Shown in pieces: positions 1-64,000 of a DNA stretch of 64,000 nt. Position 1 is the stretch's first letter, and the number at the start of each line of letters is the position of its first letter. This DNA is from Acanthamoeba castellanii str. Neff. Lineage: Eukaryota > Discosea > Longamoebia > Acanthamoebidae. The position numbers and the translations under genes are program-made. The notes under the pieces were generated by a model. The model made no database searches. It saw only the letters and a list, made by a program, of their open reading frames with translations, and was not told the origin of the DNA. The DNA lies in NCBI RefSeq assembly GCF_000313135.1, contig NW_004457654.1, forward strand, positions 689,896 through 753,895, in the 5' to 3' direction.

Positions 1-294
1 CTTCCGCGAGCCTGACAGCAGGTTTCAGATTCCGATAATTCCAAGCATTCTTCTGTGTTTTATGTCTCTTTTCCCGCAAGCTTTTTTCATTTCTCAGGTC
101 GGAGTTCCAACAGAAATAACGGGAGTGCGAGTCCGGGTTTTGGACGTCGTTGTAGTCGTCACTGCCCTCTCGCTTCGCCCTCGCTTCTTGCTCTCGCGAA
201 CGGCCATACGATTTCATTTTCCATTCTACGCCACCCATTTCGGCCAAATAATCTCCAATCTCCCCAAAATTAATTTCATTTAATTGGAAACATA

Positions 295-2202
295 ATGGAA
301 GCCTCCCCGAATCGCGCTACTTTGCCGTCTTCTTCCTCCTCCTCTTCTTCTTCCCAGCCGGGCAGCGAGGGCGTGGGCGTGGGCGGGTGGTATGCCGGCC
401 AGACCATCCTCATGACCGGCGTGACGGGCCTGCTGGGCAAGGTGGTCCTCCACAAGCTCCTCTCCGTCCTCCCCGACCTCCCCGACCCCTCGCCGTCGCA
501 CCATCAAGCCGGCGGTGGCGAAGATGGCGAAAGCCACGGCGGTGCCGATGCCGCTGAGCTGGGCTGCCGCATCATGGTGCTGGTGCGGCCCAAGGCCGCG
601 GCCAAGAAGGGCGGCGACGCCGTGCCCGGGCGCGTGCGGTTCGCGCGCGAGGTGCTGACCAGTCCGCCCCTCCAGAGCCTCCTCACCACCCGCCCCTCCC
701 TCGCCCGCTACATCCACGTACCCCGCACCCTCTTCTTTTTTGTTTTTAAATCTATTAGAATATTTCTAAAAGCTTTAGAAAATAATTACAACCATTAATT
801 CCATATTATTTGAAATAAAATTCTATTTTTTGATCATATTAAATGCTTTGCGGGCAGGTGGTGGAGGGCGATATTGGTGAAGAGGGCCTGGGCCTGTCGG
901 AGGCCGACCACAACTTGGTCACGTCCCAGGTACGCGGCCCCGCTCGCACATCCGCGCGTCGTGTACAGTCGTGCGCTGTCGTGCGCTGTCGTGCGCTGTC
1001 GTGTGGAGTGTACGTATGTTAACAGTTCGTTGTGGCGCGTTAGGTGACGGTGATTTTGCACATGGCGGCCACCACCCGCTTCACGGAGCACATCCAGGTT
1101 GGGCTCCTCGTCACTCTCTTCTTCCTTGTTCCCCGACATTGGCGCCAATCACTTTTCTCACGCGTGGCGGCGGCGGCGGCGGCGGCGGTGGTGGTGGTTG
1201 CGCGTGACAGCTGGCCATCCAAATGAACGCCCTCGGCGGCCTGCGCGTGCTCCGCTTGGCCAAGCAGTGCGCCCGCCTCCGCGCGCACGGTACTCCACCA
1301 CCGCCGCCACAAGGCCCAGGCCACATCAGTCCTTTCACACTTGTTTTCGTGTGCGTTCGTGCGTGTGCGGTCGTGTCGTGTCGTGTCGTGTCGTGTCGTG
1401 TCGTGTCGTGTCGTGTCGTGTCGTGTCGTGTCGTGTCGTGTCGTGTCGTGTTTTCAGTGCACGTGTCGACGTGCTACGTCAACTGCACGCTGTCGGGGCC
1501 ACCGGGCTCCGATCCCCGCGAGATCGACGAAACTATCTACCCCATCCGCACCCTCATGCAGTACCACCTTCTCTCTTCTTCGTTTTTTTTTGCTTTTCTT
1601 TCGCTTTCGTTCTTTTCCCCTGGGCACGATCGTTGAACGGCCTGTACGTGTGTCGTGTGTGTCGTGTGTGTCGTGTGTGTCGTGTTGCAGGCGACACATG
1701 GATCCCTACAAGACGGTGAGCACGATCGAGGGGATGACCTACGAGCACGCCGAGAAGATGACCCGCAAGATCATCAGCCCGTACCCCAACACCTACACCT
1801 TCTCCAAGATGCTGGGCGAGCAGATGCTCCAGAAGGAGAAGGGCTCCGTCCCGCTCTGCATCGTGCGGCCCGCCATCATCGGCCCCGCCGTGCGCGACCC
1901 CTTCCCGGGCTGGGTCGACTCCCTGATCGGCCCCGCCGGTGCGTTGCCCCCCCCCCCACAAACTCTCATTGTGTGTCGTGTCGTGCGGCTGACACGCGAC
2001 ACGACACGCATGACACGACACGCAGGCGTGTGTTTGGCGGGTGGTATGGGTGTGCTGCACGTGATGCGAGGCAAGAGCCGGCAGGTGGCCGACCTCATTC
2101 CGGTGGACTACGTGTGCAACACCATCCTCACCGCCGCCTGGCACACCGCCCGAAACCCGCCCGGCCGCCGCATCCCCATCTTCCACTCCGCCTCCTCCGG
2201 TA

Positions 2203-2252
<50 letters not shown>

Positions 2253-2945
2253 ATACATCAATACATCAATACAATGCGTCATCATCTCTTAACGCATTGG
2301 TGTGATCGCCTTTGCTGTGCGCAGGCAAGAACCCGACGGACTGGTGGACGATCATTACGGTGGGCATCCAGTGGTTCCGACGGAACCCGATCAAGCACGA
2401 GCTCAAGCAGTTCCCGTTCGCGTTCGTGGTCAACAACTTCTGGCTCTTCCTCATCGCCCACATCATCTTCCACACGACGCCGGCCGCCATCGGCGACGTC
2501 CTCCGCATGCTGCAGGGCCGCAACGCGAAGCTGGTGGCGGGCTCGAACCACCTCTACACGGTCATCACCCAGCTCACGCCCTTCACGTCGCGCCAGTGGC
2601 AATTCCTGGCCGACAACGTCGACACCAAGCTGCTGGCCTCCATGTCCGAGCAGGACAAGAACATCTTCGAGATCGAGGTCCGCAAGATCGACTGGGAGAT
2701 CTACACCATCACCCTGGTTCGTTCCCCCCCAACACGATCATCATCATCATCACACACAACACACAACACACACACACGACACGACACGCCGCACACGCAC
2801 ACGGTGCAACGCACCACCGCACGCACTCATGGGGTGGCGTGTGGTGCAGGCCAAGGGTCTGGTGCAGTTCCTGCTCAAGGAGGAACTCACGAACAACCTC
2901 GCCGCCGCCATCCTGGAAAAGAAGAAGTTCACGGCCGCCCTGTGA
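295..2945 (+). CDS. Fatty acyl-CoA reductase (FAR), multi-exon
   Basis: Predicted to reduce fatty acyl-CoA with NADPH to a fatty alcohol for wax or ether-lipid synthesis, probably on ER or peroxisome membranes. The N-terminal Rossmann domain starts with ILMTGVTGLLGKVVLHKLL, the TGxxGxxG dinucleotide-binding motif. Spliced exons then read VILHMAATTRFTEH, LRLAKQC and HVSTCYVNC, the usual order in extended short-chain dehydrogenases of the FAR family. The active-site pair is in TYTFSK (YxxxK, about 1790-1810) and is followed by IVRPAIIGP. The C-terminal part after 2330 matches the FAR_C 'sterile' domain and has a hydrophobic stretch, NNFWLFLIAHIIF. About nine exons are visible, with donors mostly GTACGN or GTRC and introns rich in TCGTG repeats. 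Start is the first ATG of the leading exon; stop TGA at 2943. Family assignment is firm; exon edges are by eye. Confidence 0.9.
1371..1451. repeat. (TCGTG)n pentanucleotide microsatellite in a FAR intron
   Basis: About 16 tandem copies of TCGTG fill the 3' half of an intron of the acyl-CoA reductase gene and stop just before the TTTTCAG acceptor. It is the longest pure example of a repeat class found in introns across the window. Confidence 0.95.
2203..2251. repeat. (CAT)n trinucleotide microsatellite in a FAR intron
   Basis: About 16 uninterrupted CAT units directly follow a GTACATCATC donor inside the intron that precedes the FAR_C exon. Confidence 0.9.
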
Positions 2946-3103
2946 TCCTTCCTGCCAGTCAGCCACCCCGCCAGTCCAATCCAAGAAGACGAGCGACGCA
3001 TTCACTCACCCCTTTTGTGCCCTTTCTCCTTCTATCAAAAAGAAAAGCAATGCATTTTTGTTCATTTTGATGCGAACTTGGTGCACACCACTGCAGCAAA
3101 GCA

Positions 3104-5087
3104 CTACACGCTGGAGCTGCTGCCGCCGAGTTCCTTGTGGCGGTTGATGGCGGCGAACAGCTCCTCGGCCTCGTCTCTGCGAGATGCGCGCAGGAGGTAC
3201 AGGACCGGCTTGCCCTCCTCCACCGCCGACACCTGGAGGTGTCCCAACCACCACGCAACCACCCACACCACCAATCGTCATGGTCACACTCTTCTTCATT
3301 CGCACCACCACCATCGCCATCGCCATCGACATCATCACCATCCGTGGAAGAGAGACGAACCTGTACGCCTTTCTCCTGCACCCTCTTGGTGATGGTGTGC
3401 GGGAACAGGGCGGTGTTGAGGATCAGACGCAGCGCTCCCTCGGCGCGCATGACTGCCATTTCGGCCACGAGTGGGTCAATGGGTGGGTGGTGAGTTGGCG
3501 GTGCATTGGGTGCCTGGAGATGGTGGGGCGGGGCGGGGGGTACCGAGTCTGGCGTAGGAGTGGTCCTTGGCGACGTTGAGGTGGAGCTGGCCGGAGCCCC
3601 TCTCCTTCCAGGCCTGGCTCTCCGGCTCCAGCTTGAGCAGCTTGGCCCGCACCTGCACATATGTGTAAGGACCACCATCCACCATCCATCCACCGTCAAC
3701 ACAGGTCGCCGTACCGAGTGAACGCGCTCCTCGTTCTCCTCGCCGGTCACCACTTCGACTGTTCCAGTAGACGACCACCCGCGGAGTAGAGCGTCGTTAG
3801 GCGAGGAAGAAGGAGAAAGACGCGCGTGTAGAGAAAGAGAAACAGAAGAGGAGGAGGAGGAGAGGCCGACCCTTTTCGGCCACAGACGTAGACGAGCTCT
3901 CAGCGCCCTGCAACAAACAAACAAAAGTAAAGACTGTGAGAGGAGAAAGGGAAGAAGTAGAATAAATAATTATAAACAAATAAATAGAAAAATATTTAAA
4001 CTAAACTAAACTAAATAAATAAATGCGTAGCGAAGTGAGAAGAAGTGACTGTGGTGGTACCGAGGAGAAGAGGAGGGAAGACGACGAAGAGCTGAGGCTG
4101 AAGGCAAAGTCGGAGGAGGTCGAGGGCGCGGAGGAGGAGAAGAGGGTGAAGCCCGTGGAGGTGAGCGAGGGCGTAGCAGCGGCGCTGCCGTCCTTGCTGC
4201 CTTCGCCGCCAAAGAGGGAGCCGAAGGGCGTCGGCGACGAGAAGTCGATGCTGAACGGGCCGGGCGTCGACCCCGCCGCGCCCAGGTTGAAGCTGAGGGG
4301 CGCCGCGCCCGCGTCGGCGGCGCCGGACGACACCGACGAGAAGGAGAGGGGACCGGCCGCGAGCGACGAGAAGCTCGAGAAGCCCTCGCCCGACCCCGTC
4401 GGCCCCAAGAAAGCCAGCTTGCCGCCGCCGCCGCTCTCTTCCGCCTTCTGTTCCTTCTTGTTCTTGCTCTCCTCCTCTTCCTTGTTCTCCTGCGACTCTG
4501 TCTCCTTCGTCTCCTCCTCCTCCTCCTCCTTGCGAGCACGCCTGCACACACGCGAAGATCACGAAGTCAGACAACACAACACGACACACGACACACGACA
4601 CACGACACACGACACACGACACACGGCACATGACACACTACGCACACAACACGACATGGCACACGACGTACTTGGCAGGTTGCTGCTCTCCCTCGTCGTC
4701 CTGCTCGTGACGTCACCAACAACAACGTGCCGGGGAGAAAAGAGAGAGCGTGAGACCAACGAGCGAGCGGGAAACAACAACAAGGAGGTGAAGAAGATGA
4801 AGATGAAGATGAAGAGGTAGGGAGCTGTACCGCGCCGTTTTCGGCTGACGCGTCGGCGGCGGGAGCGGCCACAGCGGACTCACCCTTGGGCTGCAGCTCC
4901 TCGGCCTTGAGGGCCTCGTCCTCGGCAGGTCGCTTGCGGGAGACGGGCGAATCGGCCGCAGTGGTAGTGATGTTTGATGCTGCCGTGCAATTACAATTCA
5001 CAAAATACGATTAAAATTGAGATTGGATCTCGAGTGTGTGAATAATTTTGAAAATGAAGAATCGCTATGGAAGGAGGAGAGACCCAT
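3104..5087 (-). CDS. Ran-binding domain nucleoporin-like protein (RanBP3/Nup50 type)
   Basis: Predicted Ran-GTP-binding nuclear transport factor. The C-terminal exons spell a RanBD1 domain: EENEERVHSVRAKLLKL, WKERGSGQLHLN, a conserved RAEGALRLILNTALFPH segment, and an end reading RRDEAEELFAAINRHKEL. The middle exon (about 4050-4530) is Ser/Phe-rich with scattered FG-like pieces (PFGSLFGG, GFSSF, GFTLF), as in Nup50 and Nup2. The first large exon carries SRKRPAEDEALKAEEL, a short basic patch that could be a nuclear localisation signal. Stop is TAG at 3104-3106. The start is unsure: the long exon has no ATG of its own, but an upstream ATGG at 5084-5087 spliced to about 4985 restores frame and begins MASNITTTAAD. 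That donor (GTCTCT) is weak. RanBD family is well supported; RanBP3 versus Nup50 is not resolved. Confidence 0.8.
4571..4630. repeat. (ACGACAC)n heptanucleotide microsatellite in an intron
   Basis: Tandem 7-bp units lie in an intron of the minus-strand Ran-binding gene. In the sense of that gene they read GTGTCGT. It is the 7-base member of the TC(GT)n intron repeat class. Confidence 0.85.
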
Positions 5088-5347
5088 GAGAACGAGATGC
5101 AGCGGGACACGGGCGATTGAGTGTGGCTTGTTGCAATCGGCAGAGGGAGGAAGAAAGAGGCGGGAAAACAGATGTTAGGTTTTCATTTTGAGTTTCCTTT
5201 TGGCCAACAAAGAAAAGGAGTGAAAATGTCGGAGTTGCGAGAGGTGGTCGTTAGGACGACGCAATTTCGCTCATAAGTCTGCAGCCCGCGAAGCATTGAT
5301 TGAGCCATTGATTGAGGTGCGATCCAATCAATCTATCCATCACCACC

Positions 5348-8300
5348 ATGGGGGCGGAAGCAAGCGTGCCGATGGAGGTGAACGAGGCCGACGTGAGCTG
5401 GGTGGCGGCCCCTGGTGGCAAGTCAGGGGTGGGGGTGGTGCGGTGGCGCTCCAAAGTGCTCCACGCCTCGCCTCTCCTGCGCGCCCCTCACCCCGCCCGC
5501 GCGGCGCACCTCCTTCGCCAATGGAAGTACGGCACCCTGCTTGCCTTACTTGTAGCACTTTTTTTTATATTATTTATCAATATTTATTTCTAATAATAAT
5601 AATGGCTTTGCTACTTGATGTGCAACACAATAACAGGGCACATGAGGCCAAGCTGAAGAAGCACCCACACGTGCTAAAGATAGTGGGCGTGCTACGTGTG
5701 GCCAAGACCGATGTGTGGCACATCCTCACCGAACCCTACACCGTACGTACTACTCGCCACTTGCTACATTCTACTTGCTACTTGCTTTCTCGCTTCTTGT
5801 TGTTGTTGCTCGATGGTAACGAGGCCTTGTTGGCGTGGTTGCAGAAGGTGATGGAGCTGCCGCTCATGGAGGACCTGGCGGGAGGGAAGCGCGGGGTGGT
5901 GCCCCTGTACAGCCGACTCGAGATCGCCCACCAGGTGGCCCAAGTCGTGGCCCTCCTCCACCAATGCGACATCGTACACGGCGCCCTCACGCTCGACCAG
6001 GTCGTCATGGTACCGTCCACTTCCCTCTACACCTCTTTCATCATGACGGCCTCGACTATCCGATCGCCACCAACCACTAACCACTACGTTCTACGTTCTA
6101 CGTTTTACTGATGTATATTTATACATTTGCTTTGCGCTACTTATGTGCAGACGGACCGAGGGTTCAAGGTGAAGGGGATCGGGTGGAACTGGGTGCAGGA
6201 CGAGGAGGCGGACCCGCTCTACCTGCCGCCGGAGGCCATGGACCGGATGTCGAAGCAGGACCTGGGCCACACCAAGGAGGCTGACATCTTCGCCCTGGGC
6301 TACCTCCTGGGCGAACTCTACACCAACCGCTCGGTGCGCGACGTCTTCCTCAGCGAACCCCAGTTCAAGGACGCCAGCGGCAAGCCCGACAAGTACCCTC
6401 CATCATTCCACACATTCCACATTCCGCACTGTTCGGTGGAGGCCTAACGCCTTCCTGATGCGCCAATCAGGGCGTTGTGGAAGAAGCACGTGGTGCTGCA
6501 CAAGTTCAGTCCGGTGCAGGAGCACGATGTGAACAAACAGATGTCCAAGCTGCTCACGTCGTGCTGGAAGCGCGACACCGACAAGCGACCGTCGGCGCAG
6601 GAGGCGCTCGACATGCTCACCGAGGCCATCCTCGAGAAGGTCCTCCGTAACCGCTTCGCGCGCACCATCTGGCAGGCCGCCCTCGACAAGCAATACGAAG
6701 TACCTCCTCGCCCCTGTCGCGGGTGTCGTGTGCGTCGTGATGCGTGTCGTGCGTGTCGTGCGTGTCGTGCGTGTCATGCGTTTCGTGTTCGTGCGTGTGT
6801 CCGTTGATAACAACGTGGTCCATGTGTGCAGTTCAACAGGTCGGAGGCGAATCCCTTCGAGGTGAAGTGGCAACACTTTGCGTGGGCGTTCTACGTGAAG
6901 CATATGGGCCTCAAGATGCCCAAGCCCAAGAACATCCCACCCAAACGCTACCACCTGCGCTTCACCGAAATCCTCGGCCTGCTCTTCATCCACGAACTCC
7001 TAACTCGTACGCATTCCTAACGCGCCAAGGCTTGTTGCTATACAACAGACGCTGACACGATACACGACACGACACGAACGACACGCACACGCACACGCAA
7101 AACAGGCGACGAGGACGATGAGAGCAAGCGGCTGAGCACGCTGCTGTTGTCCGGAAGCGGGAGCGGCATTGGTGGTTCGGCGGTGCGGGACAAGAAGAAA
7201 GAGAAAAAGAAGAAGAAGAAATCCGACAACGATCTCCTCAGCGCCAAGGGCATCAACGTGCAGGCCGCCTCGCGCGGTGAACTCCGTGGCATCGTCCCGT
7301 ACGCTCGACCGCGCACGCACACGCACCTCCGCGCACGCGCACGCGCTAACAGCTGAGTGTGGTGTTTTGAACGTCATGGGACAGGTTGGATGATTTCTCA
7401 TCGTTCCTGCTGTGGTTTCCGCTGCTTGGCCCGGCAGGCGACACTACGCTCCTGAAGGACGTGGTGCACGTCATGGGCCACAGGTGACCCTCCACCTTTC
7501 CTTTTCTTCTCTTCTCTTCTCTTGACACAACTCTCACTTCAATCAATCTCTTTGGCGCCGCCCAGATTCTTCCAAGCCATACGCACCAGCGGTGAAGCCG
7601 TGCGCCTTCTGAACAAGCAGCCCAAGGGTACGCCTTTCTTCGGCCATCGCCGTCGTCTACATGGATTACATTCCTGAGACCAACGGTGGCGTGGGCAACG
7701 ACATTGCAGGGACGTTCTTGATGCGGTTCAGCGGAGAGCCGGGGTCGTTCTCGATCTCGTACGTGCTCGACTTCGTATCCAAGCCCTCTCCGCGTACCGA
7801 GCTGCGTCACCTCCGCTTCTCGCGCCTTCCCGAGGGCCGCTTTGCCGTCGTCATCAACAATCGGTATGGCGACCACACACGACACACACGACACACACGA
7901 TACACACGACACACAACTAACGTTCTCGCGTGTGTGCGTGTGCGGTGGAATGCAAAGAACGGAGAGCTTTGCGTCGCTGGACGAGCTGCGGAAGGCGCTG
8001 GTGCGGCAGTCGGCGGTGTGTCTGGAGAAGGAGTACGTCAAGCAGTCGGGCAGCAGCCTCGACGAGCTGCGCGCCCTCTGGTCCATGGTCGAGGAGGACC
8101 CCGACGAGCTCGAGGACCTCGGCTATCGCCCCATCATCACCTACGCCACCGCCAAGACCTCCTCCGAGGTATGTTTCATATTTCCATTTCATTTCAGTTT
8201 CAGTTTCAGTTTCGTTTCAGTTTCGATTAATCAGGTTTTACTTTTCTTGTAGGCGGCGGTGGCGGCCGGGCTGAAGGAGGGCCAGGTGCGGGAGACGATC

Positions 8301-11300
8301 GAGGAGCTGGAGGGCATCCTCACGTACAAGGGCAAGGCGCGCCTTGTCTCCATCCGCCAGGGCGTGCTCATGATCTACTCCCTCAACGAAGACGGCAAGG
8401 TACCACCGCCTTTCATGTCATGACATATCATCACGTGCAACAGACCATGAAGGCTTTACAATGTAACGCTCTCTTGTTCGTTTCGGTCGAATCCAGGGGT
8501 CGGCCGAAGCGTTGGTGGGTCCGCTGAGCCAATCGGTGGGCGGCCTAGAACTGGTCAACGCGGCGGAGCTGCGGCTCTCCCTCAGGGCCAGCGGCGCGCT
8601 GGTGGAGTCTTCGTCTTCGTCAACACCGGCCGTCTCATCATCATCGTCATCATTGTCGGTGTCCTCTTCAAATTCCTCGGCGTCCGTGTCGCCCCGGCCG
8701 TCGACGTCGGGCATCCGGTCGAGCAGCAACGAGGCCCTCCTCTCCAAGATTCGCACCGGCCGCCACCACCCCCACAAGGTGGTCGTGCTGGACGGTGCCG
8801 CGGTGACCGAACTCAAGGGCGAGATGTCGTTCCGCCTCGAGTGTAACGGGTGGGTCGGCGTGCTCAGCTGCGACAGCGTCCCTGCCACAGCCAAGGTACC
8901 AACATCACTGCACACGACACACACACGACACGCACCATCCCACACGCACACACTAGAAGGAATCTAAAGCGTGCGGGCGCTGTGTAGTGGATTACGTGCA
9001 TCTCGCACTGGTCGTTGCAGGGCAAGCGGAACAGGTATTCGTCGTTCCGCCCGCCGCACGCGTCCATCCCGGCCCAGTGGTACGTCGACGGCGAGGACAC
9101 GTACGAGGCCATCGCCGACGCCATCGAGTCGGCGCGCAACTGCATCTTCGTGGCCGACTGGTTCCTCATCATCGAGACCTACCTCCGCCGCAAGCACCCA
9201 CCCAGCATCCACAACCGCTTCGACAAGATGATCCTCAAGAAGGCCCAGGAGGTTCGCATCGCATTTTATTTACCTGTCGTGTGTGTCGTGTGTGCTAACA
9301 ATGTTGTTGGCAGGGAGTGCATATCTATGTGCTGCTCTATTTCGAGGTCAACCTGGCGCTGAAGCTCAACAGCCAGGCCACGGAGCGGAAGCTGGCCAAC
9401 CTCCACCCCAACATCCACATCATCCGCCACCCTCGCCTCCGACCCTTCTCCTGGTCCCACCACCAGAAAATCGGTATTTCCCCTTCCACAGTCGTTTCTG
9501 TTCTTGACCCACTTTGACCTACCAGCTTTGACTATGTTCCAATGGTTGACTTGACTTTGTGTGGACTTGACCACGGCCGTATGCAGTGGTGGTGGACTAC
9601 GACACGGCGTTCGTGGGCGGGCTGGACCTGTGCTTCGGGCGCTGGGATCGGCGCGACCACCCGGTGGCGGACCCGTGCCACCTGGCCACCCTGTGGCCCG
9701 GGCGGGACTACTACAACCCCGAGCTCGAGGGTCTGTCCAATCAGAACGTGGAGAACCCTTTCGTCGAAACCCTCGACAGGTACTACTACTCGCCTACTGC
9801 GCCACCCCCTCAGCCCTTTTGTGTGGTCGACAAGAAGAATCAGCCAGTTGCTGACGACAGCGGTGTCGACAGGAACAAGCAACCGCGTATGCCGTGGCAC
9901 GACATCCACATGCGGGTCGGAGGCGAGGCTGCGCGCGACGTCGCGCTAAACTTCATCCAACGTTGGAACCACCACAGGTCGGCTCTCCGCGCGCTCCGAA
10001 ACGGTCGTGAAATTCACGCCGTGCTAAACTTCGCGTGTGGCGTGTGCGTGTGCGGTGGTGCGTGTGCGTGTGCGTGTGCAGGGACAAGAAGAACGAAACG
10101 ATGCGTGCGCAGGTGCCCTACCTGCTGCCGTCCGTTTCGCCGCCGCAGACGCCCGCCGGGACGTGCGAGTGTCAGGTGGTGCGCTCCCTCTCCGATTGGT
10201 CCGGGTGCAACCGCACCGAAGACTCTATTGCCCAGGTATATATTTCTTCTACATATACATATATATAATATCACTTTCCACATGCTCTTTTGCTTGATAT
10301 ATATTATGTATACGAGACTAAACATCACTGTGTCGTAACGTATCGTGTGCGGCAGGCCTACTACGAGTTGATCGAGGGAGCACAATATTTTGTGTACATA
10401 GAAAACCAGTTCTTCATTTCCTCGACGGCGGGCTCCGCCGTGCAGAACCGCGTGGCCCAGGCCCTCGTCAACCGCATCATCCGCGCTCACAAAGAAAAAG
10501 GTACGTGCGCACACAACGCAACGCAACACGACATGACACGACACACGCCGCACGACACGACACGACACGACACACACTCATGGCATGATGGTGGCGGTGG
10601 TGGTGGTGTCACGTGTGTGCACACAGAGGTGTTCCGGGTGATCATCATCCTGCCCAACTTCCCCGAGGGGAGCTTCTTTGCGCCGGAGGTGCGGATGGTG
10701 ATGAAGTGGACCTACGAGACCATCTGCCGCGGCGACACGTCGCTCCTCGCCCAGCTCCAGCGCGCCGGCGTCAACATCCCCGAATACATCTCCTTCCACC
10801 AGCTCCGCTCCTGGGGCCACCTCGACCAGGTGCGTACCCTCCCGCCCAAGCTTGCGTCAGCATGACGTCAGCGTGTGTGCGTGACGTCACTCACTCACCA
10901 ACACACGATGCACACGACACACACGACGCACAGGGACCAGTGTCGAATCAGGTGTATGTGCATTGCAAGTGTATGATCGTGGATGATGTGTGGACGGTGA
11001 TTGGGTCGGCCAACATCAACGATCGGTCGATGCTGGGCGTGCGCGATTCGGAGGTGGCGATCATCACGCGCGACAAGGCGCCCGCCGACGGCAAGATGAA
11101 CGGCCGCAACGCGCGCGTCTCCTCCTTTGCCCAGTCGCTCCGCATCTCCCTCTGGCGCGAACACCTGGGCCTCCTCGGCGTACGACGGCTCTTCTCGCAC
11201 GCAAGTTTCCGCACACGCGCGCGCATGTCTGACGCGCCGCACACGACACACGCCGCACCGCACATGACACACACACTACGCAGAAGGAGGGTGGATCGGA

Positions 11301-11736
11301 GGACGCGCTGCTGCTGGACCCGATTCACGCGAACACGTTCCACGGGCTGTGGCGCAGGGTGTCGCAGAACAACACCACGATCCACTGCCAGGTGTTCGCC
11401 AACACGCCCTCCGACGAGTACAAGACGCTCAAGGACTACTCGCGCGCCCTCGAACGGCGAGAAGGTGCGCCCCCCCCCTCTCTATCTCCCAGCCCACATC
11501 GTGGCACTGACCACGCTCACCGACTATCGTGTCGTGCGGTGTGTGTCGTGTCGTGTTGTGTCTCGTCGTTGATGTGTCGTGCAGCCAACCCGATTTCAGC
11601 GCGGGAGGTCCAGGTGCTGGAGGGGCTCAAGGGCCAGCTGTTGGACCTGCCGCTCCTCTTCCTGAGCGAGGAGAACCTGGGTCCGTCGGCCAGCGACGTC
11701 GCCCTCAAAGTACTCGACTCGTCCGTCTTCACCTGA
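5348..11736 (+). CDS. Pseudokinase - SH2 - PH-like - phospholipase D fusion protein
   Basis: A protein of roughly 1,400 residues in over 20 exons. (1) 5348-6700 is kinase-like: [14 protein letters not shown], then [10 protein letters not shown] where HRDLKxxN is expected, KGIG in place of DFG, LPPEAMD as the APE region, and a C-lobe [18 protein letters not shown]. The catalytic Asp and the DFG Asp are missing, so it should be a pseudokinase; the HG motif recalls JAK JH2. (2) 6837-8168 is a helical linker plus an SH2 domain with [19 protein letters not shown], which keeps the phosphotyrosine-binding Arg. (3) About 8253-8895 is a weak PH-like segment. (4) 9021-11736 is phospholipase [15 protein letters not shown] joined to VVVDYD (first HKD), IENQFFISS, and HCKCMIVDD (second HKD). 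Both HKD motifs are intact, so hydrolysis of phosphatidylcholine to phosphatidic acid is likely. I found no stop or promoter-sized gap between parts; one gene is inferred, and transcript data are lacking. Confidence 0.82.
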
Positions 11737-11935
11737 TCCTCTTTTCAATAAATCAAACCCTCTTGTTCGATACTTGGTTGATCCCCTCTTGCCTTGCGCG
11801 GCCGTGTGATGGCACACGCCATGAAGAAGGTGTAAAAACCAAACAAAAAGACAAAACCAGTGTTGGTGAGGAAAGACAGCAAGAAGAGTACATACATGTT
11901 TTATAAAATGTTGTCTTGCTTCCCCCGCTTTGAGT

Positions 11936-13505
11936 TCAGCAGTCGCACGATGATGACGAGTCGCTCCGGTCCACCTGGAGCTCGATGGTGCCATCACCTT
12001 GTGTACTGCTCACCCCGGTCAGCAAATGCACAACCACATTACACGCGCACACACGACGTCATACGACGCTCACAGAGATGGTAGCGTACACGCTCTTGTC
12101 GCGGACCTGGTAGCGGTAGAGGGTGGCGGAGGCGAGTGCGTGGAAGGCCTCTTCGACGTTGGTGGCAGCGCTTGCACTGGTCTCGTAGTAGTAGATGCTC
12201 GCCCCGACCCGCTTCTCCGTCTTCCTGCACCACTCCTCCGCCTTCCTCCCCCCCCACGCCCCAAATCGAAGCGCGTCAGCCACCGGCGGCGTTTGAAGCG
12301 AGTTGTGTGCGCACGCGCGCACCATTTCTCGGGTGACTTCGCAGACGTGGTCCATGCCGCCCTCCTTGAGATCGATCTTGTTGCCCACCACGACCAGCGA
12401 CACCGGTTCGCCCTCGTCTTCCTCCTCGATCGTGTTGTTTCGTCCTGCGTGCATGGGCGAGTCAGCAAAAAGAAAGAAGAAAGAAGAAGAAAAAGAGAGA
12501 AGAAAGAAGAAAGAAGAAAGAAAGAGAAGAAAGAAGAAGAAGAGAGCTTGCCTTGGGCGCCCTGCTGGGGTAGCTTTCCGGTGGTGCGTAGGAAGTTGTC
12601 GAGCCACCCGCCCAGGCAGTCGAAGCTGTACTTGTTCGTCACGTCGAACACCTGTTGGCGCCCGCCCGGCAGTTAGCCTTTTTTTCAATTAATGCCAATA
12701 CATGTGCCCACGCACACAGCACACGCGACACGCACCACCGCACACAGGCACACGCAGGGGGTTGAATCTCTTCTGAAAAGAGTACCAGCATGCAGGCGTC
12801 GGCTCCTCGGTAGAACGCACTGCCCAGAGAACGGAACGTTTCCTGCGTCATGCATCGCCACCCGCGCCGCACAGTTCAGCCCACGCGCTGCCGCCGCCGC
12901 CGGAAACACGGACCCGAATGGCGACACACACGACACCCGCCGCACACGCCGCACGACACGCCATCAATGTGGGACACCCGCTCAGCGGCGTACCTGCCCA
13001 GCCGTGTCCCTGCGAAAACGAAGAAGAAAGAAGAGAAGAAAGAAGAGAGTGCAGTGTGAGAGAAATGATGCTATGCATAGCCTTCATAGACGGGTGGTTG
13101 TATCAAAAAGGGTGATGTGTGCGAGCGAACCAAATTTGGAGCAGGACGGCCCGGTCCTCCACGAAGAGGTCCTTCATGAGGAAGTCGGCCCCGATGGTGG
13201 TCTTGTAGTGGAGCGAGAACGACTTGTTGACGTACTGTAACACGCACACGCACATGATTTTAGTAAAAAAAAAAAAAAAAGAGGAAAAGAGAGAAAGAGA
13301 GAAAGAGAGAGAAGTGGGCTAGGTACCTGCTGCATGAGCGACGTCTTGCCCACCCTGCATCTCAGATGAAATGAAATTAGCACTTGCACTTCCCAATTGT
13401 TTCGCCAATTGTACGGAAAATCGTGGAAGAAAGAAGTGCGCACCCGCTGTTGCCGATGAGGACCACCTTGAGAACCGTTGCCTTTTGGGTGGGGGGCGTG
13501 GCCAT
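11936..13505 (-). CDS. Rab7-like small GTPase
   Basis: Predicted late-endosome/lysosome Rab. Start ATG at 13503-13505 gives [21 protein letters not shown]; the next exons give [37 protein letters not shown] and [15 protein letters not shown], then NKIDL and ETSAS. VNKxF, TIGADF and FYRGADxC favour the Rab7 branch. All G boxes are intact. The last small exon reads [16 protein letters not shown], ending in Cys-Asp-Cys, a CXC double-prenylation signal typical of Rabs; the splice from a GTACGC donor to it keeps frame. Six or seven short introns interrupt the gene. It is convergent with the PLD fusion gene, with about 200 bases between stops. Confidence 0.92.
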
Positions 13506-13895
13506 GGTGTGCACTTTTTAGATCTTGTGGTCTTCTCCTCTTCGCTTTCTTTGTCGTCCCGCCTGTGACGAAATGTTGGTATGCTGGGGCGCAAGAATTG
13601 TGAAAAGAAAAAGAGAAGAAATACACTTGGTTTGTGTTAGTCGGCCTGTCCTCTGCATCAATAGAACACATTAGCTAAGACCACCAGCAAACCAAGATTG
13701 AGCAATGTACCAAACTCAAGCTCTTTGGTTGTCAGAAAGGTTAAGGGCTGAAAATGGATGCAAGGACCAGCCAGACTCCTTAACACTGTGTCTGGAAAAA
13801 GGTGATAGTGGTACTTTTTAATGAAACTAAAAACAGGTGTACATGAGATAAAAACACTGCAGAATTTGAGTGTACACAGAGAAGAGAAGTTTTAT
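13506..13895. other. Intergenic junction between host gene and AT-rich insertion
   Basis: No gene seen. The stretch upstream of the Rab7-like start contains purine and pyrimidine runs; around 13650-13700 the sequence changes from GC-rich to AT-richer DNA. The left edge of the inserted block probably lies here. I could not see a terminal inverted repeat or target-site duplication by eye. Confidence 0.5.
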
Positions 13896-16490
13896 TTACA
13901 GGAGTCTAAATATTTCTTGAAGGGTGGGTGGGGGAACTCCAGTGTTGGCGTTAAAGTCAAAGCCACAAGCTAAAACAGACCCCATTGGAACAGTGCTTTC
14001 TGAGCCATGGTCAGTCCAGTGTCCATTAGTGAAGTTCCACCAGTGGACATGGAGCCTCTTACAGAGAACACTGATGATCTTGCATATCCAAAAGTCCTGA
14101 GTGTCTTCATCAGCATCAGCCCAGACAGCAACCCACTGACCAGGAGCAAAGTTGAAACATTGGACTTGGGGTGTAGTCCATGTGTGGACAACCTTGACCC
14201 TGGTTTGGAGACAGAACAATGGACCATCAAGGAGAGGATTAGTGATGGGGTGAGCTGTGAGTCCATCAAAAATCAAGTTATTGCAGGTGGGTTGGGAGCT
14301 TGAAACAAGAGCCTCATGTGCTTCAAAGATATCAGCCCACTCACTAAGCTCAGACTCAAGGAACAGTGGAGCATGGCAGTTGTCAGCCAACTCAGTAAGC
14401 ACTTCAGGTGGAAATTGCTGAGGAGGGATAGTGAAAGGTGCTCCTGATATGGTTTGTGTAAGTTGTGATATCTTTTGGTAGGGTGTGTGCAACTTAGTGA
14501 GGAGGAAGGGGAGCAAACCAGTTGGAATAGATGTGAGAAGCTGGTATGGCTCAGAGTAGGCTCCTTGGGTGTGGTAGGCTTTGTCCCAGATCACTGGTTT
14601 GCCTGAAGCATCATGGAAAAAATGGAAAACATGGGGGGTGGAGTGACCAGTCAGGCCATGCATGTGATTTCCAAGCCAGCTCTTCCAGTCCCAAACAGTT
14701 TCAAGGGTATGCAGGGAAGGAGCTGGGCTGGTGGATTGGTAAGCCTGCTCAAGAAAACCAGAAAGTTGACTGAAATTTGAAGATGAAGTTAGGAAGGTGA
14801 ACAAAAAGGGGCAATCATTAATGCTTACAGAAAAAACCAATGCGCATCAGGTAATGAGTCAACAAATAAAAAACCTGATGTGCATTGGGAAAACAATCAA
14901 CACAAAAAAAGAGTGATGACCATTACCTTGGGGTGTGAATGGAAGAGGTATGGAACTTTGTCTGAGCAGTGGAGAAGAGCTGGTCAATGTCTTCATGTGT
15001 ATGCCCAACCAACAGAAAGCTCAGGTAGACCTCTTGGAACATATCAAGGCTGACCAGGAGACTGAGGAAGGCAAGCATGAAGACATTCTTGTTCTCAGCA
15101 GCACAATTGTCAGCCTGCAGGTAGAGGATGGAAGGGTGAGTGTTGGAGGCGGTGTTAGTCAAAAGGCAAGTTCAGATGTGGTGAAAGAGTGTGGAGATGA
15201 CAAGGTTAGCATCTTTTGGCCAAAAGGGCTGAGGGTGTAGAAAGAGGTGTTTGCCATGGCTGTGGTCAATGAGACCACCAAGAACCATGGTGAACTGGTT
15301 GCCAAAGTGCATCCAGGCCTTTGGCACAGGAGTGTGGGTGGGGAGAGGGAGTGGGTTGGAGTAGTCAATGATCAGGCTCATGTAAAGACTTGGTCAACTT
15401 GTTGCTTGGTGGCATCAGTCCTTGTAACTGAGGCGTTCTGCAGAAGAAAGAGCAAGGTGGTGAGTCCATGCACTTGCAAACTGTGCTGCCTCAAGAGGGC
15501 TTTTGGCTCTCAAGCGTTGCTGTGCAAAGTCAATGCAAGCAGAGCACTTGCCAAGGTGTGAGTTCTTAGGCAACTTCACATAGGCAAAGTGGGAAGCAAT
15601 GTGTTTGAGCATAGCAGAATAGGTGAGCACAGGAACAGTAGAGGGATGAGCATTGGCACACATAGAGTGCACTTCTCACCAAGTCAAAGAAATAGGTAAG
15701 TGGATGGTGGCATCAGGAAGGCGATCTCCAATAACATCAAAGAAAGTGGTTAGCCATAAGTGGGTATTGGAGGTGGCATTTGAGGGGTGTTGCTGTCCAG
15801 TGGTGTTGTGTATTGGGACACGCCCTCCAGAAATGAATATCTGTTTAGCAGAATGCCACTTCTTCCTGCTGAAACCATGCACCTTGTAGAGCAGCAATGT
15901 GAGGTGGGATAACAAATGTAAGGCCACAATAAAAAGGGTTGTCACCTTTTGGAAAGCATTCAAACACACTGGAGAACCATTGAGTCACAACTTGAAGTGG
16001 CACTCAGGTAGTGTTGAGACACAGCTGGCTGACATGATGTTGATGATGAAGGTGGTGCAATTGTGTTCATTGAGATCTGCAAAGGGTTGTGTGATGTTGA
16101 GAATGTCAGCAAAAGAGAAGTTATCAAGGCATTTCTTGCGACAACAGAATGATGCAAGAACAGTATTGATGTGGTCATTGCTGACAAGCAGGCAACACTT
16201 TTTGGGGATTCACTCTTCAGCAGTTTGGAGAACTCTCTTCCTTGGAGTATGAGCTGTGGCTCATAAGGACTGGCCAAAGATTGGGGATAGTAGGGTAGAG
16301 GCGAGGACCTCAGTGTTGGTGGGGAGAGAGTGGCTCATTGTGGTGGAGAATGACTGTATGACACTGGTGAGGTATTTCAACATCTGGTGTGATATCTCTG
16401 ATTCCCAACAGCCACATAACAGATAGATGTGGTTCTTCTGGATTGGCGAACATTTGTGTTTCTTGGAACTCCAGACCAATGAGCTCACAA
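13896..16490 (-). CDS. DUF7869-type protein of a putative mobile element
   Basis: Exons on the minus strand, in protein order, include CCRKKCLDNFSFADIL (about 16140), GFSRKKWHSAKQIF, HLGKCSACIDFAQQRL, MSLIIDYSNP, ILYLQADNCAAENKN, LLVGHTHEDIDQLFS, and a long last exon (13896-about 14780) with FNFAPGQWVAVWADAD and FWICKIISVLCKRLHVHWWN. The 'LQxDNCxxENKN ... VGHTHEDIDQxFS' block is the hallmark of the DUF7869 family, found as scattered multicopy ORFs in many eukaryotes. Conserved acidic residues (IID, QADN, HEDID) would fit an RNase-H-like transposase core, but that is inference. Function is unknown. Base composition is unlike the neighbours. Introns hold copies of a TGATGTGCATTGG repeat. The 5' end is uncertain, and at least one stop in the spliced path near 15970 suggests either a missed intron or decay. 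Stop is TAA at 13896-13898. Confidence 0.6.
14839..14900. repeat. Dispersed CCTGATGYGCATTGG repeat, copy cluster 1
   Basis: Two copies in opposite orientation (CCAATGCGCATCAGG and CCTGATGTGCATTGGG) are separated by a GTCAACAAATAAAAAA spacer, inside a putative intron of the DUF7869-type gene. Confidence 0.85.
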
Positions 16491-16515
16491 CAGTGGAGTT
16501 GAGGAAAATACTGGA

Positions 16516-16700
16516 AAATTAAAAAACCCAATGCGCATCAGGTTTTTTATTTGTTGACTCTTTTCCCCAATGCGCATTAGGAAACAGGACAACAAATTAA
16601 AACCAATGCACATCAGGAAAATAGTCAACAAATAAAAAACCTGATGTGCATTGGGTAGCAAGTCAACAAATAAAAAACCTGATGCACATCAGGAAGATCT
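16516..16700. repeat. Dispersed CCTGATGYGCATTGG repeat, copy cluster 2
   Basis: Five or six copies in mixed orientation, spaced about 38-40 bases and joined by AATAAAAAA/TTTTTTATTTGTTGACT linkers, lie in the divergent gap between the minus-strand DUF7869-type gene and the plus-strand acidic ORF. Confidence 0.88.
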
Positions 16701-17638
16701 CAAAGCTCTCCAGACCACATGAAATTTCGCCACCTGTTTCCAGTCCCTCCAATTAGAATTTAATGCAGACAGATTTTTTGTAGACCTTCACTACCTCTCA
16801 AATGTCGAAAAACCTGTTTTGATCATTTTGTTGTACCACCCACATTCAACACACACTTCCTTACAATGTCTTCTCACCAAGCTGCCTCAGTCCTTCCCAA
16901 CTTCTCAGCCCTGTCAGCCACCAAAGCTTCTAGCAAGCTCCCATAATGCCCTGGTGAAGGTCCACCAGCAACCTGGCACCAAGGTTATCACCAAGGTGTA
17001 CATCAACAGGTTGCTGCAGGCATGGGGCCAAGACACTGGCTGCACAAAGCAGCAGTCTCTCAAACTGCTAATGCAGTGTATGCCAATGACAGCAGAGGAG
17101 GGAGTGAAAGAGCCAATGGATGTGGAAGAGGAAGAGGAGGAGGAGCAGATGGAGGATAAGGAGGAAGAGCAGGAGAAGGAGCTGGAGGAGGAGGAGGAGA
17201 AGCATGGGGAGGAGCAAGTGGAGGAGGAGAAGGGGGTGGAGCTGGAGGAGGAGATAGTGGAGGAGGAGAAAAAAGGAGGAGAAGGGAGAGGAAGTGCTGG
17301 AGGAGGAGTGGGAGGAGGAGTTGGAGGCAGAGAAGGAGCTAGAGGAGGAGGAGAAGCTGGAGGAGGAGGAGCACCAAGCACTGCCAAGGAAGTGCAAGCT
17401 CATAGAGAAAGAGCACAAGGAGAGGAAATGTGCATGCCCAGTGGTGATTGACCTGGACAAGGAGATGGAGGCAGAGGAGATCATGACCAAGCCTCACAAG
17501 CAGCTGGTGGTGTGCCAGTACTCTGAAGGCAACACTGAAGAGCAATGCAAGGAGGCCACCAGACTACTTGCCCTGCCTGACCTGGAGCTTGGTATGTACA
17601 CTTTGTGTGTGTTTACTGTTCACCACACTGACAAGTTC

Positions 17639-17825
17639 CAAACTGATGTGCATTGGTTTTTTTATTTGTGGACTCTTTTCCCAATGTGCATTGGGTTTTT
17701 TTATTTGTTGACTCTTTTCCTGATGTGCATTGGGTTTTTATTTGTTGACTCTTTTCCCTGATGTGCATTGGGTTTTCTATTTGTTGACTTGTTTCCTGAT
17801 GTGCATTGGGTTTTCTATTTGACCT
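17639..17825. repeat. Dispersed CCTGATGYGCATTGG repeat, tandem cluster 3
   Basis: About five direct units of roughly 37-39 bases (TGATGTGCATTGG, a T-run, ATTTGTTGACTCTTTTCC) lie in tandem in one intron of the plus-strand ORF, between a GTATGT donor near 17593 and an ATGCAG acceptor near 17870. Confidence 0.9.
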
Positions 17826-18355
17826 GTGAAAATCATCTTTTGTGTTGCTGACCTCAACCTTACTATGCAGAAACGAAAATTCATACACTCCTGAATTTCC
17901 AATCACTTCAGTCCAACCCCAACATCATCAGCACCAGCCTTCAGGTGACCTGCAATGACCAAGCAATGCGCCAGCAGAAGGAGCAGCTTGATTGCATAGA
18001 CCCTTCAACTTTGCACCATACCTGGGTTCAACCCACATCATGCCACATTGATGTTTGGAACTGCACCATCTTTGGTACAACTCCTCTTTTTGTTCTGCTG
18101 CTGTGTTGATGCTTTCACTTGCTAACCACCTGCACTGCCATCAGAATGGCATTGCCCAGTGACAGTTCCAGGAATTTGTCACTTGCTGCAGTCTGTTGTG
18201 GATGGAGGGTGTCTCACAACCAAGCCCTTCATTGTTAGATTTCTCAATGAAGATGAGCGCCTTGACTGAAACAATGTTGATGAGTTTGGTATTACTTCCC
18301 ACACCACTTTGTTTTAGCTGCACCCATGGCTATTCAGTTTTTAGGCTATTTGCAA

Positions 18356-18385
18356 TTCCTGATGTGCATTGGTTTTTTTGGGTAC
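18356..18385. repeat. Dispersed repeat, single copy
   Basis: One CCTGATGTGCATTGG followed by a T-run, inside an intron of the plus-strand ORF of the insertion. Confidence 0.7.
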
Positions 18386-19861
18386 TAACTTTTAACCTTC
18401 CAGAGGCTGTTGATTGTAACCACAGAGTTGTGGTCTGGAACCTCATTGAGCACTGGCAGTGGGAGAATGTCTACAAAGTTCTGCCAGCAGCTGCAGGGAT
18501 GGCACTCAGCTGGATCATCCTTGACTGCATCTCTGGCTTTGAGAACTACATCAACTTGGCAGGCTTAGTTGTCCTGAATGCTTTTGAGACAGCCCTGAAC
18601 TACTACACCCTTGGCACAGATCATGCGTGGCAAAAAAACTGTTACTGACTACAATGCTCTTGCTGAGCACCTGGTATGTCCACCACCTTCATATTCCAAA
18701 CCATTACTCATCACCCCACACCTCACAGAAAACGCTCAAAGGTCATGCTGCACCAAAGCCCACCACTCTACAGAAGTACTCAACTACCTTAAGGGCCCTG
18801 TTCAATGCTCCAGGAGTGGTGGAGTATGTTATTTCTACTCTAACTTGTCATGTTTGTTTTGAGTCCTCACTAACTGTTCCCCTTTTCCAGTCTTATCAAG
18901 GAACTCAATTGCCTTGTTCCAGAGGGTCAGGTGTTCATCTCCCTTGACAACCTCAACTCTGGTGCCTTCAGGGAATTGAGTGCCAATGACATGATTGCTG
19001 TGCTTTGCCATTATAAGTGCTATCAACACCAAGCCCCTTCCAAGAGTATGTCCTTTCTTTTTAGTAATTGTTATTCACCCAACAAGTCTAACTACTTCCC
19101 TCTTGCCTGAGAACTTCTGGTTGCTAATCACCAACCACTGGAGCATGATCAAAAGGCAGATGGAGGCCTTTTGTCAGGCCATTCATGCAGCTGCTGTGAA
19201 GATCCTGAGGAGCTTTGCCACATCTGGGACTGGATCTGTGTTGCAGAATACATTGCACTGTGTGGTAAAAACATCAAGATCAAGCAGCCTCACAGCATCA
19301 CCTCCAAAGTTGTCAACACATTCCACAAGCACCCATTCCAGTCAAAACTTCTCAGTGATGAGGCAGTGGAGACCTCTCCTCGCCAGTTACAAAGGGAGAT
19401 CACACATGCCACCGCAGCCTCTCAAGCAGAGGAGGCCTCCCTTGCCTCAACATCCATAAGCAAACAGCACTGGCGTCTCTCTGCGTTGGCCCAGGGGAAA
19501 ATGGTACAAATCAACTCCTTCCTGTTCCAATTCACACCCCATTACTTTCACTTACACCACTTTTATCTGACTTCAGCCCACAGTACCCACTGCCACTGGC
19601 ACCACTCCAACCACCCCAACCAGTATGTTTGCATTTTGCTGGTAAAGTTCCAAGCTCACCACATGCTTGTTCTTTACAGCTACCAAGAAACGTGGCAAGG
19701 GTAAGGCTGAAGAGGAAAAGTTGCCATCTACCATCAAGCACAAGGCAGAGCTTGCTCTCCAGAAAAAGTATCTCCCCCAATTCACTGAGCCACTCACCAA
19801 CCTTCTTGGCCAACCAACACAATTCCATGAATGGCTGGTGCATTTATCATCCTGCATTGTT

Positions 19862-20004
19862 TTCCTGATGCACATTGGTTTTTTATTTGTTGACACTTTT
19901 CCCAATGTGCATCAGGTTTTTATTTGTTGACTCTTTTCCCCAATGCACATTGGTTTTTCTAATTTCACTTATTTCCTGATGTCCACTGGTTTTTTTCTTC
20001 CACA
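19862..20004. repeat. Dispersed CCTGATGYGCATTGG repeat, cluster 4
   Basis: Four diverged units (TGATGCACATTGG, CAATGTGCATCAGG, CAATGCACATTGG, TGATGTCCACTGG) with T-run plus TTTGTTGACTC linkers form most of the last intron of the plus-strand ORF. Confidence 0.88.
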
Positions 20005-20809
20005 GGTGTCAATCTACCTGCACAACTTTACCATCCACAGTGTGGACATTCCTCTCAACATTGAGGACACAGCAACTCACCTATCAAAGTCTTACAGCGT
20101 CAGATTCTGCATCTCCTCATCTCCCTCCAACATCACCAATGCCATCACCTCACTCAAGTCACACTCCACCCTCCAGGTCTTCCACCTACTCCACTTCTAC
20201 TACAGCTCCCCAACTTACTCCAGCTCCATGCCTGCCTCCAAACCTCTCATCAGTGGCTTTGATGTTCTCATCTTCAGCCACAAGAGGGTTAACATGTCTG
20301 CCATCTGGCATCCTCTGGCCAGTGACACCATCCCTGAACCCTTCTGCTATCTGCACCACATCCCCATCCCAATGCGTGAGGTTGTCTGCTCTGCTCCTGC
20401 TTTCCTCACTGCTCAATCATCAGACCACACCCTGCTTCACATCAGCCTCTACAGCTTCCTCATCCAGAGCTTAGAGCTTCCCAATCCTTCTCCCCACCCC
20501 ATCACATCGCCCACCACTCCCTACCACATTCTCTATGAGGCAAATCCCACCTACTACCTCTCCTTCTGTGCTGCCCTTTACTCCAGCTTTGTCTGCCTCT
20601 CCTCTACCCCCATAGCAGAGGGCAACATCTCCTCTCTCACCAACTGGCTCCTCACCTTCCACTCTAAATTCCTGGAGGAGTCAGATCTCACAGCCATCAC
20701 TTCCTTCCTACAAGGCCTAACTTCACATCCTGCCCTTGCCCCTCTCACACCCAAGACCAGCTCCTCCTCCTCTTCCAGTCCACAGAAAGTGTGGAAGTCC
20801 ATTGGCTAA

Positions 20810-21535
20810 TGTTGCCCTCCACTCTTTTCTGTTCCTCATTTCAACAAAATACATTAGCCCTTTTTTACACTTATGCCTTGAAATTCTTCATTGCCCCCAT
20901 CTGCTTTTACCATGACCTACACCATTTTTCCCTGTTTTGCCACACTCTGTACATATTTTGCCAAAACCACTCACACACCATGTTCACAAAAGTACTGCTT
21001 TTGCTGCACATACACATATATCACTTGTACAGATTTTACTTTACAAAAGGTCCCACTGGCACCTTTTTCTGGACACAGTGTTCCTTAGAAGTGTTAAGTG
21101 GGAGAGTGGAGAAGGTTTTTATTCTCTTGTTTTTGGATCTTCAAGCACAATCAGGACTAAGGTCTACCAGGAGCACAAGGAGAAAAACTGAGAGAACTTG
21201 GATCAGGTCCTCATAATCTACACCCACAGCAAAGCACCAGATGGACCCCATCACCATTACCTGGACTACATTGGCAAGAAGAATATCAGCAGCAATATCA
21301 ACTGCATTGCAGGAGTCTGGCAGGATCTGATGACTCACAACTACTTCATCAGCATCAACAATCCAGATCTGGACTGATGGTGGCACATCTTCCAAGTCAG
21401 TTAACATGTGGAGCATCAGCCAGCTTCAACTTCACTTCCCCAACCACTTCTTCATCTCCTCACTCCTTTATCCATCACTGCCTCACCTCTTACATTGTTG
21501 TTGTTGGACCCACAGCGCAGTGCTCCCTATCCACT
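20810..21535. other. Non-coding or decayed right part of the insertion
   Basis: No intact gene. Fragments on the plus strand such as RTKVYQEHKEKN, VLIIYTHSKAPDGPHHHYLD and NINCIAGVWQDLMTHNYFISI look protein-like but are broken by TGA and TAA codons at short spacing, so this is probably old coding DNA. Composition matches the insertion up to about 21500 and then returns to the GC-rich host type. Confidence 0.4.
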
Positions 21536-21747
21536 CAAATTGCTGACCTGCTTCAAGTGTACGCCAACAAGGTCTCTCTACTCACCCTGGGGAATCATGA
21601 GGTGATCTGTGCGCATTCCACTCACTCTCGCCCGTCACCCACGCATGCAGTGTCCCAACAAGCGCGTCAACACCCGCCAGGGGTACCAGGTGCCCGCCGG
21701 TGGCGGAGCGCCCCACCCCTACAGCGTCGACTACATGGCCATGGAGT
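21536..21747 (+). pseudogene. Possible remnant of a purple-acid-phosphatase-like gene
   Basis: Two short exons joined over a 50-base intron (GTGATC donor at about 21600, ATGCAG acceptor at about 21650) read QIADLLQVYANKVSLLTLGNHE then RVNTRQGYQVPAGGG and PHPYSVDYMAME. 'GNHE ... YxVP ... YSVDY' resembles the core of purple acid phosphatases (PGNHE ... RYxMP ... WYSFDYG). Upstream metal-binding motifs and the downstream His motifs are absent, so at best it is a 5'- and 3'-truncated remnant at the edge of the insertion. GC content is host-like. The match is short and could be chance. Confidence 0.3.
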
Positions 21748-22227
21748 GAGTGGTGTGCCGTACTGAGCATCACAATGTTCTCTCTTTGTCACGTCAGGAT
21801 CGCCACAATAAGCAGCGCCCCTTTGTTAAATATACTCTCCTTCTCCTTTGTCGAGGGGAGCAAGAAGGTTTCCGCGTCGGCGATTCCCGCTCATCATTGT
21901 ACGCCTATTGGGCGATTCGGCTGTCGTGACTTCTTTCTCTTTCTCTCCTGGCAAAAGAAAAGACGCACGAGCGTCGATCGAGGCGGGTGGCGGTGTACCC
22001 TCTTCATCTGACAGACTCACGAAAGGAGGCCGCACATCATCACACTATTATTTCTGTATTTTTATCTCATAATTAACAGCAATTATTTGTCCGCATAAAT
22101 AACTGGCGGAAAGAGAGAAGGAGCACCAGCTCACGCGAGGAAGGAGAACCCGAGAGCGGAAGGAGAAAAGAGCGAAGCAAGAGAGAGAGATATAGAAATA
22201 TAGAGATATAATTCTATACATAAATCT
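21748..22227. other. Intergenic region upstream of the TBC gene
   Basis: No gene recognised. It holds a GC-rich stretch with short open frames (21780-22010), then an AT-rich and purine-rich tract (22050-22225, GAGAGAGATATAGAAATATAG type) directly before the ATG of the TBC protein, probably its promoter and 5' UTR. Confidence 0.4.
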
Positions 22228-25200
22228 ATGGCGACGCCGCCCGTCAAGACGAGGCCGCGCCGGGGCAGCACCACGGCAGCGGTGGCGCGGCTGCTGCGGA
22301 GGAAGGGCTGCAATGGAGGATTTGAAGAGGACGAGGGAGGCGAAGTAGAGAGGGAGGGCGCATGGCGCGAGGGCACGCGCTACATCGCGGGAGGCCCCCT
22401 CGGCGCGCGCAGCCACACCTCCGACGACACCGTCCTCTTGAGTACATCCCCCTCCTCCAAAGGAATCTCCTCTTAAGCACTTCGGTGCATCATCTTCCTC
22501 GAAAAATCCATCTTTTCAAATTCTTCCTCTCTACTGCATGAATCCCCTTTCCTCTACTTCATGAATTTATATCAAATAATACATCATAATAATCCTAATA
22601 TTAATATTTATTTACTCTTTCTTTGTGGCGCAGTGGCGGGGTGTAGCATGTGGGAGGAGGGAACAGAGGAGGGAGTAGACGCAGGGGAAGCGATGGAAGG
22701 CCGTCTCTTCATCTCGCAACGACGCATCTATTTCTACTCTCCGCCGGCCTCGCTCGACCTCAAGGTTTCCCCTTAGCCCACCACGTCTCTCCCTCGCGCG
22801 TTCCCCATTCCACAAGCTGGACCATTATAATGCTGATCGCTTGTTCGTGCTACACGCTCCCCAGATGGAGTTGACCTTCGAGAGCATGCTGCGCGTACTC
22901 AAGGACGTCGCACCACCAGCCATCCGGCTGATCACCCTCGACGACCAAACGGTTCTCTCTCCTATGCAACGCGCTGCGTGTCGTGTGTGTCATGTGCGTG
23001 TCGTGTGTGTGTCGTGTGCGATTGTGCGTCGATACCAACTGTTGTGACGCGTGCGTGCGTGGTGTGAACAGATTCGGTTGGGCCACTTCACAGAGAAGTT
23101 CGAGGAGGTGTTCGAGCTCATGACGGGCGTGCTTCAGGAGGCCCAGCTCCGCGCCGCCGCCAACTTCTCCCCGTCCTCCCCCAAGAAGTACAAATCATTC
23201 ATTGCTCCCCGATCCCACGCGTCTCCCTTCATTCCACAGGTCGGCCTAACGTGTCGTGCCGTGTCGTGTGTCGTGTGTCGTGTGTCGTGTGTCGTGTGTC
23301 GTGTCGGTGTATCGTTGTGTGCGATCCCGAATTAAAAATGTAGGATGGATTCGATGGGCTGGCAGAAGGGCACGGTCAAGGAGGAGGCCGCGCGGCAGGA
23401 GACCAAACGGAAGCAGGCCGCCGTCGGCTGGCGTCTGGGCCACGATCTCGAGCGCGAGAAGAAGATGAGCGTCCTCTCCCTGCTTCGCTCGCACCTCCCC
23501 ACTTCATCGTCTTCTTCCTCTTCTTCATCCACTTCATTTTCCCTATCGCCGTCTTCCATCTCTTCTTCTTCCTCTGGGCCGGACGAACACGTCATTGTCG
23601 ACGGGTTCGTGCTGATCCCCTCCTCTTCTACATCGTCGTCCACCTCCATCACCATCACGACCGCCGCTACGTCCATCACGGGCGCGCCGGCGCGAACCAA
23701 CGGCAACAGCAGCAGCAGCAGCAAGAAATTTAAAGCCCGCAGCGCGAAGCGACCGCCGCTCCACACGACCGACGCCTTCGGCCGCAATTCGTGGCTCCTC
23801 TCCATCACGTCGCCGGTCACGTCGGCCTCTTTCACGCCCGGCGTCGACAATGGCAGCCGCAACGGCAACACCCACAGCCGACGCTATGGAGGCGGCGGAA
23901 GTGGCATGATGTCGAGGCGCGGCGTGCTGCTGGTGAGCCAGGACGACTCGGTGGTGGAGTACAAGCGCTTCACCCGGCGGAAGCCGACCGTCGGCTGCGG
24001 CCAATCGGGTGACGCCACGTCGACCGGCGGTGGCAGCGGCAGCATTGGCGGCGGCCTCCTCCTCCGGGCGACGGCGTCGGGTCCGGTGGGCGGCAGCGAC
24101 GGGGCCAACGACGCGTGCGAGAGCGGGACGTGGAAGCGGGTGAAGCCCAAGCGCAGCCACTCGCGCTCGCTCACCGCCCGGCGACGACCCGCGGCGCGCC
24201 TGTGCCTGGGCACCAAGCCCAGCTGCGCGACGACGCTCGCGAGCGGCGAGAGCGGGTCGGGCCTGCGCCGCAGCCACAGGCAGGGCTCGCCGCCCTCGGC
24301 CGAGGGCAGCCCGCACGCGCTGCAGCAGCAGCACCCAGCGGCGGATAGCGTGGGTGAGGAGTGGGACGAGCTGGACGGCGACCACCACAACAACGGCAAC
24401 GACGACGACGAAGACGACGAGGCCCTGGACGACTCGTGCTTCGACATCACCGAACCGCTCTTCCTGCACCACGTCTTCGGCCTTCCCACCGGCGAGCGGC
24501 TCATCGACTGTACGTTACTCGCGTGTCCCTCGCTGCGCTGCATTCCGCCGCGCGGCATGCGTCCTGACTTGTGCGTGTGTGTGCGTGTGTGTGTGTGTGT
24601 GTGTGTGGTGTCGTGTCGCGTGCGATCTGCGTAGACTATTCGTGTGCCTTTGAGACGACACACAGGAAGTTCACCAAGATGGTGCGGCGAGCGGGTCAAG
24701 CGGATGCCGCCCAGGCGGGCGAGGGCAACGACGCGGCCGACGACGCGGACATCCTGCTGGGCTCCACCCCGCCGTCGGCCAAGAAGTCGCCGAAGCCCGA
24801 CAAGACGTCGTCCGAACACGAGGAGGAGCGCGAGGACCGCATCCTTTTCTCCGGCCGCCTGTACATTTCCTGCAAATTCCTCTGCTTCCACCCGCTCTCC
24901 TACCCCTACTCTGTCAAGGTACGCGCGCGAACACACACGCACACACACACACACACACACACGACACACACACACACGACACACACACAGCAACCGCACA
25001 CGACCGTACGCGCGACAACAACGCAAATGATTGATGTGTGTGTGTATGGGCAGGTGGTGATTCCGTTGCGCAAGGTGGACGTCATGGAGCGGCGGTGCTT
25101 CATGAGCTGCATTCCCAACTCCATCCAGATCACCACCACAGAGCGAAAACGCGTACGCTACTTGATTCTCCCCTCACAAGCTGCTGCGATCCCTTCACTG

Positions 25201-28200
25201 ACACGCGTGTGTCGTGTGTCGTGTGCGGTGTGTCGTGTGCGGTGTGCGTCGTGTGGTTTTTACTGCGCAGTATTTTTTCACCTCGTTCTACAACCGGGAC
25301 GACTGCTTCTCGCTGCTCGAGTCCCTGTGGCGAGCCATGCGCGGCGACGACATCCTCCAGGAGTCGCACCCGACCAGCCTCGCACAGATGGAGGGACGAA
25401 CGGGAGCCTACGCCGCTTCCGAGTTTGGGTACGTCAGCACCCAAACGTTTTTCTGCCGACGCCACATTTAATGGTTGGTGATCAGCCAACTTAACCGCAA
25501 TCTCTGCCGTGTGTCGTGTTATGTGTGTCGTGTCGCGTCGCGTGTCATTGTTGCGTGTCGTGTGTGTGTCGTGCGTGATGCAGGGAGGAGGACGCGCAAT
25601 CGAGTGCGGCGGGGCGGGACGAGTACGGATTCGACCTCGAGCGCAAGTGCACCGAGGCCTACTCCGAGTGGCACAAGAAATACGACAAACACGATCGGTA
25701 TGCACCCCCACTGCAGTGGCAGCTGACATCCGGACACTCCTTTAGCAGATAATGACCGTGTTGTGTGTGTGTTGTGTGCGTGTCGTGTCGTGTCGTGTCG
25801 TGTGCGGCGTGTGCGCCCGTCCTGTGTCTTGTCACATTAGGGTGGTGCAAAAGCGTCGGTGGCAGAGGTACCTGGGGCAGATCCAGCTGGCGCGCGAACT
25901 GGGCTCCAATTCGCGCCAATTGCGTCGACTGCTGCGCAAGGGCATCCCTCCATCGTACCGCTCCGAGGCACGTTCCCTTCTCTTATGAGCCGCCGCCTCA
26001 ATGCTCGCTAACGTGCGCGTGCTTGTTGTTTGTTGTTGTAAACAATTGCGTATGTTGTGTATTGTTTTCCTGGCACAACAACAGATGTGGTACCAGCTGT
26101 CTTGCGCGCCCATGAACTCGGTGCGCGTGCGACATTACTACGCCCATCTTCTGCAACAGAGCTCCGCCTACAAGTGCTACATCGACAAGGTTCGCACGCA
26201 CCCGCACAACCACACACAGAACCACACACAGAACCACACACACACGACACACGACACACGACACACGACACACGACACACGACACACGACACACCTTCCA
26301 CAGTGCGCTCTGGGTGGGGGTGGTGAGCTAACAGTATCGGATTGGGCGCACACGCACGTACGTACACACACGCAGGACGTGCACCGGACGTACCCAGGGC
26401 ATCCGTTCTTCTCGTCGGAGGCGGGCCAGCAGCGGCTCCACAACATCCTCACGGCCTACTCCATCCACAACCCCAAAGTCGGCTACTGCCAAGGCACGTA
26501 CCAGCGTGCCCATAGCCCCACCCACCACCTCCTCCAGCATTACGATCGGTCGGTCGGTCGCTCTGTGTCGTGTGTCATGTGGTGTGCGGTGTGGTCTGAT
26601 CGAAAAGTGGGGCGGCGGGTGTTCAGGCATGAATTTTGTGGCGGGGTTCCTGCTAGGGTGGATGGACGAGGAGCGGAGCTTCTGGACCCTCTGCAACCTC
26701 GTGGAGGACCTTCTCCCGGCCTACTTCTCCAAGGGTACCTTCACACACACACACACACACACACGACACACGACACACGACACACATTCCTCTGTGGCGC
26801 CGTGTGTAATGACACCACCGTGTGCGTGTCGTGTCAATGTGCGCAGACATGACGGGCTCCATCATCGACCAGTACGTGTTCCGCAATCTGCTCTACCAAC
26901 GGGTACTCACGCGTTGCTCCTCCTTCGTCTTCGTCTTCGTCTTCGTTTTTTTTTGGGGGGGAGACTGATAGAAAGAAACCAATAATGGTCTGCGCTGCGC
27001 TGCTAACTGGCCCCGCGGGGTTGACTACACAAATCGTGACGCATTCACAGTCGCCGAGGCTGGCGGCGCATCTGGAGGAGATGGGGTTCCCCATGGAGGT
27101 CATCACCACGCGCTGGTTCATGTGCGCCTACACCACCACCCTCCCCAAGGAGGTACTCATATCCACATACCCCCTTCATCTTCTTCTTCTTCGTCCAAGG
27201 AGCTAAGCTTGGTTCATTCCTTCGTTGATGGTCGATATTGGGGTGCCTAACTGCGCTCACATGCCAATGTATAAACCACTCTTTTGCGTGGCAGACGGAC
27301 ATGCGGCTGTGGGACGTGTTCCTCTATGACGGCAGCGAAATCCTGCTGCTCATCGCCCTCGCCATCTTCAAGCTCTTCGAAGAGGTACCCCCTCGCTTCA
27401 CCCACAAACCTTTTTATTTTTATTTTTATTTATTTCGTTGTTATTAGTTATTAGTTATTAGTTATTAGTTATTGGTTATTGGTGAGATGCGATCTCACGC
27501 GCGCGTCCCTTCATGTGTGCAGGAGTTGCTGGAGCTGCGCGACGCGGCGGACATCACGCTCTACCTGGGCCACGCCACGGCCAACCTTTTCGACTGCCGC
27601 GGCCTCGTCAAGCTGGCCCTCAAGGGCACCACGGAGCTGACCGGGCGGATCGAGCAGCTGCGATTGTACTACTACCACATCATCCACTACGAACGCTCCG
27701 TACCCCCTCCCTCTCCTCAAACACACGGCACACGCGACACGACACGCGACACGCGCGGGTTCCGAGGCTTAACGCACATGTCCGGCAGGTGCGAGAGAGC
27801 GTGGAGAGCGAGGGCGCCAAGCCCATCAACCTCTTCGCCATCCAGACCAAAATTTGGTGTACGCCTACGCCCGTCCCAAATAGAAGAAGAACGAAGAAGA
27901 ACGAAGAAGAAGGGCCTAATGATCTCGCGAAGCTAACACAACGCTGTCGTTGGTTGGTCTTTGGTCGTCGTCATCGTCATCGTCATCGTATCTATCGCGG
28001 GCGAAACAGTCGAACGGGAGGAGGTGGACGAGATCTACACGCTCCTCTTGCAGCACGCCCGGCGGTCCTTCAAGAAGCTGGGCCTCGCCGACGTCACCCC
28101 GCCCATGTTCATCGAAGTGCGCACTCGCCCTTCACCTCGCGTTGGTGTGTCGTGTGTCGTGCGGTGTGTCGTGTGTCGTGCGTGTGTTTGACACAAGGTG

Positions 28201-30335
28201 GGGCGCAGATGGTGATGAAGGTGGCGCCCCGGTGGCACATCGAGGAGAGCGGGCAGCTCCTCCACTCGCTGTTCGTGCTAGCCACCCGCACCTACCAGAA
28301 CGACGAAGACTTGTGCGCCTGCCCTCTCTCCTCTCTTCTGCCCATTCACTCGTTCGTTCGTTCGTTCACTAAATTCAATTCTGTGAACCGCACGCACCGC
28401 ACGCACCGCACGCATACCCGTACGCCAACAGGTACAGTGACGGCGAGCAGCGGGCAGACCTGCGAGACGTGATCCTGGCGTGCTGCCTTCTGCTCAACGG
28501 CAGCCCCACCGACAAACTACAGAGTACCCAATCAATCGCACATCCCCTTCTTGGACACAGTCAAGTTTGCATTTCAACACTCAAAGCCTCGTCGTGTGTG
28601 TGTCGTGCGTGTCATGTGTGTCGTGCGTCGTGTCGTGTGTCGTATGGGATGAATGCGTGTAGTGATGTTCGAGTTGTACAGCGACGGGGATGGGCGGATA
28701 TCGGAGGAGAGCATGCTGGCCATGCTGCGTGCGATGTACCGCATGTACTACCAGAACTCCTACGACAAGGAGGTCCAGCGCAAGGTCGGCCCCTCCCCTC
28801 CCCACTCCCCACAGAACGCCCACAATCTGACGTGTCGTTTCATGTGCGTGTATGTCGTGTGTGTCGTGTAAAACCACAGATGTTTGTTTCGCAGGCGTCG
28901 GAGATCACGTTCAAGGATTTCCGGGCGACCATCCAGCGCCACCCGCTCCTGCTCTTCCTCTCCGTGAACCCGTTCCTCAAGGAACTCGAGGCCCCGCCCT
29001 CCCGCCCCCGTACCTAGCGACCCTCCCCCCTTTGTCGCTTCCTTCCACCCCCCTCCCGATCGCTCACTCACCCCTATCCTCGTGTCCGTGTGTGCGGTGC
29101 GTGTGCGGTGTGTGCGGTTGCAGTGTCGCCGTTGGGAAGCGGACACAGCGGACACCACCACCACGCTGGGTCGCCGTCGCACGCGCCATCGCCGCTGGGG
29201 AGCGCCAACTCGGCGGGCACCATTCGGAGCATGAAGGTGCTCCAGCGGTCGGCCGCCAACTTCATGTCCAAGTTCTCCCGCACCACCGGCGGCGGCCCCA
29301 TGACCAGCGCCAACGCCGCGGGCGCCAGCTCCAGCTTCACGCCCTCGCCCTATCTCACCTCGCCAGCCTCGGCCTCGGCGGCGCTCATCTCCAACGCGAG
29401 CCTGGCGACCACGGCCTCTTCGCCGCCACAGGCGCCGGCGGAGCTGAAGATCTCGTTCAACCCGATCTACACGGGCTCGCCGCACTCGCTGCCCACGCCG
29501 AGCTCGTCCCCCACGCGCTCGGGCTCGCCGCCGGCCGGTGTGTGGGGCACGAGCACGAGCGCCGGAGCGATCCCGACCCGCTCCGCCGCCGTGGTGCGGC
29601 GGCGCGAGCACCAGCTGCCGCCGCGCGAACACAGCGACGGTGACGTGGGGCACCTTGCCCCGGCCGGTACGCCACTCCACTCCTCCCCCCCCCAATTCAT
29701 TCATTCATTCATTCAACTCTTGCACGCCACGCGGCACACACGCCACAGACGAGGGCGGAAGTGATGTGTCGCCTCGTTGGGGTCGCACGCATCGCAAGCT
29801 GTCCGTCGAGACGATCGTGTCGGGCAAGAAGGTACTGCACTGCACTGCACTGCACACGCCTACAGTGGTGCACCACACAGTGTTCTCCCTGCGCGAGGCT
29901 CACCACCACTGCCACCACCTGTCGACCTCACAGTTTTTGAAGGGGCGAGGATCGCGGGCGACCACGCGGCATAGGGCGGCGGCGGCGGGAGTGGTCGGGC
30001 GGGAGACGTCGCACCCGCCACCACCACTGACGCCCGAGGACAGCTGGGAGGGCGAGGGCAGCGAGGACGACCTCGCCGGCGTGGTGGCTGCCGACGCGGC
30101 GGCGGCGGCGGCCATGGGCGACGTCGAGGCCGCGCTCAAGACGCTGGCGGGCGAGGTGAAGATGGCCATCGTTCAGAACGAGAGCTTCCTGCGCGACAGC
30201 CTGGGCGCCGCCGAGTTCCTCTCCCACGCCGACGCGGCTGCGGATCTGGCCACGTCGGTGGCACAGCGGCGGCGGGCCACTGTGCGACCGGTCACGATGC
30301 TCACCCGCGTTGCTTCCGCGCAAGGAGAAGACTGA
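22228..30335 (+). CDS. TBC1D9-like Rab GTPase-activating protein (GRAM-GRAM-TBC)
   Basis: A large Rab GAP in about 26 exons. Order: a first GRAM domain (exon 1 joins 22628-22764 as DDTVLLMAGCSMWEEG, then LFISQRRIYFYSPP); a long Ser-rich low-complexity linker (23340-24440); a second GRAM-like unit (CAFETTHRKFTKMVRRAG, ILFSGRLYISCKFLCFHPLS, VVIPLRKVDVMER); then the TBC domain from about 25920 with LLRKGIPPSYRSEMWYQL, DVHRTYPGH (arginine finger), YCQG (glutamine finger), MNFVAGFLLGWMDEE and RWFMCAYTTTLP. Both catalytic fingers are present, so GAP activity is expected. About 28660 an EF-hand-like loop reads YSDGDGRISEES; loop position 1 is Tyr and position 12 is Ser, so calcium binding is doubtful. 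The tail is Ser/Pro/Ala-rich. The architecture matches TBC1D8/TBC1D9. The splice ATTTGA/GTACAT to 22628 keeps frame and supports the start chosen. Confidence 0.88.
24571..24608. repeat. (GT)n-rich microsatellite in a TBC-gene intron
   Basis: A nearly pure GT run with a few GC steps lies in the short intron between the Ser-rich exon and the second GRAM exon. Confidence 0.8.
27441..27480. repeat. (TTATTAG)n tandem heptamer in a TBC-gene intron
   Basis: About five direct copies of TTATTAG, the last diverged to TTATTGG, lie in one intron. It is unlike the TC(GT)n class in the other introns. Confidence 0.8.
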
Positions 30336-30750
30336 AGTGGCAGGCCTGCGCTGTCATCAGCCCGACACACGACAAAACACAGTTGCAACTGAAATAAAAG
30401 GCATTCCTCTCTCGTCGCGCGAGCTGAGTCGTGTGCCAACCGCGCTGAGAAGGAGGAGCTGGCCGGCGCCGTGGCGAGCTCTCCGCCACTCGCCGCAACG
30501 CCATCTCCGTCGCTGCCCTCCTCTTTCGCACACCCGTCGCCGACGGTGATCGTCACCCGCGCGGGCGACGGCAGCGAGCGAGGCGACGAGGCGCAGCAGA
30601 CGGCGCGAAGCACTTCTCGGGCGGAATTAAAATAAGGTGTTGGTGTTTTTTTGCCCCGTGGGGCTTTTCGTCAGCCTTGGGCTCCTTCTCTTCTTCTGCT
30701 TCGTCGTCGTCGTTGCCGGTCCTCCTTCGCTTCTTCTCTTCTTCTGGGCC
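30336..30750. other. Convergent intergenic region containing a duplicated exon fragment
   Basis: Lies between the stop of the TBC gene (30335) and the stop of NUP155 (30751). About 40% of it is a perfect copy of coding DNA from 54143-54310. The rest holds short AT-rich tracts (AATAAAA near 30395, AATTAAAATAAGG near 30625) that could serve 3'-end formation. No gene seen. Confidence 0.7.
30451..30618. repeat. 168-bp perfect direct duplicate, copy A (non-coding)
   Basis: All 168 bases match 54143-54310 by direct comparison, in the same orientation. Both copies start at AGGAGGAGCTGG and end at GCACTTCTC; flanks differ at once on each side. This copy sits 115 bases past the TBC stop codon and is not in a recognisable gene. 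Confidence 0.97.
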
Positions 30751-32423
30751 TTACAGGCCGCGGTGGTAGGTGAGCCGCACCAGCAGCGTTTGCAGGTCGA
30801 CAAAAGATTGCGAGAGCTTGCGCGCGTCCTCGCTCCTTTGGTTGGCCAACGCCTGCACGTTGCACGACACAGTCATAAGACGGAAGAACGGGGCATGTGA
30901 GATGTAAAAGAGAGAGATAGGCCTGCGGGCAATTGCGTTGCGCGTGCAGCACACGATATAACATAAATGATAAAGGGTGGTGCAAACGTAGCGTACCCGG
31001 ATATACTCGCCGAGGCGCTCCTCGACACCAGAGGCGGTGGCCGCAGCGACGAGAAGCCTCCTCTGCGCGTCCCTCGCGTTGTTGAGGTCCTGTTGTCCCA
31101 TCCACCGCCGCCACCACCACGGGGTAAGGAGGAGGGGGGTGGAGGGGGGGGGGTGGAGGGGGGAGATGATCGGTAGGGTACCTGCATCCATTCGGACACG
31201 ATCCAGTGCTGCACCTTGAGGGCCTCGAGCTTGGCCGTCGGCCTGCCAACCCGCGATGCGAACTCGGCCCAGTCGGGGTTGTTCTCCTCGTACAGCGCGT
31301 TGTGGTAGATTTCGAACAGGACCGGCAGCCCGAACCCGACCTCCTTCATCACCCGCGGCACCCACCTGCAAACCACCACCACCACCACCGCGCACCGATC
31401 AGCCCACTTGGCCCCAAAGGAGGTTGAGAGAAAGGGTGGAGGGAGGGCCCGACGAACCCGTAGTCGTTGTCGGCGTACTGCCTGAGATCGTTGCCCATCA
31501 TGACCTCCAGGTAGCCACAGATCCATTCTGCACCATAACGAAGACGAGAGGACGACGGCATGTGTTAGTTAACACGTTTATACCACGCACGCAAGCGAAC
31601 GAGAGAGTTTTGTTGAGTAGATTGGGGGGGAGAGGGGATATGCGTACCCACGGGGAATACGTTTTCGTCTCTTTCCAAGGCCTGCCCGAGAGAGACGATC
31701 TTGCCTCGGAGCGACTCGAGATTGAGCCCTGTCGCTTGCATCTTGTGGAGCTCTGCACCGCACGCGTCAATTGTGAGCTCGCCACTAATACAAATAATAA
31801 AAATAAAAATAACAAAAATAGTGCGTCGGGGTGGTGTACCCTCGTTGACAATGCTGCGCCAGAAGCGCTTCGTCAAAGCCTCATCGACGTGAGACGACAC
31901 CTTGAACGCATAAAGCCCCGACTCCCACAAGCCCAAGGGGCTGATGTACACGTTGTACAACTGCAGCAGCAGCAACAACAATAGGAACACAACCAGTCGG
32001 TGGATGGAGTGAGACACAACACACACTCTGGTGGATCATCCATGGACTACACCACTACACACACACAACATCAGCGGGCTGGGGTCGAGGAGGGACGTAC
32101 CGTGTTGATGTCCTTCAAGCCGTCAAACCTGAGCTCTTCGCGGCCTCGGATTCGCTTCTCCTTTTCATCGGGGGTAACTACAGAAGCCGACGCCAATTGA
32201 CGAATTAGCATCATTGCATTGTAATGCATTAAAAACGAGGCCTGTCTCTGGAGAGCGAGAGGGAGAGAGTCTCCAGCGAGTGAGGAAAAGGCGTACTGGC
32301 ACGAGCAGCAGGCAGCACGTCGAGCTCCTGCAGCACCTTGCTTTGCACCTGCGCAATGTCCAGCGCATCCTGCACACATTATAATGTGGTGATGGCGGCG
32401 GTGGTGGGGAGGTCAGAAAAGTA

Positions 32424-32459
<36 letters not shown>

Positions 32460-32465
32460 CACACA

Positions 32466-32510
<45 letters not shown>

Positions 32511-35500
32511 CCACCCAGGGGAGGGTGTGCGTGAGAAGCTCTCGTACCTTGACCCGGGACAAAAGCTCGCCGCGGCCAGCCGCGCTCTGGGCCGCGATCT
32601 TGGCCTTGGACAAGTAGTCGATCCGCTGCTCCAGGTCGAGCCCCTCCGTGTTGAAGGCCATTTCCTGGTAGGCCAAGGCCGCCTGCACATTTACACACCA
32701 CACACACACCACACACCACACACACACACACACACGTTAGGTGCTGAACTTCCCTACAAGGCAGATGGTGATGGTGATGGTGGTGTGGTGTGCGCACCTT
32801 CTCGTACTGGCCCTTTCGGATGTAGTAGTTGGGCAGCAACGCCGAGTTGGTGTTGAGGAGGAAACCCTCGATGAAGGGCGAGTCGAGCTGAATGCAGGCC
32901 CCGAGCAGGGTGCTGGAAAGGTCGACCGTGTGCGCGGGCGAGATGAACCACCGGTACAGCATCTCGTGGAAGAGCTCGTCCTCGTCGAGGAGAGCCATCT
33001 GCAACACGAGCGCACGCTTGTCGACGGTCTCAGCGTCATCGGCGGGCCGACGCTCGAGCTCCTGTAGCAGATGAGACGCAGCACGCAAAAACGTTCAGCA
33101 CCAACTTCTCGCTTTTTTGAACGTGGGACACACCACACACACACACACACCACACAAAGTGACGAACCTCGAAGGGGATGCACTCGAACGCAGGAGCCTG
33201 CGCGAGGAGGAGCTCGGCGATCGCACTCAGCACGTAGTGATAGCACGCGAGCCGGGTCTCGTAGGCCTTGGCCCCGACCGAGTCGTCGTCCGAAGAGGCG
33301 GCCTCTTGGCCAAGCGGCGGGTAGTGGTCCTTGTACCAGGCCAGCCCGTAGTCCTTCGGATCCGCAGCCTTGGCGCAGGCCAGGGCGAGCTTCAGGACGC
33401 CCGCGTAGAAGCGGAGGTAGAGGTAGTTTTCGCACACGTGGCGCAGCTTGGCATGATCTTGGTTGGGCTCTCCGACGAGGTCGACAGCGACCGCTCGATA
33501 GAGCTGGTGTATTATTCACGCCGCCGTGAATAATATTAGACGATGTGCGCAGCGGTGAGCGATCGCTGTGCGGCCAAATCGGGGGAAGGGGGGCAAAAGG
33601 GTACCTCGAGTGACTGTTCGAGCAGGTCCTCCCTCTCGCGCGGGTTGCGCGACTGCTTGGCTTTGTACAGGAGCTCGTCGGCCTATCGTGACAGACACAG
33701 CTGCAACGTGAGCCACGTACGATGGGCCACCTGAGGGGGGGGGAGAACCTTGTGTCGAATGCGATCTTCCTCGCGGAAGATGGTCGGGCAGCTCGTGCGC
33801 AGCTTCTGGCTGATGGCTTCGACGGAGGCCTGCAGCAGGCGGCGGCGGCGGCGGTTAGGGACACAGTGCCGAGCACTTCGATTGTTTATCATCATCAAGC
33901 GTTGCTGCTGCGCTGATCAGGTAGGGTACATACCTGGTCGCCCTTGCCGTCCTTGTAGGCGCTCATGAGGGCATCGATGAGAGCGCGCGTGAGTTCGAAC
34001 CCTTCGCTCGTGGTGAGCATATCGCTGAACCTCATCCTCTGAAGCCGGTCCTGTGCATATAGAGAGAGGCCAAACGCAAACACGCAGTTGTAGACGCGTC
34101 CCCACCGATGCCCATATACACCTCCTATTACAGAGCACGATCGCGTGATGGGGGCTATGGGGGAGCTGACCTGCAAGAGCTGCGGAAGGAGCGAGAAGAC
34201 GCCGATGAACTTGTTCTCCCCGACTATGTGCAGGAACTCGGTCATCTCGATCGACCTTCGCAGCATGAGGTGCATGTTGGAGATGGACTCCGTCTCAAGC
34301 CTCTGGGCCTGTGAGGGTCGTAAATATGATGCGCACACGCCCATGTTTAGCACGACACGCGTCTCCAAAAATTTGAAGAAAGAGAAGAAGTTGCGCGGGG
34401 CTAACTGTTTGCGGGGGCGTACCGATTTCTCCGGTTCACCTTGCCCAAAGCCCGCAAACCGGGCCTGGTAGCCGAGCCCCTTCCTGGCGTATGCGGTCTC
34501 GCCTGGGATGGCCTCTTCTTCGTCCATCCTGTCCTCCCGCTCCAATCTGGCGATGCCTGTTTGTACCATGGCCACGGTGAGACGAGACAACACACACACG
34601 ACACACACGACACACACACACACGGTTTCGCCCTCCGCGTAAGAAGGAGGGAACTCCTCACCCTTTCTGCGGCCGGCACGGAGGTCGGCGGGAATGGGCG
34701 CGAAAGCGGGGTGGTCCTCGAGGAACTGCTGCAGTGCGAGCAGCATCGACTTCAGATCGGCCAGCTCGAGCTGGTTGATGCGGTCTGTTGGTCAAGAAAG
34801 AGGTTAGCAGCGTACACGCATGGGCCAGCGTGCGCGCGTGCGTTCGGCCTGCTCACCGATGTCCAGGACGAGGCGGTTCCAGAGCGGCTTGAGCAGACGA
34901 GCCAGGTAGAGAGAAAGGCCGCGGTGCTTTCCGGAGAACTTGACGATGGGCTGGTCCGTGATGAGCTGCCCCATCACCGGGTCGACAAAGGCTGCACACG
35001 TAGAGAGCGAGGTCAAAGGGAGATGAGTATCTTGGATCATTTATATAATGATAATTATAATTAGCATCATAGGCGCCTGTGAGTGAGAAGGGGGACATAC
35101 TGGACACCGGTTCTGGCTGCTCGGGGTGGTTGAAAAACAGCTGCGTGGCGTAGGAGGCAACGGTGGGATCGATCGGAACGCCCAGGGTCCAAAAGCTCCT
35201 GCTCGGTCGACCGAAGTCATTGAGAATGAATTACACATCGTGAGCGTGTGCGTACGGCTAGGACTGCGCCAAACGAGCGCTCGGCGTTGATTCGCACCTT
35301 TGCCTGGGGGCCGTGGCGAGAATGAGGTACATCGCGCAAGTCTCCACCGAGCCGTACGACATTTCAAACGACTGCGGGCATGCGTTAACAAGGAGAGAGT
35401 TGTGGTTAGCGCGGTCTTGTCTCCTTTCAATTGAAAGGCTCGAGATGACGATGCCTCACGCACCTCAATACTGTGCGTGAGATGCCCACCGCTCTCCGCC

Positions 35501-38500
35501 AGGATTCGGTAAAGCTGGTCGATCGGCCTGACCATTACCTGCGCGCCAGAAAAAGAAAAAGAGAATGAGCTCACACGAGACGCGCACCGATAAAGAGCGG
35601 ATGATGGCCCGGCAAATTGGGTCACGCACCAGTGTGTGAAGGGCGGTGTTGGTGAGGAAGAAGAAATGGCGAGGCGGCAAGGCGTGTTGCACAGCCAGGT
35701 CGATCCTCAGCATCGGCCACTGACCAGTCTCGTCGCACCACAGCGACAGCTCCTCCCCGCGTTCTGGACGCCAAGCACCGAGAGGACAAGTCAGATATGT
35801 AGAGATAGAGAGAGATAGATAGGAGATATCGCTGACCTTCTGGGGTGAGGCCCGGTGCAGGGGTCGGAATGAGGCGCAACCGTTCCGCCAGAAAGACGGC
35901 CGGGGGCTTTTCGTCGATGGCCCAGATCTTGCCCGCCACCTCGGTTTTGGTCGCCTTCTCCAGCAGCAAGGGCCGGGAGATGATCAAATCGCCACTGCAC
36001 ACGATGATGGGACGAGGACGCGCGGAGGTGATGACGGTCAGCGGTCCAAACCAAACTTGATAAATGAGTTAAAAAAACTCTCGCGTCGCGAGCAAGCCGG
36101 CAAGCGAGCGTACGTCTGTGTGGCCGATGGCTGTTGGTCGATGGTCTGTTTGATGGCGACCACCTCGTCTCTCTCCCCGACCGACTGTCCAAGCAGCACA
36201 ACGCCCTGGCGAACGACAAATACACGACACGCGTACGATGAGAGGCGAGCGATCAGCGGAACGGGCGGCAGCTCCGACGGAAGGGGGAGGTACGCACCTG
36301 GGAATAGTAGGTGGTGTCTATGTTGTAAGGCGGGCCAGCCTGCCGCCTTGCGGCGACATCGAAGCCGAAGGGCCGACCGGCAGCACGAGGAGTCCTCGCC
36401 GCGGCCTCGTAGGCGGCCGGGCGTACCGGGGTCAGTGGGCCGCCGGCCTCAGTAACCTTGGTGTACCTGTAGCAGGGCGAGTGAGAAGTGAAACCGTAGC
36501 ACTCATTTTTCAGAGGCCATGCCGTAGTTCATCGCGATGGGCGTTCGCGTACTCATGGGTCAGGTCAGGCGGGAAGCGGATGTGAATCAGCTCCAGCTTG
36601 GTAGGTCTCTGGCTGGGAATCGCCGCGGCATCGCCCTAATAGAGAGTGGGGGCAATGTATGTTAGAAGCCGTGGAGTGAGTGGCTCGCTGGGGGGGGGAC
36701 GTACCGAGAGTGACAACGCCGAAAAGTATAGACGAAGGGCGCTCGAGGTGATCGCAACAAGCGTGAGATACTTGGACTCGCTCTTCGGGATCACGGCGAT
36801 AGACTTGACCGACGCCTGGCGTTTACACCAACATCAACCCCCCCCCCACAAAAAGGAGGAGAGCACAACGCGGTGAGCAACCAGACCGGCCCAAGCACGC
36901 CGACAACCGGGTAACTTTACCTCCTTGCCGATTTGGGTGAACTTGAGCCGCGGGCAGAGTGTTTCCGCGGACGCGATCACATTACTCATCGCCGCCACGT
37001 GCTGAAAGCCGAGGCCATCTGTGCCAAGATCGTATACCTAGCCAGTCCCATTATAAAAGATAAATAGGGGGGAAATAAGAGTAGTTGAGTGAGTGAGTGG
37101 TGCTGCCTAGCCTGTCGGATTCGGAACAAATACCTCGATGGCTCCTCGAGCGGACAGGGTGTAAAGAATGTTGCGCGATTCATCGATCACGATGTCGATG
37201 ATCGCCGGCTTCGCTGACCTGTGGGGGGGGGATAGAGTAGAGAACCGTCATTAAGCTTGCCAGAGCGACAAGGGAGGTCGTGTGGCACACAGTACCAGTA
37301 GGACGTAAGTGCCGACATGATGCCGCGTGTGTGGTTGATTTTTCTTGCCCTCTTGCTGAACCAGCCTTCATCGGCCTGTGGCAGGGGGAAGCACTTAGCA
37401 TCGGAAGCATTGGCACAAACATATATGAAAGATGCACCGTGCATGCACTAATGAATTACCTGGTACTCGAGCTCGTACAGGGAACCATCACTGCCGCCCA
37501 TGAAGATGCGTCCGCGCTTTGTGCCAACGATCTTGACCATGTTCACGTTGTCCGCAGACAGCGCAATGCGCGCTGTTGCGTTCAAGAATGGATGGGAAAC
37601 CGTCAACTACGCACAGCATTCCACACGAGCATTCGTAGTTTGGCGCTGGGCGCAACGTACTCGGCTCCAGGTGAATCTCGCCTTGTGGCGTATTGTCCTC
37701 GAACCACACGGCGAGCAGCACGATTTCAACGGGGGTAGCGAGAACCAGCACGTACTTGACATCCTCCGAGAACACTGTGGGCGCATAAAACGATAAGGCC
37801 TCCGTGATCACAGGTTCAGTTGCACATACAAACGCAAAGCGCGTGGACAGCCGTACCGTCTCGTTTGGGTGGAATAAGGCCAACACTGACGATGATCTGA
37901 TCCTGATCAGTCCAGATAGCGTACTCTCTGCGGGAGGGAACTGGTGTGAGGCAGGCAGACGCTTAGGCTTGTGGCAAAGAGCGGGCACACATACTTGGAT
38001 TCGTAATTCCACAAGCAAAGCTGATTGTCCACCGTAATCCATGCCCTGTGGGGACATTTGCTTAGCAAAAGCGAAATAATAGAAAATAACGTTGTTAGAT
38101 ACCTGTTGATCTCGGGGAAGAGGCCCAAGAAGCACTTGCACTCGATGGCTAATGCCGAGAAAATCAAATTAATCAGTGCCCACCGAAGGCGTCAAATTAA
38201 GAAAATTGGGAAAGGGGGGTTACATTTATACATCTGATGGAGCGTCTCCGGAAGTGGGATCATCTTGAGAAGACGAAACTGAGGCCTCTGATCAATTGCA
38301 TACTCCATCGTGGTAGCTGCCGACATGCCCACCAAGTCATAGAGCTCGGGAAACCCCCGATCCTCCTCCTGGATCATGGTCTCGACCGATTTGCGAGCCT
38401 CCTGCAAGCTACTGACATGGCGTTTGAGCAGTGCCGCAGTCGGGTTCGCTTCCTGGCCAAGTCCACCCTCCTGCACGCCTTCCGCATCTCGGCCCCTGCG

Positions 38501-38539
38501 TGCGGCCCTGCCCTGCGCTACGCCACGCAGCCTCTCCAT
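30751..38539 (-). CDS. NUP155: Nucleoporin NUP155/Nup170 homologue
   Basis: A scaffold nucleoporin of the inner ring of the nuclear pore. The N-terminal exon begins MERLRGVAQGRAARRG and has EEDRGFPELYDLV; next come a beta-propeller with RAWITVDNQLCLWNYESK, VLVLATPVEIVLLAVWF, GRIFMGGSDGSLYELEYQ, ADEGWFSKRARKINHT and IDESRNILYTLSARGAIEVYD, and then an alpha-solenoid with SGKHRGLSLYLARLLKPLWN, LENKFIGVFSLLPQLL-like text, FISPAHTVDLSSTLLGACI and YYIRKGQYEKAA. The end is DARKLSQSFVDLQTLLVRL then TYHRGL. The order and spacing match animal NUP155 throughout. More than 20 introns. Start was taken at ATG 38537-38539; an upstream in-frame codon is possible but less likely. It is head-to-head with the RING-CUE gene across 186 bases. 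Confidence 0.93.
32424..32510. repeat. Compound (CT)n(CA)n(GA)n microsatellite in a NUP155 intron
   Basis: A TCTCTC run passes into ACACAC and CACCC blocks and then GAGAGA, all inside one intron of NUP155. Confidence 0.9.
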
Positions 38540-38725
38540 CTTTGCTCCACCGATGCGAGTAGATACAACACACTTCGCGCCAAGAAAAAGTAGCAAAAAA
38601 GAAAAGCAAAAAAGAAAGAATTTAAAATAATTCCGCCGACTGGTTTGCTGCATCCACCCTCCTTGATCCTTCAACCCCCCTCATCGCTCCACGCCACAAC
38701 CTCTGCCCATTGCCCTGCCGTCGGC

Positions 38726-41122
38726 ATGGAGGGCTACGCCGAACATGAGGATATCGATGACGAACGCGAGATGGCTGCCTCGGTGCGAAGGAGCAGTCGA
38801 AAGCGCAAGAGGCCCGCCCTCAACCCCAGCAGCTCCAGCCACACGGAAGAAGAGCCAGTGGTTGACGATACGAGAGCCTTCAATCCGACTCGCCCCATCC
38901 CAACGCCACTTGCACGTTCCGAACCACAAGTTCAGATTCAGGTGGAAGAAGAAGAACGACAGCGAGACCCGGGCACCACGGCCTCGCTGCAGATCGAAGA
39001 TGACACGAGCATGAGCATGGGCGTTGAGTCGCACGGCAACGAGCAGGTGGAAGAGAAGAACAAGACCGCCCAAGAAGGAGAGGGCGACGAGGAAAAGAAC
39101 AACACGTGCGGCATCTGCTTCGAGGAGGTCAAGGAGCGGGGCGTGCTGGACTCGTGTCGCCACGCCTTCTGCTTCGACTGCATCCACCGCTGGTCCAAGG
39201 TGGCCAACTCGTGCCCGATGTGCAAGGCCGCCTTCTACACCATCACCCGGCAGCACGACGTAGCAGGAGGCGAGCTGCAGCAAGAAGGAGCCGCACCGCA
39301 AGAAGAAGAAGAAGTAGAGCAGGACAACCCGCCCAGCAAGAGGAGACGAGGGCGCAAGGTCACCAGCCAGAAGAAGAAGAAGCCCAAGAAGAAGCCCGAC
39401 GTGGTACGCGTACGGCCCAAGAAGCAGCAGTACCGCTACTCGCGCCGCGAGATCGAGGACATCGCCCGCGCCGCCGAGGCTGCCGAGGCCAGCCAGCCAC
39501 ACCACCACCACCACCACCCTGGCCACCGCTACGCGAGCGCGTCCCTCCTCAACCGCATGCTGGGCCACCCCGACGCAGACGCCCTTCCTGCTGCGTCCAT
39601 GGGCTTCTTCTTCGGCCTCGCAGGCCCTGCCGACAACGATGAAGATGAAGACGAGGACTTGGACGAGGACGAGATGGAAGGCCTCCGCTCTGGCGAAGAA
39701 GAAGAAGGCGAAGGCGAAGACCACGACTTCCTCCTCTTCGCTTCCGGAAGGGAAGACCGATCGCGCCAGCTTCTCGCATCGACCACCAGCCCCGCCCCCA
39801 CGACGGCCCGTCGACGCACCCCCTACCAGCCTCCGCGACAGCGACAGCCGACTGCGGCGCCCCACCACTGGGAGTCCCAGGCAGGCGCCGACCGCCAGCT
39901 CGCCGGAGCGCGCGACCGTATACGCAGCGTGCTCGAGTCCCGCGCCCGTATGCGCGTCGACGGCGGTCGCCTGGGTCCCTTCGCGCGCTACGGTGGCCGC
40001 GCGCCGTGGATGGCGCCGGCTTCGGCTTCGCTCCACCACCCGCCGCCCACCGTGGGCGGAGGTGCGGCGCTGCACCACGCCGCAGACTTTCACCGGCAGC
40101 AGCACCAGCATGCGATGGCCCAGGGGCTCGAGAGCCTGAAGGGCATGTTCGGGGACTCGATGGACGCCGAGGTCCTGGAGGCCGTGCTCCAGCAGGTGGG
40201 CGGCAGCGTGGAGCGCGCTGTCGACGCGCTCTTTGCCATGCAGGGCGGCTCCGGCGACAGCCCCGTGGCCTCGTCGGAGGACTCGTCGACGTCGACATCG
40301 ACGTCGTCTGCCACCGCAGCTGCATTTGTCGACCTGACGACAGACTCTTCCGCCGCTGCCGCTGCGACGCCCGCCGCGTCGTCTCCGCTGCTCTTCGAGT
40401 GCTTGCCTCCTACACATTCAACGGGCGCCACGGCCAGGCCCTCACGCGCGCCGGCTCCGGCCTCGGCCTGGAGCTCGCCATCGTCGCCGCCCGAAACCTC
40501 CATGTCGGCTCCCATCATTTTAGTACCCGACGAGGACGTAGAGTTCATCGCCGAGCGTCAGGTCAAGCCTCGGCGCCGCCACCTCGGCCTCCAGCGCACC
40601 GCCACCGCCAGCAGCTCACCCGCCTCGGCCGACGGTGCCGACTACAACCGACCCCGCCCGAGCCCCTCGTCCGCCTCCTCGGCCACTTCTTCGCCGTCGC
40701 CATCGCCATCTCCGTCTTCCCCTCCTTCTCTCGGCTCAGTTCGCCGATTCCCTAAGTTCCCCGGGCGCCGGTTCTGCCCACCGAGGCCGCTCAGCTCCAC
40801 CACCTTCTCCGCTTCATCATCGCCATCATCCTCTTCGGCGCCTCTTCTTCCCCTTGCGCTGCCGCCGCTGGTGCCGGACGACGTGGATCGCCGGCCCGAC
40901 GTGGGCCACGAGGAGGGCATGACTTTGGCCTGGCGCGACTTTGCCGAGGTACAGCGCGAGACCAAGAAGGAGCACAAGCGCAAGCTGCTTGAGGAGCGCG
41001 ATCAGCAATTGTCGTCCCGCCCGCTGGCCAGCGCTTCGGCGTCCTCGTCGCCTCCACCACCTTCTTCCTCTTCCGGCGGCCGCCCACCACTTCCTTCCAC
41101 CGGCCTCACCAGACGGCGATGA
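38726..41122 (+). CDS. RING-CUE domain E3 ubiquitin ligase, intronless
   Basis: A single uninterrupted frame of 798 residues from ATG at 38726. A C3HC4 RING finger at about residues 127-168 reads CGICFEEVKERGVLD, SCRHAFCFDC and NSCPMC, so E2 binding is expected. A CUE/UBA-like ubiquitin-binding segment at about residues 467-507 contains LKGMFGDSMDAEVLEAVLQQ and VERAVDALFAM. Basic runs (SSRKRKRP near the start; KKKKPKKKPD about residues 218-230) suggest nuclear location. The remainder is low-complexity Ser/Pro/His/acidic text. A charged helix near the end (about residues 730-770) has TKKEHKRKLLEERDQQL. Lack of introns contrasts with nearly every neighbour and may mean a retro-copied origin, but no poly-A tail is evident. 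It is divergent from NUP155. RING and CUE calls are firm; the substrate is unknown. Confidence 0.85.
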   Translation: MEGYAEHEDIDDEREMAASVRRSSRKRKRPALNPSSSSHTEEEPVVDDTRAFNPTRPIPTPLARSEPQVQIQVEEEERQRDPGTTASLQIEDDTSMSMGVESHGNEQVEEKNKTAQEGEGDEEKNNTCGICFEEVKERGVLDSCRHAFCFDCIHRWSKVANSCPMCKAAFYTITRQHDVAGGELQQEGAAPQEEEEVEQDNPPSKRRRGRKVTSQKKKKPKKKPDVVRVRPKKQQYRYSRREIEDIARAAEAAEASQPHHHHHHPGHRYASASLLNRMLGHPDADALPAASMGFFFGLAGPADNDEDEDEDLDEDEMEGLRSGEEEEGEGEDHDFLLFASGREDRSRQLLASTTSPAPTTARRRTPYQPPRQRQPTAAPHHWESQAGADRQLAGARDRIRSVLESRARMRVDGGRLGPFARYGGRAPWMAPASASLHHPPPTVGGGAALHHAADFHRQQHQHAMAQGLESLKGMFGDSMDAEVLEAVLQQVGGSVERAVDALFAMQGGSGDSPVASSEDSSTSTSTSSATAAAFVDLTTDSSAAAAATPAASSPLLFECLPPTHSTGATARPSRAPAPASAWSSPSSPPETSMSAPIILVPDEDVEFIAERQVKPRRRHLGLQRTATASSSPASADGADYNRPRPSPSSASSATSSPSPSPSPSSPPSLGSVRRFPKFPGRRFCPPRPLSSTTFSASSSPSSSSAPLLPLALPPLVPDDVDRRPDVGHEEGMTLAWRDFAEVQRETKKEHKRKLLEERDQQLSSRPLASASASSSPPPPSSSSGGRPPLPSTGLTRRR

Positions 41123-41231
41123 ACCACACGCCTTCTTGTACAGAAAAAAATAACAAAACCAAAAGAAAACCAAAGGAAAAGAAGGACAACAAGAACGGAG
41201 GAGCAGTGAGTGAAAGAGCACACAATACGCC

Positions 41232-44200
41232 ATGGTACGTTTGCGTGGTGTTGTGTGGCGGGTTTGCAATTGCGAGTGAGGTGGCCATTTTTGTTCGTTG
41301 TGGGCAGCTGCTGAAGGATTGAATGCGTTTGTGGGGGGGGGGGAGTACAGAAGCGAGGAGCAAAGCTGTTCAAGCGGAAGAAAAAGAAGAAGGACAGGAA
41401 GGCCGGGGACGAGGACGATGGCGGGGACTCCGGGTCCAGCTACGGCGACTACACCGAGGACGACGCCTCCAACGCGGACGACCTCGACACCGCCACCGCC
41501 ACCGACGGTTGACCGTCACCCCCTCGCGCTGCTGCTGCTTCTGGCGGTGGTGCAACCACTGACACGACTACTCTACAATGCAGGGGAGAGCTCCGACACG
41601 GAAGAACCGGTTGCGTGGCGCCCCCAGCTTGTGGACAGTGACTCAGGTTGCCAGCCGCTTCCCACCTGCGTGCTCTTCTCTCTCTCTCTCTGATGCGCCT
41701 GCGGCATCCACCGTCCGCGTGAGATATGGAGTCATTGCGTGGTCGTGGCGGCGGCGTGCTGACGTGTGCCCTTCGTTCATTCGTGTTCGTGCGTCGCGCA
41801 GAGGAGGGCGAGGAGTCCTCGGCCCCGAACGGCCGGGAAAGAGGGCGCTCCGTCCCGACGAAGGCGGCCAGCCAGAGAGCCCCCTCCCCGCGACGGGTGC
41901 CCCACCACTCCCACAACAACCGCTACTTCTCTCTCTCTCTGTGTGTGTGTGTGTGTGTGTGTGTGCGTCGGTGCGTGCTCATCGTTGTGCGTGCGGTGAC
42001 CGTCAGCGGGACGAGGAAGAGGACGAAGACGGTAAGATCTCGCAGCCGGTCACAGACCCTCTGGGCCTGCTCGGCACCCTCTCCCTCCCACCGGCCCTCG
42101 ACAAGTGTACCTGCCCGCCGCCCAAAATCCCCCCCCCCCATCGCATTCCATTATCTACACGACACGGCGTGCTGACGCGGCTTCTTCTTTTTCGTTCTTC
42201 TTCGTTCTTCTTCTCTCCGTCCTTCCCTCCAATGACTGTGCACGGTGGCACCAGCGTCCCACGTGGATCCGTCGCGCGATGGGTTCGACGCGCGCAAGTA
42301 TCTGGGCGACCTCCACACGCAGACCTCGTACGCCGACCTCCAGCAGGGCGCCCGCACCCTGCGCTCCCTCCTCCGCGGGCAGGAGATGCAACTCAAGGTA
42401 CCATTGTTGACGCCTTTCACCCACCCCTGCCTCCCGACGATTCGCGCGTAGCGCGCAGAGCTCCGTGTGCTGCTGCTACTGCTACTCGGCGTTGCGCTCA
42501 TCCCCCTCCCCCAATCGACCACCGTGTCTTACCCGTGGCCGCGCGTGGCATGTTCTGCCTTTGCTCTTCGTCGACGTTGCTGTAGACGTTCGTGCGGGAC
42601 AACTTCGGGCGGTTCATCTCGTGCAAGGACTCCATCGACGGTATGTAGTTCATTTATTCTCTATTATATATATATATGCCGATTCCTCTCTGCACAGCCA
42701 TGCTCTGAGTGGCGCACCTGGCGAGGCTGTTGTTGAACATTAGTGTTGTCTGACCGACGCCATATCGTGCGCACTCGCACCGCCGCACCACAGGGATCTA
42801 CGAGGAGATCAAGGACAACGACATGTCCCACCACGCCATACAGAAGCTCAACGACACCTACATCGGTACGCCCGCCCTGCCGGCACCTGAAAGAGCTGTG
42901 CACAGACTGTCTATCGTGTGGTGCCGTGTGTGCCGTGTCGTGTCGTGCGCGCATTCCTCACGCGCGGCGCGCAGACTTGCAGTTGCGGTCGGACCGGCTG
43001 TTTGGGTCGCTGCTGGAGCGACGAGCCGAGATCGAGGAGAAGCGGAACGTGCTGGCGGCGCTCAAGCGGTACCAGACGATCTTCAACCTGCCCCTCACCA
43101 TCCAGCGCCACCTGGACCAGCACGAGTACGAGAAGGCCGTGCGCGAGTACAAGAAGGCCGTCGGCTACCTGGCCGGCACCAACGTCCGCATCTTCGTCAA
43201 GGTCTCCGAGCAGATCAACTCCCTGGCCGACCGCCTCCGCGACCGGCTCCTCGCCTCCCTCCGCGACCCCGCCCTCACCCTCGCCGAGCACGACTATCAC
43301 ATCGGCCTCCTCCACGTACTTTTCCCCATCTATACCACATGACCCAGCCCTGCGCGCTGCTCTGGTGCAAACCGTGTTGTGTGACGTGTGCGGTGTGTTG
43401 CGTGTGCGTGTGCGTGTGCGGTGTCGCGCGTGGGGCGGTGCAGGACCTGGGCGGAGATGTGGACCCGGCGTGGCACTACCTGAGCAACGTGCAGGCCAGC
43501 ATCGTGGCCGCGCTCACCACGACAGATCCACCGGCAGACGAGTCCGCCGACGCTGTCGGGGGCGGCGGAGCCACCACCACTGCAGCGGGAGGCGGCAGGC
43601 TGCCCGCCATCCGTCGCCTGTGCAACGTCCTCCTCACCGGCTTGCCCTCCCTCACGCACATGGCCCACGTCCGCCCACCCGCACCGCCTCGAGTACGCTC
43701 ATCCACTCACCCACTCGCACGCACGCACGCGCGTACTGTTGTGTGCGCACACGCACGACACTCACGAGAGAACACGCGCGCACGCGGGTGGCGCAGGGAG
43801 AGGAGGGAACGCGGAAGCTGGTCGAGGAGTGCCTCGCCCTCTACGCCCAGCAGGTGCGCGCTGCCTTTGCCGCGCCCGATACGGGAGAGGCGACGACGGC
43901 CGGCGGAGTGGCGGTGGCGGGGGAAGGCCGCGAGCTGCTGGACGACGTGCGCCAGTGCATCCTGGAGGTGGCCGCCTGCGCGAAGGGCCTGGCCCCCGCT
44001 CTCGCCGCCGTCGACCTGGGTCCCGGCAACCTGCTCGCCCCGCTGATCTCCGAGCTCTCCCTCCTCTTCACCTCCTCCATCCGTCGGCACACGCTCGCCC
44101 GTACGCGCCTCAGCCACATGCCACGACACGACACGACAAATCACGCCACGCCACACGACACGCCACGATCAGCGACACACCACACGACACGCGTGGCTGA

Positions 44201-45785
44201 TAGGGACCGAATGCAGGAGCGGCCAAGCTCTGGGAAGACGGCGCGGAGCAGGGGGGCGCGGCCTACGGCGACGCGGATTCGCCCGACGACGCCGACGCCG
44301 ACGTAGGCAAGGGCTGGGGCGCCGACGTGTACATGGCCAAGCGCCTCGCGGCGCTCCTCCGGTCCGCCCTCCACCACTACCAGAGCCTGCCCGCCATTGA
44401 AGAGGTACGCGTCCTTTCGCCGCACACGACACGACCAACGACACGACACGACACGACACACGACCAACACATCGCCTGTACGCTTGTCGTGTGGTGTGGT
44501 TTGCTTGTGTTTGGTGGATGCAGCGAGTGCTGGATGAGATTGAGTCACTGGCGCTGGAGACTGTCAAGGCCTTCGCCGACGGGCTGCACGCGGCCTGCTG
44601 GCCCGGCGACGACGAAACCCGAAGCATCGCGCTCGCGAGCGCCCCGCGCTACGGCGCCGACCTCGTACCGCCCCGCCCCTGACCACTGCGTTTGACTTTC
44701 TGAGGTCAACTGATGATGGTCGGGGGCTGCACACAGGGCGCTGAGGAGAGGATGATCGTGGCGATGGCCAACAGCGCGTACGCACGGGAGGAAGTGGTGA
44801 TCCTCATCGAACGACTCATCTCCACCCTCCGACCTGCCACCACCGCCGCCGCCGCCGCCGCGTCTAAGCCGTCCACGTCCTCGACCGTACGCCCCTCCAC
44901 CACCCCCTCCACACGCCCCCGGTGTGAGGTATGACATGACTCTGTTTTTTCGTTGTGTGTGTGTCGTGCGCGCGACACAGACGGTGGTCGACCACCTGAG
45001 CACGCTGGAGAACCTCCTCGCCGCCGAGTACGTGCGGTGCAAAGCGGCGCAGATCTACGCCCTGCTGGGGCCGGCCCTCGCCGACCAGCTCGCCACTCCC
45101 TTTTCCGCCCCGCCGGGTACCCCACCACCACGCCTGAGTCTTTCCCCCCCCCCATCGTCTGCCTGACTCATTTGCACCCTCCGTTGGTGGTGCGGGGGGG
45201 GGGGTGCAATGATGAAGAGGTGCGCGAGTATGTGATCGAGGTGGTGGCCGGCGTGGTCACCGCGCAGGCGGAGCTGGCGCCGGTTGCCCTCTTGGTCAGG
45301 ACGCACATCATCACCAGCCTTCTGGAGCGGATCACGTCGTGCTACGAGGAGAGCCTGCGCTCCCGCCTTCCTCCGCCCACCCGGAGCCGCCCATGGTGCG
45401 CGTCGTCCTGCTATCTCCCCCCCCCGCGTGTGTGACTGCTGTCCGTACGGGCACTCAACCCGGCTGGTCGCGCGTGTGCAGGGATGGGGGCTGCGCGCTG
45501 CAGCTGCACACGGACGTTTTGTTCCTGCAGGCCGCCTTCGCTCAGCGCCTGTCGCCCACCGCCTCGGCAGCCCTCACCCGCCTGCAGAAGTCCTTCCTAC
45601 CCCGACTTACTTCCACCCGTACGCCTCCCTTGTCCATCCATCCACACTCTCCCACACGCGCGCGTGCGTGCGGTGCGCGTGTGGCGCTGCTCACTCAAGT
45701 GTGTGGCTGTACAGAGGAAGAAGCGCGGGCCGCCGTTGGCAAGGGAATGGCAAACGCAGCCCTCATCCTGCGCGCCCTCCAGTAG
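41232..45785 (+). CDS. SEC5: Exocyst complex component SEC5 (EXOC2)
   Basis: Subunit of the exocyst, which tethers secretory vesicles to the plasma membrane. The conserved Sec5 core begins with FDARKYLGDLHTQTSYADLQ, LRSLLRGQEMQLK, FVRDNFGRFISCKDSIDG and YEEIKDND, then LFGSLLERRAEIEEKR, LPLTIQRHLDQHEYEKAVRE and EQINSLADRLRDRLLASL. A long helical remainder follows to ALILRALQ and TAG at 45783. The N-terminal exon is basic then acidic (LFKRKKKKKDRKAGDEDDGG). The proposed first exon is only the ATG at 41232-41234, directly followed by a perfect GTACGT donor; the acceptor at 41350 joins it in frame to KRGAKLFKRKK. Several internal exons before 42250 are short, acidic and uncertain. Same direction as the RING-CUE gene, about 110 bases behind its stop. 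Confidence 0.88.
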
Positions 45786-46116
45786 TAGTGTGGCCGCTGG
45801 CAGAGCGACGGAAGAAGTGGACAAAGGGTGCGGACGATGGTGTTTATTGATGGGGGGTGGGGTGGGGTGGGGTGGGGCGGATGGGTGTGTGGTGTACTGT
45901 ACTGCCGTCGTGCGTGCAAAACGAAAAAACATCCCCAAGGGGAGATGAGAGTAAAAACAACAACTTCGGGTGATGGGTGTGGCAGCCGCTCTCCACGTCG
46001 GTGTTCTCCCTCGCATATGTCCCTTCGTCGTTAACTGTTCAAAGTGGTCGGCGGTGATGGTTGTGTTGAAGTTGGCGTGGCGGGTGGTCAAAATAAAGGC
46101 CTCTTTGCCCTTCGGC
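45786..46116. other. Convergent intergenic region, SEC5/SAR1
   Basis: No gene seen. It holds the G-rich run described separately and the presumed 3' UTRs of both genes. Confidence 0.5.
45852..45880 (+). other. Potential G-quadruplex motif downstream of SEC5
   Basis: One run of six G, four runs of four G and a final GG are separated by single T or C bases, a classic short-loop quadruplex pattern. It lies 67 bases after the SEC5 stop, so the SEC5 3' UTR would carry it as RNA if transcription runs that far. Confidence 0.75.
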
Positions 46117-47143
46117 TTACAGGTAGTTCGACAACCAACGGAAGCCTGCCCAGCAAGAACGCAAAGAGCAAGAGAGAGAGAGAGAGAGAGCAGTTAGCAC
46201 TCTAGCGTACAGCCATGCAGTCTGCATGTGCTCGATGGAGAGGAGAGCTAACCTTCGCCATAACCGCTGCGCTTGACCACGCTGCACATGAAGATCTCAA
46301 TGGGGCGGATGTTGTCTCCCAGGGAGGTCTTGTTCTGCACGTAGCGAAAAAGAACGAGCGAGAAGAAAAGGTTCGTCAGTTGTTCATCTCCACTCTCTAC
46401 ATCTAGATCAACGGTCTTGCAGGAGAGACGCACCTTGCCAGTGGTCTGGTGGAGACCAAGGGCCTGACGGAGCTCGGCCTCAGAGGCGGCCTTGGGGATG
46501 TCGATCTTGTTGCCAAGCACAAGGAAGGGGATGGTCTTCAAATCGTCGGCAGAGAGCAGGCCCTGTGGATTTGCCAATTGGAAAATAGAATAATGTTAAA
46601 AAATCCCACAAAAACGGAAAAATCTTCTACCAATGATGATGCAATTGCCATGTATGCAACGTACGTCGAGCTCCCTCTTGGACTCAGGGAAACGGTCGCG
46701 GTCCACGCTGTCAACAAGGAAAACAATGGCATCCACGTCGGCGTAGTAATCCTTCCACACCTTGCGGGCAGTGGTGTGGCCACCGAGATCGTAGGTCCTG
46801 AATCTGATGCTGCCCAGAGTCAATTCCTCCATCGCTACGGGGGGACAGATTAGATTTGGATTAGAATGATTTGAGTAGAGGGGGCGTCGGGTGCGCGTAC
46901 TGGGGTGGAAGGTCGGGTAGTGGACGGCAAGGCGGTCATCCTTGAGCATGTGAAGAAGGGTAGTCTTTCCTGCATTGTCGAGGCCCAGGAAAAGGATCTT
47001 TGCGCTTTTGTGGTAGAGACCTGCACAATGCCCGCCCCCATTTCGCTAGATGAGCATCCATTTGCAGGCCGATGCAACGGAAGGGCAAAGAAAGACGTAC
47101 CCAGGAAAGAGAGAACACCCCAGAACCAATCGAAGAGATACAT
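46117..47143 (-). CDS. SAR1: SAR1 GTPase of COPII vesicle coats
   Basis: Recruits Sec23/24 to ER exit sites. ATG at 47141-47143 gives [15 protein letters not shown], the amphipathic N-terminal helix typical of Sar1 (no myristoylated Gly as in Arf). Exons then give [19 protein letters not shown] (P-loop), HYPTFHP and [17 protein letters not shown] (switch 2), [34 protein letters not shown] (NKxD) and [20 protein letters not shown]. It ends GFRWLSNYL with TAA at 46117. All nucleotide-binding motifs are intact and the length is normal. Five or more short introns. Confidence 0.96.
46170..46190. repeat. (GA)n run in the last SAR1 intron
   Basis: About ten AG units lie in the intron before the final GFRWLSNYL exon. 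Confidence 0.8.
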
Positions 47144-47439
47144 GATGCGGCGAGAAAGAAGAAAGTAGAATGTAGGGATAAGGCGGTAGAGATATAAAGG
47201 ACAGCGCTGGCGATCTCCGCAACACAAAGCACCCAGACGAAAGAGTCAACAGGGGCGCCTTGCTGGCGTGGCCGCGTGCCCGGGCTTTGCACGTTCCCTC
47301 CCTTGAAATTTCGCCCGCCTCGCCCATTCGCCACCAGTGTTGCCCAGCCCACCTATTCCGGTCTAGGGTGGTCATTCCCCCGAACGTGAACATCAAATCA
47401 AGCGAACTTCGTTGTTGATTTCTACGCAACGAACGAAGC

Positions 47440-49157
47440 ATGGAGGCCGTGCTCGACACCCTCAACCAACTGGTTCGCTCTTCTCTCCACCCGCAGTTGC
47501 GGCCCCAATTTTCTAATGCGCCATCGCAATTTGATATGAATACACAGTATGCGACAACCCACCAGAGGGTAAGGGCCGATATACAGAAGCTCCTTGCTCG
47601 CGTGCCAAGCCTCAAGCCCAAAGAAGACACCTTCGGTACCCCCCCCCAACCACCCGCCCTGAGTTGTCCCGTTCTTTTGCTCTGACACTTCCCATTTATT
47701 ATTATTATTATTAAATTAAAATTATTTCTGTCACTTGTTAATACTTCGCTGGGGGGGGGTGTAGTGAGCAATGAGGGGGACTCGTATCTGCTGGTGGCGC
47801 TGGTGGGCACCGTGCCGATCAGGTTCCGCACGAACCAGTACAACATTCCCGTGGAGGTGTTTGTCGTGCGCGACTATCCCGAGAAGCCGCCGCTCTGCTT
47901 CGTGCGGCCCACGCGCGGTATGGAGATCCGCCCGCGCCACAAGCACGTCGACTCGGCCGGCCAGTGCTACACGCCCTACCTCTCCGCCTGGCAGCCCGCC
48001 CGCTCCGACCTCCTGGGCCTCGTCACCGACCTCCAGACCATCTTCTCCACCGACCCGCCCGTCTACGCCAAGCCGCCCTCCTCCTCCTCGCTCTCCCCCT
48101 CCTCCTCGTCGCCATCATCGTCGGCCCAGCAGCCGCCACCTCCCACCGTCGCCGCCGCCGCCAAGCCGCCCGCCACGCCGCCGCCCGCCTACTCGCCCGT
48201 AGGTACTGCCTACGGCTCACAGCACCCGCCCGCCTACGGCCCGCCGCCGGGGCAGCCGGCCCATATGGGCGGCGGATACCCGGGCCACCCCCACCCGCAC
48301 CACCAGCCGCACCAGCCGCCACCGTTCGCCTCGGGCCAGCCGGAGGGCGGCCGCAAGCGGGAGCTGGAGGAGCGGATGGCGCGCAAGGCCAACGACGTGT
48401 GGCAAGCCGTGTCGGCCGACGTGAACCAGTTCCACCTCGTCCAGCAGCGACTCCGCGACGGCTCCTCGTGGCTGCAGCACTCGCTCACCACGCTCGCCCA
48501 CGACAAGGTGCCTTCCCACCACCAACCCCCCCCCCACTGGTGCATGCACGCGTGTCGCTGCCTTGCTCGTGGTTTGGGACCCGGCCTGACTGCAGACTGT
48601 GTCGTGTCTCGTTGGTCGTGTCGTGTGTGTCTTGTGTCGTCTGTGTCGTGTGTTACCTGGAATGTGTGCAGAGGGAGCTGGATGAGTACTTGCGGGCGGC
48701 CGAGGAGAAGGAGCACGAGACCCGGCAGTGGATCTCCGAGAGCGAAACGGTGCAGCTGGGCGTGGACGACCTCGTCGTGCCGGCCGACGCCCTCTCCGCG
48801 CAGTACTACTCCCCGCCCTCCTCCTCCTCCTCCTCCTCGAGCGTACCGGCCCTTCGGGCCTAGACTCGGCTAAGATGGGTTCTGTCTCTCTCCTGTGCAG
48901 AATGATGGAGCTGGTGGCGGAGGACGCGGGGATTGAGGACACGCTGTACTACATGGACAAGGCCCTCCACTCGAACACCATCGACCTGCAGACCCATCTC
49001 AAGGCACACATTCCCCCCCCCCTTGAGTTGTGCCGAGCCATTGCTGACTTTCACCTTTCTTCCTTGGGCGCAGTTGACGCGCAACTTGTGCAGAGAGCAG
49101 TTCCAGAAGAGAGCCCTCGCCATGCGAGTGCACGAACTGCAAAAGCAGCGCATGTGA
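47440..49157 (+). CDS. TSG101: TSG101/VPS23, ESCRT-I subunit
   Basis: Sorts ubiquitylated cargo at endosomes as part of ESCRT-I. The N-terminal UEV domain spans two exons: MEAVLDTLNQLVRSSLHPQL, then YLLVALVGTVPIRFRTNQYN, YPEKPPLCFVRPTRGMEI and HVDSAGQCYTPYLSAW with SDLLGLVTDLQTIF. The local pattern matches TSG101, an E2 variant that lacks the catalytic Cys. A long Pro-rich linker (48050-48340) is followed by a coiled-coil start RKRELEERMARKANDVW and a C-terminal 'steadiness box' with EDTLYYMDKALHSNTIDL, then FQKRALAMRVHELQKQRM. Stop at 49155. Start is the first ATG of the exon. Four or five exons; one intron holds the TC(GT)n repeat. Confidence 0.93.
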
Positions 49158-49444
49158 GGCAATACGAACCAGCTCCCCTTCTCGATTGAATGTACATAAC
49201 AGCCATACGCAGTGAGGCAACAACACAAAAAACAACAAACACTTGTCTCCACCCAAACTTGTAACAAACACACGTTTGGTGGTTTGAATTTTAATTCTTT
49301 ATTTTTATTCCTTGACTTGGTCAAGGAACGTCAGTGGCACAGGGCGCGATAAATAAAGGCTGTGGGTGTGGTCATGGTACAGTACGGCGGGTGAATGTCG
49401 ATCACGACGCGGTTCAGGAAACGATCGTTCAGGGGCGTCGTCGC

Positions 49445-51019
49445 CTACATGAGCACGCACGCGCTGCAGCAGCCGTCGCCCGTGACCACCTGGTTGACCC
49501 CCGCATGCCTGCGGTTCCATCGGCGCGCGTTCGTTCAGCCAACCCACCACCCACCACCACCCAGAGACGGTAGAGGCGGCGTACCGCTGGTGCGCAGAGA
49601 GGAGGGGCGCCTTCTCGGTCGGGGAAGGCCCCGCTTCGATCAGCTCATCGGCGAGCCGTACTCGCGCGGCGTGCCTCGTTTCGGCCTCCTGCTTGTGGGC
49701 GCGCTCCACCTCCTCCGCCCGCTTGGTCTCCGCCTCCACCGCAGCCGCCGCGGCCGCCTGCTGTCCTCGGTGCTGACTCTGGCTCTTCTTCTCGCCCTTC
49801 CCGCCTTCGACCGCCTCCCGCATTTCTCGCACCTACGCCCCACCGCAGCGACCACGTCAGCAGCCACCATTGCACCAAAGAACGAAGCAAAGGGGGGAGA
49901 AAAAGAAAACGAAGGCGCGTGGTGGAGAGAGAAGAGAAGAGAAGAGAAGAGAGAGAGAGAGAGAGANNNAGAGAGAAGAGAAGAGAAGAGAAGAGAACCT
50001 TGGCGAGGAGGTCGGGGGAGTAGGTGGCGGGCTGGCTCTCCATGGTGCGGAAGAGGTCGACGAGGCCCTCGGCGGCCAGCATGCGGGTGCGCGCCGAGGG
50101 GTCTTCGTCGGAGTGCTTGGCGGGCGCGTCCTGGGCGAAGAGCTGCGCGAGGAGGAACGCGCCGCGGCGCAGGACCGGCGGGTGGTGCGGGTGGTGGCGC
50201 ATGGCGAAGGCGAGGGTCTCGACCATGCCCTGTCGCCGCAGCTCGTCGTAGACCACGCCCTGGTCCTCCTCGCTGAGCTTGAACACGAAGCGGGCGATGC
50301 GCTCCCACATCTGCAGGATCTGGTCCGTGCGGCGCTGGTCCTCCACCACCTCCTCCGCGTTCAGCAGCACCAGCAGCACCTGGTGCGCGCCCTGCTGGAA
50401 GAAGTACCTGGTACCACGTGCAACACAACGCACGACACGACACGGCACGGCACGGCACGGCACAACAGGGCACACGACACACAGCTGTCAGTTCTCCACG
50501 CGTCGGAGCAAAGGAGAGCAAGCCAAAGAAGTAGAAGAAGACGTAGAAGCAGAGGTGGTGGGGATGGCGTACTCCCAGGCGGCTCCTTCGTCGCGGCCGC
50601 TGTCCTCCAAAACCCTGCGGTGTGAGCGAGGAGGAAACGGGTGAGCTTCTACGACTACGACTAAATAATAATTGATCAAATAATTGCCCCCTAGTAATAA
50701 TTAATAAATAATAGAATAATTACGAAAACACGAAGAGGTCCTACGAGAGGAGTCGGGCGATGGATTCGAGGTCGAGTTGCGAGTAGAGCTTGAGGTTCTC
50801 CACGGCCTCCACGAAGACGGCCTGCGCGCGCTCCTCTTCCTCCTTCTCCTCTTCGGCCAGGATGGCGAACTCGGCCATGAGCTCCTCCCGGTCGAGCCCC
50901 ACCTTCACCGACTTGGTCTCGTCCAGCACCTGCCCGTTGGCATCACGCAACACCTCTCGCTCCTCTTCCATGTGCGGCTGATCTTCTTCTCCGCTACTAT
51001 GCCCAATCTCTTCGCTCAT
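49445..51019 (-). CDS. Unknown helical-repeat-like protein ending in a CaaX box
   Basis: Not recognised. ATG at 51017-51019 opens MSEEIGHSSGEEDQPHM, an acidic exon ending with DLESIARLL. A small exon (about 50550-50620) starts VLEDSGRDEGAAWEYAIPT. The main exon (about 49997-50408) has YFFQQGAHQVLLVLLNAEEV, QILQMWERIARFVFKLSEED and AFLLAQLFAQDAP, which looks like an armadillo or HEAT-type alpha-solenoid. A coiled, Ala/Glu-rich exon (EAETKRAEEVERAHKQEAET) follows. The GTACGC donor near 49574 joins in phase to a last exon reading GVNQVVTGDGCCSACVLM and stop. CVLM fits a CaaX prenylation box, with extra upstream cysteines that could be acylated, so membrane attachment is inferred. The main intron (about 49870-49996) contains three unresolved bases. 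Another frame remains open past the proposed last splice, so the C-terminus needs transcript proof. Confidence 0.6.
49967..49969. other. Three undetermined bases (NNN) in a GA-rich intron
   Basis: Assembly ambiguity inside a (GA)n/(GAAGA)n low-complexity intron of the minus-strand CaaX gene; it does not touch coding sequence. Confidence 0.99.
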
Positions 51020-51439
51020 TTCTGGTGTCGTGGGGCCAGGGCAAAGTCGTTGTCTGTTTGTGGCGGCGGTTGCAAATTATGAGGCCCACTGTTGGTCTGT
51101 TGCACGCAGTTAAGGTGGCGGGTGAGGTGGCGTTAAAGGCTTGTCGACACTAAAAACGGCCACCACCGGAAGAACGGGAAGGGGCTATCTCGCGGCTGAA
51201 GGTGAGGACAACCCGATCCGATCCATCCACTGATAGACTGAGGCGAACGTGGTGGTGGTGGACAAAAAAAATAATATTTCAGCACCTCCCGCCGGTCGCT
51301 AGTATTTACCGACTCTGCGGCCACCCTTGCTCACTACACTACGCTGCTCCTCTTCCTGCACCGCCTTTCTCCCGCGACACTCGGCTCTTGATTGATTTCC
51401 TCCTTCGTGTCTCGTCCTTTTCTCAAGCGCTACACTTCC
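51020..51439. other. Divergent intergenic region
   Basis: Lies between the start of the CaaX protein gene and the start of the Cys-module/PHD gene. No gene recognised; it is presumed to carry both promoters and 5' UTRs. Confidence 0.45.
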
Positions 51440-54400
51440 ATGGACCCCACCGGTACCCCCTCCCTCCACCACTACGTTATTTATTTATTTGCTTATTGCC
51501 TCAAGAGGGGGGTGGAGGACGCACTCAAGTGCCCAACATGCACCACACCCCACCACACCCACACCCGACACCACACTACACCACACCAGGCAGCACACCA
51601 TGCACCACACCACATAGAGACACAAACTTTACATATTCCCCTCCCTTTACGTCTCACCCCCCATGGACGCACGTGTTGCTGCCTGGCGCGGTGCAGAAGG
51701 CGGAGACATCGCTGCGGCCGTAACTCGGCCCGCGCAGCCGCAACCGCCGCTGCACACGACCCACCACTGCTCCGTACGTGTCTCCCTGACCCCCTGCTCC
51801 AGCTCCCCCCCCCAACCCACGCTTGCATCTCTCTCTCCTTGCGCGGCCATCATCTCACGCAACCACGCAACCACGCATGCACCTGCATGCGCGGCCACCG
51901 CATCATCCAGCAGCAGCAGCAGCAGCAGCAGGACAACGATCGGGAAGCGGAAGACGATGAGGGCATGGTTGTGGAGAAAGAAGAAGAAGGAGGAGAAGGA
52001 GACGAGAAAAAAGAGCGCGAGGCGGAAGAAGAAGGAGAAGAGGGAGAAGGTGAAGGTGAAGACGACGAAGACCCAGACGGCGCTACCGCCGGCAAGGACG
52101 AACCTGCGGGCATCGAGATCGGGCGATTCTTCCGGTGAGCCCTCCTCCCCTCTCCTCTCCCTTCACCCACCCACGACACCGGCCCCGCCGGTGTGTGGTG
52201 GCGGCGGTGGCGGCGGTGGCGGTGGTGGTCGTGGTGGTGTGGTATGGGGTGTGGTGTGTCGTGCGTGCGTGCGTGCGGCGACGATGATGGTCATATGATA
52301 GAGCTCTGGCTGATGCGAGTGGTGTGACGGTCTTTGCTGTTGTTGGTTGGTCGGTCGTAGGTACAAGTGGCTGCCGTCGCGCCGTGCCCGCCAGACGACG
52401 ATCCAGAAGATGGAGATGCAGCAGCTGCAGCGCCGCTTCGAAGCCCGCGAAATGGCCGACATCATGCGCTCCCGCGCCAACGCCTCCAGCCGACGGAGGA
52501 GACGACAGCGGAGCAGCGCCGCCACCGCATCCTCCTCTTCCTCCGGATCATCGCCGTCATCGTCGTCATCGAGTTCTGCAGACGAAGGAGAAAGCGGAAG
52601 CAGCAGCACGAGCTCCTCCTCCTCCGATGATGATGATGATAACAGTGACTCGTCATCGTCTCCTTCGTCATCGTCATCGTCGCGCACGGCCTCGGCTACG
52701 GCTCGCAGCCGAAGACGCAAGTCCAGCAGAGAAAGTCGAATGAAACGAAAGAGGGAAGCGCAGACCGACGAAGGCGACGGAGAAGAGGAGGAGGAGGAGG
52801 AAGGCGAGCAGGCGACGACGAAGGCGACGAAGGGAAAGGCCGTCGCCCTCAGCACTCGACGACGGCGGGAGCCGAGTGGTGACGGCGGCGACCAAAGTCC
52901 CCGCGGCGACTCGAAGGACCCGGACTCGTCAGCCAAGCCCGATGACAAAAGCGACATGAAGGAGAAGAAGGAGAAGGAGAAGAAGAAGAAAGAGAAGAAG
53001 AAAGAAAAGAAAGTAAAGAAGGAGAAGAAGAAGGACAAAAAGGAGAAGAAGGAGAAGAAGAGAGACAAAAAAGAGAAGAAAGACAAAGAAAGGAAAGATA
53101 AGAAGAAAAAGAAGAAGCGACGGAAGAGCGGCGGGGAGGAGGCCGACTCGGCCAGCGAGAAGCGGTCCAAGACGAGCAGCAGCAAGGGCGCCACCACCGC
53201 GTACGTGCCCTTCGCGACCACGACCAAGTGCGCCAAGTGCAACACCTACAACTGCCTCCGCGCGTGCACCAAGGCCATGTGCTCCCGCTGCTGCCCCCTC
53301 GACGGTACGTACCCCACGCACGACCTCATTCCCATCTCCACCCCACCACCACTCCATTCCTTCCTCCCATCCACCACACGCGCCACGCGATGCGCAACGC
53401 ACCTAACCCCCCCCCCTCCGATGGCCCACGTGCAACACGTGCAGGGGAGCCATGTCGAGCGCACGCCGACCGCAGCAGGCGAACGGCTCTCAGCAGCGCC
53501 AGCCGGGGCACCAAGCGAACATCCGAGGGCGGAGCGACGAGCCAATCGCGGGACGACGGCGGGGAGGCCGACGACGATGACGAAGAAAAGCGGCAGCAGA
53601 AGAAGAAGAAGGCCAAGGTGGAGCACGCCGATGCAGAGGCGGTGGCGGAATCCATCAACACCGCCAACAACAGCATCGTCGCCAATAGCATCAACAACAA
53701 CGAGCAGCCCGGCCCCACGTCCTCGCCCCACCTCAAGGAGGGCGAGGCAGCGCGGCGCGTGCGACGACGCGCGTCCTCGCAGCCGCAGGCCCAGCAGCAC
53801 CGCAAGTGCGCCCTGTGCCACGCCAACAACTACCTCCGCCTCTGCCCCAAGGGTGCGTGCCCCCTATTGCCCCCAGCCCGCGGGCCACTTCAGTCAGTCT
53901 CACGCGTGACGTGGTGGCTGGTGGTGGTGGAATGTCAGCAATGTGCCGGGTGTGCTGCCCCAAGGACGGACCCATGTGCAGTCCGCACGCCCTCAAGGAG
54001 GCCCTCAAGGCACCCGCCACGGCTACGCCCGGCCCCGACGCTGTGCTCCGGCCCAAGCCCGAAGGCGGCAGCGGCCTTGGTGGTGCTGGCGGTGGTACGG
54101 CAGCCGGCGGCGCGAGCTCGCCCCAGCTGCCGCCCCACCCCGAGGAGGAGCTGGCCGGCGCCGTGGCGAGCTCTCCGCCACTCGCCGCAACGCCATCTCC
54201 GTCGCTGCCCTCCTCTTTCGCACACCCGTCGCCGACGGTGATCGTCACCCGCGCGGGCGACGGCAGCGAGCGAGGCGACGAGGCGCAGCAGACGGCGCGA
54301 AGCACTTCTCTTTCGGCTCCGGCGCCGCCCTCGCCCTCGGGCGGTGAGGAGGAGGAGGACGCGGGCGAGGCCGAGGAGGAGGAGGAGAGCTCGACCAACG

Positions 54401-57400
54401 CCCTCGCCTTCTTCCTCAAGAACGCGGCCGCGTCGCGCTCGGCGTCGCCCGCCCTGGACTCGACGTCCGACGCGCTATCGCCGTCGGCGTCGTCCCTGGA
54501 CTCCATCCTCGCCGCCCTGCCCTCGGCCGCCCCGCCCTACGCCCTCGACCTCGGCGGAGACCCCGCCCAGCTTCTCGGTTCGGCCCTCGAAACCCCCCCC
54601 CAATCGTGCACCGATCGGCTCGCCATTCATTCAGCTGCCTCACATTCTTTTGTGTTTTGTTTTGTTTTGTTTGTTGGGGGGGGATGGCCATCAGGGGTGA
54701 AGCGGAAGCACCCGACGCGGTGCGTGCAGTGCAATTCCAACAATGCCCTCGGGGCGTGCCCCAAGTCGTGCTGCTCCATCTGCTGTCCCAAGGTGCGCTC
54801 CTCCCCTCCACCTCTTGTGTGTGTGTGTGGTTGTGTGTGCTCAGCTCACACGATGCCATGCGCGCGTGGATGCTGCAGGACGGGCAGCGCTGCCCCGCCC
54901 ACTCCCACAAGCGGGGGTCGTCCTCGTCCACCTCCACGTCATCGGCGCCCTCATCGCTCCGCCCGCCCCCGGCCAAGCGGCGCAACCTCGCCACGGACGC
55001 GCCGCACAGCCCCTCCGAGTCCTCGGCCTCGGCCTATGCCTTCAACGATGCCGGCGAGAGCGAGATCCTCGCCACCCGTCGGGTCCTCCGTTCTGAAGAC
55101 GTCGCCCGTCCGGCGCCTGCGGCCGCGGTACGCAATCTCCTCCCCACCACTCTTCGCTTGCCCCCCCCCGTCTGACATGGGCGCGTGTGCGTGTGCGTGT
55201 GCGTGTGGTCGGTGTGTGCTCAAAGGGGACTCAGTCGGTCTACCGCACCCTGAAGTGCGTCCACTGCAACTCGTACAACATGCTCCACTCGTGCGCGCTC
55301 CAGATGTGCTCCATCTGCTGCCACAAGAGGTGCGCGCGCCTCCCCATTCTCCGCGTGCCACGCGTGCCTCGGCTGACGTGTGGCATGTGCGCTTCGCCTT
55401 CGCGTTCACGGACATGTCCAGCCCGAGGGGGCCGTGTGCGGCCCATGTGCGTCGCAGTGGGGAGGTGCCAGGAGCTCTGCCCGACCACCACTCGAGCGGT
55501 GCGTCAACGACGCCGGCGGCGGGCTCCTCCCTAGTGGTCGGCAGCGCACCGCTCGGCGGCAGCCCCGAGCTCTCGTCATCGGACGAGCGGAAACCCAAGC
55601 CGCGCGGCCGGCCCAAGGGGAGCACCAAGAAGAAGAAGCTCGAGGACCTCGCGCGCCTCATGCGCGAGCACGGCCAAGGCGACGGCAACTCTGTGTCGTC
55701 TTCTTCGCTGTCGACGGCGGCGGCGGTGGGGGAGGGCGCATTCCAGCCATTCCTCTACCCGGCCCCGTCCCTTCCGCCTCCGCCTCTCGGGCGTCGCGCC
55801 CCGACACGCTCCGTCGAGGCCTCCTCGCGCCGCGCCAAGCAGAACACCCTGGCACGCATGCGTCAGCAACAGTGGCAGGACGACCTCGAAGACGACGACG
55901 ACGACGAAGATGACGAAGATGACAATGATGACGATGTTGAAGAGGACGATGACGATGAGGGGCAACGCTCCAACGGACATGTTCACACCCTCCCATCAGA
56001 CGAAGATGACGATGACGATCACTACGACGACGAGGAGGAGGAGGAGGAAGAGGATTACGAAGATGACGACGAGCGCTACGACGAAGGTGGCGCCATCCGA
56101 GCAAACGGGGCCGGCACCACCTTGCAGCTGTCTCAGCCGCCCCCGCCCAAGCGCCCGAGAGGCCGCCCGCGGAAGCTCAAGCCCACGCCAGAGGCGGCGG
56201 CTGCGGCCCCACCATTGCCGCACGACCTGGTGGCCATGACGCTCTCCACCTTCCACCACGCTTCGGACCTCGCCGAGGGCCAGGGCCAGCAGGCGGCGGC
56301 GGCCGACTACCACACCCGCGGCGACAACAACGACCAATGGAAGACGACGACGTCGAGGAGCGACGAGCCGGGTCGCGGCCGAGCAGACGCGGAGCGCGTG
56401 GCGGCGGCGGCGGCAGCGGCCAAGACCGAGCCGTCGTCCGATGAGGAGTCCGCTGGCGGCCTTACGCACTCGCAGCAGGAGCGGGAGTGGGGCGCTGGTG
56501 ACGACGACGGCGACGACGTGCCGACGTCGGTGGAGGAGGTGCTGGTGGACGACCTGCTCTTCCTCGTGTGCGGGCGGGACCACCGGGCCGACTTTGTGCG
56601 AGGCATGGCCGAGCCCACCTTCCTCTACGCGCCCAAGAAGGGCGCTGCCCACTACGCCAGGCGCCCCAAGCGACAGAGCATACGCTCCCCCTCGTACGCG
56701 CCTGCCCCCCCCCCCCAATCTCCCATCTCCCAATTAATTGCGTTGAGTTTGAGATGGCCAACTTGCGCTCACACGTTTGGGGGGGGGGGCGGTGTTGGCT
56801 TGTCTTTTTTTCCGCCGCACACACCACAGGGGAGCAAGCTGCAGCAACTGTTCCAAGCCCAAGAGCACCAGCTGGCGGGAAGGATGGATCCCCAGGGTAC
56901 TTAGAATCAATCATCAGCTTTCTCACACGACACTACGACACACGCCGCACACGGCCCCACATGGCCCCACATATAATACGCGACACACAACGACCGCGTG
57001 TTCTCTCTCATACGAAATCGTGTGCGTGCAGGGGTCCACCTCGCCCATCATGCTGTGTCACGGGTGTGGCACCCGCTATGGCAAGGAGATGTTCTGCACC
57101 TACTGCCACTACATCTACATGGCCGACGAGGTACGCCCGCCTTGCACCTTGCCTTGCGCTGCTCCTTGCTGCTCACACCGGCATTCTGCTGCATCATGAT
57201 GCGCGCGCGCGTGCGCATAGGACTGGAACACGACCAAGTGGATCGGCTGCGACAGCTGCACCAAGTGGATTCACAAGAAGTGCGAGGAGATTCACATAGG
57301 GCGCGTGATCGACGTCAAGGCCTACTACCAGTGTCCTACGTGCCGCGGCGAGATCATCGAACCGCCGCCTATCGGCGCGCCGCCCGTCGCCCACGATGAA

Positions 57401-57421
57401 ACCGAGACCTTGTCCGACTGA
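51440..57421 (+). CDS. AT-hook, PHD-finger protein with four novel-looking Cys/His modules
   Basis: A large nuclear-type protein. The start is unsure; MDPT at 51440 with an immediate GTACC donor is one candidate. An acidic exon (51905-52135) ends GIEIGRFFR and joins KWLPSRRARQT; then come Ser-rich and Lys-rich low-complexity tracts (52480-53190). Four copies of a module C-x2-C-x3-N-x2-L-x2-C-x4-C-x2-CC-x6/7-C-x2-H follow at 53229, 53806, 54717 and 55252, each split by an intron (for example KCAKCNTYNCLRAC ... MCSRCCPLDG ... CRAH). AT-hook-like motifs KPRGRPKGST (about 55600) and KRPRGRPRKLKP (about 56150) lie downstream, with a long acidic D/E run between them (55880-56080). The C-terminal exons form a PHD finger: MLCHGCGTRYGKEMFCTYC, WIGCDSCTKWIHKKCEEIH and YQCPTCRGEIIEPP. 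Stop TGA at 57419. DNA binding plus histone-tail reading is inferred. 54143-54310 is duplicated at 30451. Confidence 0.75.
54143..54310. repeat. 168-bp perfect direct duplicate, copy B (coding)
   Basis: Lies inside an exon of the Cys-module/PHD gene, in frame (ELAGAVASSPPLAATPSPS and on). It is identical to 30451-30618. Because this copy is part of an open exon, it is probably the source. Confidence 0.97.
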
Positions 57422-57532
57422 TGAGAATCACTACACATCATTCTATCGAAGGCTTCCCACCATCTTCGCCTCTCTCTCTCTCTCTCGTTTTTTGTGCGGA
57501 GTGCAACCAGCTTCTTCAGCTGTGCCTGTGCC

Positions 57533-60500
57533 ATGTTCTGGCGACTGTTCCTGCTGGCAATTTTTCTTGCTTTTTTTTTTCTTCCTCTTCTTGTGAGGAA
57601 GAAGAGGATGAAGGCTGCGGCACCCCAGGATGAACAGCCGAACCCGAGCCCCAGCCCCGGCCCCAGTCCCAATAAGCCCAAAGTGGCCAAGCACCACAAG
57701 GCGAAGGGCCTCGTCGTGGTGCCGGGCGAGGTGGAGAAGTTCATCGGGGAGGCCCTCCTTCGATCCCACCCGGCATTTGACGTCGCCGCCCAGTTGTCTG
57801 GTCGCCTCCACCTCACCAACTTTCGTTTGATCTTCCTCCCCGACCATACCAGCCAAGTACGCCCCTCCCCATTCCCCCCAACAACGGGCGATACATAATA
57901 AATAATAATAAATAATAAACAAATAAAAATAAAAAATAAAAATCGTGGGTGTAGTGGTACGGGGGAGTGCAGCGCGTGCCTCTCGGCTCCATCTTTCGGG
58001 TGAAGTACTTCGATCGGCGAGACCGCTCCAACAAGTCGCACTCCAAAGCCAAAGCCAAGGGCGGGGCGGTCCAGCCCAAGACTCCCGCTGGCTACCACCT
58101 CATCCTCTGCCTCAAGTGCAAAGGTCTTTGCAAACAGCACCCTCCCCACAAGATGCCTTTCTCGCGCGGTTGTTCTTGCGCACTCACACCACGCCCCAAC
58201 TGCGGACGCAACCTCGGGTGTGCAGACTTTCGGGAGGTGGTGTTTGCGCTCGACACGCGCGACGACCGGCACGCCGAGTTCTACGGGGCCGTGCTCAAGC
58301 GCACATTCCCGGCCAACGTGCGGGAGCTCTTCGCCTTTTCCTTCCGGCCCCCGTGGGAGCAGGTCGCCCGCTGGTCGTTTTACGACCCCCAGGAGGAGTT
58401 CCAGCGGCAGGGCGTCCTCAATCCCTGCTCCCAGTGGAGGTAAAACGCGGAACACACACCAACACGACACACACACGACACACGACACACACGACACACG
58501 ACACACACACACCGGCTGAATGTGATGTGATGGCGTGTGCGTATGGCTGATTTTGGTCCAGGCTGACCCGGGTGAATGAGGACTTTTCGCTCTGTGCGAC
58601 GTATCCGAAGCTGTTGGTGGTGCCCAAGTCCATCGACGACGACACCCTCCGCAAGGTGGCCGACTTCCGTTCCAAGGGGCGCCTGCCCGTGCTCTCCTAC
58701 AAGCACGTCAATCAGGTGCGCCCCTCGCCGCGCCCGGCAGCAGCCTGCCAGCCTTGATTGCAAGGCCTTCGGGCTGAGCGAAAGGGCTGATTGGATGACT
58801 GAATGCTGATTGGTCACGCGAGCAGGCGGCGATCACGCGCAGCTCGCAGCCAATGGTGGGCCTCACGGGAGCGCGCTCGGCGGCTGATGAGAGCCTGCTG
58901 GAGGCCATATTCCGCGCGAATCCGCACGGCGGCAAGCTGCAGGTGCTCGATGCCCGCCCCAAGGTCAACGCCGTGGCCAACACGGCGGCGGGAGCCGGCT
59001 ACGAAACGCCCAAGCAGTACCCGTTCATCACCCCGCCGCAGTTCCTGGGCCTCCCCAACATCCACACCGCCCGCGACGCCTACAAGAAGCTCCGCACGCT
59101 CTGCCAGCGGCCGGACGACCCCAAGTGGGCCGTCAACCTGGAAGCCACCGGTTCGATTTCCACCACCCACGCCAATCTCCACACGAAACCCTCCCTCGGG
59201 ATTCCACCACGGTGGGCCGTACATTGACGTCGTGGCAGGATGGCTCGAGTGGGTGCGTCTCCTGCTGCAGTCGTCGGCCTACATGACGGAGCTGATCGAC
59301 AAGCAAAGCGCGTCCATCCTGTGCCATTGCAGGTGAGCATCGATTCTATTTGTGTGTGTGTGTGTGTGGCTCGGGACACCGGTGTCGCGAGTTGTTGTAT
59401 ATTGAACCCTCCTCTCTCTTCTCTTCTCTTCTCTTCTCTCCGCATCTTCTCCGCGCCAGCGACGGATGGGACCGAACGAGCCAGGTACGGCATGAGTGTT
59501 GCGTGGTACGTTACAACGGTGCGGGCTGGTGGCTAATTGCCTCTCTCTCTCTCTCTCCTCCCCCCCCCTCCAGTTGGTGAGCCTGTCGATGATGCTGCTC
59601 AATGAGAACTATCGCACCCTGCGGTACTTCCCCATCCACTGCACTCCCCCCGTATTGCCGTGTGGCCCGTGGCTCATGTACCGTTTCTTCTTCTCCTCCT
59701 CCTTCTTTTCGGTGTCGCCGTGCGCGAAAACAGGGGATTCATGGCGCTGCTGGACAAGGAGTGGATCAATTTCGGGCACAAGTTCGGGGAGCGCACGGGC
59801 CACGGCCATCCCAACTACGCACACGACCAACGAGGTACACACAATCCGTGCGGCCTCTGTGCCTCGTGTGGCTGATCCTCCTCCCGCTGACTCGCCACAC
59901 AGGGCCCATATTCCTGCAGTTCATCGATGCGTGCATCCAGCTCCTGCAGCAGGTGCCCTGTCCACTTCATCGATCGTCTTTCTTCTCTGCTGCATCTGGC
60001 GTCGTGTGCTGCACGCGCATGTGGTGACACTGATGGGTGGTGGTGGTGGGTGGGTGGTCGCGATGATTGATTGCACAGTTCCCGGCGTCGTTCCAGTTCA
60101 ATTCGAACCTCCTGATCTTCCTCCTTGATGCGCTCTACAGCTGCCAGTTTGGCAACTTCCTGTGCGACAACGAGAAGGAGCGGGAAGAGGCGTCCGTGCA
60201 GCAGGAGACGACGTCGATCTGGACCTACGTCATGCTCAACCAGTCCGAGTTCACCAACGTCTTCTACCGGCCCAACCCCCACGTCCTCGTGCCCAACTGC
60301 TCGCGGGCCCGCATGATCTTCTGGGCCGAGTACTACCTGCGCTGGAGCCCGGCCCGTCCGCAGTACCTCGTCGAGCAGCAGCACTACGTGCCCGCTGGTG
60401 AGGCCTACCAGCTCTTCGCCGTACCTCGGCCTTCTTCTTCTTCTTCTTCTTCGCCATCATCATCCTCGTCGTCTTCCTCGGCACCGACGACGACCTCATC

Positions 60501-60672
60501 GACCTCACCGGCGGTGGATCCACCTCTGGGCGAGGGGCAGAGCGAGGACTGCTCGGCCAGCTCGCAAGAAACGACAGAACCACGCCGACCAGCAACTACT
60601 GCGGAGGACGCGGCACCGTTGACGAGCGCCACCTCTGCGCAGCCCCCACTCCACCAAAACGAAACGCCCTGA
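57533..60672 (+). CDS. Myotubularin-family phosphoinositide 3-phosphatase
   Basis: Predicted to remove the 3-phosphate of PI3P and PI(3,5)P2 on endosomes. A PH-GRAM-like domain comes first: LVVVPGEVEKFIGEALLRSH, LSGRLHLTNFRLIFLPD, VPLGSIFRVKYFDRRDRS and FREVVFALDT. The phosphatase core has WSFYDPQEEFQRQGV, DFSLCATYPKLLVVPK, RSKGRLPVLSYKHV, AAITRSSQPMVGL, LPNIHTARDAYKKL, and the active site HCSDGWDRTSQ, which keeps the C-x5-R loop and the Asp pair of active myotubularins; an intron splits it at Cys-Ser (about 59332-59459). After it come WINFGHKFGERTGHG, FLQFIDACIQLLQQFP and LLIFLLDALYSCQFGNF. The tail is Ser/Pro-rich. If ATG 57533 is used the N-terminus is hydrophobic (LFLLAIFLAFFFLPLL then RKKR); ATG 57608 would remove this. 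Confidence 0.92.
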
Positions 60673-60858
60673 ATGTGTGTTGCCATGATTGGTTCAATCT
60701 TCATCATTCATCGAGATCCATTCGTTTCCAAAAATGTGGTGTTTATGCTTGCTTGGAGGGGAGGGGAGGAAATAAATACAACGAGCTCGATGATGGAGTA
60801 AAACGAGGGTAGGCTAGGGATTGCGCAGAGGATGTGACGGTAGATGATGAGGGGCGCT

Positions 60859-61576
60859 TTAGAGGATGCACTTGAGGCCGCCCTTCTTCTTCTCCGGCTT
60901 GGCGGCAGCGACGTTGACCTTGTTGTTGTCTGACTGGCCCAGAGAGCCGCCACCCGATGAAGCAGAATCGCCAACGACCTTTTCGTAGACCTCCTTGACG
61001 AGGGTCATGAAGGCCTGCTTGACGTTGCTGCCGTCCTTGGCCGAGGCCTCAATGAAGGGCAGATGGAACTGGTCGGCGAACTCCTTGCCGGTGGCGGTGG
61101 AGACGACGCGCTTGGACACGAGATCGCTCTTGTTGCCCACGAGCAGCTTTACGACGTTGCCGCAGGCGTACCGCTCGATCTCAGTCAGCCACTGGCGCGC
61201 ATTGTTGAAGCTCACCTGATCGGTGACGTCGTATACGAGGATGACGCCGTGCGCGCCTCGGTAGTAGCTGCTCGTGATCGTCCTGAACCGCTCCTGTCCC
61301 GCTGTAATGATAACATTCCCCCCCCCCCGCAAGAAACAGTGTTTAGGATAAAGCCGCTTGTGATGGAGGGCGGGAGGGACGCGTACCAGTATCCCAGATC
61401 TGCATTTTGATAACCTTGCCATCAAGGTTAACGGTCCTAATTTTGAAGTCGACACCGATGGTGCTGATGAAGTTGTCCGTGAAGGTATCATCGGTGAACC
61501 TCAGCAGGAGGGACGATTTGCCCACACCGCTGTCCCCCACCATGAGGATTTTGAAGAGGTGGTCGTAGTCGGACAT
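60859..61576 (-). CDS. Rab1-like small GTPase with atypical C-terminus
   Basis: Predicted ER-Golgi Rab. ATG at 61574-61576 gives [20 protein letters not shown], then [69 protein letters not shown] and [10 protein letters not shown]. All G boxes are intact, and [14 protein letters not shown] with VYDVTDQ points to the Rab1/Rab8/Rab35 group, nearest Rab1. Only one intron is evident (about 61302-61388, GTACGC donor). The end is [11 protein letters not shown]: one Cys placed third from last, matching neither CC, CXC nor a four-residue CaaX box. Convergent with the myotubularin gene, about 190 bases between stops. Confidence 0.94.
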
Positions 61577-61869
61577 GTTTTGTTACCGATGATGATGCTG
61601 CTGCGGCCGCCACAAGAACAGATGGAAACAGAACGCAGGCAGTACGAGACGACAGAAGGCGTTGCTTCGCAGAATGGCCTTCCAGGCGTGCCTCGTTTTT
61701 GTCGGCCAAGCCGCGAACGACTTGCCAAGAATGAAGTTTGACTCCCAAAACTGAGATATACCGATTGGTTTTGGCTATCAAAAACTCGTCCAACCGGGAA
61801 ATGGCGTTTTCTCGACTTTTTTCGCGCTGAGTGCGCGGCAGCGCAATCGCGCAATTTGCTAGAAGGAAG

Positions 61870-63715
61870 ATGGATCGCAGTCCCGAGAGAAGCGAGCGCG
61901 GTTCCGACCGCGACCGTGATAGGCATTCCGATAGAGATAGGGACAGGGACAGGGAACGTTATCGCGAGCGCAGCCGTGAGCGGGACAGGGACCGCGATCG
62001 TGATCGTGATAGGGACCGCGGGCGCCGAGAGGAGGCCGTCGATCCTGAGCGTGCCATCTTCGTGGGCAACCTGGATCCCTACACCACCACCGAGGAGGTG
62101 CGCGAATTGTTCGAGGGCAAGGGCGACATCCGCCGCGTGGACATGAAGCAGGGCTATGCGTTCGTTTTCCTCGAGAATGGGCACCACAGGGCCGTGCGCG
62201 AGCTCGACGGCAGCCTTCACGGTCGCAAACGCCTTCGCGTCGAGCTTGCCCGTGGAGACGGCCTCATCAAAAAGTTCGTCCCCCCCAGCATTGCCGCACA
62301 ATTTTACACGATCTTACCTCAGGTGTTTACGGGAGCAGGCGAGAAGACGAGAGGAGACGAGATGCTGCCCGGCGTCCCAGCGAGACCCTGTTTGTGGTCA
62401 ACTTTGATGCCATCTCTACTCGGGCCCGCGATTTGGAGGATCTTTTCAGCCCCTACGGACGCATCGTCAGGGTACGACTGCTGCTGCTGCTACTGCCAAG
62501 TTTCCTGCCCAATCACAAGTGCTGACATGTGGACGTCGGTGAGCAGATCGAGTTGAAGAGGAACTTTGGATTCGTCCAGTTCAGCGCTGTCGAGGAGGCC
62601 ACCCGCGCCCTGGAAGCCCTCAACGGGACCAAGGTACCGCCTTCCCTCCTGCCCGGCCTCTCGACACCCAATTTGGGGTCTAGACGGGATGCGTGGTCTC
62701 TAGTCGCCGAACAGTGGCCTGCTCGCGCTCATCCCAATGGTACCACTTACGCGTGTAACGGATCAATTGGGATGGGCGGTGTCAACAACGTGCAGATGGT
62801 GGACAGAGTCATCAGCGTGGAGTACGTGGCTCGCGGCAGTGTCGAGTCAAGGTAAACCGCACTCCGCAACACCATCATCCACCCTCCATCATCCTCCCAT
62901 GAGACCGGGGGCAATCGTCGGCTTGCGTCTTCGCCGCACCATCAAATCACCCCCCTCCCCCAAATGATACGTGGTGCTCCCATCTACTCGAGAGAGAGGG
63001 GGGAGAGAGAGAGAGAGAGGCTGAATTCCGCCCCTCAATCGCCCACGCCGGCGCAAATTTGGGCGTGACCCACCACCTACGACGAGTTCCCCCATCGTGC
63101 GCTTGCTCGCCATCGCCCACTTCATCACCCAAACCATCAACGTTGATGTCATCGTGTCCTACGGTCGCGGCCGGGCTTCTTTCTTCCTACACTACTACTC
63201 TCGACGTGCTCCACGTGCTTTGACCACTACCACCTACGTAGTAGCTAGCTGACCATCCATTCATCTGCCCCTACGTGCATTCTTCTTCGTCTTCGTCGCC
63301 GCCGCCGTCGTGCTCTTCCCTTCCCCATCCCGCCAGGAAGCGCGACCGAAGCCCCAGCCCGCCCCGCGGCGGACGACCCTCTCCTCCCCGCGGCCGCTCC
63401 CGCTCTCGCAGGTAACCCTCCAACCCCCCCCCCCAACATCCTCCTCTCGCACCCCTCTCTTAGTCTCATTCCTCGCAATCCGCTGACGTTGTGTGTGTTG
63501 TCTTGTACTGTATTTGCAATGTTAACATCGTCATGCAAATTACCGCCGCCACCAGCCCGAGCCCGCGCAGGCGCCGCTTCGACGATCCCTACGGCGAGAG
63601 GGACGCGCGCCGCGATGACCCCTATGCCAGCGGCGGGGACAGAGGTCGCGACAGCGGCAGCAGGAGATACGACGACGCGCCCCGCCGCTTCGAGGAGTCC
63701 TCTTACCGCCACTAG
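61870..63715 (+). CDS. SR splicing factor with two RRMs (plant RS31/RS40-like)
   Basis: Predicted pre-mRNA splicing regulator. ATG at 61870 opens MDRSPERSERGS, then an Arg/Asp-rich RD/RS stretch (61890-62030). RRM1 has RAIFVGNLDPYTT (RNP2) and KQGYAFVFLENG (RNP1). RRM2 has ETLFVVNFDAISTRARDLED, LFSPYGRIVR, then IELKRNFGFVQFSAVEEATR and a final exon part VDRVISVEYVARG. 'VDMKxGYAFV', 'TLFVVNFD', 'RNFGFVQF' and 'DRVISVEY' follow the order of plant RS31/RS40 proteins. The C-terminal RS-like tail (about 63336-63415 and 63556-63715) has KRDRSPSPPRGGRPSPPRGR and ends RRFEESSYRH. Placing RS repeats before RRM1 as well is unusual for that subfamily. An intron of about 490 bases (62852-63335) holds no other gene I can see. 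Divergent from the Rab1-like gene. Confidence 0.88.
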
Positions 63716-64000
63716 ACAGAGATCCCCTGCCCCTCTCGGGAGTGATCCCACGAGCTCCTTCGCGGAGGCGATCAAAGAGGAGCCGACCCGATTGGGCCTT
63801 TCTCTGGTCGCGGAACGGCAAGCACCTTCTGCAATTTAAAAATAATAAAATTAAAATCCACATCTTCTTCTTTCCCCACTCACTCACACACGTGCCGCCC
63901 CTGGTGCTCCACGATGCGGCGTGTCAAGGTGCCCCCCCCCTCTCTAACCTCCCGCCGCCATCGACGACGCGTTGTTTCCTTGCTACTTGCCCCCCCCCCC

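Follow-up and report, generated by a model that had tools for sequence, protein, structure and literature searches.

Direct links between SH2 domains and lipid enzymes are known from PLC-gamma, SHIP and PI3K, and the SH2 domains of PLC-gamma both recruit and restrain the lipase. Kinase and SH2 domains occur together in the JAKs, which have the layout FERM-SH2-JH2-JH1, and in the SHKs of Dictyostelium, in which the order is kinase, linker, SH2. Portions of a Dictyostelium study (PMC1420674) class Shk1 to Shk5 as TKL kinases with an SH2 domain and report that plasma-membrane localization of Shk1 requires its SH2. The genome paper of Acanthamoeba castellanii (PMC4053784) counts 48 SH2 proteins, along with 22 tyrosine kinases and 12 phosphatases. 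A fusion of SH2 with phospholipase D (PLD) is not described in the portions covered of the literature found (PMC2837644, PMC6563779, PMC7542358), nor is it mentioned in those parts of the Physarum genome and Balamuthia annotation papers that were searched; the protein analyzed here may be drawn in the supplement to the A. castellanii genome paper, where the SH2 proteins of this species are treated.

Here, we analyzed a 64,000-nt stretch of DNA from A. castellanii str. Neff (contig NW_004457654.1; hereafter the window), in which an original prediction, made from the letters alone, had proposed a pseudokinase, an SH2 domain, a PH-like part and a PLD in one gene. The order pseudokinase, linker, SH2, PH, PLD in one polypeptide is near certain, and the interpretation given with that prediction is, overall, partly supported.

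Gene structure and transcript

The gene occupies 5348..11736 of the window on the (+) strand and comprises 23 exons and 22 introns, all GT-AG and consistent in phase, with a product of 1387 aa. Its ATG at 5348 and the end of its stop codon at 11736 are exactly those of the original prediction, which had also described "one open gene": this holds for the transcript, which is single, but not for the DNA, which is not one open frame and needs 22 introns. In our first hand model of the gene, retention of an intron brings in an in-frame stop for 14 of the 22 introns.

5348-5526, 5637-5742, 5845-6009, 6151-6392, 6471-6699, 6832-7006, (+) strand: exons 1 to 6
7106-7298, 7385-7483, 7566-7627, 7710-7863, 7958-8168, 8253-8399, (+) strand: exons 7 to 12
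8497-8895, 8988-9251, 9314-9473, 9587-9779, 9873-9977, 10082-10235, (+) strand: exons 13 to 18
10356-10500, 10627-10829, 10934-11179, 11284-11464, 11585-11736, (+) strand: exons 19 to 23
8988..9020, (+) strand: 33-base stretch that the transcript retains by using the acceptor at 8987 and not the one at 9020

A protein database search with the window protein (7984 candidates scored; best 120 of 147 matches listed) returned P0001, a protein of 1390 aa on a 4294-base contig, which covers 100% of the query at 99% identity. Since this contig is intron-free and has 4294 bases, compared with 6.4 kb for the genomic gene, it represents a spliced transcript. Automatic spliced alignment of P0001 against the window gave the same 22 introns as the hand model except for one acceptor. 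Bases 8988-9020 encode the Trp-x6-Trp end of the PH domain, in which both Trp residues are invariant among five aligned family members, and because these bases are present in P0001 and encode that invariant pair, the acceptor used in the transcript is the one at 8987. Once exon 14 begins at 8988, the spliced window protein has no internal stop and its residues 1 to 1383 are all identical to those of P0001; the differing last residues of P0001 may reflect sequencing-adapter read-through.

All domains of the window gene are transcribed as one. The original prediction had named the region of 7 to 9 kb as the place where a split into separate genes would show, and a single transcript contig spans it with no split there. 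It is extremely improbable that two neighboring genes, or a fusion created by mis-assembly, have been taken for one gene: the sole points in favor of this are that the reading crosses 22 introns and that the P0001 contig is itself an assembly, and against it stand the one intron-free contig that carries every domain, identical over 1383 residues, the recurrence of the order at two further loci in the genome and in Balamuthia, and another protein, P0002, that shares the order from the kinase C-lobe onward. We rejected the two-gene reading on the strength of the intron-free contig. An additional internal promoter may give rise to a further, shorter transcript.

Several introns of the window gene contain degenerate short repeats (ACACGAC/CACACACGA or the complement), whose strand form differs between introns.

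6715-6798, 7874-7915, 10521-10577, 11527-11582: examples of the intron repeats
4579-4656: repeat also present upstream of the gene

Elsewhere in the window, an ORF with an NAD_binding_4 match (63 bits) lies upstream of the PLD gene at 1698-2945 on the (+) strand, and small GTPase-like pieces (NKIDL, ETSA, read by eye) adjoin its 3′ end at 12059-13671 on the (−) strand. The stretch 14001-22000 is low in GC (0.46-0.50 versus 0.53-0.60 around it) and is perhaps a decayed mobile element; a DUF7869 match (34.5 bits, cut-off 26) lies at 13899-14846 on the (−) strand. An ORF of 798 aa at 38726-41122 on the (+) strand shows, by eye, a RING-finger-like cysteine pattern.

Domain order and the PLD region

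The domains and motifs of the window protein are as follows.

5396..6678, (+) strand: predicted pseudokinase, residues ~17-300 (Pfam match absent before residue 65)
5977-5988, (+) strand: HGAL, in place of HRD, in the predicted pseudokinase
6172-6183, (+) strand: KGIG, in the DFG region of the predicted pseudokinase
6832..7481, (+) strand: linker, residues 308-462
7482..7988, (+) strand: SH2 domain, residues 463-545 (Pfam)
7715-7732, (+) strand: FLMRFS with Arg489, in the SH2 domain
7805-7819, (+) strand: RHLRF with His517, in the SH2 domain
8310..9041, (+) strand: putative PH domain, residues ~625-805, with a Ser-rich loop inserted in it; the acceptor at 8987 is required for its last helix
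9072..11712, (+) strand: predicted PLD1/2-type catalytic region, residues 816-1380
9452..9597, (+) strand: first HKD motif, WSHHQKIVVVD, residues 922-932, split by the intron 9474-9586
10952..10984, (+) strand: second HKD motif (11 residues), residues 1202-1212

Pfam scans of the spliced protein, a check that the original prediction had suggested, placed kinase, SH2 and PLD all above their cut-offs in one protein. Specifically, P0001 matched Pkinase over residues 65-278 (45.6 bits, cut-off 31.7), PK_Tyr_Ser-Thr (35.8 bits, cut-off 23.1), SH2 over residues 472-545 (28.9 bits, cut-off 21), PLDc in two stretches (50.5 bits, cut-off 21.9) and PLDc_2 (49.9 bits, cut-off 27). Both HKD motifs are intact and lie where they had been predicted. 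The catalytic sequence matched human PLD1 with an E-value of 2.6e-125, match lists from fold searches with the structural model were filled by PLD, and the protein has the eukaryotic PLD catalytic fold; it is predicted to be a PLD1/2-type phospholipase D. Human and other eukaryotic PLD1 and PLD2 are PX-PH-PLD proteins, whereas the window protein carries the pseudokinase, linker and SH2 domain in front, and no PX domain was found in Pfam scans of the whole protein.

Relatives in amoebae and the PLD tree

The same domain order exists in other amoeba proteins, as a search for orthologues proposed in the original prediction revealed. Pfam finds a kinase, an SH2 and a PLD in P0005, which is annotated as "Phospholipase, variant 2 [Balamuthia mandrillaris]". 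P0002, a transcriptome protein, has SH2, PLD and a kinase C-lobe (kinase match of 24.3 bits, below the cut-off of 31.7) and may be cut at its start. Database searches with P0001 residues 1-800 and with P0002 residues 160-680 (7992 candidates scored in each) gave back just the query, which seems to be an effect of the word filter, given that the whole window protein does retrieve P0002 and P0005. With P0002 as the query, PLD matches were found in the window's genome at five loci, namely C44 (the window), C93, C133, C201 and C124, and two of these hold further copies of the architecture besides the window gene.

C133, ~69.7-78.1 kb (L015, L016): kinase-like part, SH2, PH and PLD, in this order
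C201 (L018), (−) strand: kinase-like part, linker, SH2-like part, PH-like part and PLD

The SH2-like part of C201 reads GTFLLHF, with His (CAC) at the place of the Arg (~base 2135 of the reverse complement), and gave no Pfam match. C201 thus carries a natural Arg-less SH2-like domain, and the layout can be maintained in the absence of a canonical phosphotyrosine pocket, so that the architecture does not require phosphotyrosine binding. No SH2 was seen at C93 and C124 in spliced alignments of 9.9-kb stretches, the front halves of which are poorly modelled. As side observations, the C133 model has a long charged insert inside its PLD, and C250 of the same genome carries a further PLDc motif.

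In a tree of 45 PLD domains with a midpoint root, the five SH2-bearing PLDs fell on one side of a branch with a support of 85/92 (moderate, below the starred level) and 89% of 200 bootstraps. They split into the window protein with P0002 (100/99) versus Balamuthia with C133 and C201 (100/99), so that the C133 PLD is nearer the Balamuthia protein than the window gene. We infer from this tree that Acanthamoeba and Balamuthia probably diverged after the fusion and an initial duplication had taken place. Between the window protein and P0002, identity was 0.64 in the PLD, 0.50 in the SH2, 0.50 in the PH, 0.35 in the linker and 0.34 in the kinase C-lobe, i.e., the SH2 is better preserved than the kinase C-lobe.

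The kinase-like domain

HGAL for HRD and KGIG for DFG were found as the original prediction had placed them. The DFG Asp is absent from all five family members (GIG, ESG, NYA, EYG and NFG; two of the five are script-spliced models), whereas among the four members covering the catalytic loop three keep its Asp, as HGDL, and HGAL occurs only in the window copy. Lys36 of the window protein lies near the candidate ATP-binding Lys of Balamuthia in a gapped alignment. On its HGAL and KGIG residues the window domain is dead-looking and is predicted to be a pseudokinase. It is quite improbable that the domain is an active atypical enzyme and the protein a kinase-PLD with two activities: the retained HGDL Asp and the candidate ATP-binding Lys of Balamuthia would fit such an enzyme, but the DFG Asp is gone throughout the family and the window copy is also without the catalytic-loop Asp.

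Searched alone against solved sequences, the window kinase gave five listed matches, four of them to PTK6 and one to RET (best E-value, 9.5e-6). With a profile of the five family kinases, the best matches in one stretch were CTR1 (85.6 bits), the best B-Raf chain (81.8 bits), IRAK4 (75.9 bits) and PTK6 (74.8 bits); TYK2 stood at the top with 95.3 bits, a score summed over two domains (JH2, 36.6; JH1, 49.9). Judging by these scores, the family kinase resembles TKL or TK kinases and has no specific likeness to JH2. An SCY1-type pseudokinase, raised by eye from the motif ILTEP, was also considered.

The original prediction had pointed to the JAK layout and had taken HG in place of HRD as a sign of JH2. 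Neither comparison held: the SH2 of JAKs precedes the pseudokinase while the window SH2 follows it, and the HG motif is not diagnostic, given the HGDL of the other members. The first place of TYK2 on the solved-structure list and the second place of another two-stretch chain (90.8 bits) might appear to assign the pseudokinase to the JH2 type and the protein to JAK-like signalling, but both scores are sums, single-domain scores favor TKL kinases and then PTK6 over TYK2 JH2, FERM is absent and Pfam finds one kinase stretch. We consider this assignment highly implausible, and a JAK relationship was rejected on the profile scores for TYK2 JH2, CTR1 and B-Raf.

A closer parallel to the front half was found in the same genome, in which one exon of C143 holds a kinase end, a linker and an SH2. 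Its upstream frames, read by eye, contain GTGSFG, VAVKK and DFG, the motifs that an active kinase would have. The linker end of the window protein resembles the pre-SH2 linker of this SHK-like gene, and a window-family profile matched the linker end and SH2 of the C143 exon with an hhalign probability of 96.8% over 93 columns at 32% identity. Therefore, we infer that the front half is probably an SHK-like kinase-SH2 whose kinase lost activity and which was fused once to PH-PLD. Two results, the five-member profile and the linker-SH2 match, point to a TKL/SHK origin of the kinase; against a TKL origin, the window kinase alone matched only tyrosine kinases (PTK6 and RET) among solved sequences.

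The SH2 and PH domains

The SH2 call is based on Pfam; a failure of this domain to match, which the original prediction had named as grounds for rejection, did not occur, and the FLMRFS Arg was confirmed. The Arg is kept in four of the five family members in the alignment. Src SH2 has a second pocket Arg, alpha-A2, for which the window SH2 shows no evident counterpart. In the structural model, confidence is low over the SH2 (pLDDT of ~41-68 by block). Binding of phosphotyrosine by the window SH2 is predicted from its residues. Six-frame translation of the genome (38.4 Mb, 250 contigs) gave 40 SH2 matches. At E-values up to 0.001 the window gene was not among them, and the division of its SH2 between three exons is the probable reason.

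The PH call is based on sequence and on the order of strands and helices in the structural model, which fits a PH domain. No PH match was obtained in Pfam scans of the whole window protein, and the window PH alone, with the loop omitted, reached 13.5 bits (cut-off, 25.1). Among the family, one member exceeded the Pfam cut-off and all five gave PH matches at E-values up to 1. The region also gave 14 listed solved sequences at E-values up to 1 (best, 0.011), all of which we take to be proteins with a PH domain. The PH-like part that had been predicted between SH2 and PLD is borne out through the relatives, although it is weak in the window member alone, and a PH domain at this position is supported for the family.

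Possible control of the lipase by phosphotyrosine

We slightly favor a mechanism like that of PLC-gamma, in which phosphotyrosine would place or switch the production of phosphatidic acid. The window PLD would show little activity until a membrane protein is phosphorylated on tyrosine and so offers a docking site to the SH2 domain. Docking, together with phosphoinositide binding contributed by the PH domain, would keep the PLD at the membrane near its substrate, and might free the PLD active site or lift an inhibition imposed by the front half. Phosphatidic acid would be produced where tyrosine kinases act, and the pseudokinase would probably serve as a scaffold or internal brake and not as an enzyme.

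In the chief rival to control by phosphotyrosine, the SH2 would be retained for a structural role or for a contact that does not involve phosphotyrosine, such as packing on the linker or PLD, and control would be exerted only by phosphoinositides, small GTPases or expression. C201, which retains the domain order without the SH2 Arg, is consistent with such a role, as is a linker about as conserved as the SH2 between the window protein and Balamuthia (0.40 and 0.36, respectively). On the other side, the Arg is retained in all members but C201, and FLMRFSGE is identical in the window protein and P0002 despite the low identity of their kinase C-lobes. On balance, we regard a structural SH2 as unlikely.

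Returning to control by phosphotyrosine, a wider proposal, which we offer tentatively and would not call the probable one, is that amoebae have a directly phosphotyrosine-gated PLD family, an independent counterpart of PLC-gamma, which arose when an SHK-like kinase-SH2 with a dying kinase was joined to PH-PLD in a single ancient event. The dead kinase would serve as an allosteric gate, and some copies would have escaped phosphotyrosine control by losing the SH2 Arg. With such an architecture, tyrosine phosphorylation may feed directly into a lipid signal. If true, phosphatidic acid would join the SH2-linked lipid signals, in unicellular organisms that possess tyrosine kinases of their own. The paralogues, including one without the SH2 Arg, would form a natural set for the control of a lipase by a pseudokinase and an SH2 domain.

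Comparison with known systems

Close in the PLD tree are P0003, a RasGEF-GRAM-cNMP PLD of Planoprotostelium fungivorum, and the similar P0004. Like the window protein, they have a large regulatory front half; unlike it, they carry RasGEF, cNMP-binding and GRAM domains, with no SH2 or kinase listed. The JAKs share with the window protein the presence of an SH2 domain and a pseudokinase in one protein, but the order is reversed, and the window protein is without FERM and without a second kinase domain.

The kinase-linker-SH2 order is common to C143, the Dictyostelium SHKs and the window protein, and Shk1 to Shk5 belong to TKL, to whose single domains the window-family profile is nearest. However, C143 retains GTGSFG and DFG whereas the window kinase lost its catalytic residues, for which reason we do not file the window protein as an SHK, and the window protein has PH-PLD fused behind its SH2.

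Like PLC-gamma, the window protein is a phospholipase with a built-in SH2 and PH that would answer to tyrosine kinases. The likeness is an analogy of working only, with no PI-PLC catalytic domain model among the Pfam matches of the window protein: the catalytic family and the product are different, and the window protein has one SH2 domain plus a pseudokinase. SH2 and PLD are both well known, and the logic of their union was preceded by PLC-gamma.
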